From NCBI RefSeq assembly GCF_013389595.1, contig NZ_CP058306.1:3100001-3164000 (forward strand): a DNA stretch of 64,000 nucleotides, read 5' to 3'. Both the position numbers and the translations under genes were made by a program. Below are positions 1 through 64,000 of the stretch, one piece after another (position 1 is the first letter of the stretch; each line of letters opens with the position of its first letter). Source of the DNA: Flavobacterium sp. I3-2. GTDB lineage: Bacteria; Bacteroidota; Bacteroidia; Flavobacteriales; Flavobacteriaceae. The notes below the pieces were generated by a model. The model made no database searches. It saw only the letters and a list, made by a program, of their open reading frames with translations, and was not told the origin of the DNA.

Positions 1-261
1 AACACAAAAAATAAATTCATTAAAACCCAAAGTAAGGTTATAAAAATAATTTCTTTGGAATGATATAAAAACTTTGGTTGCATTTTTTTGTTTATTTTCA
101 ATAGATAAAAACATTTCTAGGTTAAAATTAAAACGATAAATGTTCAATACTTATCCAAAGAAAATAATTAATAAAAATGGTTTAAATCTTTTTATACAAA
201 CAACCTTAAAATTTATACTAAACTACAATTATGAATTTAATAAATAAAATAAATCCAAAAT
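1..261. other. AT-rich intergenic edge
   Basis: No open reading frame, RNA gene or repeat can be supported here. The stretch is very AT-rich and ends at the terminator of the DUF2798 gene. A neighbouring gene may start beyond the left edge of the window. Confidence 0.5.
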
Positions 262-297
262 AAAAATAACTTTAAGTGAGAACCTAAAGTTATTTTT
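262..297 (-). terminator. Rho-independent terminator of the DUF2798/marR operon
   Basis: The half-sites AATAACTTTA (265-274) and TAAAGTTATT (285-294) form a 10-bp stem with a 10-nt loop. On the minus strand the stem is followed by a T-rich tract. It lies about 12 nt beyond the stop codon of the DUF2798 gene. Confidence 0.7.
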
Positions 298-308
298 TAT
301 GATTTTAA

Positions 309-797
309 TTATTCTTTTATCGGATCTACAATGGTTCCTAAAGGAAATAATTTTCTGAATACAAAACCAACTAAAGGTCCTGCGATTAAAATTTGTAATG
401 GATAAGCCATTATAAAATTTCTTGGAATTGAGATAAATAATTCTGAAAACCAATTGTCATTTAAGTCATTAAATAACAAAGATCCTATTACCGACATTAA
501 AATGACCATTTGCGTTACAAAACAAAAAGAACTGATTAGTATTTTTTTAGGTAAAGCGTCTTCTTCTTTAACAAATTTGTGAATTAAAGTATGAGCCGTT
601 TTACTTACAAAAAACCATTCAACAATAAAAGCAATTGTAAATGTTAACGGAAAAACAATCCAGGCGTTTTTTATGGTTGAAATTGAAAATCCCTGATGAA
701 GTACAAGATTATAAGTGGTCATAACTCCTGCCATTACAGTAACCATTAAAAACGTATAAACTAAATTCTCTCTTTTATTAACTGGCATTGGGTTCAT
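309..797 (-). CDS. DUF2798 family membrane protein
   Basis: This 162-residue protein has four predicted membrane segments, at roughly residues 10-33, 45-64, 84-108 and 128-150. They are arranged as two similar two-helix halves, as in DUF2798 proteins. That family is found in many Gram-negative bacteria and has no established biochemical role. The gene lies 5 nt downstream of the marR-type gene on the same strand, so the two almost certainly share a transcript. This suggests the membrane protein is under the control of that regulator, perhaps in a stress or drug response. The family assignment is from recognition of the sequence pattern; the role is inference. Confidence 0.75.
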   Translation of the reverse strand: MNPMPVNKRENLVYTFLMVTVMAGVMTTYNLVLHQGFSISTIKNAWIVFPLTFTIAFIVEWFFVSKTAHTLIHKFVKEEDALPKKILISSFCFVTQMVILMSVIGSLLFNDLNDNWFSELFISIPRNFIMAYPLQILIAGPLVGFVFRKLFPLGTIVDPIKE

Positions 798-802
798 AAT
801 TA

Positions 803-1240
803 TTATTTAGATATTAAAATTGTTGCGGTTTTATTTAAAACCTCTAATGCGTTGAAAAAATCATTGACCTGACTTACTGTCAATGCATTTAATTTTTTTG
901 AAAAGTGTAATTCCATGCTGTCTTCAATTAATTGCGTCAGCTCTTCTCCTTTTTGAGTTAATTCTAAAAAAACCAAACGTTTATCTATTGTAGATTTTAC
1001 ACGAGAAAGCAAATTTAAATCGACTAATTTATCAACAGTCTGAGAAAAAGGTCCCTTTTCTAAACCAATTGCACGCGCAATGGTTACCATAGGCAAATGA
1101 TCCGAATTTCTAACGGTCATTAAAATGCGTTCTTGAGTTAAATTTAAATGATTGATAACTTCCGGAAACGTATAATCTTTGTATAAAACATGTTTTAAAA
1201 GATCGACACAGTTTAATTCTATTGCAATTTTTTTAGACAT
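803..1240 (-). CDS. MarR family transcriptional regulator
   Basis: This 145-residue protein has the layout of MarR winged-helix regulators. The recognition region lies around residues 45-80 (ITVARAIG-like helix, then KGPFSQTVDKLVDLNLL). It is followed by the wing, containing DKRLVFLELTQKGEEL at about 83-98, and a C-terminal dimerisation helix. MarR proteins bind short palindromes as dimers and usually repress their own operon until a ligand or oxidant releases them. A GTTAT/ATAAC dyad sits 6 nt upstream of the start codon. The gene heads a two-gene operon with the DUF2798 membrane protein. The ligand cannot be read from the sequence. Confidence 0.85.
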   Translation of the reverse strand: MSKKIAIELNCVDLLKHVLYKDYTFPEVINHLNLTQERILMTVRNSDHLPMVTIARAIGLEKGPFSQTVDKLVDLNLLSRVKSTIDKRLVFLELTQKGEELTQLIEDSMELHFSKKLNALTVSQVNDFFNALEVLNKTATILISK

Positions 1241-1246
1241 AATATA

Positions 1247-1303
1247 GTTATAAATATAACGATTACAAAATTACATCTAAAATTATAAATACAAAATATT
1301 TTG
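1247..1303. promoter_or_regulatory. Candidate MarR operator palindromes
   Basis: Two perfect dyads lie just upstream of the marR start. GTTAT-AAAT-ATAAC is at 1247-1260 and CAAAATATTTTG is at 1292-1303. MarR proteins typically bind such palindromes over their own promoter. The DNA is so AT-rich that chance palindromes are common, so this is only a candidate. Confidence 0.35.
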
Positions 1304-1349
1304 TCCTTTGAAAATAATTTAATTTTACATTATAAATAAAGTACTAAAG

Positions 1350-1448
1350 ATGAGTTTTGAATCTGATCATATAAAAAATGTCGAAAGCTTTGAAGCTTTA
1401 ACAAAAACTAATTTTATTGGCAAAAAAAATGCTATCTGCTGGAAGTGA
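1350..1448 (+). pseudogene. Remnant of a DUF1826-like gene (5' end only)
   Basis: An ATG at 1350 opens a 32-codon frame (MSFESDHIKNVESFEALTKT, then NFIGKKNAICWK) ending in TGA at 1446-1448. Reading on in the same frame past the TGA gives DLEIIN and then another stop. TGA therefore looks like a mutated CGA codon in an original NAICWKRDLE. From memory, the NAICW-R pattern resembles the start of DUF1826-type proteins. The rest of the gene is absent. A real 32-residue peptide cannot be excluded. Confidence 0.3.
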
Positions 1449-1481
1449 GATTTAGAAATTATAAATTAATTTAATTAAATC

Positions 1482-1551
1482 AATTAGTCATCAATTTCTA
1501 TCACTTTTCACAAAACACTGTTAACTAACATATTGTAACTAATGACTAATT
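1482..1551. other. Interrupted inverted repeat in the marR-tRNA gap
   Basis: AATTAGTCAT at 1482-1491 is exactly complementary to ATGACTAATT at 1542-1551, leaving a 50-nt spacer. The spacer contains CTGTTAA, which can pair with TTAACAG near 1563. No ORF covers it. Function is unknown; in AT-rich DNA this may be chance. I see nothing else in the 300 bases before the tRNA apart from its promoter. Confidence 0.3.
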
Positions 1552-1676
1552 TAGAATTTAGATTAACAGTTAAAACAATAGAAGGCATTTCATAACAAAT
1601 TCTATATTTAAAAATCTACAATTAGATTTAACGATATTTCAAAAAAAAAATATTTACAAAAAAAATTATCAACTTC

Positions 1677-1706
1677 TTGTAGATACTGAAAAAACTTGTA
1701 TATTTG
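1677..1706 (+). promoter_or_regulatory. Promoter of tRNA-Ser
   Basis: A -33 TTG at 1677-1679 and a -7 element TATATTTG at 1699-1706 are separated by 19 nt, the typical Bacteroidota spacing. Transcription would start near 1713, about 35 nt before the tRNA. Confidence 0.75.
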
Positions 1707-1747
1707 CACCCGTTATAATGAAACAACAAACATTATTACAGACCTAA

Positions 1748-1832
1748 GGAGAAATGGCAGAGTGGTCGAATGCGGCAGTCTTGAAAACTGTTGACTGTAA
1801 CAGGTCCGGGGGTTCGAATCCCTCTTTCTCCG
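1748..1832 (+). tRNA. tRNA-Ser (anticodon UGA)
   Basis: The acceptor arm GGAGAAA (1748-1754) pairs with TTTCTCC (1825-1831), and the discriminator base is G at 1832. The anticodon loop CTTGAAA holds TGA at 1782-1784, which reads UCN serine codons. A long variable arm (TTGACTGTAACAGGTC region) identifies a class II tRNA, as expected for serine. The T loop GGTTCGAATCC is canonical. CCA is not encoded. The gene has its own promoter upstream and a terminator directly downstream, so it is a single-gene unit. Confidence 0.97.
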
Positions 1833-1836
1833 CTAA

Positions 1837-1868
1837 ACCGATTAGTTTATTCTAATCGGTTTTTTATT
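1837..1868 (+). terminator. Terminator of tRNA-Ser
   Basis: ACCGATTAG (1837-1845) and CTAATCGGT (1852-1860) form a 9-bp stem with a 6-nt loop, followed by a T run. It begins 4 nt after the tRNA. Confidence 0.9.
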
Positions 1869-2202
1869 TTAAAAAATTTGATATAACAAAACCAATTAAA
1901 AATCTAATTAACTTTCTTTTTAATTTGATGAATTTAATACTCCTAAAAAACTGATGTAATTTTGAATGATTAAATTGCAAACTTCTTAAATTCTTTATCT
2001 AAGCAATTTTTTGTGCATATATTTAAAAATAAGCGTTTATTGTAATTTTTTATGAATATCAGTTTGCCTTTTGAAATGTTATATAAAAGCATGATCTGCA
2101 ATTCGTACCATCGATGTTGAAAAAACGCGCAATCTTAATATTTTTTTTAGTTAATTTTTACGTATTTTTAGTAGAAAAAAATTAATTATAAAAAAACATT
2201 TT
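1869..2202. other. Intergenic stretch without recognised content
   Basis: About 330 AT-rich bases between the tRNA terminator and the DUF4291 gene. I see no ORF, RNA or mobile-element trace here. A promoter for the downstream gene is expected but no clear TAnnTTTG stands out. Confidence 0.4.
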
Positions 2203-2796
2203 ATGACATTTGAAAAACAAATACGTGCTGTCTACAATGAAGAGACTATAACAGTTTATCAAGCCTACAGAAAAGAAATAGCCATTTCAGCTGTAGCTCA
2301 TCAAAAATTTGTTTTTCCTTTTAAAATGGAACGAATGACTTGGATAAAACCTTCCTTTTTATGGATGATGTATCGTTCTGGATGGGCAACCAAAGAAGGT
2401 CAAGAACATATTTTAGCTATCAAAATAAAACGAGAAGGATTTGAATGGGCTTTAAAAAACAGTTGCTTATCACATTTCGAAAGTTCGCTTTTTTCATCAC
2501 AAGAAGAATGGAAGATAAAACTACAAAACTCACCTGTACGCCTACAATGGGATCCTGAAAAAGATATTCATTTGCAAAACCTACACTACCGCAGTATACA
2601 AATTGGACTTAATGGTACTGCTGTTTGTCATTATGTAAATGATTGGATTATCTCAATTAATGATATTACACCTTTTTGTAAAAAAATACATTCTTTGTTG
2701 TTAGATAATAAAATAGAGGAAGCAAAGATCTTGCTTACTGTTGAAAATATTTATCCGTTGTCACATGAACTTAGAAAAACTATTACTGATTTTTAG
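2203..2796 (+). CDS. DUF4291 family protein
   Basis: This 197-residue protein matches the DUF4291 family along its whole length. It has IRAVYNEETITVYQAY at the N-terminus and the hallmark ERMTWIKPSFLWMMYRSG at about residues 43-60, followed by GWATKEGQEHILAI. No enzyme activity is established for the family. No signal peptide or membrane segment is visible, so it should be cytoplasmic. It stands alone between the tRNA and a run of secreted proteins on the same strand. The family call is confident; nothing in the context gives a function. Confidence 0.85.
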   Translation: MTFEKQIRAVYNEETITVYQAYRKEIAISAVAHQKFVFPFKMERMTWIKPSFLWMMYRSGWATKEGQEHILAIKIKREGFEWALKNSCLSHFESSLFSSQEEWKIKLQNSPVRLQWDPEKDIHLQNLHYRSIQIGLNGTAVCHYVNDWIISINDITPFCKKIHSLLLDNKIEEAKILLTVENIYPLSHELRKTITDF

Positions 2797-2884
2797 TAGC
2801 TTAATTATACTGGAATTTTTGTTTGCATAACCAGCACATTAATATTTTTTTGTAAATTAGTTGTAATGACCAACTTACACTTTT

Positions 2885-3562
2885 ATGAAATTTAAAATTT
2901 ACCTTGTATGTGTGTTTCTTTTGTTTCTACATTCAGATTTATTTGCACAATCTGAAAAAAAGAACATAAACGGAATTGATCTTATATTCAAAACTTCAAA
3001 ACTTGAATGTGCTGCAGAAAATTGTACGGAAGTTACATTATTTCGAAACCATCTGAAAATAATATCACATGTTTTATATTTTGAAGATGGTGATTGCATG
3101 AGCGCCACAGTTGAAATCGGTATCTATAAGATTATCAATAATACCATCATTTTTTATTCATTTTGGGCAAATTATGACCGTTTACCTTCCTATATTTTAC
3201 CTTTTGGTTTCAGAAAACAAGTTTATGAAGTAGAATCAAATGGTAAAATAAAATCCATTGAATCTCAAATATATCTTGAAACTTCAATTACAAAAAACGA
3301 GAAAAATAAGATTTATTATGACACAAATGATTACTTACATAAAGGAATTCAATTTTTAAAAAACACACCTTCAAATTCATATGAAAGGAATGCCTTAATT
3401 GATTACAAAAAAAATATAGAACGTGAATATCATGCAAAATTTGTGGTAGATGAACAAAGAACAAAACTTGAAAAAGAGGTTCGAAAAGTGATGAAAAAAG
3501 AAATTGAGTTAGCAACTCAAGATTGGATTGAAAATGAATTTTTTGGAACAATAAAAAAATAA
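2885..3562 (+). CDS. Secreted protein of unknown function
   Basis: This 225-residue protein begins with a signal peptide (hydrophobic VCVFLLFLHSDLFAQ, cut after about residue 22), so it is exported to the periplasm or beyond. The mature part contains a cysteine cluster (LECAAENCTEV near residues 41-51, DGDC further on) that could form disulfides. It ends in a charged helical tail rich in Lys and Glu. I do not recognise the family. It lies 6 nt upstream of the next secreted-protein gene and is probably co-transcribed with it. Confidence 0.6.
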   Translation: MKFKIYLVCVFLLFLHSDLFAQSEKKNINGIDLIFKTSKLECAAENCTEVTLFRNHLKIISHVLYFEDGDCMSATVEIGIYKIINNTIIFYSFWANYDRLPSYILPFGFRKQVYEVESNGKIKSIESQIYLETSITKNEKNKIYYDTNDYLHKGIQFLKNTPSNSYERNALIDYKKNIEREYHAKFVVDEQRTKLEKEVRKVMKKEIELATQDWIENEFFGTIKK

Positions 3563-3568
3563 TATAAA

Positions 3569-4780
3569 ATGAAAATATTTAGATTATTGCTTATTTTCTT
3601 TTCAATAAATTCTTTTTCACAATCTGAATTTGTCGGTCAGTACATTATTCACGATGGAGGAAGAGATATTCCAAATACTTATTTATACATTTTACCAAAT
3701 GATACTTATTATTTGTTAAGCTTGGATTATATAACGACTGGTAAATGGAAACAAATTGACAAAAAAAACATAAAATTGTTTGGAAACAAAAAAAACGAAA
3801 TTCCAATTTTGGTCTATGGAAGTTACAAAAGAAATTTATCCGAAATTAAAATAGATGTCAGCAATTTACCTAATGCTCATGGTTTTATTGACTTTACTTC
3901 GGATATAAATTCTGAAAACAAACTCGTCTCAATTTTTAACGAATCTCCAAATTGCACTGATTCTGATTTTATAATTTCAAAGAAAATCAATGATGTGAAA
4001 TGGCTGCGTATTGCGGTTCCTGAAAATCCTGAATTTGCTAGCGAAATAACAACATATCCGTATCATGTTATAAACTATACATTTGAAATTGACAAAAATT
4101 ATAATTATTACACGATTGGTTTTGACAAAAACGCATTGCTAGAAAATATAGACTTGATCATAAGCAAAAGAAAAAACTCCTATTTACTTAATAATAATGA
4201 TGAATTAGAAAAAAATAATTTAACAGAAAGTGATATTGAAAAATTCTTAGTAAACATAAAATTATATCTAGAAGAAAAAAATGCAATAGTAAAAGGAACA
4301 AAAATCGCACCTATAAAAAATGAAAAAATGGTGATTAGCGAACCTTCGAAATCAGCACCCTATTTTATAGCCGATTGTGAAAAAACAAAAATTAATTACG
4401 ATTTACCGATTGTGAATCGCGAAAATGGTTTTTATGAAGTGACTAATTACAAAAAAAATCAAACGACACTTTTTAATTACAAATTAGCTGAAAATCCAAG
4501 CATTCCGATTGCAGATATTGAGAAAGTTGAAAAAAAATTATCTGAATATTTTTCTACTTTTGAAATTGAAATCACCTTAAATGAAACGGGACGAATTAAA
4601 TTCGAAAAATTAACTCAAAACAATTTAGAGCAACCACTAGCAATTGTTATTGATAAAAAAATAGTCTTGGCTCCAATAATAACTTCGGTAATTTCGACAG
4701 GAATAATTTCTATTTACGGACAATTCACAGAATCAGAAATAGACAATTTTATAGTTGCTCTTCAAAAGATAAATAATTGA
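3569..4780 (+). CDS. Secreted protein with C-terminal SecD P1-head-like domain
   Basis: This 403-residue protein has a short signal peptide (residues 1-18, ending FSQ). The first 230 residues are not recognised. The last 90 residues or so (from about 315) resemble the P1 head subdomain of SecD: a VTL-like strand and ETGRIKFEKLTQNN, then LAIVIDKKIVLAPIITS, then IYGQFTESEIDNFI. In SecD this subdomain sits between membrane helices and takes part in late translocation. Here there are no membrane helices, so it is a periplasmic or surface protein that borrowed the fold. The role is unknown. Confidence 0.6.
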   Translation: MKIFRLLLIFFSINSFSQSEFVGQYIIHDGGRDIPNTYLYILPNDTYYLLSLDYITTGKWKQIDKKNIKLFGNKKNEIPILVYGSYKRNLSEIKIDVSNLPNAHGFIDFTSDINSENKLVSIFNESPNCTDSDFIISKKINDVKWLRIAVPENPEFASEITTYPYHVINYTFEIDKNYNYYTIGFDKNALLENIDLIISKRKNSYLLNNNDELEKNNLTESDIEKFLVNIKLYLEEKNAIVKGTKIAPIKNEKMVISEPSKSAPYFIADCEKTKINYDLPIVNRENGFYEVTNYKKNQTTLFNYKLAENPSIPIADIEKVEKKLSEYFSTFEIEITLNETGRIKFEKLTQNNLEQPLAIVIDKKIVLAPIITSVISTGIISIYGQFTESEIDNFIVALQKINN

Positions 4781-4823
4781 TTAACTTTAAAAATAAATTA
4801 AAATTTAATTCTTACTTAGCAAA

Positions 4824-5543
4824 ATGAAAAAAATATACTTATTGATTTCAGCTGTTATACTAATAAGTCAAACTAGCTGTGCACAAAAATCCATCAAAGG
4901 AAACGGAAATGTGGTTCAAGATTCAAGACAAACAGAATCTTATGATAAAATTACTTTAATTGGTTCGGCAAAAGTTGAGTTGATTAAAGGAACTGAAGGT
5001 AAATTAACAGTTTCTGCTGAGTCAAATATTCTTCCGTATGTAGAAACGGTTGTAAAAGGCAATGAATTGATTGTTAAATTCAAAGATAATTTTAGTTATT
5101 CATCAAAAAAAGGTGTAAAAATAACAGTTCCGATTCAAGAAATTTCAGATTTAAAACTGAAAGGTTCTGGAGATATAATCGGTACCAATTTACTAAATCT
5201 TGATGATTTAAATTTGCACGTAAACGGTTCTGGCGACATTTCTTTGAACGTTAATTGTCAAAGCGTTAAAGCCGAAGTGAATGGTTCTGGCGATATTCTT
5301 TTGAAAGGAAAAGCAAACGAATTGAAAGGAATGGTAAATGGTAGCGGTGATTTAAAATCAAAAGAACTGACAGTTTTGAAAAGTGAATTAAAGGTGAATG
5401 GTTCTGGAGATATTGATTCAACAACAACAAACGAAGTTGATGCTTATGTTTTTGGTTCTGGTGATATTCGTATATATGGAAATCCTACAAATGTTACTCA
5501 AAAAGTTCAAGGTAGTGGGGATATTTCTATTAGTAAAAAATAA
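4824..5543 (+). CDS. Head GIN domain (DUF2807) secreted protein
   Basis: This 239-residue protein has a signal peptide with a possible lipobox (ILISQTSCAQ, Cys about residue 20), so it is probably a lipoprotein. It carries a DUF2807 putative auto-transporter adhesin head GIN domain. The mature chain is a repeat of short beta-strand units, each built on the motif NGSGDI or close variants (LKGSGDI, VNGSGDI, FGSGDI, VQGSGDI), seven in all. The spacing fits a right-handed beta-helix. The family is common and multicopy in Bacteroidota; function is unproven. It lies in a series of secreted-protein genes on the same strand, 3 nt ahead of the next one. Confidence 0.85.
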   Translation: MKKIYLLISAVILISQTSCAQKSIKGNGNVVQDSRQTESYDKITLIGSAKVELIKGTEGKLTVSAESNILPYVETVVKGNELIVKFKDNFSYSSKKGVKITVPIQEISDLKLKGSGDIIGTNLLNLDDLNLHVNGSGDISLNVNCQSVKAEVNGSGDILLKGKANELKGMVNGSGDLKSKELTVLKSELKVNGSGDIDSTTTNEVDAYVFGSGDIRIYGNPTNVTQKVQGSGDISISKK

Positions 5544-5546
5544 CAA

Positions 5547-6308
5547 ATGAAAACAAATCTCTTAATTTCTTTTTTATTTTTTGCGTTTTTTGTTAATCCT
5601 GTTACTTCTCAAAATTTAAAAAAAAATGAACTTGAAATGACAAATTATAGGGTTCATATTTTTCCGGATGCTTTTTTAGTTGGTTCTTTCAGCGATTATT
5701 TAGGTCGTTTTTATTATATCGAAAAAGAAACTCAAATTGACCGTTATTCCTCAAAAGAAAAATCTTTAGCAAAATATATTTCTTTTTTTATTACTAATAA
5801 TTACAAAGTAAAAAATGAATTGGTTTTTAAAGATGATAATAATATTGAGTTGTATGTTCCTAATCTTGCTAAAAGATTACATACCAATTTTTATAATGGT
5901 GATGGACAAATTATCTATGAAAAATTTGTGACAGACGAAGAAAAATTATCATTTTTACTGGGCGTTTATTATCGTTATGGAGAGCAATTAACGGACGAAA
6001 TTTATCAAATTAAATTGGTTAATTCACCTAAACAAAAAGTGATTTATGAGCTTCTGAAAGATTTAGGTTGTGAGAAAATAGTATTCGATTCAACACAGGA
6101 TAAATTACCACAAACCTTTACATTTTATTTTGTAGCAACTCCTAAAATGATAAAATACTTTGATCATTTAAAACAAGAAAAAGCTCAATTAACTTTTGAA
6201 ACGATGAGTTTTATTGATGATACTAACAAAGATTTTGAAAACACAAGTAAGAAAAATCAGAAAGTTAAAAAAGAATTAATTAAAAATTTAGAAGCTCTTT
6301 TTAATTAA
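5547..6308 (+). CDS. Secreted protein of unknown function
   Basis: This 253-residue protein has a clear signal peptide (FLFFAFFVNPVTSQ, cut near residue 22). The mature protein has mixed charged and aromatic character, with no cysteine pattern or membrane segment that identifies it. The start codon lies 3 nt after the stop of the head-GIN gene, so the two are one transcript. A strong terminator palindrome ends the run at 6371-6394. I do not recognise the family. Confidence 0.6.
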   Translation: MKTNLLISFLFFAFFVNPVTSQNLKKNELEMTNYRVHIFPDAFLVGSFSDYLGRFYYIEKETQIDRYSSKEKSLAKYISFFITNNYKVKNELVFKDDNNIELYVPNLAKRLHTNFYNGDGQIIYEKFVTDEEKLSFLLGVYYRYGEQLTDEIYQIKLVNSPKQKVIYELLKDLGCEKIVFDSTQDKLPQTFTFYFVATPKMIKYFDHLKQEKAQLTFETMSFIDDTNKDFENTSKKNQKVKKELIKNLEALFN

Positions 6309-6365
6309 ACATCGACTCTAAATTTATTTACAATCACTTTAGATCAACAATTTGATACTTAAAAC

Positions 6366-6404
6366 AAAAAGCCGTAATTGAATTCAATTACGGCTTTTGT
6401 TTTT
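6366..6404. terminator. Bidirectional terminator between convergent genes
   Basis: A perfect 24-bp palindrome (6371-6394; half-site GCCGTAATTGAA) has an A run on its left and a T run on its right. It can therefore stop transcripts from both the + strand secreted-protein operon and the - strand TonB-like gene. Confidence 0.9.
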
Positions 6405-6423
6405 TAGTTTTCGTATTTAAAAA

Positions 6424-7344
6424 TTAATTCAACGTAAAATGATATATAATTGAACCAATCTGTTTTTCAGGTGCTTTTTCAGAAGCCTCCCATTTGGTGT
6501 TCATCGCAGCTATTTTAGCTTGATCTAATAAGCATTTTGCATTATTTGTTGTTCCACGAACACCAGGTGTTGCGCTTAATGTTTTACCATTTTTATCGAC
6601 TGTAACTTCAACAACTACTTTACCAGATTCGTTACAATTATAAACAGGAAGAGGTTTTGAAATTGCTTTTCTTCCACCTAAAGAATATCCTGAACCAGAG
6701 CCTGAACCTGAACCAAATCCTGAACCATATCCTGAACCTGAACCACTTCCGGAACCGCTACCTGAGCCACTTCCGGAACCGTTACCAGAGCCTGAACCAC
6801 TTCCTGAGCCGTAGTAATTCTTTGAATTTGACGACCCATTCGCTTTTCCTTTATTTCCTGCTTTTGAATCATCTCCATCTCCACTATTATTTCCACCTAA
6901 AAGATTGGCTAAAGCATTATTAGTTTCTTTAGAAATAGTTTCTTTTTTTGACTCTTGCTTTATTTGATTTTTAGGCTTATCAATATTTACCTTGGTTTCT
7001 TTAGGTTTTTTTGTTGTTTCTTTTTTTTCGATTGTATAATCAGAATTCGCAACTGATTGTTGGGTTAAAATTGTTTCTTCTACAAAATCATCTTCTACAG
7101 AATTTGCTTGTTTTTCAAGAGAAACTTGAGCCAATTCGCTTTGATAATTATCTCCGGAGCCAAAATCACTATCTCCAATATTCACAGTTACACCTCCACC
7201 TCCGCCTCCACCTTCTAAAAAGGAATCCGTTTCGGTAGTAATTGTAAATCGAATATAAAATAAAATCGTAAGCGTTATTGAAAAAATGCAAAAAGTAATA
7301 AATGCAGATTTTTTTTCTTCTTCTGTAAAATTAAATGTTTTCAT
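6424..7344 (-). CDS. TonB-like energy transducer with Gly-Ser linker
   Basis: This 306-residue protein has one N-terminal membrane anchor (about residues 13-34), then a Gly-rich stretch, a Lys/Glu-rich linker, a low-complexity Gly-Ser tract (177-222) and a C-terminal TonB-like domain (223-306; [20 protein letters not shown], then IIYHFTLN). TonB proteins carry inner-membrane energy to outer-membrane transporters. The linker usually spans the periplasm and is Pro-rich; here part of it is Gly-Ser repeats. No exbB or exbD gene lies beside it in this window, so it is an orphan copy. Assignment rests on domain layout and the C-terminal pattern. Confidence 0.75.
6679..6816 (-). repeat. Gly-Ser codon tandem repeat in the TonB-like gene
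   Basis: This stretch encodes about 46 residues, nearly all Gly-Ser dipeptides with occasional Tyr, Phe or Asn. The DNA is a 6-base period with variation at third positions. It is likely prone to length change by slippage. Both other frames stay open across it, which explains spurious ORFs there. Confidence 0.9.
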
Positions 7345-7397
7345 AACAACGGTTGGTTTCTTTTTCTACACGAAAATACGAAATAAATTATTACAAA

Positions 7398-8624
7398 TTA
7401 CACCAATTGTTTTAAAGCAATTTCAAAAGCTGTAGCGCAAATATTTGTTTTATCTGTATGAATATTATGAATATTTTCAATTGCTTTTCTAATTCTAGCT
7501 GAAGTATCTTCAAAAATTTCTGAATCGATAATAGAAACTTCACTTTCCATTAAATATGCAAAAACACGAGCCATACCACAGTTAGAAATAAAATCTGGTA
7601 TTAAAGTAACATTCTGATCTACATATTCCATAATTGGTCCAAAGAAAATCTCTTTATCAGCAAAAGGAACATTTGCACCACAAGTAATAACCTCTAAACC
7701 AGATTTAATCATCTGCTCAACTTGAGATTGTTGTACCAAACGTGAAGCTGCACATGGAGCAAAAACTTCTGCGCCAATAGACCAAATTTTCTCATTGATT
7801 TCTGCAAAAGGAATCATGTTTTCAGCCACTAAAGTATTTCCGTTTTTGTTTAAGAATAACTCTTTAACTTCTTCGAAAGTGTAACCTTCTGCATTTAAAA
7901 TACCACCATCACGATCGATAATTCCAACGATTTTAGCTCCCATTTGTGCAAAATAGTAAGCTGCAGCAGCACCAACATTTCCAAATCCCTGAATGATTAC
8001 TTTTTTACCTTTTACATCACCTCCAAAAACTGAATAAAAATGATATACAGAATAAGCAACTCCAAAACCAGTAATTAAATCACCTACAGCAATTTTTTTA
8101 TCAGCACTTGGTGTATAATCAGGATGTGTTACTTCTTTAGAAACTCCTTGACGCAATTGGTTGATGCGATTCATTTTTTGATCTTCAGTCGCATTGAAAT
8201 GTCCATTAAAAACACCTTCTTGCGGGTGAAGTAATCCTAATGGACTTGTCATAGGAATTACCTCGTTCATTTGGTCAACATTTAAATCTCCACCTGTTCC
8301 GTAATAGTTTTTTAACAATGGATAAACAGCTTTATACCAACGTTTTAAAACACCTTCTTTACGAGGATCATTTGGATCAAAATTAATTCCAGATTTAGCA
8401 CCACCAATCGCAGGTCCTGCAACTGTAAATTTAACTTCCATTGTTTTAGCTAAAGAAAGAACTTCGTTCATATCCAAACCTTTACGCATACGAGTTCCAC
8501 CTCCAGCAGCACCGCCACGTAAAGAGTTAATTACTGCCCATCCTTCTGCTTCCGTTTCAGAATCATTCCAATGAAAAACAACCTCAGGTGCTTTGTCTTC
8601 GAATTTCTTTAATAAATCTTTCAT
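7398..8624 (-). CDS. Glu/Leu/Phe/Val family amino acid dehydrogenase
   Basis: This 408-residue enzyme belongs to the Glu/Leu/Phe/Val dehydrogenase superfamily, which interconverts amino acids and 2-oxo acids with NAD(P). The substrate-binding half contains the GGGTRMR region (about residue 40) and the catalytic-lysine motif GPAIGGAKSGINFDP (about 69-83). The cofactor half has a Rossmann motif, GFGNVGAAAAYYFAQMGAKIVGI (about 216-238). Which amino acid it prefers cannot be read safely. It is cytoplasmic, single-gene, with a TATATTTG promoter 38 nt upstream. Confidence 0.88.
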   Translation of the reverse strand: MKDLLKKFEDKAPEVVFHWNDSETEAEGWAVINSLRGGAAGGGTRMRKGLDMNEVLSLAKTMEVKFTVAGPAIGGAKSGINFDPNDPRKEGVLKRWYKAVYPLLKNYYGTGGDLNVDQMNEVIPMTSPLGLLHPQEGVFNGHFNATEDQKMNRINQLRQGVSKEVTHPDYTPSADKKIAVGDLITGFGVAYSVYHFYSVFGGDVKGKKVIIQGFGNVGAAAAYYFAQMGAKIVGIIDRDGGILNAEGYTFEEVKELFLNKNGNTLVAENMIPFAEINEKIWSIGAEVFAPCAASRLVQQSQVEQMIKSGLEVITCGANVPFADKEIFFGPIMEYVDQNVTLIPDFISNCGMARVFAYLMESEVSIIDSEIFEDTSARIRKAIENIHNIHTDKTNICATAFEIALKQLV

Positions 8625-8661
8625 TATAATTTAAAGTTTGTTTTATTGTTTTTTAATTCCA

Positions 8662-8669
8662 CAAATATA
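8662..8669 (-). promoter_or_regulatory. Promoter -7 element of the dehydrogenase gene
   Basis: TATATTTG on the minus strand, 37 nt before the start codon. It matches the Bacteroidota -7 consensus TAnnTTTG exactly. Confidence 0.6.
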
Positions 8670-8720
8670 AATGAATCTATCATAATTTCTAAAAATATGT
8701 AGATGATTATCGAATATAAC

Positions 8721-9782
8721 TTAAAAAATAACACCTGACGAATGGTCGTGTTTCGCACCTGTAACACTAGCCAAAACATTATTGCTGTTATTTAATCTTA
8801 AAACTCCAAGAAAAGCAAAAATCAAAGCTTCTTTGTAATTAATTATTTCAGAATTTGGGATTTCAACAAGCATATTCGGATTGTGTTTTTTAATCCGATC
8901 AATCAAAAAAACATTGAATGCTCCGCCACCAGTAATCAATAATTTTCCTTTTTTATTTTTTAATTGATTTGAAATCTGATACGCAATATGTTCAACATAA
9001 GTTGCTAAAACATCTGCAATCGGTAAGTTAAATTTATCAATTGTAGGAATAGCTTCAGTAAAAACAAATTCGATTCCTAAAGATTTCGGAAAAGTTTTTG
9101 AATAAAAATCATTAGCGTTTAAACTATCAAATAGATTTTGATTGATTGTACCAGAAGCTGCAATTTTTCCTTGGTCGTCATATTCCAAATCTAATTGATT
9201 TACATAGTAATTCAAAACCGTGTTAACCGGACAAATATCAAATGCAATGCGAATATCATTTTGTTCAAATGAAATGTTAGAAAATCCGCCAAGATTTAAA
9301 CAAAAATCAAAATCCGAAAAAAGTAAACGGTCACCAATCGGAACCAACGGAGCACCTTGCCCACCCAATTTCACATCTTGAACTCTAAAATCACATATAA
9401 AAGGAATTGAAAAACCTGATTTAATTTCTGGAAGATTTCCAATTTGTAAGGTATAACCTTCTTTTGGATTATGTAAAATGGTATGTCCGTGGGATGCAAT
9501 CGCATCCAGATTTTCAATCTGATTATCAGATATAAACTTATGGATTTGAGCGTTTAAATAAGACGTATATTCTTTATTTAATTCAACCAATTCATCAACT
9601 GATAAATGAGCTGCGAATTTAAGTCGAGAAAACCATTCATCCGAATACGAAAAGGTCGCATTTTCATGGATTTGAAACTGCCATTTTTCGTTAATCAATT
9701 GAAAATCTACAACTGCAAAGTCGATTCCATCTAATGAAGTTCCCGACATAATCCCTAAAATTTTAATTTTTTCGAATTTCAT
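8721..9782 (-). CDS. anmK: Anhydro-N-acetylmuramic acid kinase
   Basis: This 353-residue protein is AnmK, which opens and phosphorylates 1,6-anhydro-MurNAc to MurNAc-6-phosphate when cell-wall fragments are recycled. The N-terminal phosphate-binding motif GIMSGTSLDGIDFAVVDF is at about residues 10-27. Later come the nucleotide-binding DFRVQDVKLGGQGAPLVP (about 135-152), LNLGGFSNIS and LLITGGGAFN. The length is normal for the family. It is divergent from the acyl-CoA dehydrogenase gene and is not in an operon with other recycling genes here. Confidence 0.95.
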   Translation of the reverse strand: MKFEKIKILGIMSGTSLDGIDFAVVDFQLINEKWQFQIHENATFSYSDEWFSRLKFAAHLSVDELVELNKEYTSYLNAQIHKFISDNQIENLDAIASHGHTILHNPKEGYTLQIGNLPEIKSGFSIPFICDFRVQDVKLGGQGAPLVPIGDRLLFSDFDFCLNLGGFSNISFEQNDIRIAFDICPVNTVLNYYVNQLDLEYDDQGKIAASGTINQNLFDSLNANDFYSKTFPKSLGIEFVFTEAIPTIDKFNLPIADVLATYVEHIAYQISNQLKNKKGKLLITGGGAFNVFLIDRIKKHNPNMLVEIPNSEIINYKEALIFAFLGVLRLNNSNNVLASVTGAKHDHSSGVIF

Positions 9783-9826
9783 GCTTAAAAGTACTCATAT
9801 ATTTTGAAGATTTCCTAATTAAATTT

Positions 9827-9834
9827 TATATTTG
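9827..9834 (+). promoter_or_regulatory. Promoter -7 element of the acyl-CoA dehydrogenase gene
   Basis: TATATTTG, 36 nt before the ATG, an exact TAnnTTTG match. Confidence 0.65.
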
Positions 9835-9870
9835 AAGATTATAAAATATATTAATTAACCGAAACATATA

Positions 9871-11010
9871 ATGGATTTTAAATTAACAGAAGAACAATTA
9901 ATGATTCAACAAGCAGCAAGAGATTTTGCTCAAGCTGAATTATTACCGGGAGTCATAGAAAGAGACGAACATTCAAAGTTTCCTACTGATGCTGTGAAAA
10001 CAATGGGAGAATTAGGATTCTTAGGAATGATGGTTGACCCAAAATACGGTGGTTCTGGATTAGATAGCGTATCATACGTACTTGCAATGGAAGAAATTGC
10101 AAAAGTTGATGCTTCTGCAGCAGTAGTTATGTCAGTAAACAACTCTTTAGTTTGTGCTGGTATGGAAAAATACTGCAACGAAGAGCAAAAAATGAAATAT
10201 TTAGTGCCATTAGCTAAAGGTGAAGTAATCGGAGCTTTCTGTTTATCTGAACCAGAAGCAGGTTCTGATGCAACTTCTCAAAAAACAACTGCGGTTGATA
10301 TGGGAGATTATTACTTATTAAACGGTACTAAAAACTGGATTACAAATGGAGCAACTGCTTCTACTTATTTAGTAATTGCACATACACATCCAGAAAAAGG
10401 TCATAAAGGAATCAATGCTTTCATCGTTGAAAAAGGATGGGAAGGTTTTGAAATTGGACCAAAAGAGAAAAAAATGGGAATTAGAGGTTCGGATACACAT
10501 TCATTAATGTTTACAGATGTTAAAGTTCCTAAAGAAAATAGAATTGGTGAAGACGGATTTGGTTTTGCATTTGCAATGAATGTATTAAACGGAGGTCGTA
10601 TCGGAATTGCTTCTCAAGCTTTAGGTATTGCTCAAGGTGCTTACGAATTATCTTTAAAATATGCTAAAGAACGTAAAGCATTCAAAACAGAAATTATCAA
10701 TCACCAAGCAATTGCATTTAAGTTAGCTGATATGGCAACTCAAATTTCTGCTGCTCGTATGTTATGTTTCAAAGCTGCAGCTGAAAAAGATAACGGAGAA
10801 GATATTTCAATCTCTGGGGCAATGGCAAAATTATTTGCTTCTAAAACGGCAATGGACACGACAATCGAAGCTGTTCAGATTCACGGAGGTAACGGATATG
10901 TTGCTGAATATCATGTGGAACGTATGATGCGTGATGCAAAAATCACTCAGATTTACGAAGGAACTTCAGAAATCCAAAAAATTGTTATTTCAAGAGGAAT
11001 TGCTAAATAA
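9871..11010 (+). CDS. Acyl-CoA dehydrogenase (short-chain type)
   Basis: This 379-residue FAD enzyme oxidises acyl-CoA to 2-enoyl-CoA in fatty-acid or branched-chain breakdown. It shows the N-terminal helical domain, the FAD/substrate signature CLSEPEAGSDA (about 126-136), WITNG (about 155), and the C-terminal signature with QIHGGNGY and YEGTSEIQKIVISRGI. The Glu in YEGTSEIQ occupies the catalytic-base position of short-chain (butyryl-CoA-like) enzymes. The length is typical. Codon use is more GC-rich than its neighbours, which suggests high expression. It is a single gene with its own promoter and terminator. Confidence 0.93.
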   Translation: MDFKLTEEQLMIQQAARDFAQAELLPGVIERDEHSKFPTDAVKTMGELGFLGMMVDPKYGGSGLDSVSYVLAMEEIAKVDASAAVVMSVNNSLVCAGMEKYCNEEQKMKYLVPLAKGEVIGAFCLSEPEAGSDATSQKTTAVDMGDYYLLNGTKNWITNGATASTYLVIAHTHPEKGHKGINAFIVEKGWEGFEIGPKEKKMGIRGSDTHSLMFTDVKVPKENRIGEDGFGFAFAMNVLNGGRIGIASQALGIAQGAYELSLKYAKERKAFKTEIINHQAIAFKLADMATQISAARMLCFKAAAEKDNGEDISISGAMAKLFASKTAMDTTIEAVQIHGGNGYVAEYHVERMMRDAKITQIYEGTSEIQKIVISRGIAK

Positions 11011-11030
11011 TTTCTTTTAAAATATAATAA

Positions 11031-11067
11031 TAAAGTTCGGTTTTTAATTAAATCGGACTTTTTTTAT
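11031..11067 (+). terminator. Terminator of the acyl-CoA dehydrogenase gene
   Basis: AAAGTTCGGTTT (11032-11043) pairs with AAATCGGACTTT (11050-11061) with two G-U pairs, then a T run. It starts about 20 nt after the stop codon. Confidence 0.85.
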
Positions 11068-11098
11068 ATCTTTAATAAAATTTTATAAAAAAAATGAA

Positions 11099-11710
11099 AT
11101 GAAAAAAGTATTTTATTTAATAATTTGTTGTTTTACAACTTCCTTGTTTTATTCCCAAAATTTTAAAAAAAATGAAGATATGAATAAAAAGATTGAGTAT
11201 CCGAAAGCATATGTTGATTATGATGATTTTAAAAATCTCGTAACAGAAGTCGAATCTCATCGAAATAATCGTTTGATAAGTCTTGATGAATTTTTAACAA
11301 AAAGTAAAGACCGTAACGTTGTTATTTTAGATACGCGTTCTAATTTTAGATATGAAAGAAAGCATTTAAAAGGAGCTATTCATTTGGATTTTACAGATTT
11401 TACACAAAAAAACTTACAAAAATTAATACCAGACCCAAATACCTTAATTTTGATTTATTGTAATAATAATTTCGAAGGAGACCAAATTGAATTTGCAACA
11501 AAAATGTATAATCCTAAAAACAAACTTGAAACTCAAATATTAAATAACAGAAAACCAATTATGCTAGCTCTAAATATACCTACTTATTTAAATCTATACG
11601 GATATGGTTATAAAAACATCTATGAATTAGATGAATTAGTTAATATAAATGATGATAGAATAGAATTTGAGGGTTCTGAAGTAAAAAAAATATCAAGCTT
11701 TTTTGAATAG
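11099..11710 (+). CDS. Secreted rhodanese-like domain protein
   Basis: This 203-residue protein has a signal peptide (residues 1-20, ending FYSQ) and a rhodanese-like domain. Visible hallmarks are VVILDTRSNFRYERKHLKGA (residues 74-93) and LILIYCNNNFEGDQ, in which Cys121 sits at the active-site position. Rhodaneses transfer or bind sulfur, but many exported versions have no proven substrate. The domain has lost the usual compact six-residue active loop pattern with glycine, so activity is uncertain. It lies alone upstream of the hybrid kinase. Confidence 0.7.
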   Translation: MKKVFYLIICCFTTSLFYSQNFKKNEDMNKKIEYPKAYVDYDDFKNLVTEVESHRNNRLISLDEFLTKSKDRNVVILDTRSNFRYERKHLKGAIHLDFTDFTQKNLQKLIPDPNTLILIYCNNNFEGDQIEFATKMYNPKNKLETQILNNRKPIMLALNIPTYLNLYGYGYKNIYELDELVNINDDRIEFEGSEVKKISSFFE

Positions 11711-11713
11711 AAA

Positions 11714-11721
11714 TACATTTG
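11714..11721 (+). promoter_or_regulatory. Promoter -7 element of the hybrid kinase gene
   Basis: TACATTTG matches TAnnTTTG and lies 38 nt before the ATG at 11760, just after the stop codon of the rhodanese-like gene. Confidence 0.5.
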
Positions 11722-11759
11722 TTTTTTTTTATAACTTTCCTAGCTGAAAAAAATTGGAA

Positions 11760-14213
11760 ATGATAAACGACAAATCGATAAAACTAAAACTAACACTAGG
11801 TTACATTATTCTAGGTGCAACTGCCCTATTTTCGATTTGCTATTTACTTTCAGAAATTAAAAAAATCAATTCTCCACGTGAAGAACTTTTACGTGAAAAC
11901 GATGTTATTTTTGCTGTCGGAAACACCATAAATTCAATTTACACAACCGAATCATTAGGACGAATTGCTTTAATAACTACATCAAATAAAGACATAAAAA
12001 GATATATAAATCAATCAGATAGCGTAAAAATTCAATTAAACAATTTCAAAAAACTAATTGAAGATGAAAGTATTATTCAAAAAATAAATACAATTGAAAT
12101 TTTAATATCTGACAAAGAAAAAAACTTCAATGAAATTATTAAACTGAAAAAAAAATATCTGAACGCAAATAATTTCAATCAGGCATTTGAGAAGTTTAGG
12201 AACGAAAAAAAGAAATTTGATTCGTATGCAGATGTAAATATTGAAACGGTTCCGACTGAAAAAAAATCTTTAATTCAGCGTATATTCAATTCAACCGATG
12301 AAGAAGAAGAAAAAAAGAAACTTGAAAAAGTAGTTGAAAATCGAATTAAAATTGAAGAACAACATCAAATCAAAAGAGATAGTTTAGCGCAACAAGCCGA
12401 ACAAATTTTTAACGAAGCCATTCAAAAAGAAAACAAATTACAAAATCAATACACGCAAAAAGAAGAACGTTTGGTTTTAGAAAATAAATATTTGAATGAT
12501 GAAATTAAGCTTTTATTAGCTCAAGTCGAACAAAATGTAATTGCAAATTCTAGTGAAAAAATTAGGATTTCGAAACAAAAAATAGACGAAACTACTACCG
12601 ATGTAATTTATGTTGGTGCTGCTGCTTTACTTTTAGTTTTAATTTTAGGATTAATCGTTGTACGTGATTTAAATAAAAGTCATCGATACAAAAAAGAGCT
12701 AGAAAATTTAAATGCTGATTTAGAAAAATTAATGCGTCAGAAATCGATGTTTTTTGCAACTGTAACTCACGATATCGTTTCGCCATTGAACACTTTAATC
12801 GGATTTACAGAACTTTTAGAACCTACTTTAGAAACTAAAACTCAAAAAAACTACATCAAAAACATTAAACATTCTACTAATTATATTCGAAATTTATCCA
12901 ATGATTTGGTTGATTTCTCTAAACTTGAATACAATAAAATTACGTTAAAAAGAGAAAATTTTAATTTTCTTGAATTGATGGAAAGTACTTTTGAGCCATT
13001 GACAGATTCGGCTAATCAAAAAAATATCGATTTAATTTATGAAGTTGACCAAAATTTAAATGATTTCTTTTATTCTGACCCGTATCGCATCAAACAAATT
13101 TTAACCAATATTGCAACCAATGCAATTAAATTCACCAATCAAGGTGAAGTTACGGTTGATGCCAAAATCGAAAATCAAGAAATAAAAATAACAATTTCTG
13201 ACACCGGAATTGGAATTGAAGAAAAATACCAATCGGATATTTTTAAAGAATTCAAACAAGCGCATGGAGATATTGAAAAAGTTTATGGCGGAACTGGTTT
13301 AGGCTTAAATATTTCGAAAGGATTGGTTGAACTGCTTGGAGGTAGAATTGAATTTAGTAGTGAATTTGGTAAAGGAACTACGTTTACAATTTATCTTCCA
13401 AAAATTAGAAAAAACATTGAAAACACCGAAAAAGTAATTCCTTATTTTAATAACGATAGAAAATTAAGCAATAAAAAGGTTCTAATTATTGATGATGATT
13501 TGATGCAATTGCAATTGTTATCTGAAATTTTAAAAGATAAAGTAGCCTTAATTTCAACTTTAAATAATGGTGAATTACTTGATGCTGTTTTGACAAAACA
13601 GAACTTTGATTTGATTATTTCTGACATTCAAATGCCTAATTTCAGCGGGTATCAAATCATTGAAAAAATAAGAAATAACGAGCAATACAAGAACATTCCG
13701 GTAATTGCATTTACAGGAAAAATTGATTTAGACGAAAAAGAATTTCAAAAATTAGGATTCCAAACGGTAATTCACAAACCCATTGAAATAGCTAAATTAT
13801 TATTTGAAATTCATCGTGTTTTGGAAATCAATTTTGAACAGAATTCTAATAAAATCGAAACAAAGAAAAATTACGATTTTGACGATTTTAGTTTAACACA
13901 AATTCTATCATTTTGTGAAGACGATTCTGAAGCAGCAAAAAATATTCTCAAAATTTTTATTGATGAAACAAAATTAAATGTAAATCTATTAGAAAATGCA
14001 GCAACAATTTTTGATTTAAAAACCGTTGAAAATGTAGCACATAAAATGCTTCCGATGTTTAAACAACTTCAAGTAATTTCGGTTGTAGGCAAGCTTTTTA
14101 AGTTAGAAAGAGAAGCCGAAAAGTTTGATAAAGAAACTTTAATTAATTATGTATCCCTTTTAAAATCTGAAATTGAACACATTATAAATAAAATTCAAAA
14201 AGTTGAATTCTAA
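11760..14213 (+). CDS. Hybrid histidine kinase with receiver and HPt domains
   Basis: This membrane kinase has an N-terminal helix (about residues 8-27), a long coiled-coil sensor region of roughly 240 residues, and a second helix (about 284-303). A HisKA domain follows with phospho-acceptor His337 (ATVTHDIVSPLN), then a HATPase domain (DTGIGIEEKY, GGTGLGLNISKGL). Next is a receiver with Asp622 (LIISDIQMPNFSG). The C-terminus looks like an HPt domain with His761 in VAHKMLPMFKQL. The order H-D-H implies a phosphorelay to a separate regulator; the NtrC-type protein at 16445 is the nearest candidate. A TTG at 11754 could add two residues, but the ATG is more likely. Confidence 0.88.
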   Translation: MINDKSIKLKLTLGYIILGATALFSICYLLSEIKKINSPREELLRENDVIFAVGNTINSIYTTESLGRIALITTSNKDIKRYINQSDSVKIQLNNFKKLIEDESIIQKINTIEILISDKEKNFNEIIKLKKKYLNANNFNQAFEKFRNEKKKFDSYADVNIETVPTEKKSLIQRIFNSTDEEEEKKKLEKVVENRIKIEEQHQIKRDSLAQQAEQIFNEAIQKENKLQNQYTQKEERLVLENKYLNDEIKLLLAQVEQNVIANSSEKIRISKQKIDETTTDVIYVGAAALLLVLILGLIVVRDLNKSHRYKKELENLNADLEKLMRQKSMFFATVTHDIVSPLNTLIGFTELLEPTLETKTQKNYIKNIKHSTNYIRNLSNDLVDFSKLEYNKITLKRENFNFLELMESTFEPLTDSANQKNIDLIYEVDQNLNDFFYSDPYRIKQILTNIATNAIKFTNQGEVTVDAKIENQEIKITISDTGIGIEEKYQSDIFKEFKQAHGDIEKVYGGTGLGLNISKGLVELLGGRIEFSSEFGKGTTFTIYLPKIRKNIENTEKVIPYFNNDRKLSNKKVLIIDDDLMQLQLLSEILKDKVALISTLNNGELLDAVLTKQNFDLIISDIQMPNFSGYQIIEKIRNNEQYKNIPVIAFTGKIDLDEKEFQKLGFQTVIHKPIEIAKLLFEIHRVLEINFEQNSNKIETKKNYDFDDFSLTQILSFCEDDSEAAKNILKIFIDETKLNVNLLENAATIFDLKTVENVAHKMLPMFKQLQVISVVGKLFKLEREAEKFDKETLINYVSLLKSEIEHIINKIQKVEF

Positions 14214-14336
14214 CTAAAAATCTAGCTTTAGCTTATTTATCTTCAATTAAATATAAACTAAGTATGTTTTAAAATTTAATTGTAAATTAGAATTTGAGAT
14301 TTGATTCTAGGTTAAATAAATTAATTTTTTATCAGA

Positions 14337-14903
14337 ATGAAAAATCAAAACATTCTTAAAATAATAAAATATTTTACTTGGATTGCACCTTTTTTGATGA
14401 TATTAAGTTTTATAATTCATCTTAGTTTAACAGCAAATCAAGGCATTTACGCTACAAATTATTTTTTTGTAGCTGTTTTGATTTTGATTTCAATTTTAAA
14501 TTGTTTTGCGTTATTAATTGTAGCTGTTTACGATGCTAAAAAAACATCAAAAGATAAAATGTTCAGTAAAATTAGTTTGCTATTTGGAACTCCAATTGTA
14601 TTTATCATACTATTTTTATTCGGTGCATTTTTTTCGATGCAATTCAACCTTGAAGAAACTAAATATTTGCAAAATGAATGTTTTACAAAGCGAAAAAACT
14701 TTTTTATAGCAGAAAATAATTACAATTATTCAACCGAAAATTGTTCAACTGCAAAACAAGATTCTATAATTATTGTTGAGGTTTATCGTTGGGGAACCAT
14801 TCGGAAATGCGGAATTGTTTTAAACGATATTTACCAAGAAATAGACACATCCAAAATTACATTTCTTACCTTAAAACAAAAAAAAGAAATACTTAGTTAC
14901 TAA
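14337..14903 (+). CDS. Membrane protein of unknown function
   Basis: This 188-residue protein has three hydrophobic segments at roughly residues 9-31, 40-65 and 78-102. A hydrophilic C-terminal tail of about 85 residues follows, with four cysteines that might form disulfides if periplasmic. I do not recognise a family. It lies 17 nt upstream of a lipoprotein gene on the same strand and is probably co-expressed with it. Confidence 0.55.
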   Translation: MKNQNILKIIKYFTWIAPFLMILSFIIHLSLTANQGIYATNYFFVAVLILISILNCFALLIVAVYDAKKTSKDKMFSKISLLFGTPIVFIILFLFGAFFSMQFNLEETKYLQNECFTKRKNFFIAENNYNYSTENCSTAKQDSIIIVEVYRWGTIRKCGIVLNDIYQEIDTSKITFLTLKQKKEILSY

Positions 14904-14920
14904 AGAAAACACTTAAAAAA

Positions 14921-15538
14921 ATGATAAAACACACTATTTTCTTGATTCCAATTTTATTTTTAATTGCATGTCAAGATAAAAAAATTGAAGAAAAAACGAC
15001 TCAGAAAGTTCAAATTGAAAAACAAATTGACACGGTTTATATCACAAAAAACTTGGATAGTATAGCAAATTCAGAATATTATATTTATGAAAGATTACCT
15101 GAATGGCTAATTGAATCAGAGGTTTTAGATAATTTAAAAATCGGTAAAAATTATAAAGTTGAAAATAGATTAAATCCGTTATATCTTGAGGAAGATTTTA
15201 ATGGCGATGGAAATTTAGACGTTGCGCTTCCTATTTATGAAATTAATACAGGTAAGAAAGGTTTTGCGATTATTCACGGTAAAACTTTAGATGTTCATAT
15301 TCTTGGTGCTGGTAAAAATTTTGAAAATGCGTTAAGTGACGACCAAGATTATATTGATATTTGGAGAATTAACAGAAATAAAATTAACGAACCTGGAGTT
15401 GAAGAAGAAACTGGAAATGGTAAAAATGGTGAACTGATTTTAAATAATCCTTCTGTTGAAATTGCAAAATCTGAATTAGGTGGAGGTTTGATTTATTGGA
15501 ACGGTTCTGCATACGTTTACTTTCATCAAACGTGCTAA
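14921..15538 (+). CDS. Putative lipoprotein of unknown function
   Basis: This 205-residue protein has a lipoprotein signal (IPILFLIACQDKK, Cys17), so it should be anchored in the envelope. A calcium-loop-like motif DFNGDGNLDVALPIYE lies at about residues 90-105, as in FG-GAP or EF-hand-like secreted proteins. The rest is unassigned. It ends at a terminator shared with the convergent TPR gene. Function unknown. Confidence 0.6.
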   Translation: MIKHTIFLIPILFLIACQDKKIEEKTTQKVQIEKQIDTVYITKNLDSIANSEYYIYERLPEWLIESEVLDNLKIGKNYKVENRLNPLYLEEDFNGDGNLDVALPIYEINTGKKGFAIIHGKTLDVHILGAGKNFENALSDDQDYIDIWRINRNKINEPGVEEETGNGKNGELILNNPSVEIAKSELGGGLIYWNGSAYVYFHQTC

Positions 15539-15542
15539 TAAT

Positions 15543-15582
15543 AAAACATCGAGCTATGAAAACAAATCGATGTTTATTTTTT
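15543..15582. terminator. Terminator between convergent genes
   Basis: AAACATCGA (15544-15552) pairs with TCGATGTTT (15567-15575), followed on the + strand by a T-rich tract. It lies 5 nt after the lipoprotein stop and reaches the stop codon of the TPR gene on the other strand. Confidence 0.75.
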
Positions 15583-16369
15583 ACCATTTTACTTTATATG
15601 GATATTCTTCATAAATCGCATTATCTTCATTAATCGTAAAACCTTTAGAAGCGAATTCTTTAGCTTTTTCAATTAAATTAGAAGTTTCGAAATCATCATT
15701 ATTAATTTTATTTAAAGCCAAAGCTTTATAGTAAATTACATCTGAAAATTTTGGATATTGATTTAATGCTTCATCAAAAATAGTTACTGCTTCTTGATAT
15801 TTTCCAAGTTCATATTTGGTTACTCCTAAATAAAATAAATCCAAATGATGCGCTTCGTTAAACATCTTTTTTTGATTAAATATTGTTTTTTCAAAATAAG
15901 ATTCTGCTTTGAAAAAATCCTTTAATTGAAGGTATGATAATCCTATATAAAAAGAATAAGAGTGGTCCATTTCATAACTATCTCCTTTTTCTTTGATACA
16001 TTGTTCAAAATCAACAATCGCATCGTTATAATCTTTTACAAAGATACATTTAATAAAAGCTCGATAAGATAAATATCTATTTGAATCCAAACGAACTGCT
16101 TTGTCTAAAAAATCCATTCCGGTCTTATATTGTTTGAGCTTAAAGTAAGGCATTGCTTTTTGTTGCCACAAATAAGCTATTGTAGCATCCTTTTTTATTC
16201 CTTCATCTAAACATTTTTGATAATCGTTAAGATTTGTATAATAATTTATTTTGTCTGCGCAATCATAAACGTGTTCTTGAATGATTTGGTCTTTTTTCGA
16301 TTTTTGTTCATGTTGAGCATTACAAGTAAACAAAGTACAAAAAAATAAAAAATAAATAACTTTTATCAT
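15581..16369 (-). CDS. Tetratricopeptide repeat lipoprotein
   Basis: This 262-residue protein has a lipoprotein-type signal (FLFFCTLFTCNAQ, Cys about residue 16). About five tetratricopeptide-like helical repeats follow, for example AYLWQQKAMPYFKLKQYKTG, YEMDHSYSFYIGLSYLQLKD and DLFYLGVTKYELGKYQEA. Such repeats mediate protein-protein contacts in the envelope. No partner can be named. A CAAATATA (-7 element on the minus strand) lies at 16393-16400. Confidence 0.7.
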   Translation of the reverse strand: MIKVIYFLFFCTLFTCNAQHEQKSKKDQIIQEHVYDCADKINYYTNLNDYQKCLDEGIKKDATIAYLWQQKAMPYFKLKQYKTGMDFLDKAVRLDSNRYLSYRAFIKCIFVKDYNDAIVDFEQCIKEKGDSYEMDHSYSFYIGLSYLQLKDFFKAESYFEKTIFNQKKMFNEAHHLDLFYLGVTKYELGKYQEAVTIFDEALNQYPKFSDVIYYKALALNKINNDDFETSNLIEKAKEFASKGFTINEDNAIYEEYPYKVKW

Positions 16370-16392
16370 TTGGTAGTGGTTTGATTTATAAC

Positions 16393-16400
16393 CAAATATA
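16393..16400 (-). promoter_or_regulatory. Promoter -7 element of the TPR lipoprotein gene
   Basis: TATATTTG on the minus strand, 23 nt before the start codon. Confidence 0.55.
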
Positions 16401-16424
16401 CTAAAATTTAAAGAACTTATTTCT

Positions 16425-16456
16425 ATAAAAAAATCGAGCTGTAATTACAGCTCGAT
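16425..16456 (-). terminator. Terminator overlapping the end of the NtrC-type gene
   Basis: A perfect 24-bp palindrome (16433-16456; half-site ATCGAGCTGTAA) contains the stop codon of the regulator gene. On the minus strand it is followed by a run of T, so it ends that transcript. Confidence 0.9.
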
Positions 16457-17830
16457 GTTGTATAATTTAATTTTGTTATAAAGGGTTTTTCTATCAATTC
16501 CGAGAATTTGTGCAGCTTTAGTTTTGTTGAATTTTGCTTTTTCTAAAGCGGTTATAATCGTTTGTTCTTCGTTTTTTTGAGAAAACAACTTCAAATCTTC
16601 TTCATCAGATTTAAAGACCAAATCTTCACTAACTTTATTTTGACTAAAAATTTCAATAGGTAAAACTTCTTTTTCGATAAATGGTGAAGTAGTCAAAAGA
16701 ACCGCACGTTTGATTACATTTCTCATCTCACGTAAATTTCCTGGCCAATCATAATTCAAAAAGATACTTTTGACTTCGTCAGAAAAATCAATAATTTCTT
16801 TTTCTAAATCTGTATTTGATTGCTTTAAAAAGAAATCAGCAAAAAGTAAAACATCATTTTCTCTTTCTGATAGCTTTGGTGCTTGTATAGAAAACTCGTT
16901 TAAACGATGATATAAATCTTCACGAAAATTACCTTCGCGAACAGCGCGTTGTAAATCTTCATTAGTTGCAGCAATTACACGAATATCTACTTCTATTTCT
17001 TTACTACTTCCAATGGGTTTTATTTTACGTTCTTGCAAAGCACGTAATAATTGAACTTGAACCTCATAAGATAAATTTCCGACTTCATCTAAAAATAAAG
17101 TTCCGCCATTAGCAGCTTCAAAATGTCCGATTTTATCATTTATCGCACCTGTAAAAGAACCTTTTAAATGTCCGAAAAATTCACTTGCGGCAAGTTCTTT
17201 TGGAATGGCACCACAATCAACTGCAATATAAGGTTTTGAAGCTCTTTTACTTTGCTGATGTATTGAAAATGCGATATTTTCTTTTCCTGTACCACTATCT
17301 CCAATAACTAAAACTGAAATATTAGTCGGAGCAACTACATCGATATATTTATGTAATTCTAAAGAAACTTCGCTTTTTCCTTTAACTACAGATAAATCGT
17401 TTAACTGTTTGTTTCGCGATGTTTTTGAAACTTTGGTTTGCTCCGATTTATCTTCGGCAATATTTAATTTATTAATTAATGCTTGATTGATTGTATGTAA
17501 AATTTCGTCCGAATTTATCGGTTTTGAAACATAATCAAAAGCACCTAATTTCATTGCGTTTACAGCTGTTTTAATATCGGCATAACCCGTCATTAAAATA
17601 ACTTGAATTTCTGGATTTATATCTTTTACAAATTGAAGAATTTTAACGCCGTCGCTGTCTGGCAAACGCACATCGGTTAAAACTAAATCAAAATTTTGTT
17701 TCTTAATTAATTGTTCTGCTTCCAAAAACGAAAATACTCCTGATGTTTCAAAACCTTTTTTATTCAAAAAAGTTTTAATCATCGAACAAAAAGAGACATC
17801 ATCATCAATGACAAGAATTTTGTAAATCAT
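16445..17830 (-). CDS. Sigma-54-dependent response regulator (NtrC family)
   Basis: This 461-residue protein has a receiver domain with Asp53 (LVLTDVRLPDSDG), a sigma-54 AAA+ domain and a C-terminal Fis-type helix-turn-helix (AKFNKTKAAQILGIDRKTLY). Walker A is GDSGTGKE (177-184) and Walker B is GGTLFLDEVG. The sigma-54 contact loop reads GSFTGA (224-229) rather than the usual GAFTGA. No kinase gene is next to it. The hybrid kinase with HPt domain at 11760 is the closest plausible phosphodonor. It should activate promoters that need RpoN when phosphorylated. Confidence 0.93.
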   Translation of the reverse strand: MIYKILVIDDDVSFCSMIKTFLNKKGFETSGVFSFLEAEQLIKKQNFDLVLTDVRLPDSDGVKILQFVKDINPEIQVILMTGYADIKTAVNAMKLGAFDYVSKPINSDEILHTINQALINKLNIAEDKSEQTKVSKTSRNKQLNDLSVVKGKSEVSLELHKYIDVVAPTNISVLVIGDSGTGKENIAFSIHQQSKRASKPYIAVDCGAIPKELAASEFFGHLKGSFTGAINDKIGHFEAANGGTLFLDEVGNLSYEVQVQLLRALQERKIKPIGSSKEIEVDIRVIAATNEDLQRAVREGNFREDLYHRLNEFSIQAPKLSERENDVLLFADFFLKQSNTDLEKEIIDFSDEVKSIFLNYDWPGNLREMRNVIKRAVLLTTSPFIEKEVLPIEIFSQNKVSEDLVFKSDEEDLKLFSQKNEEQTIITALEKAKFNKTKAAQILGIDRKTLYNKIKLYNIEL

Positions 17831-17920
17831 TTAAATTTTTATTTAGGACAAAATTTAACTTAAGGACATAAAATTACCATAAAAAAACTGCTTTGGAAAT
17901 TTTTAAGTAAACTTTATGTT

Positions 17921-20230
17921 TTAGAATGGATAACCGATGGCAATATTCAGAATTAAATTATCTCTACGCCATTGTTTATCTCCAAATGCAATATCTTTAA
18001 AATTCCAACGGTCACCGCGCGGATAGTAAGGAACGCGAACTGGAAATGCCAAATCGGTTCTGAAAATTAGAATTGAAAAATCAAAACGTAAACCAGCTCC
18101 AACTCCAACCGCTAATTCTCTATAAAAATCACTCGAAAATTGACCGCCTGGTTTTGAAGGTTCTTTGTTTAAATTCCAAACATTTCCTGCATCGACAAAA
18201 ACAGCACCATTAACAAAACCGAATAAATGATTGCGATATTCGATATTGAATTCCATTTTTATATCTCCAGATTGGTCTTGTAAAAACGTCCCCGATTCTG
18301 TTCTTGGGTCAAAACTTCCAGGTCCTAAAGTTCTGGCTCTGAAAGCGCGTATACTATTTGAACCACCGATAAAAAATTGTCTCGAAAACGGCATAAACTC
18401 CGAATTTCCGTAAGCATAACCAATTCCTCCAACGACACGAGTTGCTAATTGAGATTTCTCTCCTAATTTTAAATAATATCTAAAATCGTGTTCGGTTTTT
18501 ACAAATTGGCTGTACGGAACTCCCAAAATTTCTTTTTGATTGTTTTTTCTAACATTCGCACCTGATAAAATTCCGATAATATTACCTGATAAATCAATAC
18601 TTCCTTTGTAATATACGGTATTTTTTTGAGGAATCATGGTGTTTGTATAGGTATAAGCATAATGCGGACCAAATATCAATTGCTTTTCAACCACGCGTTG
18701 TAACGAAACGTTATTTTCCATTTGCTGACGGTATTTGTCAGTTATGGATTCTGGAGTTACATAAGTAATATCAACAATATTAAGTTCGTGTTCTTTTCTT
18801 ATATTTTCTTTCCAAACATAACCAAATGCTCCAGAAAAATTATGCAAAGTATAAAGCTGTGTTCGGTTTTGATATTCGTAACCCAATGAAACTTTTGTTC
18901 GTGGGACGAAAGCACTCGATGAATTAAAATTAAATGGCGCTATAATTCTCGGAAATAACAAATTGAATTTAGAACCAATTCTGTAAATATTATTGGCATC
19001 TTTAACTCCGCCAATCTGGTATTCAAATCCACCATAAATAGAAGCTGTAAACAATTCGGCTCCTTTAAAAAAATTGCGGTTGCTCCAATTTAAATTCAAC
19101 TCACTTCCTGCATAACCAGCAGAATTTGTTTTCGCTAAAAACTCAAAACGTAACGATTTAAACTCGTTTGGAGTTAAGTAATAATACGCGTCGAATTTAT
19201 GATTTAACGAATCTGAAATCACAAATTCATTTTTTACAAATTTAAAAGTTCCGAGGTTGATTAATCGACTTAATGATAAATTTTGGTCCTTTAAATTATA
19301 TAAATCACCTTTTTGAAAATATAAAGCATGGTCAAAAATCTCTGGTTTAAAAAGCTTTTTTCTATCAATAATGGTAATTCCTTTATCGTTTTGTAAACTA
19401 TCAATTCGATTTAAATTAATTGTTCTATTTCTTCTTCTTGTCGTACTTTGATTAATTTTGTAATCTGCAAATACAATAACACGGTCAATTGTAAAAGATT
19501 CTGTGGCTAATTCAGCCGTATTATTTTTAACTTTTACGATTAAATCGACTTTATGATTTCCAACCGTAGAATCGACTTGAACCAAAATATCATCCGGATT
19601 AAAATAGTAAAATCCTTTTTCTTTTAAATCACTATCTATTCGAACACGCTCCTCTTTGATAACGTCTAAACTAAACGGTGCACCAACTTTCAATAGCGAT
19701 TGGTCAGCCGTTTTTTCGATTGCTTTTGTAACTTCAGAATCGTTATTTTTAAAAACAACTTTACCGATTTTGTACTGCGTTTTTGGCTGAACATTGTAAA
19801 TAACTTCAGCTTTTTTATTTAAAGAATCAATTTGATAATTGGAAGTAACATTGAAATATCCTTGATTTTCAGAATAATTATCAATAATACTTCGCATAAA
19901 ATCTACATCAACATTTTTAAGTAAAACTGGTTTCTCTCCTACTTTATATTTTAACCAATATTTAAAACCTTTGTCTTTTTTAGGTTCTGGTGTAATATTA
20001 TAGATTAATAACTTAGGACGTAATCCAAAAATAGATTTATTAGGCTTTGGAACCATTTGACTCTCTAAATTACTTTTTAATTTAGTTATTTGTGTTTTTG
20101 ATAACGAGTCTCCAATAATATTAATTTCAGAACCTGTAAACAAAGCTTCGCCTTCTTTTAAATACCGAGTATTACTACAAGAAGCTAATAAAACGGCAGT
20201 TGCGATAAAAATATATTTACTTACTTTCAT
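17921..20230 (-). CDS. tamL: TamL: lipoprotein TamA/BamA-family outer membrane protein
   Basis: This 769-residue Omp85-family protein starts with a lipoprotein signal (ATAVLLASCSNTRYL, Cys18), which separates the Bacteroidota TamL from proteobacterial TamA. POTRA-like segments follow (for example YKIGKVVFKNNDSEVTKAIE near residues 160-180). The last 400 residues or so form the beta-barrel, with the conserved lid-lock-type region (FFIGGSNSIRAFRARTLGPG) and a terminal aromatic residue (IAIGYPF). It works with TamB in moving proteins or lipids to the outer membrane. Its start overlaps the end of tamB by 14 nt, so the two are translationally coupled. Confidence 0.9.
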   Translation of the reverse strand: MKVSKYIFIATAVLLASCSNTRYLKEGEALFTGSEINIIGDSLSKTQITKLKSNLESQMVPKPNKSIFGLRPKLLIYNITPEPKKDKGFKYWLKYKVGEKPVLLKNVDVDFMRSIIDNYSENQGYFNVTSNYQIDSLNKKAEVIYNVQPKTQYKIGKVVFKNNDSEVTKAIEKTADQSLLKVGAPFSLDVIKEERVRIDSDLKEKGFYYFNPDDILVQVDSTVGNHKVDLIVKVKNNTAELATESFTIDRVIVFADYKINQSTTRRRNRTINLNRIDSLQNDKGITIIDRKKLFKPEIFDHALYFQKGDLYNLKDQNLSLSRLINLGTFKFVKNEFVISDSLNHKFDAYYYLTPNEFKSLRFEFLAKTNSAGYAGSELNLNWSNRNFFKGAELFTASIYGGFEYQIGGVKDANNIYRIGSKFNLLFPRIIAPFNFNSSSAFVPRTKVSLGYEYQNRTQLYTLHNFSGAFGYVWKENIRKEHELNIVDITYVTPESITDKYRQQMENNVSLQRVVEKQLIFGPHYAYTYTNTMIPQKNTVYYKGSIDLSGNIIGILSGANVRKNNQKEILGVPYSQFVKTEHDFRYYLKLGEKSQLATRVVGGIGYAYGNSEFMPFSRQFFIGGSNSIRAFRARTLGPGSFDPRTESGTFLQDQSGDIKMEFNIEYRNHLFGFVNGAVFVDAGNVWNLNKEPSKPGGQFSSDFYRELAVGVGAGLRFDFSILIFRTDLAFPVRVPYYPRGDRWNFKDIAFGDKQWRRDNLILNIAIGYPF

Positions 20231-23200
20231 TGTTTGCCTTTTTAGTTGAGTTTGATTGATTTTTCTTTTCGTTGTTTTTGTTTTTTAAAATTTCTTTAAA
20301 CTTATTGTAATCTAAAGTAATTACAAAACCAAGTCCTGTTTCAACAACTTCTCCTTGAAGCGCAACTTGATATTCGTTTACTCGATACGCTCTTAATGTA
20401 TAACGTCCGTTTTTAGAAAGTTTATATTCAATAGTAACATCGCCTGCAATATTATTTGTTTGTTCGTTTTCTCTATTTTCACCTTCTAATCCAAAATTAC
20501 TACCAACGGTAACTTTAAGTCGGTCGTGAAATAAACTTTTAGAAACTCCAATGTTTAAATCAGTTCGAACATTTTTATCACCGGTTGAGTAATCATCTTG
20601 AGATTCTAAATCAAAATTAATATCAACTCCCGAAATCAAACTCGAAGCCAAACTATTTAATTGTTGTGAAAGTAATTTACTCACACTTTGACGTGCCATA
20701 CTTGAAGCCGAAATGTTTACATTGGTATCAAACGGATTTTCGCCAATAAAACGATTCAAAATTAATAAAGCCAAAACTTGTTTATTAAGTTCAGATTCTT
20801 CGTTTCGTAATTGTTCTAATTTAGATTTAACAGTTGATAAAACTTCTGACGAAACATTTGAATTATCTTCATCTAACTCAATATTAAAAGAAATTTCGGG
20901 CTTCATTAATTCACCTTTAATAATCAAAAGCGTTTCGAACGGAAGTTTTTGTTTATAAAGATTTATATCTTGAGTTGCATCTGAAGTTAGTTGTTGCTGA
21001 ACCAAATCTAAAGGTGCGGTTTTTAACTTATAAATTGCTGTAAGATTTACATCTGCTTTCGTTGGTTCGCCATTCCAAACGATGGTACTTCCTTTTTGAA
21101 TATCAAATTTTCGTTTGATAAAATTGACAGACATGTCATACGTTCCTTGATTCACTTCGTATGTTCCGACTAAAGTTGTTTTCCCAGACGGGTCAATTCC
21201 ACCTGTTAACTGTGCTTCACCTTGAATTTTAACAACATCATTATTTATCTTATCTAAAACAATTGCAATTTTAGCATCTTTATCAACTTCAATATTTACA
21301 GAAACATCTAAACCTGTAATTTCAGAATTTGTAATTTCTTCGTCTTTTACAATGGTTTCTTCTAATACCAATTGGTCTTGGTCGATAAATTCAATAATAC
21401 CTTCGCGCTCTTGTAATGCTGGACTATATTGAGGCATCACAAAAGTAAAATCTGTTTGGTTTGTAACTTTTAAATTTCCGTTCACTCTCGGCAAGTTCAT
21501 GTTTCCTTTAATCGTTAAGTTAACATCCAAAGCTGCAACTCCATACAACATATCATCTCCAGAGTTAGCAGAATTGACTAATTTAAATCCTTGTCCAAAA
21601 AGAGTTAAATCAAATTTAAAATCGCGATATGTTTTTGTGAGAACATTTCCGTTCAAAGTCAAAACATTATCATCTGTGTCGCTAATGCTGAAATTATTAA
21701 ACGAAATTCCATCGTTTGTAAATGTAATTTTATCGTCAATTTTTTTGAAAGTTGCATTTAAACTATTGATATGCAAGCTGGTATCATTAAATTTAATATC
21801 GCCTAAAATTGAAGGCTTTTCGGTGTTTCCGGTTATATTTAATTGACCCGAAATAAATCCTTTTGCATCAGAAATCATTTGTTGAGAGAAAGCTTGTAAA
21901 CTTCGCATTTGAAGTTGGTTCACATCTACTTCTAAGTCAAATTTTTCTTCGCTTATATCATAAAATCCAAGAGCTTGCACATCGTTATCGTAACCACTTA
22001 AAGCAATATTAGCACTTAAACGACTGTCAGATTCGTTATCAACATTAACTTTTAAATTTCCGACATTACTTCCTAAAACGTTTAATTTTTGAACATTTAA
22101 ATCAGAAGTAAAAGTCATTTTATTTTTTAAATCATTGATTTGCGCTTTTCCGTTTATGATTCCGCTAGCCAAAAGTGTATCTTTCTTAATCATTTCGGTA
22201 ACCGTTTCGATAGTAAAATCTTTGATATCGATGTTTAACGGCGCGTTTGGAATATCTTCTTCTGAATCAATGTGAATTAAACTTCCGTCGTGAGAAATTT
22301 CAAAATCATGAGCTAAAATTCCTTTGTCTGAAATTTGAAAATAATTAGCCGGATTCACGTTCCAATCAACATAATTAAGTTTCAATCCATTATCATTTAG
22401 AGCAACCTGTATGACATCATTTAACGAACTTACATTTCCACTAATTTCATATTGAATAACATTTTCTAAATCACGAACTCGTAAATCATAACCAATTTTA
22501 TTGTCCTTAATTTGTCCAGTTAAACTGGTGTTTTGTAAATGAAAATTATTATTTTCTAATCCAGAAATAGAAAAATTATAATCTAAAAAGTCGTCTTGAT
22601 TTTCGATATTCACATCGATTCCAGAAATAACATTTTCGCCATATATCAATTCAGATATTTTACTTTGAATCGATATTTTATTTTGTTCTGAATTAAAGCT
22701 TCCTGTTAATTCAATATCTTTAAAACGTTCTAAATCAGGTAAAAATTTAGATAAAATATCGTCATTTTTAACTAAAATTGTAGCATCAAAATAAGCAGGA
22801 GTCAATTCTTGTTTTAGAACTTCTTCGGGAAGATTTAAATTAAAATACGAATTGACATTTCGTTGTAAATGCGTGGCAAGTTCAGTCAGTTTATATTTTC
22901 CGGTAAGGTCGATATTGAAAACTTGCGATTGAAATTGAATTTGATTTTTTTCATCATTCGAAATCGCATCCAAAGTAACATTTGTTAAAGGATAAAGCCC
23001 TGTTTTATATGCTAAAGCAAAATCGTGTAAGCTTAAATTCCCGTTTAATTCGTTAGGATTTAGATTCGAAAAATCAGCAGAAATTTTACCAGCTAATGCA
23101 AAAGTTTCATCAAAGAAACCTGTTCTGTATAAATCGATTTTAGTTACATCACCTTTTAAATTTAAACTTGGAGCTTTTTCTGAATAATGTCCAATTGCGC

Positions 23201-25226
23201 TAATATCAAAAATAATGTTTTCATCATTCATTGTTGTTGAAACATCAAAAGCACCTTGTTCAATTTTTCCGTTTAATTTAAAATCTTTGTACGTATATGA
23301 ATTAAATTTAGCCGAAGAAACATGTGCAGCAATAACTGCATCGGCTTTTTCTAAATCAAAACTTTTACCAGATAATTTCATCGTTGCAGAAATTTTACCT
23401 AGTAAATCGTTTTTAATTAATTTCCCGACATTAAAATCAGAAACTTTAGCATCTAAAACATAAGTTTCGGCATTCTTTTTCTGTTGATTTAAAACAGCTT
23501 TTAAGTCAATATTTCCGAAAGTAGAATGTAATTTTAAATCTGCCAGAAAGTTATTTAAACTTCCTTTTGCATTTCCTTTTAAATCTAGCTGATTTGGTAA
23601 TTGAATCGTATTTGGAATTGTTCCTTTTGGCACTAATTTATTTAAATCTGAAGCTGAAATAACAAATTCATTCAAACGCAAATCAACCCATAAATTCGAA
23701 AGTTCCATCGCATTTTTAATATTACCGCTTGCGTTAACTTTTACATTTCCTAAACCAGAAACCAAGAGTTTTTGAATCTGTAAATCGTTTACTTTTCCGT
23801 TTAATTTAGAATCAACATTTAAAATTGCGTTCGCGTATTCGTTGAACGGCGGTGTGTTTTTTAACGTAGGAACTAAAAGCAAAATATCAGAAAAAGCAAT
23901 TTTAGCATTTGGAAGATTTGCATAAATTTTTACATTTTCGATGTTTTGAGTTAAATCATCTTGAGAATTGTATTCTAAAACAACTTCATCTCGAATAATC
24001 GATTTCGGTGTTTTTAAAATCATTTCTTTTAAATAAGCAGTTTTCTCAGCATATTTAAATTCTGTAGAAAATTCGTTGACTTGAAAACCGCTTTTTTCAT
24101 GTAAAAAAACTTTATCAATTTTGCCATAAATCGCTGAATTATTAAAAACAAAATCACTTAATTCAAAATCTATTTTACTGAATTTCAAATGATTAAAATC
24201 AACACCTTGATTTGTTTCTTTAACTGAATTTTCGTTATAATTTACAGCTACATTATTCAATTTTAATTGATTTAACATAAAACTCAAATCACTTGAATCA
24301 GTCTTTTTAACCTCATTTACAACAGTTGTTTTTGGTTGGCTAAACATTGAAAAATCAATAGTTGCATTAGATAAATTTACTTTATCAACTTCAAATGCGT
24401 TTTTAATTAAATCAATTTTTTTGATATTGGTATTTAAATCTTCAAAAATAACATGTGCATTCATTTTAGAATTTTCGTCTAAATATGAAACATCGAAATT
24501 TTTAAGTTGAATATTACCTAATTGAATTTTTAATGGTTTTGAGTCTGAAACAGAATCAGCTTGAACTTCGCTAGTAGCTACAATTTTATCAACTACTTTT
24601 TGGTCCAATTTAAATTTAAATCCGTCAATTAAAATTGAATTAATTGCATAATTATTTTCAATTAAATCAAATGTTTCGACTTTTGTTTGAAAATGATTTA
24701 ATCGAATTTTAAAGAAATTTTTAGAAATATCGTCATTGAAATTTACATCAATGTTTTTTAAATCAATTTTATTTAATGAAATGATAAATGGTTTTGAATC
24801 TTTATCTTCATCATTTTCTGTTGCAAAAGCATCTAAAATAAAATCAAAATTAAATTTTCCCTCTGCATCACGATTAATAGTTGCATTTACACCATCTAAA
24901 TTAATGCTCGAAATGTTTGCTTGCGATTTTATTAAATCAGGTAAATAAATTCCAACATTTAATTGATTGACAAACAAAAGTGTGTCAACATCTTTACCTT
25001 TTAGATAGAAATTTTGAAGAACAATATCGTTGGGAAAATCAACATAAATTTTTTCTAGAGAAACTTCGGTATCAAGTTTACCTTCTAAATAATTGATTGC
25101 TTTGTCTTTAACAAAATTCTGAACTGCAGGAATTTGTAAACTGAGAATTAATCCGACGATTAACATCAGAAATATAAAAAAACATTTTAATATTGTTTTT
25201 ATGATTTTTTTGAGTCTTTCTTGCAA
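20217..25226 (-). CDS. tamB: TamB: translocation/assembly module inner-membrane-anchored protein
   Basis: This very long protein of 1,669 residues has one N-terminal membrane anchor (about residues 10-29). More than 1,400 residues of repetitive beta structure follow (an AsmA/TamB-like groove), and then the C-terminal TamB domain (former DUF490; about 1240-1640, including GTYDMSVNFIKRKFDIQKGS). TamB-type proteins span the periplasm and are thought to form a hydrophobic channel for lipid transfer with an outer-membrane partner. That partner, tamL, follows with a 14-nt overlap. The Lys/Asn-rich tail is typical low-complexity sequence. Confidence 0.92.
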   Translation of the reverse strand: MQERLKKIIKTILKCFFIFLMLIVGLILSLQIPAVQNFVKDKAINYLEGKLDTEVSLEKIYVDFPNDIVLQNFYLKGKDVDTLLFVNQLNVGIYLPDLIKSQANISSINLDGVNATINRDAEGKFNFDFILDAFATENDEDKDSKPFIISLNKIDLKNIDVNFNDDISKNFFKIRLNHFQTKVETFDLIENNYAINSILIDGFKFKLDQKVVDKIVATSEVQADSVSDSKPLKIQLGNIQLKNFDVSYLDENSKMNAHVIFEDLNTNIKKIDLIKNAFEVDKVNLSNATIDFSMFSQPKTTVVNEVKKTDSSDLSFMLNQLKLNNVAVNYNENSVKETNQGVDFNHLKFSKIDFELSDFVFNNSAIYGKIDKVFLHEKSGFQVNEFSTEFKYAEKTAYLKEMILKTPKSIIRDEVVLEYNSQDDLTQNIENVKIYANLPNAKIAFSDILLLVPTLKNTPPFNEYANAILNVDSKLNGKVNDLQIQKLLVSGLGNVKVNASGNIKNAMELSNLWVDLRLNEFVISASDLNKLVPKGTIPNTIQLPNQLDLKGNAKGSLNNFLADLKLHSTFGNIDLKAVLNQQKKNAETYVLDAKVSDFNVGKLIKNDLLGKISATMKLSGKSFDLEKADAVIAAHVSSAKFNSYTYKDFKLNGKIEQGAFDVSTTMNDENIIFDISAIGHYSEKAPSLNLKGDVTKIDLYRTGFFDETFALAGKISADFSNLNPNELNGNLSLHDFALAYKTGLYPLTNVTLDAISNDEKNQIQFQSQVFNIDLTGKYKLTELATHLQRNVNSYFNLNLPEEVLKQELTPAYFDATILVKNDDILSKFLPDLERFKDIELTGSFNSEQNKISIQSKISELIYGENVISGIDVNIENQDDFLDYNFSISGLENNNFHLQNTSLTGQIKDNKIGYDLRVRDLENVIQYEISGNVSSLNDVIQVALNDNGLKLNYVDWNVNPANYFQISDKGILAHDFEISHDGSLIHIDSEEDIPNAPLNIDIKDFTIETVTEMIKKDTLLASGIINGKAQINDLKNKMTFTSDLNVQKLNVLGSNVGNLKVNVDNESDSRLSANIALSGYDNDVQALGFYDISEEKFDLEVDVNQLQMRSLQAFSQQMISDAKGFISGQLNITGNTEKPSILGDIKFNDTSLHINSLNATFKKIDDKITFTNDGISFNNFSISDTDDNVLTLNGNVLTKTYRDFKFDLTLFGQGFKLVNSANSGDDMLYGVAALDVNLTIKGNMNLPRVNGNLKVTNQTDFTFVMPQYSPALQEREGIIEFIDQDQLVLEETIVKDEEITNSEITGLDVSVNIEVDKDAKIAIVLDKINNDVVKIQGEAQLTGGIDPSGKTTLVGTYEVNQGTYDMSVNFIKRKFDIQKGSTIVWNGEPTKADVNLTAIYKLKTAPLDLVQQQLTSDATQDINLYKQKLPFETLLIIKGELMKPEISFNIELDEDNSNVSSEVLSTVKSKLEQLRNEESELNKQVLALLILNRFIGENPFDTNVNISASSMARQSVSKLLSQQLNSLASSLISGVDINFDLESQDDYSTGDKNVRTDLNIGVSKSLFHDRLKVTVGSNFGLEGENRENEQTNNIAGDVTIEYKLSKNGRYTLRAYRVNEYQVALQGEVVETGLGFVITLDYNKFKEILKNKNNEKKNQSNSTKKANNESK

Positions 25227-25245
25227 AACATTTCAGCTTATAGAA

Positions 25246-25253
25246 CAAATATA
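25246..25253 (-). promoter_or_regulatory. Promoter -7 element of tamB-tamL
   Basis: TATATTTG on the minus strand, 19 nt before the tamB start codon; a short leader would result. Confidence 0.55.
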
Positions 25254-25289
25254 AGGAAAGTAATTGATGAATTTTTTAAAAGTGTTAAA

Positions 25290-25331
25290 TAAGAAATAAA
25301 AAAGCTTGGCAGAAAATCTAACAAGCTTTTA
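25290..25331 (-). terminator. Terminator hairpin in the tamB-kinase gap
   Basis: AAAAGCTTG (25300-25308) pairs with CAAGCTTTT (25322-25330). Read on the minus strand the stem is followed by a T-rich tract. It is about 220 nt beyond the stop codon of the propeller kinase, so it either ends a long 3' tail or a small separate transcript. The 322-base gap from 25227 to 25548 holds no ORF. Confidence 0.65.
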
Positions 25332-25548
25332 TAATGATATTAACTTAATAATTAAATTAAAGTTGTCTCGCCACCAATACAAACAACAAATATTTTATCA
25401 AATGCAAAAATCATTTTAAAAAAAACTTGGTGTAGAGATTTTTATTATTTCACTAAGTGTTTTCTTTGGTAGTACAAAAGTAAAAATTCAAATTAAAAAA
25501 TCACAACTAAATTGGTGAATGCCCCTTTTTTTTGAGTGAATGAATTTT

Positions 25549-28533
25549 CTACAAGTTAATAAACAAAATTACAATTGTTCCGTTTTCTGAACTTGATATA
25601 GATATTTGTTCATTTAAATTCATTTTTGTCAGGTCAAGCCTACGTTTAACAATCGAAATTCCTTTTGAAGTATGTATTTGATTCTTTTTTTCTTTATAAC
25701 CAACACCGTTATCTTCAATGGTTATTTTAATTTGATTTTCAATTTTAACCATTCTGATGAAAATTTTAGGTTGGACAACATTTGGAGGAAACGCATGCAC
25801 AATTGAATTTTCTATAAAAGGTTGCAATAACAAAGGTTCAATCTGAATCAAGTTAAGATTGATTTCAGAATCTATATCCAGAATAAATTTAATTTCATTT
25901 TCAACACGAATATTTTCAATTTCGATATATTGAGCTAAATAATCGATTTCTTGTTTTAAAGTAACGGTTTTACGGTCAGAAAAATCCAAAGTTGTTCGAA
26001 TTAAACTAGAAAAACGTTCTAAAAAATACAATGCATTATCCATATCGTTACTGATTATATAATATTGAATGGAACTCAAAACGTTAAACAAAAAGTGCGA
26101 ATTCATCTGACTTTTTAATGCTTGAAGTTTAACTTCTGCCAATTGTTTATCAAACAAAAGTTCTTTCTTTTCTTTTTCTGTTTTTAATGCAATTAATGCT
26201 GTTTCTTTTTCCTGATTATTTTTAATGATTCGAATTCGTAATTTAACTAACAAAATGGTAATGATAATAATTACCAAAGAAAAAATGATGATGTAATACC
26301 AATTTAAATAAAATGGCGGATTTATTGTGAATTTAACTAAACTTTGAATCGAAGTATTTCCTGTATTTTCATTAAAAATTTGTAATTCTACATTATACTC
26401 ACCACGATTTAAATAACTTAAATTTATTTGATTTTCATTTACCAAATCAATCCAAGGTTCATTGGATTTTAATCGATATTTGAAATTTAATTTATCAGGA
26501 TATTTTTCGCCATTTACGGTAAAAATTAAGGTGATGTTATTTTGCGTATTACTTAAAGACAATCCGTTTTGGATTTGACTTAATTCAGACGGCAACAATT
26601 TTTTGTTATTAATATAAATTGATGTAATTGTAGCCAAATTATTTGATTTGTCTGATTTTTTAAAGTACGAATTATCTAAAACAAAACAACCATTCGTAGT
26701 TAAAACGTAAATTTTATTACCATTAACAACAGCTTTACGACTGTTATAATTTGTAAATCCTTGTGTTTTATCAATAAAAAAATAACGTCCTTTATCAAAA
26801 ACATTTATTCCTAAATTTGTTCCAACATACAACACACCATCAATTTCTTCAACAAAAGATGTAGTACTTCCTTTAATTTTTTTGTGCGAAATATGTTTGA
26901 CTTTTTTTAATTTGTTTGTTTTGATTTCAAATTCATAAACATCATTAAAATCTGTAACTACAATTAAATTTCCGTTTGAACCAATAGTTATGGCTTTTAA
27001 TTTAGGTTCTAAAAACTCTTTTGCATTTAAAAGTGATTTAAAAGTTCCAGATTTATATTCATATAATCCGCTTAAAGCCGAAGCAAAATAAACAGCATTT
27101 TCTGTTTTGGCAATACTAACAATTTCTGCAGGAACGTTACTATTTTTCCAATCATGAAAATACTGATAATTCATATTTTCAATCGAATCAAAAATTCGAA
27201 TTCCGCCATACGGAACAACAGTTATCAATTTGTTTTTGAAAAAAGTAAAATGAAAAACATGAATCGGATAATATCCTAAAATTTCTCCAGTTAAAGATAT
27301 TTTATAAATTCCAACATTTGAAGCAACCCAAATAAAATCGTTATAAATTTCTGAATGATAAAAAATGATTTTATCGCTCGAAATGTTATAATCAATAGGA
27401 TAAAAGTGATTTTGAATTATGGTTTCTTTTCTAAATTTTTTATCGTTTTTGGATTGAAAAGTTTTAAATTTATTTAATGAAATTTGTTTAACTAATTTGT
27501 CATCAGAAACAATATTTAATCCGTTTTCATTGAATATAAATTCATTTTTATCGTGAAAACATAATGAATAGATATTTTCAAATTCATTTTGATGAAAAAC
27601 GGGTGAATTTAAATTAATTTGGATTAAACCGTTATTTTGAGTTCCGATATACAAAAGCTCATTTTTTTTATCATGGCTTAAAGTTTTTAAATCTAAAAAG
27701 GGAATTTTTAAAGCAGGAATTCGATTTACAATTTTATCATTTTCTAATCGATAAAAACCACCATCACCATCATAAATTCCAGATGAAATAAAATACAATT
27801 GATTTTTATTTACAATAAATTCCCAAATGCTCGGAACTGGATATTCTTTTAAAATCTGAAAGGTATTTGGATTAACTACAATTAATTTTGATTCAAGGCC
27901 TAAATACAATAAATCTTCAAAAACAAAGGTTGAAAAAACTTTTTTAATATCACTAACCAGAGTTAATTTATCGGGTTCAATTAAGTAAATTCCATCATTT
28001 ATGGTCGATGCATAAATTTTATCATTTATACTAAAAATACTTGTAATACTAAATTTATGATTGGAATTTGATTGAAAACTAGGATTTTTTACAGAAAAAT
28101 CTTTTTTAGAAATAATTGAAATTCCGTTTGAAGTTCCAACATAAATAGCATCTTTAAATTCGTACAAAAACCGAGTAAAATTATCGACCAAACCTGTGTT
28201 TGTATTAATAAGTTTACTTCCGTTATGGTTCAAAAATAATAAACCTTGACCATAGCCAGCAATCCACATGTTTTTATTTTGGTCTTCAATAATATCAAAA
28301 ATATTGTTGAACTTGTACTTTGTAGCTTCAGGAACAATTTCAAAAGAATTCATGTTTTTCTTTGATAAACCAGCCCGAGAACCAATCCAAAGGTTACCTG
28401 ATGAATCTATATAAGTTTTCTGAACGTTATTAGAAAACAAACCATTATTTGCCGTTATTACTTTTGTATCGACATGTTGCCCAAAAATCAATTGGGATAA
28501 AAACACAAAAAAAATAATAACTTTTATTTTCAT
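25549..28533 (-). CDS. Two-component propeller sensor histidine kinase (LytS type)
   Basis: This 994-residue sensor has a signal peptide (ending IFGQ, about residue 18) and a large periplasmic two-component-regulator beta-propeller, with repeats such as NLWIGSRAGLSKK and ILYVGTNLGINVF. A Y_Y_Y domain follows (about 650-735), then one membrane helix (about 745-763). The kinase module is of the LytS/His_kinase type with His813 in MNSHFLFNVLSSIQ, and a HATPase domain with LLQPFIENSIVHAF. It overlaps the LytTR regulator gene by 4 nt (ATGA), so they form one operon. The stimulus is not evident. Confidence 0.92.
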   Translation of the reverse strand: MKIKVIIFFVFLSQLIFGQHVDTKVITANNGLFSNNVQKTYIDSSGNLWIGSRAGLSKKNMNSFEIVPEATKYKFNNIFDIIEDQNKNMWIAGYGQGLLFLNHNGSKLINTNTGLVDNFTRFLYEFKDAIYVGTSNGISIISKKDFSVKNPSFQSNSNHKFSITSIFSINDKIYASTINDGIYLIEPDKLTLVSDIKKVFSTFVFEDLLYLGLESKLIVVNPNTFQILKEYPVPSIWEFIVNKNQLYFISSGIYDGDGGFYRLENDKIVNRIPALKIPFLDLKTLSHDKKNELLYIGTQNNGLIQINLNSPVFHQNEFENIYSLCFHDKNEFIFNENGLNIVSDDKLVKQISLNKFKTFQSKNDKKFRKETIIQNHFYPIDYNISSDKIIFYHSEIYNDFIWVASNVGIYKISLTGEILGYYPIHVFHFTFFKNKLITVVPYGGIRIFDSIENMNYQYFHDWKNSNVPAEIVSIAKTENAVYFASALSGLYEYKSGTFKSLLNAKEFLEPKLKAITIGSNGNLIVVTDFNDVYEFEIKTNKLKKVKHISHKKIKGSTTSFVEEIDGVLYVGTNLGINVFDKGRYFFIDKTQGFTNYNSRKAVVNGNKIYVLTTNGCFVLDNSYFKKSDKSNNLATITSIYINNKKLLPSELSQIQNGLSLSNTQNNITLIFTVNGEKYPDKLNFKYRLKSNEPWIDLVNENQINLSYLNRGEYNVELQIFNENTGNTSIQSLVKFTINPPFYLNWYYIIIFSLVIIIITILLVKLRIRIIKNNQEKETALIALKTEKEKKELLFDKQLAEVKLQALKSQMNSHFLFNVLSSIQYYIISNDMDNALYFLERFSSLIRTTLDFSDRKTVTLKQEIDYLAQYIEIENIRVENEIKFILDIDSEINLNLIQIEPLLLQPFIENSIVHAFPPNVVQPKIFIRMVKIENQIKITIEDNGVGYKEKKNQIHTSKGISIVKRRLDLTKMNLNEQISISSSENGTIVILFINL

Positions 28534-29240
28534 AAAAACATTTTGTCTATTTTTTCTTTATGAGAAGCCGAAACAGGAATAAAACCTTCATTTTCAAATA
28601 TTTCGTGTTTTAAAACTAATCCATTTTTATCTTTATCAAAGAAATCGACATGTAACATATTGACAATAAATGAACGGTGTACCCGACTAAAAATTTCAGT
28701 TGGCAATCTATTTTCGATATCACGCAATGTTTTAGACAACAAATATTGATTATCTTTTAAATAAAGAGTCGAATAATTATTATCTGCTTTGCAATATAAA
28801 ATATCGTCTAAATGTACTAACATTCGTTTGTTTTTAGAGGTGTTAATGAATTTAAAATATTTTTTATCCGTAGCTTTTAAATCAAAACGTTCAAAGATGG
28901 TTTTTAATTTTTCTTTATCAAAAGGTTTTAAAAGATAACCAAAACAACCAATTTCATTAATAGATTGTTCCATATATTGGGCGTATGCAGTTGTAAAAAC
29001 AACTTCAAAAGTTTCTTTATTTACTTTTTTAAATAATTCAAAACCATTTTCTTCTGGCATTTCAATATCAAGAAAAACCAAATCCGGAAGATAATTTTCG
29101 ATTGCTTCTACTCCACTCGAAACCGAATTACATAATATAATTTCGTGCTTATGATTTGGAAAAATTTTATCGATATACGTTTTTAAAAGTTCTCGTAGTT
29201 TTTTTTCGTCATCTATAATAACGATTGTCAAATTATTCAT
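28530..29240 (-). CDS. LytTR family response regulator
   Basis: This 236-residue protein has a receiver domain with phospho-acceptor Asp58 (DLVFLDIEMPEENG) and a C-terminal LytTR DNA-binding domain (about 135-232; ILYCKADNNYSTLYL, FSRVHRSFIVNM). It is the first gene of a two-gene operon with the propeller kinase, which starts inside its stop codon. The kinase should phosphorylate it to control gene expression. A TATATTTG promoter lies at 29283-29290. Confidence 0.93.
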   Translation of the reverse strand: MNNLTIVIIDDEKKLRELLKTYIDKIFPNHKHEIILCNSVSSGVEAIENYLPDLVFLDIEMPEENGFELFKKVNKETFEVVFTTAYAQYMEQSINEIGCFGYLLKPFDKEKLKTIFERFDLKATDKKYFKFINTSKNKRMLVHLDDILYCKADNNYSTLYLKDNQYLLSKTLRDIENRLPTEIFSRVHRSFIVNMLHVDFFDKDKNGLVLKHEIFENEGFIPVSASHKEKIDKMFL

Positions 29241-29282
29241 TACTTCAAATTATTAGTCAAAAAACAAGTTTTATAGATTATA

Positions 29283-29290
29283 CAAATATA
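29283..29290 (-). promoter_or_regulatory. Promoter -7 element of the LytTR/kinase operon
   Basis: TATATTTG on the minus strand, 42 nt before the start codon. Confidence 0.6.
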
Positions 29291-29301
29291 AAATCATTTG
29301 A

Positions 29302-30912
29302 TTAATTACTATTTTTCTTTTTTACTTCTTTTAACGTCAATAAATTCATGGGATGAGTTGAAAATCCTGAGATGTTTTTGTGTGTAAATCGAATAACTTT
29401 ATCATAAAACAAAACAATTACAGGAACTTCATCTTGAATAATTTTATCCATTTTCTCGTAGATTAATTTTCTCTTTTCTATATCAGTTTGTGTAAAAGAT
29501 TCTTTGTACAATTTATCAAAATCATCATTTTTAAAATGCGTATAATTAGGTCCGTTTGGAGCAAAATTAGTACTTGAAAATAATGATAAATAATTCTCAG
29601 CATCAGGATAATCTGCAATCCAACTTCCTCTAAAAAACGGAACTTTACCGGTTGCCATACTTTGTCGTAATGTTGATGGCGGTGAAACATCAACTTGGAC
29701 ATCAATTCCAATTTTTTGCCATTCGCGTTGTAAATATTCCGAAATATCAACGTAAGTACTATTGGTTGTAAGCATTACTTTTGGCTTTGTTTTTTTATCT
29801 TTTATGTAATCCGTAACTAGCTGTTTTGCTTTTTCAATATCATAGGTAATTAAATTTGCATCATTATAACCTGCCAAACCTTCAGGAATAATTCCTTTAA
29901 CTTTAGATGAACCCATTCCATTTCGCAAATAAACTAATAATTTATGACGGTCGAATCCAATATTCAAAGCTTGACGAATGCGTTTGTCTTTAACTACTTC
30001 ATCAGTTCCATCCATTCGAAAACCTAAATATTCTGAATTTAAATATGGACCTGTTAATAAAGTAATCTGATTATCATATTTAGTTTGAAGCTCACCTTTT
30101 GAATTTAATAAATCGTCTTTATATGAAGGGTCCAAACCGTTTATAAAATCTAAATTTCCTTGTATAAACTGTAAAAAAGCACTTTGCTTATCTGGTAAAA
30201 AACTAATCGCAACAGCATCTAAATAAGGTAATTGAATTCCGTTTTCATCTTTTTCGAAATACAATGGATTTTTTCTCAGAACCAATTTGATATTTTCTTC
30301 CCAAATTTTGAATTGAAAAGGACCTGTTCCGATTGGATTGGTTCTAAATTCGATATTTGTATCTTCAATAATTTCTTTCGGTACAACCGACGCGTACTTC
30401 ATTGAAAGTAATCCCAAAAATGCAGGAAAAGGTTTTTGCAAATGAATCTCTAAAACAGAATCGTTTACAGCTTTAAAATCATCAACATACTGAAAAATCC
30501 AAGCTCCAGGGGAAGCTAATTCTTCATTAATTAAACGTTTAAAACTATATTCAAAATCTTGAGCTACAACAAGTCGCGTACTGTCTTTTCCAAAATTGAT
30601 GTGCTTATGAAAATAAACATCGTTACGTAAAACAAATTGATATGTTTTTCCATCCTCAGAAATTTGCCAACTTTTAGCTAAATCAGGTTTTACATTTAAC
30701 TCATTATCTAACAAAACCAAGCTATTAAAAAGCTGGTTGCACGGCCAAATTATTGCTTGATTTCTAGAAAAAGCAGGATCTAAAGTTTGGATATTTGCAC
30801 TTTCATTATATCTAAAAACAGTAAGCTCTTGATTCGAAGTTTGCTTTTTTGAACACGAATTCAATAAAAAAATGATACAAACTGTTGATATATAATAAAA
30901 TAATGATTTCAT
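29302..30912 (-). CDS. ABC transporter substrate-binding lipoprotein (SBP_bac_5, peptide type)
   Basis: This 536-residue lipoprotein (signal IFLLNSCSKKQ, Cys20) is a family-5 solute-binding protein. The family signature region (NIQTLDPAFSRNQA, then LAKSWQISEDGKTYQFVLRNDVYFHK) and the C-terminal lobe (KRKLIYEKMDKIIQDEVPVIVLFY) are clear. Family-5 proteins bind oligopeptides, nickel or heme. No ABC permease or ATPase gene lies beside it, so the partner must be elsewhere. It is upstream of the LytTR operon on the same strand with a 61-nt gap. Confidence 0.88.
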   Translation of the reverse strand: MKSLFYYISTVCIIFLLNSCSKKQTSNQELTVFRYNESANIQTLDPAFSRNQAIIWPCNQLFNSLVLLDNELNVKPDLAKSWQISEDGKTYQFVLRNDVYFHKHINFGKDSTRLVVAQDFEYSFKRLINEELASPGAWIFQYVDDFKAVNDSVLEIHLQKPFPAFLGLLSMKYASVVPKEIIEDTNIEFRTNPIGTGPFQFKIWEENIKLVLRKNPLYFEKDENGIQLPYLDAVAISFLPDKQSAFLQFIQGNLDFINGLDPSYKDDLLNSKGELQTKYDNQITLLTGPYLNSEYLGFRMDGTDEVVKDKRIRQALNIGFDRHKLLVYLRNGMGSSKVKGIIPEGLAGYNDANLITYDIEKAKQLVTDYIKDKKTKPKVMLTTNSTYVDISEYLQREWQKIGIDVQVDVSPPSTLRQSMATGKVPFFRGSWIADYPDAENYLSLFSSTNFAPNGPNYTHFKNDDFDKLYKESFTQTDIEKRKLIYEKMDKIIQDEVPVIVLFYDKVIRFTHKNISGFSTHPMNLLTLKEVKKKNSN

Positions 30913-31011
30913 GAAACCGATTTTTGTATGTAAATTTGTAAATTCCTTTTGTGATTAAAAAGGACAAAGTAAATATAATTCAAAATTACTACTAATAAGT
31001 AGGTAATTCAT

Positions 31012-32346
31012 ATGGAAAATAGAAAAAAAGTAGCTTTTTATACCTTAGGTTGTAAACTGAATTTCTCAGAAACTTCTACGATTGCAAGAAATTTTAATGA
31101 TGAAGGTTTTGATCGTGTCGATTTTGAAGAAGTTGCAGATATTTATGTCATCAATACCTGTTCGGTAACTGATAACGCTGACAAACAGTTTAAACAGATC
31201 GTAAAAAAAGCATTAAAAATAAATGACAAAGCTTTTGTTGCTGCTGTTGGATGTTATGCACAATTAAAACCAGACGAGCTTGCTGCTGTTGACGGAGTTG
31301 ATTTGGTTTTAGGAGCAACTGAAAAATTTAAAATTACCGACTACATAAATGACCTTTCAAAGAATGACATGGGCGAAGTTCATTCATGCGAAATCGAAGA
31401 AGCGGATTTTTATGTAGGAAGTTATTCGATTGGAGATCGAACACGTGCTTTCTTAAAGGTTCAAGATGGTTGCGATTATAAATGTACCTATTGTACGATT
31501 CCGTTAGCTCGTGGTATTTCTCGTTCGGATACGATGGAAAACGTGATGCAAAATGCTGCTGAAATTTCTGCTAAAGGAATTAAAGAAATTGTTTTAACAG
31601 GAGTTAATATTGGTGATTACGGTAAAGGTGAATTCGGAAATAAAAAACACGAACATACTTTTTTAGAGTTGGTTCAGGCTTTAGATACCGTAGATGGAAT
31701 TGAGCGTTTACGAATTTCATCTATTGAACCAAACTTACTTAAAAACGAAACCATTGATTTTGTTTCAACAAGTAAAACTTTCGTTCCTCATTTTCATATT
31801 CCACTACAATCTGGAAGTAACGAAATTTTAAAGAAAATGAAACGTAGATATATGAGAGAATTATATCAAGATCGCGTTTCAAAAATTCGTGAAGTTATGC
31901 CAGATGCTTGTATCGGAGTTGATGTAATTGTTGGTTTTCCTGGTGAAACTGAAGAATTGTTCTTAGAAACTTATAATTTCTTAAATGATTTAGACATTTC
32001 TTATCTTCATGTTTTTACGTATTCAGAGAGAGACAATACGGAAGCTGTTGAATTTGATGGCGTCGTTCCGATGAATGTTAGAAGTAAAAGAAGTAAAATG
32101 TTACGTGGTTTATCTGTAAAAAAACGCAGACATTTCTATGAAAGTCAATTAAATACCAAACATACGGTTTTATTTGAAAGTGAAAACAAAGAAGGTTACA
32201 TTCACGGGTTTACAGAAAATTACGTTAAAGTAAAAACACCTTGGAATCCTGAATTGGTAAATACACTTCACGAAATTCAATTAACAAAAATTGATGAAGA
32301 TGGCATAGTTCGTTTTGATTTTATCAATGAACCTGTTTTTTCATAA
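31012..32346 (+). CDS. mtaB: tRNA t6A37 methylthiotransferase MtaB
   Basis: This 444-residue radical-SAM enzyme adds a methylthio group to t6A at position 37 of ANN-decoding tRNAs. The N-terminal UPF0004 domain carries cysteines at FYTLGCKLN, INTCSVT and VGCYAQ, which hold the auxiliary cluster. The radical-SAM triad is CDYKCTYC (about 155-162). A TRAM-like C-terminus follows. It fits MtaB rather than MiaB or RimO by its GCKLN start. It is a stand-alone gene, divergent from the ABC binding-protein gene. Confidence 0.93.
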   Translation: MENRKKVAFYTLGCKLNFSETSTIARNFNDEGFDRVDFEEVADIYVINTCSVTDNADKQFKQIVKKALKINDKAFVAAVGCYAQLKPDELAAVDGVDLVLGATEKFKITDYINDLSKNDMGEVHSCEIEEADFYVGSYSIGDRTRAFLKVQDGCDYKCTYCTIPLARGISRSDTMENVMQNAAEISAKGIKEIVLTGVNIGDYGKGEFGNKKHEHTFLELVQALDTVDGIERLRISSIEPNLLKNETIDFVSTSKTFVPHFHIPLQSGSNEILKKMKRRYMRELYQDRVSKIREVMPDACIGVDVIVGFPGETEELFLETYNFLNDLDISYLHVFTYSERDNTEAVEFDGVVPMNVRSKRSKMLRGLSVKKRRHFYESQLNTKHTVLFESENKEGYIHGFTENYVKVKTPWNPELVNTLHEIQLTKIDEDGIVRFDFINEPVFS

Positions 32347-32362
32347 TTAAAAATATATAAAT

Positions 32363-32400
32363 AAAAAACGTGTCTAATTATTTAGACACGTTTTTCGTTT
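32363..32400 (+). terminator. Terminator of mtaB
   Basis: A 14-bp stem (left arm 32364-32377, containing ACGTGTCTAA) with a TTAT loop is followed by T residues. It can also serve the convergent small gene. Confidence 0.9.
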
Positions 32401-32422
32401 TGGTTGTTTGGTTTTGGTTAAT

Positions 32423-32704
32423 CTAGATTTTTATACCAGTAGCTAATAATTCTTTATAGCTAGGATTTTTCTTAAAAAATGTCACTATTTTAGAATTTAC
32501 AGGAACGATACGCAATTTACGTTCTTCTGCTCCATCTAATATTAAGCTTATAAATTTTGATATTTTTTCTTCATCTTCACATCCATTTTCATGTAATTTG
32601 GTTAAAAATAATTTTCGTTCTTGTATAGAATACTCAATTACAATAAAATTTTCACCACAACGTGCCTCGAATTGTCTTAATAATTCATTATTTTTAAATT
32701 CCAT
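32423..32704 (-). CDS. Small GNAT-like protein (COG2388/YidJ-like)
   Basis: This 93-residue protein has the strand-helix pattern of the short COG2388 acetyltransferase-like family: IVIEYSIQERKLFLTKL, a helix, then LRIVPVNSKIVTFFKKNPSYKELL. The final part corresponds to the family's VVPxCxxVxxYIxxxPEY region. The usual acetyl-CoA pyrophosphate loop (R-x-x-G-x-G/A) is not evident, so catalysis is doubtful. It is a single gene convergent with mtaB. The assignment is from pattern memory and moderate in strength. Confidence 0.5.
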   Translation of the reverse strand: MEFKNNELLRQFEARCGENFIVIEYSIQERKLFLTKLHENGCEDEEKISKFISLILDGAEERKLRIVPVNSKIVTFFKKNPSYKELLATGIKI

Positions 32705-32895
32705 AATTTCAATAAATGTTTTTAAAAAATTAATATTGTATTTTTTGGTTAGGAAAACACATGTTTATAAATAATTAGCTTAATTTTATATTTTAAATAT
32801 AGATAATAAAAAAAAATATCACTTTTTATTTTATATCCACAAATAAAGCAATTATTTTTATATAATACAAATTAAAATTGTAATTTGACAAAGAA

Positions 32896-33579
32896 ATGAA
32901 CAAAATACCAGTATATTTCATGCCTGGTTTGGCCGCAAATCCTTTAATATTTGAAAAAATAAGACTCGATTCTAATCAATTTGAATGTTTTTACTTGGAT
33001 TGGAAAGAACCAAATGAAAAAGAAACGCTAAAAGATTATACAAAAAGAATCATAAAAGAGATTAAACATCAAAATCCCGTTTTAATAGGTGTATCATTTG
33101 GAGGAATTATTGTTCAAGAAATTGCTAAACAAATAAGCGTCAAAAAAGTAATCATTATTTCGAGCGTAAAGGATCCTGCTGAATTTCCTGATAATTTTAG
33201 GCTTGCAAAGAAGATGAAATTGTATCATTTTTTTCCAACTCGATTTGTTGATTTTTTTCAAAATATTACAAAAAAAATAGTATCTTCAAAAAAAATTAAG
33301 GAACGAATTAAAATGTATGAAAAATATTTGACTGTTCGTTCTAAAAACTATTTAGACTGGGGAATTAAAAATGTTTTATTGTGGGAAAACCAAAATCCTA
33401 TCAAAAACATTGTTCATATTCATGGTACAGAAGATCATATTTTTCCTAAAAAATATATTAAAAATGCTATTTTCTTACCAAAAGCTACGCATGTATTGAT
33501 ATTATTACAATCAAAATGGCTGAATAAACATCTTCCCGATTTAATACTGAATGAAAATTATGAAAAAGAATTGGATTAA
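32896..33579 (+). CDS. Alpha/beta hydrolase
   Basis: This 227-residue protein shows an alpha/beta-hydrolase core: YFMPGLAANPLIF as the oxyanion region, the nucleophile elbow GVSFGG with Ser67, an acidic residue in HGTEDHIFP and a late histidine in KATHVL. The substrate is unknown. A variant -7 element GTAATTTG is at 32880-32887, only 8 nt before the ATG, so the leader would be very short. Its 3' end overlaps the lytic transglycosylase gene by 29 nt, which implies joint translation. Confidence 0.75.
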   Translation: MNKIPVYFMPGLAANPLIFEKIRLDSNQFECFYLDWKEPNEKETLKDYTKRIIKEIKHQNPVLIGVSFGGIIVQEIAKQISVKKVIIISSVKDPAEFPDNFRLAKKMKLYHFFPTRFVDFFQNITKKIVSSKKIKERIKMYEKYLTVRSKNYLDWGIKNVLLWENQNPIKNIVHIHGTEDHIFPKKYIKNAIFLPKATHVLILLQSKWLNKHLPDLILNENYEKELD

Positions 33580-34465
33580 AAAATCACTAACTGTAACAGG
33601 TATTATTGCAACTGGTATCTTATTTTCTCAATTTACAGGAGAAGGAACAAATTACACAAGTGTAGATGTAAAAAATCATGTGTATTTACCTAATAATATC
33701 AATTTTTGCGGAGAAAAAGTTCCTATGAAAATCATTGATGTAAAGGAAAGACTTGATCGTGAGATGACGGTCAATATCAATTTACATTCTGGAACAACCT
33801 TAATAATAAAGAGAGCTAACAGATATTTTCCTGAGATTGAACCTATTTTAAAAAAACACGGAATTCCAGATGATTTTAAATATTTAGCTGTCATAGAAAG
33901 TGGTTTAACAAATGCTACATCATCAGCTGGTGCGAAAGGTTTTTGGCAATTTATGCCCGAAACTGCTAAAGAGTATAATTTAGAAGTTTCTAATTCAATT
34001 GACGAAAGATATGACGTGGTTAAAGCTACAGAAGCAGCGTGTCAATATTTAAAAAAGGCTTACAATAAGTTTGGAAATTGGACGTTAGTAGCAGCTTCAT
34101 ATAATCGTGGAATGGGCGGCATTCAAAAATCTATAGACGCTCAAGGTGTTACAGATTATTATGATTTATTTTTGACAGATGAAACATCGAGATATGTTTT
34201 TAGAATTCTAGCACTTAAAGAAATTATGGAAAACTCTGGAAAATATGGTTTTCAACTTCCTAACGATGTTTTATATGACCCAATAAAGACAAAGAATTTA
34301 CCGGTTTCAGAAAATATTCCCGATTTAGCAAAATATGCTCTCGATCAAGGGATAAATTATAAAATTTTAAAATTACATAATCCTTGGATGCGAGATACTT
34401 CTCTTACAGTTACACCGGGAAAAACATATGTCGTCCAAATACCTACTGAAGGTTATAAAAGATAA
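33551..34465 (+). CDS. Lytic transglycosylase (SLT domain, MltD-like)
   Basis: This 304-residue exported protein has an N-terminal hydrophobic segment (TVTGIIATGILFSQF) and a soluble lytic transglycosylase domain. The catalytic Glu lies in LAVIESGLTNATSSAGAKG, followed by FWQFMPETA and SYNRGMGGI. A short C-terminal domain (KILKLHNPWMRDTSL, YVVQIP) resembles the family's LysM-linked tail. Such enzymes cleave peptidoglycan to anhydro-muropeptides, the kind of fragment AnmK recycles. An alternative ATG at 33560 gives a more typical MKKNWIKK signal start. The terminator palindrome is 11 nt beyond the stop. Confidence 0.88.
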   Translation: MKIMKKNWIKKSLTVTGIIATGILFSQFTGEGTNYTSVDVKNHVYLPNNINFCGEKVPMKIIDVKERLDREMTVNINLHSGTTLIIKRANRYFPEIEPILKKHGIPDDFKYLAVIESGLTNATSSAGAKGFWQFMPETAKEYNLEVSNSIDERYDVVKATEAACQYLKKAYNKFGNWTLVAASYNRGMGGIQKSIDAQGVTDYYDLFLTDETSRYVFRILALKEIMENSGKYGFQLPNDVLYDPIKTKNLPVSENIPDLAKYALDQGINYKILKLHNPWMRDTSLTVTPGKTYVVQIPTEGYKR

Positions 34466-34475
34466 CAAAACATAA

Positions 34476-34503
34476 CGCCATCTAATTAGATGGCTTTATT
34501 ATA
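34476..34503 (+). terminator. Terminator of the hydrolase/transglycosylase operon
   Basis: An 18-bp perfect palindrome, half-site GCCATCTAA (34477-34494), is followed by TTTATT. The same core recurs after the next gene at 37867-37884. Confidence 0.8.
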
Positions 34504-34555
34504 TTTATAAAACTTTTGTTTAAAATTATATTTTTTTAAATCAACCAAGAAAAAA

Positions 34556-37500
34556 ATGAGAAACAAATATTTACTTTTATTTTTACTTTTTCTGATTCAA
34601 TATCAATTAAATGCTCAAGATTTTCAATGGGTAAGACAAATAAAAGGTATCAGTCATGAATACAAAGAAGAAGTTATTGATATAGCTGTAGATACAAATC
34701 AAAACAGTTACACTATTGGAGATACTAGATCATCATATTTTGATTTAGATCCAACTCCAGATGGTGAATTAATTATCGATAACTCAAACATACAAAACTT
34801 TAGTGGTACCTACCTTTTTAAATTAGATGCTGCTGGAAACTTTATTTGGGGACATACCTTTGGTAATTTAAAGACAGGTGATCACGCTTTAAAAGTAAAA
34901 ATTGGTACGGATAGCAATATATATGCGATTTTATCAATAAGCGAACTAAATACTAATCTTAATATCATTGAAAATTTTATTAAAATATTCAAAATTTCAC
35001 CAAGCGGAAATATTTTATCAACCATTTCAATTCCTCAATTTTATGGGTATTCAAACAGTATTACTCCGTTTGATATCGAACTTGATAATGAGAATAACAT
35101 TTATGTAACAGGATATTTCATTGGAAATGTCAATATAAATAATAATCCAAATTTTAATTTAAATAACAACAACGGTATTGGTAATTTTGTATTTAAAATA
35201 AACAATGACGGAAATCTTATTTGGTCAAAACAAATAAACATAAATTTTGGTATAAAAAATAAATTAGCTTTACGTCCAGATGGAAATATCAACCTATGTA
35301 TAGATAATTCTAATAACTATCATTTAATTAATATCGATACGAATGATGGAGCTACAATTTGGGAAAAGATTTTTAATAATCAATATTATAATAACTTTCA
35401 TGTTAATCAAAATGGAATTGTAATATTAGGAAAAAAAGATCATTATACAACAATTGATGTTGATCCTTCTGAAAATTCTTATGAAATAAGTGGTGATTTT
35501 GAATATCTTATATTTTTGAATTTAGATGGATCTTTATTAGATGTTAAAAAGTTTCAAAAAGAAGGAAATGATAATATTCAGTTTGATGCAGTTACATCAG
35601 ATTCTGATGGAAACTATTATTTAGCTGGTAAATTCACAAATACAATAGATTTAGATCCTTCACCAAATAATACTTTTATTTTTTCTTTGCTTGGTGATTC
35701 AAATATGTTTAGTTTGAAATTAGATATGAATCGAAACTTTGTAAATGCATTTCAATTTGGACAAGAAGTACCTCTACAAAGTCCTTATAATATTTGTATG
35801 GTTTCAAACATAAAAAAAGTTGAAGTAGTGAATGAAAATTTATTTATTACAGGTGAATTTTTAAGAACATGCGATTTTAATCCTTCACCAACTGAAAATG
35901 CTACTTTATATTCTGTTAATATTGTAACCATTGTAGAAGATGGTTTTCTATTAAAAATAAAATCCTGTAATTCAAATGCACCGAATGGAGATAGTATTCA
36001 AACTTTTTGTAATACTCAACAAGCAACAGTACAAGATTTAACTCCGAATTATGACTCTATTAAATGGTATGATTCAATCAATTCATCAACACCATTAAAT
36101 ACAAACACACCACTACAAAACGGGCAAACTTATTTTGCTTCAAGTCAGGTTGGAACTTGCGTTGAAAGTAATAGATTGGCTGTAACTGTAAGTATTTCGG
36201 ATATAATAGCACCATTAGTTAACACAAATCAAATTTTTTGTTCAAGTTTGAATCCTGTGATTGCAAATTTAGAAGCTATAGGAGAAAATCTTAAATGGTA
36301 TTCAAACCCAAACGATACTGTTTCTTTAAATAACAATATATCATTACAAAACAATACTGATTATTATGTATCTCAAACTTTTGGTAATTGTGAAAGTGAA
36401 AGAAAACTAGTACATGTGTCAATTGTTACAAATGATCCTCCGATAGCAATATCACCACAGATTTTCTGTTTAGATAATAATCCAAAAATAAATTCAATCT
36501 CTATTGAAGGACAAAATATAAAATGGTATGATTCTTTGATAAATGGAAATTTAATTCCAAGTAATACTAACTTAATCAATGGACAAACTTATTATGCATC
36601 GCAAACTTTGAACAATTGTGAAAGTTTAAGAATTCCAATTTTAGTAAATATTCAAAATATTGAGAAACCAAACGGACCTGAAAATCAAACATTTTGTCAA
36701 AACCAAAATCAAACATTAAACAATATTGCTGTAGAAGGTTCAAATATAAAATGGTATAATGAAAATGGGATACTTTTACCAAATAATACAATTTTAGTAA
36801 ATAATACAACTTACTATGCATCTCAAACTATTAATAACTGCGAAAGTTCAAATCGATTAGCTGTTAATATATCATTTATTAATACATTAAATGCAAACGA
36901 TTATTCAGATGTTATTTGTGATACTGATAATAATTATTTTGAAAATATTGATTTAACTGATTATACTTTGTATTTAATTGATAATTACAACGATTACAGT
37001 TTCGAATATTATAGTACTTTAACTGGAGCAAATAATCAAATAAATGCAGATGCAATATTAAACTTTACAAATTTCACTTTAACAAATGCAAACTCTACTA
37101 TTTTTGTCAGAATTCAATCTGATAATAATTGTTTTCAGGTTGTAAAATTAAATTTAACTCTAATCTCAATACCAAATTTAGATATAAAAAATAGTTATTC
37201 AATTTGTAAAAACGAACAAATCTCAATTGATGCCGGTGCTGAATTTGATAGTTATGATTGGTCAACAGGCGAAACAACTCGAATAATAAATATCTCCGAA
37301 GAAGGAGAATATTTTGTAACTGTAACAAAAAATTACGAAAACACGTCATGTACTCAAACAAAATATTTTTCAGTTAAACATTCAATTACTCCTGTAATTA
37401 AAAACATACGTACACAAGATTGGACAGATTCTGAAAATGAAATTACAATTGAAATGTATAATTATGGAAATTTTGAATATTCTATTGATGATATTAATTA

Positions 37501-37855
37501 CCAAAAAAATAATACTTTTAAAGGATTAAAAAGTGGAGAATACACTGCTATTGTAAAAGACTTAGATGGATGTGGATTTTCACAAGAAGATTTTTATTTA
37601 CTTAATTATCCTAAATTTTTTACTCCTAACAATGATGGTAAAAATGACACTTGGAAAATTGAGTTTGGAAATTTTGAACCAAATTTAGAAATTTCAATTT
37701 TTGATAGAAATGGAAAATTATTAAAAACAATGAAAAATATAGATTCTTGGGATGGAAACTTAAACGGAAAACCTTTACCTTCAAACGATTACTGGTTTGT
37801 AGTTACTAGACAAAATGGAAAAAATTTGAGAGGACATTTTACTTTAAAAAGATAA
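34556..37855 (+). CDS. T9SS type B secreted surface protein with Ig-like repeats
   Basis: This 1,099-residue protein begins with a signal peptide (residues 1-21, ending LNAQ). A beta-propeller-like N-terminal half (SBBP-type repeats such as TSDSDGNYYLAGKFTNTIDL) follows. Then come four Ig-like repeats of about 78 residues, each with QTFC, IKWYDS, GQTYYASQ and NCES signatures. The last 85 residues (PKFFTPNNDGKNDTWKI to the end) are the gliding-motility-associated CHU_C type B sorting domain, which directs export by the type IX system and attachment or release at the surface. It is likely an adhesin. The gene stands alone between two hairpins. Confidence 0.9.
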   Translation: MRNKYLLLFLLFLIQYQLNAQDFQWVRQIKGISHEYKEEVIDIAVDTNQNSYTIGDTRSSYFDLDPTPDGELIIDNSNIQNFSGTYLFKLDAAGNFIWGHTFGNLKTGDHALKVKIGTDSNIYAILSISELNTNLNIIENFIKIFKISPSGNILSTISIPQFYGYSNSITPFDIELDNENNIYVTGYFIGNVNINNNPNFNLNNNNGIGNFVFKINNDGNLIWSKQININFGIKNKLALRPDGNINLCIDNSNNYHLINIDTNDGATIWEKIFNNQYYNNFHVNQNGIVILGKKDHYTTIDVDPSENSYEISGDFEYLIFLNLDGSLLDVKKFQKEGNDNIQFDAVTSDSDGNYYLAGKFTNTIDLDPSPNNTFIFSLLGDSNMFSLKLDMNRNFVNAFQFGQEVPLQSPYNICMVSNIKKVEVVNENLFITGEFLRTCDFNPSPTENATLYSVNIVTIVEDGFLLKIKSCNSNAPNGDSIQTFCNTQQATVQDLTPNYDSIKWYDSINSSTPLNTNTPLQNGQTYFASSQVGTCVESNRLAVTVSISDIIAPLVNTNQIFCSSLNPVIANLEAIGENLKWYSNPNDTVSLNNNISLQNNTDYYVSQTFGNCESERKLVHVSIVTNDPPIAISPQIFCLDNNPKINSISIEGQNIKWYDSLINGNLIPSNTNLINGQTYYASQTLNNCESLRIPILVNIQNIEKPNGPENQTFCQNQNQTLNNIAVEGSNIKWYNENGILLPNNTILVNNTTYYASQTINNCESSNRLAVNISFINTLNANDYSDVICDTDNNYFENIDLTDYTLYLIDNYNDYSFEYYSTLTGANNQINADAILNFTNFTLTNANSTIFVRIQSDNNCFQVVKLNLTLISIPNLDIKNSYSICKNEQISIDAGAEFDSYDWSTGETTRIINISEEGEYFVTVTKNYENTSCTQTKYFSVKHSITPVIKNIRTQDWTDSENEITIEMYNYGNFEYSIDDINYQKNNTFKGLKSGEYTAIVKDLDGCGFSQEDFYLLNYPKFFTPNNDGKNDTWKIEFGNFEPNLEISIFDRNGKLLKTMKNIDSWDGNLNGKPLPSNDYWFVVTRQNGKNLRGHFTLKR

Positions 37856-37862
37856 AAATCCA

Positions 37863-37888
37863 CAACGCCATCTAATTAGATGGCGTTG
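37863..37888. terminator. Palindromic hairpin after the T9SS gene
   Basis: A perfect 26-bp palindrome (half-site CAACGCCATCTAA) lies 7 nt after the stop codon. It lacks a good T run on either side, so termination may be weak. Its core is identical to the hairpin at 34477-34494. Confidence 0.55.
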
Positions 37889-37960
37889 TAGGTTATTTAA
37901 GACTTTATAAGTATAAAAAAAATTTATATAATCCTAATTTAAAACATTCATACCTAGTTT

Positions 37961-38374
37961 TTAATGAGGAAGCTTATTTCTCAATATACCATATAAAAAT
38001 GTTCCTAAAATAGCACCTACAATTACAAACATCATAGACCATAAACCAGTTCCAACTAGAACAAACATTGGTCCAGGACATGCGCCGATTAAAGCCCATC
38101 CCAATCCAAAGAAAATTCCACCAAACAAATAACGCACTATAGATTTTTCTTTTGGTACAATTGTAATTTTATTCCCATCAACATCTTTCTTTTCTGAAAG
38201 TTTCATCCATTGTGTTCCAATAACTCCAATTACTAAAGCACTTCCGATGAATCCATACATATGTAAAGATTGAAAATGAAACATTTCATAAATTCGGAAC
38301 CAAGAAGCTGCCTCAGCTTTGTACATTGTAATTCCAAAAATAATTCCTATTGTGATATATATTATATTTCTCAT
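37961..38374 (-). CDS. YeeE/YedE-type sulfur transporter, second half (DUF6691)
   Basis: This 137-residue membrane protein has four hydrophobic segments and the motif IGACPGPMFVLVGTG, whose cysteine corresponds to the thiosulfate-conducting cysteine of YeeE-type channels. It follows the other half by 3 nt on the same strand. Together the two proteins cover a full YeeE/YedE transporter that is a single chain in other bacteria. They probably import a sulfur compound across the inner membrane. Confidence 0.82.
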   Translation of the reverse strand: MRNIIYITIGIIFGITMYKAEAASWFRIYEMFHFQSLHMYGFIGSALVIGVIGTQWMKLSEKKDVDGNKITIVPKEKSIVRYLFGGIFFGLGWALIGACPGPMFVLVGTGLWSMMFVIVGAILGTFLYGILRNKLPH

Positions 38375-38377
38375 AGT

Positions 38378-38926
38378 TTAAAAAATTAAAGGATAAATTA
38401 AAAATGACATGATCAGCCCACCAACAAAAAAACCAATTACTGCAATTAAAGAAGGTAATTGTAAATCACTCAAACCTGAAATTGCATGACCAGAAGTACA
38501 TCCACCAGCATAACGTGTTCCAAAACCAGCTAACAAACCACCGATTAATAATAAAATGATGTTTTTTAAATTCATTACATTAAAAAATTCTGGTGGGGAA
38601 TATGCTTTTCCAGCACTTTCAAAGCCAAGTGCGTTTAGTTCAGCTATTGTTTGCGAAGAAATAGCAGGAATTTGATTATTAGAAAGATAATTTGAAGCAA
38701 TAAAACCACCAATCATTGTCCCTACTAAAATCAATAAATTCCATCGTTGTACTTTCCAATTAAAATTAAAAAACTCACAATTTTTCCCGGCACCTAAAGC
38801 AGCGCACATGGTTCTAAAATTTGAAGAAACTCCAAAATTTTTACCTAGTAAAATAAGTAAAATCATTAATAAAGCAACAATCGGACCACCGACGTACCAA
38901 GGCCAAGCCTGATATATTATTTCCAT
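38378..38926 (-). CDS. YeeE/YedE-type sulfur transporter, first half
   Basis: This 182-residue membrane protein has about five hydrophobic segments and the YeeE/YedE signature GTRYAGGCTSGHAISGL (about residues 136-152) with its conserved cysteine. It is the first gene of a two-gene operon with the DUF6691-type partner. A -7-like element GATATTTG is at 38945-38952 on the minus strand. The split into two short subunits is common in Bacteroidota and Proteobacteria; it is not a frameshift. Confidence 0.85.
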   Translation of the reverse strand: MEIIYQAWPWYVGGPIVALLMILLILLGKNFGVSSNFRTMCAALGAGKNCEFFNFNWKVQRWNLLILVGTMIGGFIASNYLSNNQIPAISSQTIAELNALGFESAGKAYSPPEFFNVMNLKNIILLLIGGLLAGFGTRYAGGCTSGHAISGLSDLQLPSLIAVIGFFVGGLIMSFLIYPLIF

Positions 38927-39026
38927 ATTTCAATAAATTTGAAGCAAATATCCAATATTAAAATTATATTGAATGTTACCTAAGTTACATTGTCAAATAC
39001 TTAACATATAATTATATACTTTTCTC

Positions 39027-39034
39027 TAACTTTG
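39027..39034 (+). promoter_or_regulatory. Promoter -7 element of the lipoprotein gene at 39054
   Basis: TAACTTTG matches TAnnTTTG and lies 19 nt before the ATG. Confidence 0.55.
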
Positions 39035-39053
39035 ATAAATAAAAATCAGAAAT

Positions 39054-39920
39054 ATGTTTAGATATTATTCAGTCATCGGATTCTTTTTAATTTTATCATG
39101 TCAAACTAAATCTCAAGATTTAAATGTTTTGTTTTCTTTTCCTAAGAAAAACAATGAAATTTCAGGTCTTGTTTATCATCCTTCAGACCATTTACTTTAT
39201 GCTCTAGAAGATAAAGGAAATGCAAATGAAATCTACGCATTTGATTTAAATGGAAAATTGACAAAAACGATTTCCATCAATAACGTAACTAATACCGATT
39301 GGGAAGATTTTACAATAGATACCCAAGGAAATTTATATATTGGTAATTTTGGAAACAATGATAATTCACGACAAGATTTGGCAATTTATAAATTAAATTT
39401 TTCAGATCTAAACAATAAAACCATTACACCTTCACAAATCACACATTTCGCTTACCCTGAACAAACTGAATTTCCTCCAAAGAAAAAAGAATTGTTTTTT
39501 GATTGTGAAGCTTTTGTTGAAATAGATTCTTCTTTTTATTTATTTACTAAGAATAGATCGAAAGGTTTTGATGGCAGTTTTTATGTTTATAAAATTCCAA
39601 ACAAAGCAGGTAATTTTAAAGCTCAAAAAATAGCGGAATTAAATAGCGGAAATTCATATGATCGTATGGCAATTACTGGAGCAGCTTATCATCCTGAAAG
39701 TAAACAAATTGCATTAACAACACACACGAATGTAATTTTAATTCCGTTTGAAAATGAAGGATCCTTTCAACAAGATAATCTAAAATTTGTAGCATATAAT
39801 CATAACTCACAAAAAGAATCCTTAACGTTCAAAGATAAAAACACCTTATTTATTGCCGACGAAAAAGAAAAGAAAAAAGATAATGGTAGAAATGTTTATG
39901 AATTTAAACTTTTGGATTAG
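39054..39920 (+). CDS. Beta-propeller-like lipoprotein of unknown function
   Basis: This 288-residue protein has a lipoprotein signal (FFLILSCQTKSQ, Cys16). The mature part reads like a propeller: ISGLVYHPSDHLLYALEDKG, IDTQGNLYIGNFGNN, GSFYVYKIPN and ITGAAYHPESKQIALTTHTN recur as blade-like strands. It resembles NHL/SdiA-regulated-type surface proteins, but no family can be fixed. The final base of its TAG stop coincides with the first base of an IS256-type element, so the original end of the gene may have been different. Confidence 0.65.
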   Translation: MFRYYSVIGFFLILSCQTKSQDLNVLFSFPKKNNEISGLVYHPSDHLLYALEDKGNANEIYAFDLNGKLTKTISINNVTNTDWEDFTIDTQGNLYIGNFGNNDNSRQDLAIYKLNFSDLNNKTITPSQITHFAYPEQTEFPPKKKELFFDCEAFVEIDSSFYLFTKNRSKGFDGSFYVYKIPNKAGNFKAQKIAELNSGNSYDRMAITGAAYHPESKQIALTTHTNVILIPFENEGSFQQDNLKFVAYNHNSQKESLTFKDKNTLFIADEKEKKKDNGRNVYEFKLLD

Positions 39921-41344
39921 GGCAGTATCCAAAAAACTGTGTAAATAGAAAATGAGATGAGTTTGCAACTCCATCTCATTTTTTTTAATTTATTAAACAC
40001 AGTTTATTATGAAAACACTACTAGGCAAAATTATCAAAGACCAAGGACTTTTAGAAGGTTTAAAAACTCAAGAAGATTTAAGTAAATTATTAAAGGAATT
40101 ACATTCTGATTTAATCGAAGCGATGTTACATAGCGAACTTGATGCGCATTTAGGTTACTCTAAAAACGAAAAAAATGATAGTAACAATGTGCGTAATGGT
40201 TGACTTTTAAATGATTAAAAAGTGAACATGGCGAAACTATAATTTCAGTTCCTCGTGATAGCAACGGAAGTTTTGAATCTATTGTGGTTCCTAAACATCA
40301 TTCTAAAGCGTTTCAGTCGAAAATATGGTAATTTATCTTTACGCTAAAGGATTAAGCATATCAGATATCGAACAAGAACTTTATGAACTATATGATTATA
40401 AGCTTTCTACTTAATCTATTTCAATTATAACCGACAAGTTCTTGATCGGCAAAATCGTCCATTAGACCAGATTTGTTGTATTGTTTGGATAGAAGTAATC
40501 GTATTTAAAGTTCGTCAAGGTGGTTAAGTAATCAATAAAACTAGTTGTTTAGCTGTTGGTTTGAATCTGGATGGTCACGAGGAAATTCTTGGTATGTGGC
40601 TTGGTCAAAATGAATCTGCTACCTTTTGGCAAGGTGTATTAACAGATATAAAAGTTCGTGGTGTTGAAGATATTTTAGTTACATAACTGATAATTTAATT
40701 GGATTAACACAAGCTATTACTAATGTTTTTCCCGAAGTTAATACAAAGATCTGAGTAGTTCATCAACTGCGAAGCAATCATGAATTCCGTAATTAAAAAA
40801 AAAATGAATAAATTAGAAATTCTGCAAGATATGTGGTTTGGAAAGATAAAAAGGAGTTTATTTCAGAAATGAAACTGATTTACAACGCTCCAAATCGAGA
40901 AATGGCAGCTCAAGAATTAGAATGTTTTGCTGAAAAATGGAATCAAAAATATCCGTATGCAATTCAATCTTGGAGAAATAATTATCTAATGTGATTCTAT
41001 TTTAAATTGGAATTCGATGAATCTTTGATTTGGGATGAATTAACCGTATTCTTTGACTTCCCAATCGAAATTAGAAAAATTATATACACCACAAATTTAA
41101 TTGAAAATTTAAACGGTAAAATCAGAAAATATACCAAAAATAAATTATCATTCCCTACGGATGATGCTGTTTTAAAATCCGTATATTTTGCATTAAGAGA
41201 AGCTACCAAAAAATGGTCAATACCAATCCAAAATTGAGGATTAATCCTCAATCAGTTCTTAACTATATTTGAAAAAAGGGTTCAACTTTAATTAAAAGTC
41301 AAACCCCAATATTATTAACTCACACACTTTTTAGGATAGTGTCC
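39920..41344 (+). mobile_element. Degenerate IS256-family insertion sequence
   Basis: The 1,425-bp element has terminal inverted repeats: the left end GGGCAGTATCCAAAAAACTG (from 39920) matches the complement of the right end (to 41344) at 20 of 25 positions. It carries a broken IS256-type transposase on the + strand. I see no target duplication. It lies exactly between the ends of two convergent genes and has replaced whatever terminator was there. Confidence 0.85.
40009..41291 (+). pseudogene. IS256 family transposase, multiply disrupted
   Basis: The N-terminal 64 codons (LLEGLKTQEDLSKLLKELHS, HLGYSKNEKN) are intact up to a TGA. Further pieces in changing frames match the rest of the family: GLNLDGHEEILGMWLGQNES, FWQGVLTDIKVRGVEDIL, EKWNQKYPYAIQSWRNN and [20 protein letters not shown]. 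The last part has TGA where the family has Trp (QNWGLIL) and then runs to the natural end at 41291. There are at least four frameshifts or stops, so the gene is dead. Confidence 0.9.
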
Positions 41345-41353
41345 ATTTTTTGT

Positions 41354-42109
41354 TTAATAGCTAAAAGAACTTATTTGCTCTAATGTTAGAAAATCATTTC
41401 CTGTCCATTTGTACTGAGAAACCGATTTATCACCAAAAGCAAATAACACATCATTATAAACTACTACATCTTTAAAATTAGTATTAAAAGATTTTGCAAG
41501 AATTGGTTCGGCTGGATTTGTGATGTTAAAAATTTTCAGTTCATCATCACAGACAATTAAATAATTGTCATGCAATGCTAAACCTCTTGGAAATGTTAGA
41601 TTTCTTTGATGAATTAACTCTGGATTTCTTGGATCTGCAATATCATAAACCATTAGCGTGTTTAAATTATTGCCACAATTTGTATTTGAATGTAATGTTA
41701 CAAAAGCGTGTGTTTGATTGGCAACAACTGGATCACAAGCTGTAAAATGTTGTGCTTCTGAAAGTAAATTTGGATTTTCAGGATTTGTAACATCATAAAT
41801 AAACATTCCATTTCTTGAACCAATAAACAGATAGTTATCTAAAGAATATAAAGTTTCGATATTAAAACCTACATCTTTTTGATTCACTTTTACCGGATTT
41901 TCCTTATTTTGAATATTAAATACATTTAGTTTTTGATAATCAACGGTATATAAATAATTACCTTTTAATGCAAAAGTCGCTAAAGACCCACCTTTTCCGT
42001 CTGATTGAGATGAACCTTCAGATTCTTGATTTCCTGAATTATCACTAGAACAACTTATTGTTAATAAAACAAAAAAGATGCACATTAAAGTTAAAGTTAT
42101 TTTTTTCAT
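41354..42109 (-). CDS. LVIVD repeat lipoprotein
   Basis: This protein of about 251 residues has a lipoprotein signal (CIFFVLLTISCSSDNSG). It consists of LVIVD-type propeller repeats: LYTVDYQKLNVFNIQNKENP, LFIGSRNGMFIYDVTNPENP, TLMVYDIADPRNPELI and LIVCDDELKIFNITNPAEP. Such proteins sit on the cell surface; function is unknown. I chose the ATG at 42109, which gives a normal MKKITLTL signal start; an upstream ATG at 42130 overlaps the preceding gene. It is co-directional with the other LVIVD gene, 11 nt away. Confidence 0.8.
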   Translation of the reverse strand: MKKITLTLMCIFFVLLTISCSSDNSGNQESEGSSQSDGKGGSLATFALKGNYLYTVDYQKLNVFNIQNKENPVKVNQKDVGFNIETLYSLDNYLFIGSRNGMFIYDVTNPENPNLLSEAQHFTACDPVVANQTHAFVTLHSNTNCGNNLNTLMVYDIADPRNPELIHQRNLTFPRGLALHDNYLIVCDDELKIFNITNPAEPILAKSFNTNFKDVVVYNDVLFAFGDKSVSQYKWTGNDFLTLEQISSFSY

Positions 42110-42120
42110 TTTATTATTTT

Positions 42121-42615
42121 TTAGTTCCAATCTACTACAATTTTACCTTCACCAACATTTTGCAAATAACCATCAGGCGAAACTAGTTCTGGAAAAGTAT
42201 TTGGAATTCGTTTTAAAAGTTGTACTTGTTGATTCTCTATATTTAACTTAAAAGCAATTAGATCTACTGCCTGATTTGCATAAAAAACTTCGTCTCGAAT
42301 TGCAATATCTGTCACACCAGGAATTTCAATAAAAGCAATTAAAATGGGATTTTCTGGATTTACATTATTGTATATATGAAAACCACGATTCGCATCTCCA
42401 ATAAACATATAATTATCTTTAAGATAAATTTTACCTGCTTTTTTCATTGTTTGGGGAGCGGTCATTTTTATTGAATTTTCGAAATCTGATCGAGTCATTA
42501 TTGATGCACTGTAATTAGAAGGACCTCGCCATTCATCATCTCTTTCGCAAGTCATCGAACTTAACGAAAACAAGATTAAAAAGAGCACTGCAAATTGTTT
42601 TGTGTTTTTAATCAT
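42121..42615 (-). CDS. LVIVD repeat lipoprotein, short
   Basis: This 164-residue protein has a lipoprotein signal (LFSLSSMTCERDD, Cys23) and two LVIVD-like repeats (IYLKDNYMFIGDANRGFHIY, NNVNPENPILIAFIEIPGVT). It is the first gene of a pair with the longer LVIVD protein. The pair probably acts together at the cell surface. Nothing identifies a ligand. Confidence 0.75.
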   Translation of the reverse strand: MIKNTKQFAVLFLILFSLSSMTCERDDEWRGPSNYSASIMTRSDFENSIKMTAPQTMKKAGKIYLKDNYMFIGDANRGFHIYNNVNPENPILIAFIEIPGVTDIAIRDEVFYANQAVDLIAFKLNIENQQVQLLKRIPNTFPELVSPDGYLQNVGEGKIVVDWN

Positions 42616-42715
42616 AAGCTAATATTTTTAATGGTTGATAATTTTTACATATTATGAAGTTTTAAAAATAATATTATTTTATATATATGTAAGCTATTTA
42701 ACAAAAAAATAGTAA

Positions 42716-42757
42716 ACAAAAAAAGAATCTACTAATTAGTAGATTCTTTTTTTTGTT
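42716..42757 (-). terminator. Terminator of clpC
   Basis: A perfect 30-bp palindrome (42721-42750; half-site AAAAGAATCTACTAA) includes the clpC stop codon. On the minus strand it continues into a T-rich run. Confidence 0.9.
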
Positions 42758-45290
42758 TTGCAACGGTAGCTTTTAAAGCTTCTTCATTTTCTATTTTGTC
42801 AATAATGATGTGATCACCTTCTGAAATTTTGTTAGTAATGATTTCTTCAGCAAGTAAATCTTCTACATATTTTTGAATAGCTCTTTTCAAAGGTCGAGCA
42901 CCATATTGCTTATCAAAACCTTTATCTGCAATAAAATCTAAAGCCTTTTCTGTCAGTTCAACTTCATAGCCTAAATCTTTTACACGCTTATATAACTTAG
43001 CAATTTCAATGTTAATGATTTGATGAATATGTTCTTTTTCAAGAGCATTGAATACCACAACATCATCAATTCTATTTAAAAATTCAGGAGCAAAAGCTTT
43101 TTTTAGTGCATTTTCTATAATTGATTTTGTGTTATCATCAACTTGCTCTTGTTTTGCTTTAGTTCCGAAACCAACACCTTGACCAAAATCTTTTAATTGT
43201 CGTGCGCCAACATTTGAAGTCATGATGATGATTGTGTTTCTAAAATCAACTTTACGTCCTAAACTATCCGTTAAATGTCCGTCATCCAAAACCTGAAGCA
43301 TCATATTAAAGACATCCGGATGTGCCTTTTCTACTTCATCAAGCAAAACAACACTATAAGGTTTTCTTCTTACTTTTTCTGTCAATTGGCCACCTTCTTC
43401 GTATCCGACATAACCTGGAGGAGCACCAACTAATCTAGAAATGGCGAATTTTTCCATGTATTCACTCATGTCAATACGAATTAAAGCATCTTCAGAATCA
43501 AAAATTTCTTTAGCAATTACTTTTGCTAATTGAGTTTTACCGACTCCAGTTTGACCTAAGAAAATAAACGAACCAATTGGTTTATTAGGATCTTTAAGTC
43601 CAGCTCTATTTCTCTGAATTGATTTAGCAATTTTAGCAACAGCTTCATCTTGACCAATAACTTTTCCGCGAATGGCATCTGGCAAGTTTGCTAATTTTTT
43701 AGTTTCAGTTTGAGCAACTTTGTTAACAGGAATTCCGGTCATCATTGAAACTACATCTGCAACATTGTCTTCTGTAACTGTAATTTTATTATTTCTAGCT
43801 TCTTCTTCCCAACGTTCTTGAGCAATTGCTAAATCTTTCTCAACACGTTTTTCATCGTCACGTAAGCTAGCAGCTTCTTCATATTTTTGAAGTTTTACTG
43901 CAGCAGATTTACTATCGCGCACTTTTTCTAGTTCCGCTTCAAGATTAAGAATATCTTGAGGAACTTCGATGTTGGTAATATGAACTCTTGATCCAGCTTC
44001 GTCAAGTGCGTCGATTGCTTTGTCCGGAAGAAAACGATCAGTCATGTAGCGATTTGTCAATTTCACACAAGCTTCAATTGCCTCTGGAGAATAGATAACA
44101 TTATGATGGTCTTCGTATTTTGCTTTAATATTATTTAAAATTGTAATGGTTTCATCTACAGAAGTTGGTTCAACAATTACTTTCTGAAAACGACGCTCAA
44201 GTGCACCATCTTTCTCGATATATTGACGGAATTCATCTAAAGTTGTTGCGCCAACACATTGGATCTCACCACGTGCTAAAGCTGGTTTAAACATGTTTGA
44301 AGCATCTAAAGAACCAGTTGCTCCTCCAGCACCTACAATTGTATGAATCTCATCTATAAACAGTATGATGTCAGTGTTTTTTTCTAACTCATTCATTACG
44401 GCTTTCATGCGTTCTTCAAATTGGCCACGGTATTTTGTTCCTGCTACTAAACTCGCAAGATCCAACGTAATTACACGCTTGTTAAATAAAATACGCGATA
44501 CTTTTTTCTGAACAATACGCAATGCCAAACCTTCTGCAATTGCAGATTTTCCTACTCCAGGTTCACCTATTAAAAGTGGATTGTTTTTCTTTCTACGACT
44601 TAAAATTTGCGAAACACGTTCAATTTCTTTTTCTCTACCTACAATTGGATCCAATTTTCCTTGCTCAGCCATTTCAGTTAAATCTCGACCAAAATTATCT
44701 AATACAGGTGTGTTTGATTTTTTAGTTGATTTATTTGCTGGAGAACTTGCACTAGAGAAACTGTCATTTTGTCTGTCTTCGTCACCATCATTATCGAAAG
44801 CATCATTTTTAGGAAATTCTGTTTCGTTTTGATTTTCATTTTCGTTGTCTGATAAAATTGCAATGAACTGTTCTTTACAAATTTCATAATCTATTTTACA
44901 ACGATTTAGAAGTATTGTAGTCGGATCATCGGAATTTCTTAAAATTGACATTAAAATATGACCAGTGTTGATTACCTCTGTTTTGTATAATTTTTTTTCT
45001 AGAAATGCTCTTTTTAGGGCATTTTCTGCTTGTTTAGTTAAATGAATGTTTTTCTTTTCAGCATTAAAAGCTGCGTTTGGATTTTCTGGAACCAATGCTT
45101 CAAAGCGATTTCTTAAAAACGCTAAATCAATATCTAAATTTAGAAGAATAGCAATTGCCTCTCCTTGTCCTTCACGTAGAAGGCCAAGCATTATATGTTC
45201 TGTACCAATATAATCGTGCCCTAAACGTAGTGCTTCATCACGACTGAAAGTTATGACTTCCTTAACTCTTGGTGAAAAATTATCGTCCAT
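42732..45290 (-). CDS. clpC: ATP-dependent Clp protease ATP-binding subunit ClpC
   Basis: This 852-residue AAA+ chaperone unfolds proteins for the ClpP protease. It has a Clp_N double repeat (residues 1-145), a first AAA domain with Walker [10 protein letters not shown] (about 243) and DEIHT, a UVR-like middle segment ([20 protein letters not shown]) and a second AAA domain with GQTGVGKTQ (about 575). The C-terminal D2-small domain follows. The UVR segment marks ClpC rather than ClpA or ClpB. It stands alone, ended by a long hairpin. Confidence 0.96.
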
Positions 45291-45404
45291 TATAAAAAAT
45301 TTTAGGGTGTATATTTATTTCATTGCAATTTTAGTACCATTTTTTTTAATCTTAATGTACTAGAATAAATAGACGAAAAAATAATGAAACTAAAAAATGT
45401 TTTC

Positions 45405-45545
45405 TTAACTATTTTTGTTATTGAATTTAGAAATGATTTCTTTTAATTTCTCTTTTCGTTTTTCTTGCGAATTTTTTTCTTTTTCCTTTTTATTATCTAC
45501 TTTCTTTTTAAAAGCCAATCGATTGGTTTCGTTACGTCTTCCCAT
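45405..45545 (-). CDS. Small basic protein, 46 residues
   Basis: An ATG at 45545 opens a 46-codon frame: MGRRNETNRLAFKKKVDNKK, followed by a Lys/Glu-rich helix (EKEKNSQEKRKEKLKEIISK) and FNNKNS. It overlaps the end of the gene at 45532 by 14 nt, the classic arrangement of translationally coupled genes. The protein would be highly basic and helical. I do not recognise it. Its A-rich codons make it less certain, but the overlap and clean start support it. Confidence 0.5.
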   Translation of the reverse strand: MGRRNETNRLAFKKKVDNKKEKEKNSQEKRKEKLKEIISKFNNKNS

Positions 45546-46074
45546 TTAATTCTCTTTTTATATCTTGAATTGATTTGTTTGTAAATAATAATTCGTTTAA
45601 CATCAATTCTTTTAATTTTTCAAAATCAGTATGTTTGATATATTTACACCAAGTTTTAGTTTCTAGAATTTCACTAATGAGTTTCATTCGTTTAGAAGTA
45701 TCTTTGGCAGTTCGTATAACATCTTTATCTGTAAATATGTTTTCGTATTTGTGATGAAAAGTTGCTGTTAAATTTGAATTAATTCGAATAAAATATAATT
45801 TTTCATTTTCGTTATTCGGAAAAAAATCAATCCATTTTGCAAAAGCTACAATTTCATTTTGAGATTTATAATCCGACGAAACTAATTTCCAACGGCAATT
45901 TGCAGCTCGACCCCAATGATTAGATTTTCTAAAAACACCATCTTCCGTAAAATAATATGAACTATTAGATTTACTAATATAATCAGGTTTTGTTTTTGGT
46001 AATTCATTTGGATTAACTTCATTAAAAATACAAAATGTATGTTTAAAAAAATTAGTTCGATTATAGGATTTCAT
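45532..46074 (-). CDS. Protein of unknown function
   Basis: This 180-residue protein has no signal peptide or membrane segment. Distinctive parts are YYFTEDGVFRKSNHWGRAAN, CRWKLVSSD and a helical C-terminus (FEKLKELMLNELL). The aromatic, charged HWGRAANCRW stretch suggests nucleic-acid or nucleotide contact, but I cannot assign a family. It is followed by the small basic ORF with a 14-nt overlap, and is divergent from the large gene at 46253. Confidence 0.55.
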   Translation of the reverse strand: MKSYNRTNFFKHTFCIFNEVNPNELPKTKPDYISKSNSSYYFTEDGVFRKSNHWGRAANCRWKLVSSDYKSQNEIVAFAKWIDFFPNNENEKLYFIRINSNLTATFHHKYENIFTDKDVIRTAKDTSKRMKLISEILETKTWCKYIKHTDFEKLKELMLNELLFTNKSIQDIKRELNGKT

Positions 46075-46252
46075 TGTAAGCTAAGAATTTTAATCAAATG
46101 TTTTTAATGTGCGTTTTAGCAAGTTTAACAAAGATACTTCTAAATCACTTTTAAATGATTATTTAACTTAAAGATTAATGTATTTTAATTTTAAGCAATA
46201 TTGTTGAAACTCGACTTAGTTTTTGTTAGTTCACTTGATTTCTTTAAAAAAA

Positions 46253-48631
46253 ATGTATCTTAGTAAATCCAAAATTGAAAGAATGAACGTTGATTATTTC
46301 GAAGAAAGTCCTTATTATTCTGTAATATCATTTCATAAAGTTATTCAAGCTTTACAAGAAATTGCAAATGAAAAAGGTGCAAAATATAGAGTTGAATATG
46401 CTAAATCTTTATTAGAAGAAATTGCAAAAATTCCTGAATTGAGTTCTGGTATAACTTCCAAAAAAATTATAAAAGACAATTCTGAATTGATTCATAATCT
46501 ACTTGCAGATTTGTTTCCGACTGCCTTGACATACAACGAAATAAAAGCTGTTAGTTTACCTTTTCATAATTATAATTTTAATTTCACAAAACGTTTTCAA
46601 CAAATTTTAGATGATGCAGGCGAATCGTTTGAAGTTAATATTAGAGATTTTGCAACTGAAGATTTTTATATACTAAGTTGTTGTTTGATTTTAAATGCAT
46701 ATTACGGTGAGAATTTTGATATTTCACGTCCACTTTTTTATGATATTCCTGACAAAGATGGAATTTTAAAACATTACCGAATAACATACAACGCTGATTT
46801 TGTAGAAATTATTCCTACCGAAAAAGCAATTATAATTAGTGATGATGACATAAGATTGTTAAAAGATAATTATGACAATATAGCAATTTGGAAAGAAAAA
46901 TTTCCACAACACAGTTGGATTTTAAAAGGTTTTGGAATAGTTACGCTTTTTGATGTTACTATAGAAAATTCAATTTCTAACTTAAAAAGTAATCTGATAA
47001 AATCCGAAGCAGAAAATAGTATCATGGATATTGTTGAGCGTTCATTTCGTTCTATTTTCAGAATTCCGAATCTTAAAGTTGGAATCGTTTTTTTAAACAA
47101 TGCTATTGATAGTTTTTTTGAAATGAATCGAAATATCAATATTACCAGTTTTTTTAATTATCCAGAATTAGATCAAAATCCAGTATTGAAATTTCAAAGT
47201 ATTCAATTTTTTAAAGAAGTGGTCAAAGCTCCAGAATATTATTGTATTTCGGATATTGATAATTTAATTGCTCAACCTCAATTTAGTTTGTACGCTACTT
47301 TATTGAAGAGTAAAAACATTGAAAGTTTTATTTTAGCTAAACTCCATAAAGTCGATTCTTTTCAAGGTTTTATTGAAGTAGTAAGCGATAAAAAATATGC
47401 GTTACATTCGGTTAATTCAAAAAAAATAAATGCTGTTTTACCTTTTATAAATGACACTGTTGAACGAATTGACAGTGAAATAAAAAATCAATTCGAAGCA
47501 ATTATCCAACGTGAGTTTACAACAATTCATCCTAGTGTTTATTGGAAATTTCTTGACGAAGCAAAAAATTATTTCAGATTTTCGAATGATAATGTGAATT
47601 ATGTTTTTAAAGAAATTGAATTTGATTTTGTTTATCCCTTATTTGGAGAAACCGATATCAAAGGTTCTTCTTATTTAAGAAATCTAGCCACTAAAAACGA
47701 TATCGAAAACCAATTGAATGAATTGATTAATATGTTTGATTACGCTCGAAAATTGAGTTCAAATTTATTGTTTGAACAACGTTTTACGGAGTTAAGTTCA
47801 TACAAAAATGAATTCATCGATGATTTAAATACCTATACTGAATTTCAAATTCAAAATTACATCAATCAAAACATTCATCCTGTATTAAAAAAATTCGATG
47901 AATTTGAATTGATGAAACCTTTGGTGCAATCTTATGCCAAAAAATTAGATTCTACATTAACCAAATATTGCCCTTTTAGAAGCAAATATGATGCTGCAAT
48001 AATTAAAGTTAACAAAGATCTAGCTGAAGTAATTGATGTTTCTCAGCAAAAAATACAAAAGGTTTTTCCTCATTATTTTGAACGTTTCAAATCAGATGGC
48101 ATTGAACATAATGCTTATATAGGTTCAAGTATCAGTCCAGATTTAATATATGATAATTTGTATTTATACAATTTGCGATTGTGGCAAATTCAGACGATGT
48201 GCGAAATGGTTCGAAATCATTATACTATTAATGCTGATTTAGAAATTGAATTAACATCTTTAATTTTAGTTTATAATTATCCAATAAATATTCGTTTTCG
48301 ATTTGACGAAAAACGTTTCGATGTAGCTTCGAGTAGTGATGTTCGTTTTCAAATGATAAAAAAACGAATAGATAAAGCAAATAAAAAAAATGAAGAAGAA
48401 CGAATTGTTAGGTCTCGCTTTTTGACCATTGTTTATCTAAATGAAAATGATAAAAAGGAATATCAACGATATTTAAATTTTTTAATTCAAAAAAACTTTT
48501 TTATTGGAAAAATTGAGGATTTTGAAATTGAAGATTTACAAGACATATCTGGATTAAGAGCCATGCGAATTGAAATTAATTTAGAATTACAATTAGAAAA
48601 GAATATCCGTTTCTCTTATTTAGATTTGTAA
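46253..48631 (+). CDS. Large cytoplasmic protein of unknown function
   Basis: This protein of about 792 residues has no signal peptide or membrane helix. It looks mostly helical, with a central regulatory-looking region (FGIVTLFDVTIENSISNLKSNL near residues 230-250). I have a weak memory of Flavobacteriaceae proteins of this length labelled GAF-domain proteins, which this may be; the GAF fold cannot be confirmed by eye. I use the ATG at 46253, which follows an A-rich tract, rather than a TTG at 46223. Its stop lies 4 nt from the end of the convergent YARHG pseudogene. Confidence 0.55.
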   Translation: MYLSKSKIERMNVDYFEESPYYSVISFHKVIQALQEIANEKGAKYRVEYAKSLLEEIAKIPELSSGITSKKIIKDNSELIHNLLADLFPTALTYNEIKAVSLPFHNYNFNFTKRFQQILDDAGESFEVNIRDFATEDFYILSCCLILNAYYGENFDISRPLFYDIPDKDGILKHYRITYNADFVEIIPTEKAIIISDDDIRLLKDNYDNIAIWKEKFPQHSWILKGFGIVTLFDVTIENSISNLKSNLIKSEAENSIMDIVERSFRSIFRIPNLKVGIVFLNNAIDSFFEMNRNINITSFFNYPELDQNPVLKFQSIQFFKEVVKAPEYYCISDIDNLIAQPQFSLYATLLKSKNIESFILAKLHKVDSFQGFIEVVSDKKYALHSVNSKKINAVLPFINDTVERIDSEIKNQFEAIIQREFTTIHPSVYWKFLDEAKNYFRFSNDNVNYVFKEIEFDFVYPLFGETDIKGSSYLRNLATKNDIENQLNELINMFDYARKLSSNLLFEQRFTELSSYKNEFIDDLNTYTEFQIQNYINQNIHPVLKKFDEFELMKPLVQSYAKKLDSTLTKYCPFRSKYDAAIIKVNKDLAEVIDVSQQKIQKVFPHYFERFKSDGIEHNAYIGSSISPDLIYDNLYLYNLRLWQIQTMCEMVRNHYTINADLEIELTSLILVYNYPINIRFRFDEKRFDVASSSDVRFQMIKKRIDKANKKNEEERIVRSRFLTIVYLNENDKKEYQRYLNFLIQKNFFIGKIEDFEIEDLQDISGLRAMRIEINLELQLEKNIRFSYLDL

Positions 48632-48635
48632 TAAT

Positions 48636-49370
48636 TTAACCAGCAACACGATCTGTTTCAAAAACAATTCCTTCTGTTGTTAGTTTAAAAATATACCAAG
48701 ATTGATATTCATCTTCCGATTGATAATCAGAATAGCCATCATCGAATTCACCAAAAATTTCAGAATGGCTATTCATACCATATTCAATTTGAACTGTATC
48801 ATAAAAAAATCGAATTGCAAATTTATAGACTGCAAAACCATCATCTAATGAGATTGAATATAATCCAGAATCTTTGTTCCAATTAATACCATCTAGATTT
48901 ATGTAATTTAATGTTGTTTTTAAATCAGACAATTGATTTTGAAAATATTCGGTGTTTTCAAGCTTTTTAAGATATTTAGAAAGTAAAGCTTGATTGTTAG
49001 AATTTAATGCATTTTTTAATTCTTTTAAATCTCGAATCGCACGATCTCTTTTTGATTTTTCTTTTGATTCTAAATTTTTTATTAATTCAATATTTTTTGA
49101 TTCAATTTATGAAAAATTTATTATTTGATTTGAATCTACTTTTTTATACCATTTTTTAGTTTCAAAATATCTTGTCAATCGATCAGAAGAAAAATTATAG
49201 CCTTTTCTTGCGAATATTTCATTGCGTAATAAAGCCAATTCTTCTAAACTTTTACCTGTAAGTTGTTTTTCTTTCAAAATCACTGAATTGCAATTACTAC
49301 AATCTGTTAAATTTTGAGAAAAAATATTTTGAGAAATTGAAAATAAAATAAAAAATAAATAATTTTTCAT
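48636..49370 (-). pseudogene. YARHG domain protein broken by one in-frame stop
   Basis: One reading frame of 245 codons runs from the ATG at 49370 to the stop at 48636, interrupted only by TAA at 49107-49109. The front part has a signal peptide (FFILFSISQNIFSQ) and a YARHG domain (LALLRNEIFARKGYNFSSDR, YFETKKWY). The rest continues IESKNIELIKNLE, a charged helix, and a beta-rich end (FAIRFFYDTVQIEYGMNSHS). The family normally continues through this point, so TAA most likely replaced a sense codon such as GAA, AAA or CAA. Downstream there is only a TTG that could restart. Confidence 0.75.
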
Positions 49371-49381
49371 GTTTTGATGTT

Positions 49382-50563
49382 TTATAAACGAGCGAATGCA
49401 ATAATAAAAGCTGATACTGAAACTATAATTCCAATCATAAACACGGTATAAGCTACTCTTAAAATTTTATATTTTCTGTCAAGAACTAATCCTAAATAGT
49501 ATAAATCTTTTATTAAAGTATCGTATAAATAATCTCGATCAATCATTAAATCGTTCATTGCTTTGGTATACGTTTCTAAAGGCATCTTATAAAAATTACC
49601 AAAAAATAATAAATTTACGGACTTCTTTTTAACATCATCATCAGTAAAAGTTCCGCTTGTAACTTTAGGTTTAGTTGATAAAATAGTACAAACAATTGTA
49701 ATTACACTAAAGATTAATAAAATAAAAGTTGGAATAATCAAATGTGTGTTTCTTGGGCTATCCAATTTTGGAATTATCGCTGTCAAAACAATCGAAATAA
49801 TAATCGCATTTACAGAAAGTAAAATATTAGCTTTGCTATCCGCAATTGCACTTAATTGAGTGTGATTATTTAATGTTGTTCGAAACAGTGTATCAATTCC
49901 ACGTTCTGGACGTTCAAGTTTTTCTAATTTTTTCTTTTTGATTTCTTTGTTGGTTTCTTTATCTTTTTTTTGTGAATTTTCTAATTGTTTAAAGATTTCA
50001 AAAATGGTTTTTTCTTTTTTTGGTTGCCAATGTTTCTTAGCATAATCTGTATAAAAACAATGTTTTTTAGAAAGCATTTCAAAGTTTTCTAAGCACCATT
50101 TTTCGTCAGATATTTCTACTTTATATGTTTGTTCAATTTCTTTTTTAAGCAGGATATTAGTTTCGCAGTAATTTTCTTTTGTAAAATGATAATAATCAGC
50201 ATCTCGCAAACACATTTCTAAATAGGTTTGCGGCACATTTTCTAATTTTGTAGCTCGAATAATCAATGCAATAATTTCGATGTTTAAGTGATGATTTGGA
50301 AATTGATTCAAAAAATCTTTCAAAATAAAGATGCTATTTTCTTCATGATTTTCACCTCCCATAATATATCCTGTATCATGAAACCAAGCAGCCATTTTTA
50401 GATGTAATGTATCCTCGTTGTTAATGCTTTCTCCTTTAATTATCTCATCTACAGCTAATACAACATTTAAAGTATGTGTAAAATTATGATACAGATATTC
50501 CGAAGATAGTTTATCTTTGAATAAATTAAATACAAACTGTTCAGCGGTTAAGAGTATATCCAT
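49382..50563 (-). CDS. HD phosphohydrolase fused to a Pycsar-type membrane effector domain
   Basis: This 393-residue protein has two parts. Residues 1-170 are an HD-type phosphohydrolase (H30, H62-D63 in AAWFHDTGY, H73, D121). Residues 225-393 match the Pycsar effector membrane domain (PycTM, DUF5706), whose hallmark here is AIADSKANILLSVNAIIISI (239-258), with helices near 250-265, 276-297 and 370-390. A Lys-rich linker joins them. In Pycsar anti-phage systems PycTM disrupts the membrane when cCMP or cUMP binds. No cyclase gene is near. It lies head to head with the gene at 50591, 27 nt apart. Confidence 0.8.
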   Translation of the reverse strand: MDILLTAEQFVFNLFKDKLSSEYLYHNFTHTLNVVLAVDEIIKGESINNEDTLHLKMAAWFHDTGYIMGGENHEENSIFILKDFLNQFPNHHLNIEIIALIIRATKLENVPQTYLEMCLRDADYYHFTKENYCETNILLKKEIEQTYKVEISDEKWCLENFEMLSKKHCFYTDYAKKHWQPKKEKTIFEIFKQLENSQKKDKETNKEIKKKKLEKLERPERGIDTLFRTTLNNHTQLSAIADSKANILLSVNAIIISIVLTAIIPKLDSPRNTHLIIPTFILLIFSVITIVCTILSTKPKVTSGTFTDDDVKKKSVNLLFFGNFYKMPLETYTKAMNDLMIDRDYLYDTLIKDLYYLGLVLDRKYKILRVAYTVFMIGIIVSVSAFIIAFARL

Positions 50564-50590
50564 CTTAGTTTTTCTTTAAAAGATAAATTT

Positions 50591-53500
50591 ATGAAATTTA
50601 ATTATAAAGTTTACCATCTTTTGTTTTTTAGTTCTGCACTAATCTTGCTGAATTCTTGTGCAACTTTTCATCAACAACAAGGAAGTAAATTATCTGAAAC
50701 TATTTCTCCAATTGATACAATGAAAAGCATAAACCACAAATTCATTTTGATAGGTGATGGAGGAAATGCTAATGATTCAATTTCTGAACCTAATTTTAAA
50801 TTTCTTAAGCAACGTATATCTAATTCAGACAAAAACACTACTGTTCTTTTTCTTGGTGATAATATTTATCCAAAAGGATTACCAGATAGTTTAAATCCGG
50901 CGCGTAAAACGGCAGAAGAAATTTTAAATAAACAATTAGATCTGGTTGAAGACTTTGAAGGTAAAACAATTTTCTTAGCTGGAAATCATGATTGGTATAG
51001 TAAACTTGAAGGTTTAATTGAACAGAAGAATTATGTTAATAAGCATTTGAACAACAAAAAGGCTTTTATGCCAAAGAAATATGAGTCTATTGACAAAATT
51101 GAAATCAATGACGACATAACTTTAATTACCATTGACAGCGAATGGTTTATTCAAGATTGGAATAAATATGAAAATATCAATAAAGAGAGTGAAATTAGAA
51201 ATCGTGAAGATTTTTTCGAAGAGTTTAAAAGCTTAATTAACAAAAATCAGAATAAAGTAACATTAGTTGCAATTCATCATCCTTTGTTTTCTGGTGGAGA
51301 TCATGCAGGTTATTTTTCATTTAGAAAACATATCTTTCCAATTAAAAATATACCATTGCCTGTTTTAGGTTCTGTAATTAATTACCTTCGAAAAACTACT
51401 GGAGCTAGTCCAGCTGATACACAATATAAACTTTATCAATCTTTGATTAAGCGATTGAAAACAATTGCCATGAACCAAAATCAAGTGATTTTTATTTCTG
51501 GTCATGATCATAATTTACAATATATCGAACAAGAAGGTGTTAAACAAATAATTAGTGGTTCAGCTTCAAAGATTGAAGAAGCTAGAGCGATTGAACCAAT
51601 TAGTTTTTCTGTTGGTAAATTTGGTTATGGAATTTTAGATGTTTATGATGATAAAGAAACCGAGTTAAAATTTTATGTAACAGAAAATAATGAAGAAAAT
51701 CTAGTTTTTCAACGTTCAATTTATAAACAAGAACCTTATACTAAAGTTTTTCCTGAAGTTTTAGAAACTGAAAAAACAACTTCGATATATCGAGTAGAGA
51801 AAACTAAAAAGAGTGATTTTTATAAATTTCTTTTCGGAAATCACTATCGAACTATTTATGGTATAGATATAACTGCTCCGGTTGTAAATCTTGATACAAT
51901 TTTTGGAGGTTTGAAACCAACAATTTCAGGCGGAGGTAATCAATCCATGTCTTTGCGATTAGAAGACGCCAATGGAAAAGAATATGTAATGCGAGGTGTT
52001 AAGAAAAATGCAAGTCAATTTTTACAAACCGCTGTTTTTAAAGATGTTTATGTAAAAGATAAACTTAAAAAAACTTATGTTTTATCTTTTGTTGATGATT
52101 TTTATACCACATCGCATCCTTATGTTCCATTTATTATGGCTGACTTTGCAGATGCAGCTAATTTATATCATACAAATCCAAAATTATATTATATTCCAAA
52201 ACAAAATGCTTTAGGAAAATATAACGATTCTTATGGTGATGAACTGTATATGATAGAAGAGCGTCCAAGTAGTTCACAAATTGATGCACCTAATTTCGGA
52301 AATCCTGTTGATATTGTTAGTACTCAAGATGTTCTTCAGAATATCGAAAAAGATTCAAAATATTGTGTTGATGAACAAATGTATTTGAGAGCTCGCGTTT
52401 TTGATTTTTTAATTGGAGATTGGGATCGTCATGCAGATCAATGGCGTTGGAGCGAATTCAGGGAAGGTGATTCTGTAGTTTACCGACCAATTGGTCGAGA
52501 TCGAGATCAAGCATTTGCAAAAATTGATGGAAAATTATTAAAATTGATTATGTATTCTCCAGCAATGCGTCATATGCAAAGCTTTAATGGAAAATTTGGT
52601 AATCCAAGATGGATGAACAAGACGGCATTTCCTTTAGATAAAGTTTTTTTACAGAGCATGAAATTAGAAGATTGGCAAAAAACAGCGAAAGAAATTGTAG
52701 TTAGTATTTCTGATGAAGTGATAATTGAAGCTTTTTCTAAAATGCCATTAGAAGTTCAAACTAAAGAAACAAATGATATTCAAGAAATTTTAAAAGAACG
52801 TCGCGAAAATTTAGTTGCTTTTACTGAAAAATATTATCATGAATTAATGAAATATGGTGTGGTTGCAGCCACAAATAAAGACAATATATTAAAGATAAAA
52901 ACGTCAAAAGAAAAAGTTGTAGTTCAAGAAGTTCAATTAAAAAAATCTGGAGAGCAACAAGTTCGTACTTATAGTTACGACCCCAAAGTCACAAAAGAAA
53001 TTTGGATTTATGGTCTTAATGATGAAGATAGATTTGAAGTTACAGGTGAGAAATCATCTATTTTAATACGATTAATAGGAGGAAAAAGTCACGATTATTA
53101 CGATATTTCAAGTAGAAACAAAATAAAAATTTACGATTATAAATCAGAAGTAAGTACTATCATTCCTGGTAGAAATACTAGAAAAATACTTAGAGATAAT
53201 TACGATCGAAATTCATATGATTATCGAAATTCTCCAATAAATACTTTTACATTATTGCCAGATTTGAATTATAATAAGGATAATGGTATTATGTTAGGAT
53301 TTAATGCGAATTTAATTTCGCAAAAATTTATTTACCATCCTTTTTCTCAACAACACAATTTACGCGCAAAAATCGATTTTGCAACTTCAGGAACTATTGT
53401 TGAATATTTAGGGAAATTTAAAAATAATTCACGTAGTTGGTATTTTCAAATTGATGGAGTAGCTACAACTTCTAATTTTTCCCAAAACTATTTTGGTTAC

Positions 53501-54283
53501 GGAAATGAAACTGGCTATAACAGAGATTTATTTAAAATTAATTATAATCGTGTTCGTACTGCGCAATACAATTTCAAACCATCATATAATTATATGGGTA
53601 GAAATGGTGGTAATTTCTTAGTTGGACCAACTTTCGAATCAGTAAAAATTATGAATACAAATGATCGATTTATTGATACAAATTTAGATACCGATCATGA
53701 TAATTATAAATCACAAGCTTTTTATGGTATTCAAGGAAAATACGAATTCGAAAATTATAACCATAAGTCAAATCCATCTTTAGGATTAGGATTTTTATTG
53801 CATTATGCCTTTAGATCAAATACAAAAAATTTCAATGAAAACCATTCAGCGATTACTAGTAAATTGCATGTGCTATTTCCTTTAACTTATTCAAACATTG
53901 TTACTCTGGAAACTTCATTTTACGGCAAAACAATGATTGGAGATCATTATCATTTTTATCAAGCTGCTGACTTAGGAAGTAATACTTTTTTACGTGGTTA
54001 TAGACAAAATAGATTTGTTGGTAGAACTGCTTTTGCTCAATCTACAAACATTAATTTTAAAATAAGTGATTGGAATGACGGCATTATTCCGCTTTCATAT
54101 GGTGGTTTTATTGGATATGATTACGGTCGTGTATGGCAAGATAATGAAAAGTCTGATAAATGGCATTCAAGTTATGGAGGTGGTTTATGGATGAATGTTA
54201 TTGAAACTATAACTTTAAAAGTTAATGTTTTTAAAAGTTCAGAAGATGTTATGTTTACTTTTGGATTAGGAGTAGGTTTCTAA
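50591..54283 (+). CDS. Metallophosphoesterase fused to an outer-membrane beta-barrel
   Basis: This 1,230-residue lipoprotein (LILLNSCATF, Cys23) starts with a calcineurin-like phosphoesterase domain. All metal motifs are present: LIGDGGNAND (about 52), LGDNIY, LAGNHDW, AIHHPLFSGGDHAGY and SGHDHNLQ. A middle region (about 380-840) is not recognised; it includes DFLIGDWDRHADQWRW and RPIGRDRDQAFAKIDG, which resemble a kinase-like metal site. The last 350 residues form a surface-antigen/Omp85-like barrel ending FTFGLGVGF. It sits in the outer membrane with the enzyme probably in the periplasm. Substrate unknown. Confidence 0.8.
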   Translation: MKFNYKVYHLLFFSSALILLNSCATFHQQQGSKLSETISPIDTMKSINHKFILIGDGGNANDSISEPNFKFLKQRISNSDKNTTVLFLGDNIYPKGLPDSLNPARKTAEEILNKQLDLVEDFEGKTIFLAGNHDWYSKLEGLIEQKNYVNKHLNNKKAFMPKKYESIDKIEINDDITLITIDSEWFIQDWNKYENINKESEIRNREDFFEEFKSLINKNQNKVTLVAIHHPLFSGGDHAGYFSFRKHIFPIKNIPLPVLGSVINYLRKTTGASPADTQYKLYQSLIKRLKTIAMNQNQVIFISGHDHNLQYIEQEGVKQIISGSASKIEEARAIEPISFSVGKFGYGILDVYDDKETELKFYVTENNEENLVFQRSIYKQEPYTKVFPEVLETEKTTSIYRVEKTKKSDFYKFLFGNHYRTIYGIDITAPVVNLDTIFGGLKPTISGGGNQSMSLRLEDANGKEYVMRGVKKNASQFLQTAVFKDVYVKDKLKKTYVLSFVDDFYTTSHPYVPFIMADFADAANLYHTNPKLYYIPKQNALGKYNDSYGDELYMIEERPSSSQIDAPNFGNPVDIVSTQDVLQNIEKDSKYCVDEQMYLRARVFDFLIGDWDRHADQWRWSEFREGDSVVYRPIGRDRDQAFAKIDGKLLKLIMYSPAMRHMQSFNGKFGNPRWMNKTAFPLDKVFLQSMKLEDWQKTAKEIVVSISDEVIIEAFSKMPLEVQTKETNDIQEILKERRENLVAFTEKYYHELMKYGVVAATNKDNILKIKTSKEKVVVQEVQLKKSGEQQVRTYSYDPKVTKEIWIYGLNDEDRFEVTGEKSSILIRLIGGKSHDYYDISSRNKIKIYDYKSEVSTIIPGRNTRKILRDNYDRNSYDYRNSPINTFTLLPDLNYNKDNGIMLGFNANLISQKFIYHPFSQQHNLRAKIDFATSGTIVEYLGKFKNNSRSWYFQIDGVATTSNFSQNYFGYGNETGYNRDLFKINYNRVRTAQYNFKPSYNYMGRNGGNFLVGPTFESVKIMNTNDRFIDTNLDTDHDNYKSQAFYGIQGKYEFENYNHKSNPSLGLGFLLHYAFRSNTKNFNENHSAITSKLHVLFPLTYSNIVTLETSFYGKTMIGDHYHFYQAADLGSNTFLRGYRQNRFVGRTAFAQSTNINFKISDWNDGIIPLSYGGFIGYDYGRVWQDNEKSDKWHSSYGGGLWMNVIETITLKVNVFKSSEDVMFTFGLGVGF

Positions 54284-54348
54284 TCCAGACACTGTGTATA
54301 TGCAAAAAAAAGTTCAGTATTAAGTTAAGCTACATTTTTGTATAAATT

Positions 54349-54977
54349 AACCTGTTGGATGTAATTAAATTGTTTGATTTTTAATATTGTTTATTGGTCT
54401 ATCAAAGATGATTTATTGATATATAGCACCAAAGTTAAAGCTGTTATTTTTGCCAAAATTGTTTTGCCTGTTCGAGCAAACTCTCGGGTCTTGTTTTAAA
54501 CCCCTCAAAAGTTTTAGCATAATTGTTTATAATCCTGAACTGGTCGCATAGTTGTGAAAATAATGTTCATTCATTTGTTATTATTTTTAATTTAGGAATC
54601 CATGATGTGCTTCGCAACTCAATTCTTTTTCTTGATTTCCTAAAAATATAAGGTTGGAGTTTGTAATCTTTCTGATTAGCTCTTTTTGGTGTTTCTAATT
54701 TGATATTTACAGTTTGAAACAAATCTAATTGAATACTTTGAGATAAGTAACCTCTATCTCCAATTAATACACAATCAGACATTTTTTTTTACAGTCGTTC
54801 GATTTATACTCTAATTTACAATCCAAAGAACTTATAACTTCTAAAACTCTAAAATAATTCTTCACTATATTTGACATAGATATTGGCTTGTTTATCGACT
54901 TCAAGGTACTGAATTTCAGAATATTGACCAATATCTATTCCATTTATTTTATTTGAAATAATTACACCCAACAGGTT
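54349..54977 (-). mobile_element. IS982-family remnant with internal deletion
   Basis: Nineteen-base inverted repeats bound the element: AACCTGTTGGATGTAATTA at 54349-54367 and, on the other strand, AACCTGTTGGGTGTAATTA at 54959-54977 (one mismatch). Between them the minus strand encodes the C-terminal half of an IS982-type transposase (VLIGDRGYLSQSIQLDLFQ, IKLETPKRANQKDYK, RKSRKRIE), then frameshifted traces of its end (NNYAK, FEGFKTR). At 629 bp it is well short of the usual length of about 1 kb. It is non-functional. No clear target duplication is visible. Apart from this, the gap from 54284 to 55140 holds nothing I can identify. Confidence 0.75.
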
Positions 54978-55141
54978 ATAATTAACAATAATTCAATAGC
55001 AAAAACATAATTTTAATTCATTAAAAAACAGCAATATTGAAATTTTAAATGTTAATCAAATTTAAATGAATAAAAATTTTCAGTGAGAAAAAAGTAAGTT
55101 TTAAAATTATCTTAACAAAAGATATATTTTTAAAAGAGTAA

Positions 55142-55180
55142 AAAAAATGTTTCGAATCTTAATTCGAAACATTTTTTTAT
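55142..55180 (-). terminator. Terminator of the DUF808 gene
   Basis: ATGTTTCGAA (55148-55157) pairs with TTCGAAACAT (55164-55173), flanked by A on the left and T on the right. It works for the minus-strand gene ending at 55196. Confidence 0.85.
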
Positions 55181-55195
55181 ATTATAGAAACATAT

Positions 55196-56068
55196 TTATT
55201 TTTTAACAGCTAATTTATATGCTTTTTGAGTAATCATTACGACAGCTAAAACAATAAATCCAATTATTAATCCTAAAGAAAATTCTTTAATAGTACTGTT
55301 TAAATTAGGTAAAAGATGATGGAAAAAATCAATATTATGCGAAAAAATTCCGCCTGAAACTAACAACAGAGCAATGGTCCCAACGAAAGCTAAAATACGA
55401 ATTACATAAGGTAAAGCTTTAACTAAAAAATGACCTAATTGAGCAACAAATCCTTTATTATTGGATTTTTTTATGATCTTATATCCAGCATCATCCATTC
55501 TAACAATTAAGGCAACCACTCCATAAACTCCAACTGTTGCAAGGAACGCAACTACCGAAACTGATATAATCTGAACAGTTATAGAAGCATCTCTTTCAAT
55601 CACTGTTCCTAATGCAATGATTACAATCTCGACAGATAAAATAAAATCCGTTAAAATCGCAGATTTTATCTTTGCTTTTTCAGCTTTCTCATTATCAATC
55701 TGTGTTCCAACTTCGGGCTCGGTTTCTTTCTTTTTATGAAAAATATAGTGAATAATTTTTTCAGCACCTTCAAAAGCTAAATAACAGCCCCCTAAAATTA
55801 GAATAAATTTAATTGCAACTGGAAAAAAGAAATTCAACAATAACGCAATCGGAACAATTATTAGTTTGTTTAAAAACGATCCTTTTGTAATTGCCCATAG
55901 AACTGGAATTTCTCTAGAAGATAGAAAACCAGTGGCTTTTTCAGCATTTACAGCAAGATCATCTCCTAAAATTCCTGCGGTTTTTTTTGTTGCTATTTTA
56001 CTTGCAATTGCAACATCATCCATCAAAGCTGCAATATCATCTAATATTGCAAAAATACCTGAAGCCAT
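55196..56068 (-). CDS. DUF808 family membrane protein (YedI-like)
   Basis: This 290-residue protein matches DUF808/YedI from its first residues (FAILDDIAALMDDVAIASKI, ATKKTAGILGDDLAVNAEK). It has about six membrane segments in the remaining 220 residues, with a charged loop after the third. The family is common but its function is unknown. It is a single gene divergent from the TPR histidine kinase gene. Confidence 0.9.
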   Translation of the reverse strand: MASGIFAILDDIAALMDDVAIASKIATKKTAGILGDDLAVNAEKATGFLSSREIPVLWAITKGSFLNKLIIVPIALLLNFFFPVAIKFILILGGCYLAFEGAEKIIHYIFHKKKETEPEVGTQIDNEKAEKAKIKSAILTDFILSVEIVIIALGTVIERDASITVQIISVSVVAFLATVGVYGVVALIVRMDDAGYKIIKKSNNKGFVAQLGHFLVKALPYVIRILAFVGTIALLLVSGGIFSHNIDFFHHLLPNLNSTIKEFSLGLIIGFIVLAVVMITQKAYKLAVKK

Positions 56069-56148
56069 ATTTATTTTTTTCGTGAAATTAATTTAAAAAA
56101 AAGAAGTATAAAAATTTTTTTTTAAGATTAAATATCTAGTTAAATAAT

Positions 56149-56156
56149 TATATTTG
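56149..56156 (+). promoter_or_regulatory. Promoter -7 element of the TPR kinase/regulator operon
   Basis: TATATTTG, 44 nt before the ATG. No copy of the TAGCTGNNNNCAGGGATT element lies upstream, so the operon itself does not look like a target of the element seen at 59062 and after. Confidence 0.6.
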
Positions 56157-56199
56157 TAATTATTTTTTACAAATTAAACAGAAAAATTACCTAACTTTT

Positions 56200-58422
56200 A
56201 TGTTAAAAAACCTAAAAAAAATCTTACTATTTTTCATTTTAATTAATTCTTTTAACGTAACAAACGCTCAAGAAACATTAATAAACATTGAGAAAGAATA
56301 TAAGTCAAAAACTTATTTATCTCCAGATTATTATGAGGTAGTGGCAAAATATGCACAGGCATTGTCAATAAATAATAAAAAAGAACAATCAATTACTGTA
56401 CTTATAAAAAATATTGAATTAGCAAAAAAAAATAATGATCATGGGAATACTTCATATTTATACTCTATTCTTTCGATTGAATATTTTTTAGGTAAAGAAA
56501 ATTCTAAATCAGATTTGAGTTTAAAAGAAGCAGAAAAGCATTCAAAAAAAACAAATAGATATGAAATAAAAGGTTTTTATTATTATGTAAATGCTTGGAT
56601 TTTTTTGAGAAAACAGAAAAAAGTTGAAGCTGTAAATAACTACATCAATGCGATCAATAATTATAATTTAGCTGCAGAATCAAAGAAAATTTACAAACTA
56701 AAATCAACGATTTACATTGAATTATCACGAATCTATGGCGATTGGAAAGATGAAGATTTACAAGAAAAATATAGCTTAAAAAGTTTAGAATACGCATTAA
56801 AACAAGATAACAAAAACGAGATTTTCTCTTCTTATATGGCTGTTGGTCATTTATATGATAATAAATTTATCGAATCTAAAAATCTTAAATATCGCGATTT
56901 AGTTGAATTTTACTACCTAAAAGCCTTTGATTTATTTCAAAAAAATGAAATGCTATATATTTCTGATTTAGCTTATGTTTCTATAAATATTGCAAATCTA
57001 TATTTAGCTTATTATCCAGAGAATTATACTGAAAAAGTATTAAAATACACAAATATCGCAAAAGACATTGCTACAGAACAAAATGAATACAATTATATAG
57101 CCAATGCAAATTTAAATTTAGGTGAAATTGCAAAAAGAAAAGGAAATTATAACGAAGCAAAAACATATTATTTACAAGCATTAAATCAAATTCAGAATAG
57201 TTTTAAAAAAGATACAAATGTTGAATTAAATATTCTTCAAAAATTAATTGATCTTGAAGAATTAAACAAAAATTATTTTGAAGTAAGTAAATATCAAAAA
57301 GAATATTTAAAAATCTATATCGAAGTATTCGATTACCAACAACATGAAGCTAGTAAACGAATTGAAGCTGAATTTGAAAAAAAATTACAAGAAAAAGAAT
57401 TAGAAAAATTACAATTAATTACTGACAAAAAAGAACAACAAATTCAACTATTAAATTTTCAGAATCTTGAAAGAGAAACACAATATAAAAATTTGAAATT
57501 AATAGAAGAAAATCAATCAAAAAAATTAACCTTATCAGAACTAATTACTCAAAAAAAGCAACAAGAGTTAAAATTATTAGAACTTGAAACTCAAGCAAAA
57601 TCAAAAGAAGTAATCAGATTTCGAGAAAAGCTTGCTTACAGAGAACAAACCAATAATTTTTATGCGCTGATCATTTTATCAATTATTCTTATTGTCATCT
57701 TATTATTATTTCTTTTAAGACAAAGAACAAAAAGAATGCTTGAAAAAGAAAAATCGTACAAACTTGCCATTGAAAAAGAGAAACAACATGCCAAAATTTC
57801 GGCACTTACATCTTTACTTGATGGTCAAGAAAAAGAAAGAGAACGACTTGCAAGAGATTTACACGATGGTCTCGGTGGATTATTATCGGCTACAAAACTT
57901 CAACTTTCAGATTTGTTAAATAAAAAAAATGAAATTAAAAACGAAGAATTAAAAGTTATTAGTGATCATATCGATTTTGCAATTAATAAACTAAGAAAAG
58001 TATCTCATAATCTCATGCCTGATTTAATAATCAAATATGGATTAGAAGTTGCTTTAAAGGAATTTGCTATTCGAATGAAAAATAACAATCTCGAAATACA
58101 TGTACATTTCTTGAGCTACACAAATACACTAGAAACAGAAAAACAACTTTTTGTATATAGAATTATTCAAGAATTAGTCAACAATGCAATAAAACACGCT
58201 CAATCCAAACACATAATTATACAACTTGTCGAAGAAACAAACTTATATCAAGTAACAGTTGAAGATGATGGAATAGGATTTGAAGTAAACAATCTCGAAT
58301 TTAAAAATTCGGCCGGATTCTTAAATATACAATCCAGAATACATTTTTTGAAAGGAACCTTTGAAGTTCATTCAGAAAAAAATCTTGGAACAAGTTTTGA
58401 GTTTAATTTCCCTAAAAAATAA
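56200..58422 (+). CDS. TPR sensor histidine kinase (HisKA_3 type)
   Basis: This 740-residue kinase has a signal peptide (ending TNAQ, residue 24), a periplasmic array of tetratricopeptide repeats (for example IANANLNLGEIAKRKGNYNE), a coiled coil, and one membrane helix (about 488-508). The kinase is of the HisKA_3/NarX group, with His555 in LARDLHDGLGG, and a HATPase domain with IIQELVNNAIKHA and VEDDGIGFEV. The response-regulator gene begins 3 nt after its stop, so the two form a cognate pair. The periplasmic TPR array implies sensing through protein contact rather than a small ligand. Confidence 0.93.
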   Translation: MLKNLKKILLFFILINSFNVTNAQETLINIEKEYKSKTYLSPDYYEVVAKYAQALSINNKKEQSITVLIKNIELAKKNNDHGNTSYLYSILSIEYFLGKENSKSDLSLKEAEKHSKKTNRYEIKGFYYYVNAWIFLRKQKKVEAVNNYINAINNYNLAAESKKIYKLKSTIYIELSRIYGDWKDEDLQEKYSLKSLEYALKQDNKNEIFSSYMAVGHLYDNKFIESKNLKYRDLVEFYYLKAFDLFQKNEMLYISDLAYVSINIANLYLAYYPENYTEKVLKYTNIAKDIATEQNEYNYIANANLNLGEIAKRKGNYNEAKTYYLQALNQIQNSFKKDTNVELNILQKLIDLEELNKNYFEVSKYQKEYLKIYIEVFDYQQHEASKRIEAEFEKKLQEKELEKLQLITDKKEQQIQLLNFQNLERETQYKNLKLIEENQSKKLTLSELITQKKQQELKLLELETQAKSKEVIRFREKLAYREQTNNFYALIILSIILIVILLLFLLRQRTKRMLEKEKSYKLAIEKEKQHAKISALTSLLDGQEKERERLARDLHDGLGGLLSATKLQLSDLLNKKNEIKNEELKVISDHIDFAINKLRKVSHNLMPDLIIKYGLEVALKEFAIRMKNNNLEIHVHFLSYTNTLETEKQLFVYRIIQELVNNAIKHAQSKHIIIQLVEETNLYQVTVEDDGIGFEVNNLEFKNSAGFLNIQSRIHFLKGTFEVHSEKNLGTSFEFNFPKK

Positions 58423-58425
58423 AAT

Positions 58426-59055
58426 ATGATAAAGATTGCTATTACGGATGATCATCCTTTATTATTAGAAGGATTAAAAAATATACTAAATACTAGAAAA
58501 TCAGTTAAAGTTACCGAATGTTATTCAAGCGCAAAAGAACTTTTAGAAGGATTACCTAACGCTGAAATCGATGTACTTTTGTTAGATATTAATTTAGAAG
58601 ATGCAAATAGTATTGAAATATTAAGTAAAATAACAAAAATCAAGCCCGAACTATACATTATTATGTTAAGTGTTCATAACGAATTAGCAGTTATTAATAG
58701 TTGCATCAGTCAAGGTGCTTTTGGATATATTCAGAAAAACGCTTCTATTGATGAAATTCTTATTGGAATAGAAACAGTTTATAAAGGTGAAAAATTCTTT
58801 TGTACGCAAACTCAAAAGAAAATGAAAATCAAAGAAAATGATCAACCCAATACAGTTCCGAAGTTGACACGTCGAGAAAAAGAAATACTAATCGAAGCTG
58901 CATTTGGATTAACAACAAATCAAATTGCGGAAAAATTATTCATTAGTCCACATACTGTAGAAAGTCATCGAAAAAATTTGATTGAAAAATTCCAAACAAG
59001 TAATTTAAGTTCAGCAATTAAACTTGCTTTCGAATACGGATTAATTGGGGTTTAA
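58426..59055 (+). CDS. NarL/LuxR family response regulator
   Basis: This 209-residue regulator has a receiver domain (DD at 8-9, phospho-acceptor Asp54 in LLLDINLEDA, Lys in YIQKNAS) and a LuxR-type helix-turn-helix (LTRREKEILIEAAFGLTTNQ, then IAEKLFISPHTVESHRKNLI). It should bind DNA as a dimer after phosphorylation by the TPR kinase encoded 3 nt upstream. The first operator-like element of the tandem RNA units begins 7 nt after its stop codon, which makes it the obvious candidate activator for them. No terminator separates it from the first unit. Confidence 0.94.
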   Translation: MIKIAITDDHPLLLEGLKNILNTRKSVKVTECYSSAKELLEGLPNAEIDVLLLDINLEDANSIEILSKITKIKPELYIIMLSVHNELAVINSCISQGAFGYIQKNASIDEILIGIETVYKGEKFFCTQTQKKMKIKENDQPNTVPKLTRREKEILIEAAFGLTTNQIAEKLFISPHTVESHRKNLIEKFQTSNLSSAIKLAFEYGLIGV

Positions 59056-59061
59056 TGAAAA

Positions 59062-59107
59062 TAGCTATTTTCAGGGATTTAAAAACAACTTCAAGTTAAT
59101 ATATTTG
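59062..59107 (+). promoter_or_regulatory. Activator site and promoter of small RNA unit A
   Basis: The element TAGCTATTTTCAGGGATT (59062-59079) is followed, 29 nt after its CAG, by TTTG of the -7 element TATATTTG (59100-59107). The expected start is about 59113, so the dyad centre is near -43, typical of a class II activator. No -33 TTG is present, which suggests the promoter needs the activator. Confidence 0.65.
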
Positions 59108-59112
59108 AAGTT

Positions 59113-59209
59113 AAAGGAAATCATATTTATTTGATCAATTATTTAGTAAAGAGATCTTAAACCAAACGGTTTAAAATTAAAAGAAAGTGCATTTACACTT
59201 TCTTTTTTT
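59113..59209 (+). ncRNA. Tandem small RNA unit A (candidate)
   Basis: About 97 nt, with an internal hairpin TTAAACC-AAAC-GGTTTAA (59157-59174) and a terminator hairpin GAAAGTG/CACTTTC (59183-59202) followed by seven T. It has no convincing ORF. It could also act as the terminator of the kinase/regulator operon, which would explain this unit alone but not the three that follow. It is the most diverged of the four. Confidence 0.5.
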
Positions 59210-59275
59210 AATCTTAAAATTTTAGAAATAAACTCAAAATCAATCTGAATAAAAATCTTCAAATTAATTAGAATA

Positions 59276-59321
59276 TGGCTGTTTTCAGTGATGTTTTATA
59301 AAACTAGCTTAACTAAATTTG
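59276..59321 (+). promoter_or_regulatory. Activator site and promoter of small RNA unit B
   Basis: TGGCTGTTTTCAGTGATG (59276-59293) contains the dyad CTG-TTTT-CAG. The -7 element TAAATTTG (59314-59321) has its TTTG exactly 29 nt after CAG, the same as unit A. Confidence 0.65.
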
Positions 59322-59326
59322 AAATA

Positions 59327-59456
59327 ATAAATATAGCTTTACAACCCTATATTATTTTAAAAAAAATTGAAAAAGATAGTAATTGTTATTTAATTGAGAC
59401 TTAAATAAACTCTAATTTACTTGAAGGAAGTGTGATAAAACACTTCCTTTTTTATT
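59327..59456 (+). ncRNA. Tandem small RNA unit B (candidate)
   Basis: About 130 nt. A 5' stem AATATAG/CTATATT (59330-59353) lies near the start, and a GAGACTTAA stretch (59396-59404) is a degenerate form of the GAGCTTAA element of units C and D. The terminator stem AAGGAAGTG/CACTTCCTT (59424-59449) is followed by a T-rich tail. No ORF longer than a few codons. Confidence 0.6.
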
Positions 59457-59484
59457 TTTAATAATTTCTTAAATAATTGAAATT

Positions 59485-59531
59485 TAGCTGAATTCAGGGA
59501 TTAAAAACACCAAAAATTCTTATGATATTTG
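59485..59531 (+). promoter_or_regulatory. Activator site and promoter of small RNA unit C
   Basis: TAGCTGAATTCAGGGATT (59485-59502) contains a perfect CTGAATTCAG dyad. A -7-like GATATTTG (59524-59531) has TTTG 30 nt after CAG. Confidence 0.65.
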
Positions 59532-59536
59532 TATCA

Positions 59537-59662
59537 ACAAAAAGATTAATAAAATCTTTAGTTAAGAAAAATTAGAAAAAGAAAAAAAGTTGTTTTTTAA
59601 ATGGAGCTTAACCTACCTCTTAAGCATAATAAGGAAGTGAAATAATTCACTTCCTTTTTTAT
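59537..59662 (+). ncRNA. Tandem small RNA unit C (candidate)
   Basis: About 126 nt. It has a 5' stem AAAGATT/AATCTTT (59541-59559). It also has a hairpin with stem GCTTAA/TTAAGC (59606-59625) presenting the loop CCTACCTC. The terminator stem AAGGAAGTGA/TCACTTCCTT (59631-59656) runs into a T run. A 14-codon frame from ATG 59601 (MELNLPLKHNKEVK) overlaps the terminator, so a peptide is less likely than a structured RNA. Confidence 0.65.
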
Positions 59663-59831
59663 TTTTTGATCTTTTTATTTTATAAATTAAAATATAAAAA
59701 CATTTTGATTATCCTTTTTACCCTCAAGTATTCATTTAGCAAATAAAATGTTAAAATTTACTAATTTAATTAATAACACCCACGACTTTATCCTTAAAAA
59801 ATGAATAATTAATAGAAAATTAATTTAAAAT
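59663..59831. other. Spacer between units C and D
   Basis: About 170 AT-rich bases with no ORF, promoter or hairpin that I can support. Confidence 0.4.
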
Positions 59832-59878
59832 TAGCTGAAAATAGGGATTTTTTATCGTACAATAATGAACGTAATTTG
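59832..59878 (+). promoter_or_regulatory. Activator site and promoter of small RNA unit D
   Basis: TAGCTGAAAATAGGGATT (59832-59849) is followed by a -7-like GTAATTTG (59871-59878), TTTG 30 nt after the TAG half-site, as in unit C. Both C and D continue TATCAACAAAA just after the -7 element. Confidence 0.65.
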
Positions 59879-59883
59879 TATCA

Positions 59884-60020
59884 ACAAAAGGAGCTAATTT
59901 TTTTACTTCTATGTTACAAAAAAAATACTATGAAAAAGAAAACTTAATCGTTTTCGCAAAATGGAGCTTAACCTACCTCTTAAGCAAAAAGGAAGTGTAA
60001 AAAATCACTTCCTTTTTTTA
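59884..60020 (+). ncRNA. Tandem small RNA unit D (candidate)
   Basis: About 137 nt. It shares with unit C an exact 25-nt block (59961-59985), including stem GCTTAA/TTAAGC and loop CCTACCTC. The terminator stem GGAAGTG/CACTTCC (59991-60012) is followed by seven T. A 29-codon frame from ATG 59911 (MLQKKYYEKENLIVFAKWSL, then TYLLSKKEV) is open here, but the matching frame in unit C has no ATG, so coding is not conserved. Confidence 0.65.
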
Positions 60021-60131
60021 TTTACACAAAGCTTAAAAAACCTTCAGATAATTTATAAACTATAATACATTTACTTTTACAACTTAAATTAGAAAAACTT
60101 ATTGTAAACAGATTAGTCAATACATTAATGT

Positions 60132-61352
60132 TTATTTTTCTTTTCCCATATCTTTAATCATTGAAAGTGAAAAATAACCTAAAATCAAAACAGCTAATAC
60201 AATACAAATCCACATAAATGTTGCTGTTTGCCAAAAATTTTTGGTTCCATCGATTTTTGTTTCATTTGTAATTTTTTGCAAATCAGAAACTGTAATTTTT
60301 GGATAGGTTTTAGAATAATCAATTTCAGCAAATTCTAAATCGTAAGTTGGTGCTTGTAGTGAATTGTCAATTAAAATAGAATAAACTTCATCAGTTTTTA
60401 AATTTGATAATAAATTTTCTTCATTTTGAAATAATTCTACAGAACTGAATTTTAATTCTGGATTGTCCGAATTATCAATGACAACATAAAAATCTTTCAC
60501 AAAAATATTTGGTATTTCAAACACATTTGATTTATTTGAATTAATGTAAAAACTTATTATTTCATCATTATAAACAACCTCTTTGCGTTTTTCTTCTCTT
60601 TTTTGCTCAACATAAATTGTAGCTTTTCGCATATAAAAATCATCCGAATCAATTATAAATTTAATTCCATCAATTGATTGTGGTTCAGCAAACGAAATTT
60701 CAATTTTGGTTTGTTTATTTGTTTTATCAGATAGAACTTTTTGAGAAATGTTTTTTAAAGAAACTACATTTTTTGGTTTAAAAGTATCCAAATAAATACC
60801 AGCTTGCAGAATATTTAATGGCAATGAATTTTTATCAACAAAAACAAATTTTATAAACTTATAATTATTTAGAGGTAATTTAAAACTGCGTTCAATATAA
60901 TCATCACCTGCGTCGTTTAAATTTTCAATTATTTGATTGTTAACCAATCCAAACCATTTTTTTCCATCATCGCTTCCACTAATATTGAATTTTTTAAATC
61001 CATCTGTATTTGCAATCTTTAAAATCAATTCATTAATTTTTTGTTGTTTATCATTTGAGATAACAACGCTAGTTACTACATTTTCGATAGCTTCATTTGA
61101 AATTATTGGAAAATCTTGAAATAAATATTCGTTTGAATTTTCTCTAAAAAAAACATAAGGCACTTGATTCTTTTTGGAATCTAAAATTCGAATATGATTA
61201 AGATTATTTTGAGCAACTGAACGTAACTCTGACGATATTTCAATTAAATGAAATCCATTTTGTTTTACCTTTTGAATCTTACCTTGATATTCTTGTGCAA
61301 AGGAAAATTGAAAAATCGATATAAATATTAAAAAACTAAGTATCTTTTTCAT
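60132..61352 (-). CDS. DUF3999-like membrane-anchored protein
   Basis: This protein of about 406 residues has a signal peptide (FLIFISIFQFSFAQ), a long beta-rich periplasmic part and one C-terminal membrane helix (WICIVLAVLILGYFSLSMI). It resembles the DUF3999 proteins that accompany DUF2339 proteins, with discoidin-like segments such as FNISGSDDGKKWFGLVNNQI. I use the ATG at 61352, which gives an MKKILSF signal start; one at 61373 would add seven residues. It overlaps the end of the DUF2339 gene by 17 nt, so the two proteins likely form a complex in the envelope. Confidence 0.75.
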   Translation of the reverse strand: MKKILSFLIFISIFQFSFAQEYQGKIQKVKQNGFHLIEISSELRSVAQNNLNHIRILDSKKNQVPYVFFRENSNEYLFQDFPIISNEAIENVVTSVVISNDKQQKINELILKIANTDGFKKFNISGSDDGKKWFGLVNNQIIENLNDAGDDYIERSFKLPLNNYKFIKFVFVDKNSLPLNILQAGIYLDTFKPKNVVSLKNISQKVLSDKTNKQTKIEISFAEPQSIDGIKFIIDSDDFYMRKATIYVEQKREEKRKEVVYNDEIISFYINSNKSNVFEIPNIFVKDFYVVIDNSDNPELKFSSVELFQNEENLLSNLKTDEVYSILIDNSLQAPTYDLEFAEIDYSKTYPKITVSDLQKITNETKIDGTKNFWQTATFMWICIVLAVLILGYFSLSMIKDMGKEK

Positions 61353-63906
61353 CTTGATGTTGTTTAGATTCATCTGTATTTTTTTTATTCAATTTCTGAT
61401 AAACGAATGAAATAATAAGTACCAAAATACCTAATAAAATAAAAGCTACAATTCGTCCAGGACCTGAAACATTGATATCGAAAATAAACAATTTTAGAAC
61501 AGTTAATCCTAATAAAGCTAATGCGATAATTCGTAATTGTTTGATTTGTTTTTTGATTCCAATGATTAAGAAAATAAACGATAATAGTCCCCAAAGAATT
61601 GGAAAACCAACTTTAATCACACGTTTTTTTACCAACATCAATTCTGAATCGTAAGCTAAATATCTTTCGTAATCAGAAAAATACGCTGTAGTAGCCGAAG
61701 CTTTGTTCTGAGAAGTTACAATCGCATTTACAAAATCAGTCGAAAAATATAAAGAATGAACCATAATTTCATTACTCAAAATAAATGTCACGCAAAATGC
61801 AAAAATCCAAAGCATAATTTTGGTATCCAAAATCGAAGTTAAAATAGCTTCTTTTCTATTCTTTATTAAAATATAAATACAAGTAATTATACAAACTAAG
61901 ATTACATAATGACCAATAAATGCAGAATTGCTGTCGTAATTATAATTGAAATTATTTGAAATTTCATTGAATGTTAATCTATGGAATATCAATAAATAAA
62001 ATAAGATGTTTATGCCTGATAAAATAAGCGCAACAATACTATTTGCTTTACTTTTAAATTTAAATAAGAAACAAACCAAAATCGTTGTGAAAACGTAATG
62101 ATAAACCACAGCATACGAAAGAATTGATGCATCGTTTGAATAAAACAAGTTAGTTTGATAAATAATTTCAAACATTCCAACTAAATATCCAATAACCAAC
62201 GAACACACCAAAACTACTTTTTTATAAGGAGCTGGATCAATTTCAAAAAAATAAAATTTCATGGGTTCGTTTTCCTTTTTCAATATAAAATAAGAAACGA
62301 CAAACGAAGCAATTGCAAGTAAACCAGTGACAAAAATTTTATTTAAAAAAGGATATAAAATCAAATCAGAATATTCTGAATATGTTTGTGTCCAATCTAA
62401 AAACAAACTAATAATCATCAAAAATTGAACAACTATTGCACCGACTCTGAAAGTCGATATTTTAGATTTCTGCGAAAGCCAAAGTAATAATACAGCTTCG
62501 CAAGCCCAAAATAGTGTAATATAATTACCGTTAAACTGAAATGGAATTGTAAGCGTGATAAATGTTAAAGCTAATCCTAAAAGAAAATAAATAGCATCTT
62601 TTTTGATTCCGAATTTTCGATATAAAACTAGTGAGAAAATCAAATTATAAAAAGCTAGGGAAATAGTAAAAATCCCTTTCAATTCTGTATGCCAATTTTG
62701 GAAAACGGTTGCTCCTACTCCAAAATAAAAGAAAGTATTAACAAGCATGATGATATATTCTATTTTCGTAAAAACACCTTTATTTTTTACATTATTAATT
62801 ACAGCAGCAATACTAAAAATGATATACATAATCGTTGCAAAAACAAATGCGCCCTGATACGGTAACTCATGATTATTAAATTCAATAACAAACCAAGAAA
62901 TATATATTATTGATGAAAAAATAAATGCCAATAACGTAACAATATTCCATTTTTTATAGAAGGAGATAATCAACATTCCAATATTCAAAATAGCAATGTA
63001 ACCAAACAAAACTTGATAATTACCCGAACCTGTACTTACCATAAACGGAACAGAAAAACCTCCGATTAAAGTCAGAATAGCTAATTCTCTACGATTGTAA
63101 GAAACTGAAACTAATGCACTAAAGATGGTAATCACAACCATAATAACAAAAGCTACAGTTTGTGAAAAGAGTTGATAATCGTGAAAGGCAATTCCGATTG
63201 TAAAATAAAATATACTTATTGCACCAGCAACAAAAACCGAGCTAAATGCAGCAAAATTTTTACGTAAACGATGAGCTACTGCCATAACAATTCCACCTGC
63301 AAGAATTCCAATTCCAACACGTGCTGGTTCGTTTATCCAATCTCGATCTATAGCGTATTTTACAAAGAAACTAATTCCCAAAACCAAAATTAAAATTCCG
63401 ATTTTACTGATTAAATTTTCTCCTATAAATTTCTCTAAATCAGGATTTTTCTCTTTGAATTTTTCAAACCAAGATTTCTTGGGAATAAACGTTTTTGTTT
63501 CAAAAATAGGTTGCGGTTGATTTTCTAAAACATTCTGATTGCTTGTTGTCTGCGCAATTTCGAGATCAATACTTTTAGATTGAATTTCTTGTTTTATTTT
63601 AATTTCTTCAATTGGGGAAGTTACAACTTCTTCTTTTAAAATTACAACTTCTGATTCTTGCTTACTTTCAAGTACAACATCGGCAACAATAGGCTTCTCA
63701 TCAACTAATGGAGCAACGGTTTGTTTTGGAATAACTTTTTCTGAACTAGAAATAGTTTTGAACTTACTATCGATTTGATTTTTTAAATCATCTAATTTAA
63801 AAGTAAGATTTCGTATTTCGATTTGAAAATTAGTAATAATTTTTTGTTGCTTATTGAGAATTATAATAAGTAAAACTACAATAACTATAAATAGGAAAAT
63901 CTCCAT
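61336..63906 (-). CDS. DUF2339 family polytopic membrane protein
   Basis: This 856-residue protein has an N-terminal membrane helix (residues 1-17), a coiled coil, a Glu/Val-rich linker, and then over 20 membrane helices. The family signature is at about 155-200 (FIGENLISKIGILILVLGIS, then DWINEPARVGIGILAGGIVM). DUF2339 proteins are widespread and unexplained, possibly cell-wall or polysaccharide related. The downstream DUF3999-like gene overlaps it. A TATATTTG promoter is at 63926-63933. Confidence 0.9.
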   Translation of the reverse strand: MEIFLFIVIVVLLIIILNKQQKIITNFQIEIRNLTFKLDDLKNQIDSKFKTISSSEKVIPKQTVAPLVDEKPIVADVVLESKQESEVVILKEEVVTSPIEEIKIKQEIQSKSIDLEIAQTTSNQNVLENQPQPIFETKTFIPKKSWFEKFKEKNPDLEKFIGENLISKIGILILVLGISFFVKYAIDRDWINEPARVGIGILAGGIVMAVAHRLRKNFAAFSSVFVAGAISIFYFTIGIAFHDYQLFSQTVAFVIMVVITIFSALVSVSYNRRELAILTLIGGFSVPFMVSTGSGNYQVLFGYIAILNIGMLIISFYKKWNIVTLLAFIFSSIIYISWFVIEFNNHELPYQGAFVFATIMYIIFSIAAVINNVKNKGVFTKIEYIIMLVNTFFYFGVGATVFQNWHTELKGIFTISLAFYNLIFSLVLYRKFGIKKDAIYFLLGLALTFITLTIPFQFNGNYITLFWACEAVLLLWLSQKSKISTFRVGAIVVQFLMIISLFLDWTQTYSEYSDLILYPFLNKIFVTGLLAIASFVVSYFILKKENEPMKFYFFEIDPAPYKKVVLVCSLVIGYLVGMFEIIYQTNLFYSNDASILSYAVVYHYVFTTILVCFLFKFKSKANSIVALILSGINILFYLLIFHRLTFNEISNNFNYNYDSNSAFIGHYVILVCIITCIYILIKNRKEAILTSILDTKIMLWIFAFCVTFILSNEIMVHSLYFSTDFVNAIVTSQNKASATTAYFSDYERYLAYDSELMLVKKRVIKVGFPILWGLLSFIFLIIGIKKQIKQLRIIALALLGLTVLKLFIFDINVSGPGRIVAFILLGILVLIISFVYQKLNKKNTDESKQHQDEKDT

Positions 63907-63925
63907 AATTTATTCTTTTTAGTAA

Positions 63926-63933
63926 CAAATATA
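63926..63933 (-). promoter_or_regulatory. Promoter -7 element of the DUF2339 operon
   Basis: TATATTTG on the minus strand, 19 nt before the start codon. Confidence 0.55.
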
Positions 63934-64000
63934 ATTAAAAACAATGTTTAATAAAAAAATATAAACATTATCAAAAATATATTTTAATTTAATAAAAAAA

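Follow-up and report, generated by a model that had tools for sequence, protein, structure and literature searches.

The stretch of DNA analysed here (the window; 64,000 nucleotides of the genome of Flavobacterium sp. I3-2) carries on its + strand a sensor histidine kinase gene, a response regulator (RR) gene and four small putative transcription units (U1–U4), in that order. According to Pfam, the RR consists of a receiver and a LuxR-type HTH, which places it among the NarL/FixJ response regulators. The features are given below in window coordinates, each unit being measured from the first base after TTTG through the end of the T-run; the E values of the boxes come from R1, a held-out promoter model described further on.

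56200–58422, + strand: ORF of a sensor histidine kinase with TPR repeats, HisKA_3 and HATPase_c (Pfam HisKA_3 2e-10, HATPase_c 6.4e-12, TPR_12 6.7e-8)
58426–59055, + strand: ORF of the NarL/LuxR-type RR, candidate activator of the units (Pfam Response_reg 4.3e-22, GerE 1.4e-18)
59061–59078, + strand: putative RR box of U1, 11/14 dyad positions, 25 nt to TTTG at 59104–59107 (R1 E = 0.0045)
59108–59209, + strand: U1, putative small RNA unit, terminator 59179–59206 (5' end earlier guessed at 59113)
59275–59292, + strand: putative RR box of U2, 11/14, 25 nt to TTTG at 59318–59321 (R1 weak, E = 2.0)
59322–59453, + strand: U2, putative small RNA unit, terminator 59423–59450, without the UAACCWACC seed
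59484–59501, + strand: putative RR box of U3, 11/14, 26 nt to TTTG at 59528–59531 (best genome-wide match of R1, E = 6.5e-5)
59532–59660, + strand: U3, putative small RNA unit of type B, terminator 59631–59656
59602–59625, + strand: type-B core of U3, UGGAGCUUAACCUACCUCUUAAGC, with hairpin GCUUAA/UUAAGC and C-rich loop CCUACCUC; candidate seed
59831–59848, + strand: putative RR box of U4, 10/14, 26 nt to TTTG at 59875–59878 (R1 E = 0.053, partial match)
59879–60019, + strand: U4, putative small RNA unit of type B, terminator 59986–60017
59962–59985, + strand: type-B core of U4, same sequence as the U3 core, predicted loop unpaired probability 1.00

The ORF list holds no frame of at least 60 aa between 59056 and 60131, and the next genes beyond this interval lie on the - strand, so that U1–U4 appear, judged by their sequence, to be stand-alone transcription units. 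A terminator for each unit, as claimed in a preliminary description of the locus, is borne out: four were found on the + strand, one per unit, and one on the - strand, against 0.1 in all in the shuffles. All four stretches fold better than shuffles; the z-scores, with the terminator hairpins included, were -4.10 for U1, -3.05 for U2, -3.87 for U3 and -4.52 for U4. The upstream elements reported at 59062, 59276, 59485 and 59832 lie at exactly these positions; read by eye, those of U1 to U4 have 1, 3, 0 and 1 mismatches to TAGCTGNNNNCAGGGATT. The distances of 29, 29, 30 and 30 nt given for TTTG had to be corrected to 24, 24, 25 and 25 nt from the end of the 18-nt element, or 25, 25, 26 and 26 nt from the dyad-centred box, the spacing in U1 and U2 being one nucleotide shorter, as originally noted. 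With up to two mismatches, TAGCTGNNNNCAGGGATT occurs at six places in the whole genome, namely at U1, U3, U4 and three unrelated places, and a reversed control also gave six. The combination of a box (at least 10/14) with TTTG at 25 or 26 nt was found at four places on both strands of the 64-kb window, which are U1–U4 only.

Box, TTTG and terminator are thus present in each of the four + strand units of the preliminary description, but the units are not equal copies. U3 and U4 have in common a 31-nt block (97%); the similarity of U2 to U3 is 70% over 90 nt, with another core, and U1 is unlike U2–U4. Since the U1 box starts 6 bases past the RR stop codon, U1 may double as the terminator, and hence serve as the end, of the RR mRNA; no terminator lies between the RR gene and that of U1. 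The same arrangement would suit a purely local explanation, in which the units are RR-driven transcripts acting locally or not at all, U1 providing the RR mRNA with its 3' end and terminator and the rest being decaying duplicates. We return to this explanation with the relatives.

The box and its spacing were examined around orthologues of the RR. The set comprised the best 80 of 115 related loci (57–89% identity, 683 kb; the window itself excluded), which are redundant, dominated by Chryseobacterium and hence not independent, and the box consensus ATCCCTGNNNNCAGGGAT was drawn by eye from some of the loci later counted. A box of at least 10/14 with TTTG at 25 or 26 nt was found at 102 sites in 68 of these best 80 loci; TTTG at exactly 26 nt accounted for 92 matches in 64 of them, with 31 distinct box strings. 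The controls at 25 or 26 nt gave one site in 21 paralogous-regulator loci (75 kb), none in a further 31 loci (91 kb; 3 of this genome, the remaining 28 of other genomes in the genus), and 4, 3 and 4 in three Markov shuffles of the 80. Lowering the threshold to 9/14 weakens the contrast, with 123 sites in 75 of the best 80 loci, five in the 21 paralogue loci and three in the 31 others. The box without TTTG is only mildly enriched (554 in the 683 kb of the best 80 loci, 44 in 75 kb and 31 in 91 kb). Other gaps gave 1–10 matches each in the best 80 loci, except gaps 16, 21 and 52, with 32, 30 and 36. We considered these three as gap-26 sites in other registers, which is wrong for most of them, as only 7, 4 and 8, respectively, fall on gap-26 sites; the strings seen most often belong to a different conserved site, read directly and as its reverse complement.

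The box with its spaced TTTG recurs beside RR orthologues in several genera and hardly beside paralogous RRs. In Sphingobacterium, the box directly behind the RR gene leads into protein genes (L078, L112, L114–L116). In C. indologenes one box lies upstream of the kinase gene itself (L281), which suggests autoregulation there. The operator would also outline the regulon of a two-component system spanning Sphingobacterium to Chryseobacterium and Myroides, for which we know of no described function.

The promoter architecture was then captured in R1, a sequence-only model of box, spacer and TTTG trained on 26 sites, all from other genomes, and searched against the whole 3.55-Mb genome. Its four best matches were U3 (6.5e-5), an unlinked fifth unit (8.5e-5), the stretch preceding a small gene at 3,026,107 (6.3e-4) and U1 (0.0045); a site within a gene (0.008), a doubtful site (0.022) and U4 (0.053, a partial match) followed. 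U2, at E = 2.0, was not recovered. The fifth unit is listed here by its genome position.

2,581,544 (genome): U5, unlinked putative small RNA unit of type A (R1 E = 8.5e-5, rank 2)

Outside the loci that bear units, the box mostly precedes genes for envelope-type proteins. At an E value of 10 the genome gave 52 R1 matches, and eight loci besides the units were inspected: two have a box-like element before genes that recur in P. tangerinum, and the rest are doubtful or intragenic. The two are the gene at 3,026,107, whose P. tangerinum orthologue has a similar box (L156/L209), and a lipoprotein gene downstream of a site at 838,035 (E = 0.48), whose P. tangerinum orthologue has one too (L164/L216). 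Five relatives gave 35 matches at E = 0.3, from which 17 loci and four further stretches were read. Eight genomes of other lineages gave 21 sites, all read; only one of them, in Faecalibacter and with a variant motif, is unit-like, and in one (L292) TAACCAAT lies within an ORF. At E = 0.02, R1 missed the type-B units of Lapin bin68. Among 22 RR-box genes chosen from the R1 matches, 14 encode a protein with a signal peptide or lipobox and three more encode membrane proteins, their N-termini being read by eye; Pfam revealed no common function in ten RR-box genes.

All five units of this genome have counterparts in P. tangerinum, identical at 86–95% of the ungapped aligned positions and scoring above all 50 shuffles in each case. 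U1 matches the P. tangerinum unit behind the RR gene (81/94 ungapped positions identical, 120 columns), U2 a unit elsewhere in that genome (106/122, 87%, 137 columns), U3 the C39 unit, at another place (121/128, 95%, 140 columns), U4 a copy in an array (117/135, 144 columns) and U5 its own counterpart (227/250, 265 columns). P. tangerinum (G457) has ten units, nine with a recognisable box: one behind the RR gene, the U5 counterpart, a U2-type and a type-B unit paired elsewhere, five type-B copies in an array and a further single type-B copy. Lapin bin50 (G366) has two units behind the RR gene and two elsewhere, its U5 counterpart (L189) being without the seed, and the two units of Lapin bin68 (G536) are of type B, a box being present at one of them. 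Behind the RR gene, Empedobacter falsenii has one unit and E. tilapiae and E. sedimenti two each; the second unit of the latter two species lies 114–118 nt upstream of an ORF and fails the strict terminator test, and is possibly a leader. Faecalibacter has one unit with a variant motif, not behind the RR gene.

A DNA search with U3–U4 over 398 genomes of the genus at E = 0.001 reported matches in 168, and among the matches listed all except those of this genome and G366 were judged to be AT-rich noise. A second draw of 396 genomes, which may overlap the first, gave at 1e-7 this genome, G475 (P. tangerinum contig places) and G536. The putative family is dispersed, beyond the tandem: four genomes hold unlinked units that share the core or motif, most of them with recognisable boxes. 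The claim of a small-RNA family beside the regulator is upheld as to its conservation in relatives and had to be qualified: further members lie outside the tandem, and U1 and U2 do not have the common seed. The expected conservation beside homologous RR genes is found in part: among the best 80 of 115 loci, from which the window is excluded, a box leads to a TAACCWAY unit behind the RR gene in five, and in the other 75 no unit lies within 1 kb behind it.

For the local explanation outlined above, the position of U1 and the lack of the seed in U1 and U2 are what one would expect. Decaying local duplicates would scarcely account for the occurrence, in four genomes, of unlinked and mostly boxed units that share the core or motif, or for the identity of U2 (87%) and U3 (95%; ungapped positions in both cases) to P. 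tangerinum units at other places. We therefore consider a merely local role very unlikely. In a tree of the RR, one clade (98/95) unites Flavobacterium sp. I3-2 with P. tangerinum and both Lapin MAGs, and Empedobacter groups with Myroides sp. WP-1 and NP-2 (99/94), the deep placements being unsure owing to the long branches L092, L065 and L016. Given these two separate RR clades, the units may either have a common origin or have been recruited independently.

The recurrence of the box and TTTG beside RR orthologues, the recovery of U3, U1 and U5 near the top by a model trained on other genomes, and the conservation of the units together make the suggested activation of small RNAs by the neighbouring NarL-type regulator the best reading of U1–U4.

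Within the type-B units, conservation is concentrated in the core UGGAGCUUAACCUACCUCUUAAGC, in which 23 of 24 positions are invariant in ten aligned units while the 5' parts diverge; an eleventh unit is changed at the last base. The U3 core is predicted to form a hairpin whose loop, CCUACCUC, has a mean unpaired probability of 0.90. As the core pairs are invariant in the alignment, pair counts provide no test of this hairpin; only one of 15 pairs is doubly changed, which we count against the main reading. The motif of U5, UAACCAACCACUUA, shows two differences only from that of type B, UAACCUACCUCUUA, and this seed of U3, U4 and U5 is absent from U1 and U2 of this genome.

The block that U3 and U4 have in common contains an ATG, and the type-B units could accordingly be small protein genes, with this ATG starting a peptide of about 13 codons, MELNLPLKQKKEV. 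The statement that no conserved ORF is present therefore holds for frames of at least 60 aa and not for short ones: the frame MELNLPLK... extends across the core in 11 of the 12 type-B units examined and is closed inside the unit in nine of them. In U4 and one array copy it stays open, and in another copy the ATG is lost. Moreover, in the ten aligned units not one core codon has changed synonymously while the flanks diverge, which argues for constraint at the RNA level, and types A and C, read by eye, have no such frame. We give the small-protein explanation hardly any weight and continue with small RNAs.

A candidate partner of these RNAs was found among the genomic sites complementary to the seed.

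Between glyS (identified by its protein sequence) and a bacilliredoxin-like gene, immediately ahead of a terminator: G-rich RNA-like element with a 17-nt perfect complement of the U5 seed

In this element AUAAGUGGUUGGUUAGG is perfectly complementary to CCUAACCAACCACUUAU of U5 over 17 nt, where 0.0002 would be expected by chance (composition, both strands), the element having been picked from the 50 seed-complement sites of the genome. An RNA of about 100 nt is predicted here, with two hairpins and a terminator and the anti-seed AUAAGUGGUUGGUUA open between the hairpins (mean predicted unpaired probability 0.76, against 0.37 overall). In sequence and predicted fold, TATATTTG precedes the anti-seed and the terminator follows it in two species. 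These are Flavobacterium sp. I3-2 and P. tangerinum, two close species from which the element is known; in the latter the same stretch lies at the same place, its flanks also being 80–84% identical.

The pairing of seeds with the anti-seed was compared with that of 500 shuffled seeds, the seed stretches having been picked by eye. The number of shuffled seeds that paired as low or lower was 4 for U3/U4, 1 for U1 of P. tangerinum, 0 for the G366 unit, 0 for Empedobacter unit 1, 8 for Faecalibacter and 34 for Empedobacter unit 2, a weak result. For the U5 seed it was also 0, a value that follows from its selection. U1 (112/500) and U2 (456/500) pair with the anti-seed no better than shuffles, and type B pairs across two U–U mismatches. 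The duplex energies of whole RNAs are not seed-specific: two comparisons with U5 lay below all 200 shuffles and the other seven within their range. The complementarity suggests that the glyS-side element is a sponge for U5, a possibility that the preliminary description did not raise.

The direction of this relation could be reversed. The RR-activated units might themselves be sponges and titrate the G-rich RNA beside glyS, which would then be what actually regulates mRNAs, so that the RR would relieve repression. Such a role would suit units whose bodies differ while a short C-rich motif is common and multiplied, as well as a glyS-side RNA that exposes AUAAGUGGUUGGUUA between its hairpins and has no good RR box upstream (the best match being 8/14 and 7/14 in the two species). 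It sits poorly with the type-B core, in which all 24 nt, including the stem, are nearly invariant, beyond what a bare sponge site needs, with the missing motif in U1 and U2, and with the two U–U mismatches of type B. We regard this reversal as unlikely, but as the most serious of the alternatives, and retain the reading of the units as regulators and of the glyS-side RNA as their putative antagonist.

No target set emerged from the complement of the seed. GGTWGGTTA occurs at 50 sites in the genome and its reversed control at 92; in P. tangerinum the numbers are 59 and 112. Of the 50 sites 47 were mapped, and few lie close to gene starts. Among coding sites close to a start, the best candidate, the gene of a secreted protein (L242; duplex -19.6), was not convincing, and a site in a pirin-like gene (L260; also L348 in P. 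tangerinum) is explained by protein conservation.

Searches for known RNA chaperones in this genome gave no match to Hfq (PF17209), RRM_1 (PF00076) or CsrA (PF02599), which the same searches found in five, two (including a Bacteroides) and three of 14 control genomes, respectively. Pairing would thus proceed without a known chaperone of these kinds, or with another. The suggested comparison with Rfam produced no family above the gathering score in the units: one distant tRNA was the only match above threshold in the window, and the units and nine related loci gave sub-threshold, chance-level matches only.

We propose that U1–U4 are stand-alone small RNA genes of a dispersed family, turned on by the phosphorylated NarL-type RR encoded just upstream. 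The RR would bind the dyad ATCCCTG-N4-CAGGGAT, centred about 42–45 bp upstream of the start point, and activate a promoter with the Bacteroidota -7 element, TAnnTTTG; the RNAs would end at strong intrinsic terminators. Type B (U3, U4) and type A (U5) would act by base pairing in trans through the seed UAACC(A/U)ACC(A/U)CUUA, without an Hfq or RRM chaperone. The G-rich RNA from elsewhere would pair with U5 over 17 nt and with type B more weakly, as a sponge or mutual antagonist. Since the other boxes of the RR mainly precede genes for secreted proteins, lipoproteins or membrane proteins, the RNAs are probably its negative arm on mRNAs of envelope or secreted proteins. The sequence itself shows the units, boxes and spacing, their conservation and dispersed copies, and the complementarity; RR binding and activation, expression, in-cell pairing, a sponge role, the sign of the regulation and any mRNA targets are inferred.

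We put the probability of the main reading, a dispersed family of RR-activated small RNAs that pair through a C-rich seed and are opposed by a G-rich sponge, at about two in three. A more far-reaching version is put forward tentatively, at somewhat less than even odds. Here the parts would make up an entire riboregulatory circuit of Bacteroidota that dispenses with Hfq, RRM and CsrA proteins. In it, a conserved two-component system of Flavobacteriia and Sphingobacteriia, with envelope proteins as its ancestral regulon, would have recruited, in some lineages, multiplying C-rich small RNAs (five here, ten in P. tangerinum), which a dedicated G-rich sponge RNA restrains. If so, the regulator would gain a negative arm that acts after transcription and has a threshold set by titration. 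The control and action of small RNAs in Bacteroidota without Hfq are poorly known, and here the sequence alone allows one to point to a candidate activator with its operator, to the sibling RNAs and to their likely antagonist. We found no description of such a system in the literature consulted (open-licence PMC papers).

Several known systems resemble parts of this arrangement. The Qrr RNAs of Vibrio, with which the units had initially been compared, require sigma-54/LuxO and Hfq. The likeness lies in the logic: several sibling small RNAs, recognisable in the sequence by their common box, would stand under one phosphorylated regulator, with one set beside the regulator gene and with strong terminators. 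Membership in the Qrr family does not follow, as the RR here is of NarL type (Response_reg and GerE) and not a LuxO-type AAA+ protein with sigma-54, the promoters have a TTTG element and a dyad at a fixed distance, the genome gives no Hfq match, and there is no demonstrated kinship in sequence; the units are thus read as Qrr-like in logic only. In the GacA–RsmX/Y/Z system, a NarL/FixJ-type response regulator activates small RNAs through an upstream dyad, which is the arrangement proposed here. The Rsm RNAs titrate CsrA/RsmA by GGA motifs, whereas no CsrA match was found in this genome.

Within the phylum, FopS/GibS of Bacteroides thetaiotaomicron are also multicopy paralogous small RNAs (PMC11697453). 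As described in the excerpt of that paper, FopS RNAs are about 65–70 nt long, pair through a 5' seed at the translation start region of mRNAs, have canonical sigma-ABfr promoters and are bound by the RRM protein RbpB; an activator of the family is possible and unknown (PMC11697453). By comparison, the present units have a candidate activator and a box, their C-rich seed lies nearer the 3' end, and RRM_1 gives no match in this genome. Rfp18 of Flavobacterium psychrophilum is likewise a conserved small RNA in Flavobacteriaceae; compared by its description, it is a single RNA with protease targets, and the excerpted text describes no regulator of it (PMC9723704).

For the antagonist, RosA of Bacillus subtilis provides a parallel, as the C-rich seeds of RoxS and FsrA are countered by a stand-alone RNA with exposed G-rich stretches; the excerpt reports experimentally shown pairing there, whereas the pairing here is predicted only, and phylum and sequences differ (PMC8216469). 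In Caulobacter crescentus, according to the excerpt, the single sponge CrfA, found among Hfq-associated RNA pairs, faces the sibling family SisA–D (PMC12559287). The glyS-side RNA would likewise face a family of siblings, in a genome in which Hfq gave no match. By analogy, and as far as these excerpts describe them, the parts of the proposed circuit have precedents in FopS (PMC11697453), RosA–RoxS (PMC8216469) and CrfA–SisA-D (PMC12559287).

In Chryseobacterium indologenes, a strong response regulator box (the dyad of 14 scored positions proposed as the operator of the NarL/LuxR-type regulator) lies upstream of the orthologous kinase gene (locus L281, 1501-1550). Since the box precedes the kinase gene itself, its position in the sequence suggests autoregulation of the two-component system in this genus. 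Just upstream of the kinase gene in the Flavobacterium sp. I3-2 genome, no box scoring at least 7/14 and accompanied by TTTG was seen.

The Chryseobacterium loci among the 80 regulator-orthologue loci (L037-L116) contain another conserved site, which appears as ATGGCTGAAAACAGGGAT and as its reverse complement. In many of these loci, TTTG follows this site at a gap of 16, 21 or 52, and the gap-26 position is often not TTTG.

Boxes also precede protein-coding genes. In Myroides odoratus (L286), the gene encodes a SUFU-domain protein (Pfam, 6.2e-43 for the domain). In Paenimyroides tangerinum, one lipoprotein gene and its upstream box are present on two contigs, C45 (L216) and C71 (L217), reflecting either a duplicate or an assembly effect.

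The conserved core of the type-B small RNA units contains a short ATG frame, MELNLPLK..., in U3 (window 59601-59645) and its counterparts; it ends inside the unit in 9 of 12 type-B units examined.

A second RNA-like stretch was found in the I3-2 genome:

L253, around 880-1110, within G000:C1:1247532-1249540: intergenic, RNA-like, terminator-ended stretch containing GGTTGGTTA

Its counterpart in P. tangerinum (L331) is near-identical across ~140 nt, and comparison of the L253/L331 stretch with Rfam matched no family. An intergenic inverted repeat surrounding GGTTGGTTA is likewise conserved in both genomes (L254 and L329), flanked by genes that we take to be atpE and atpF.
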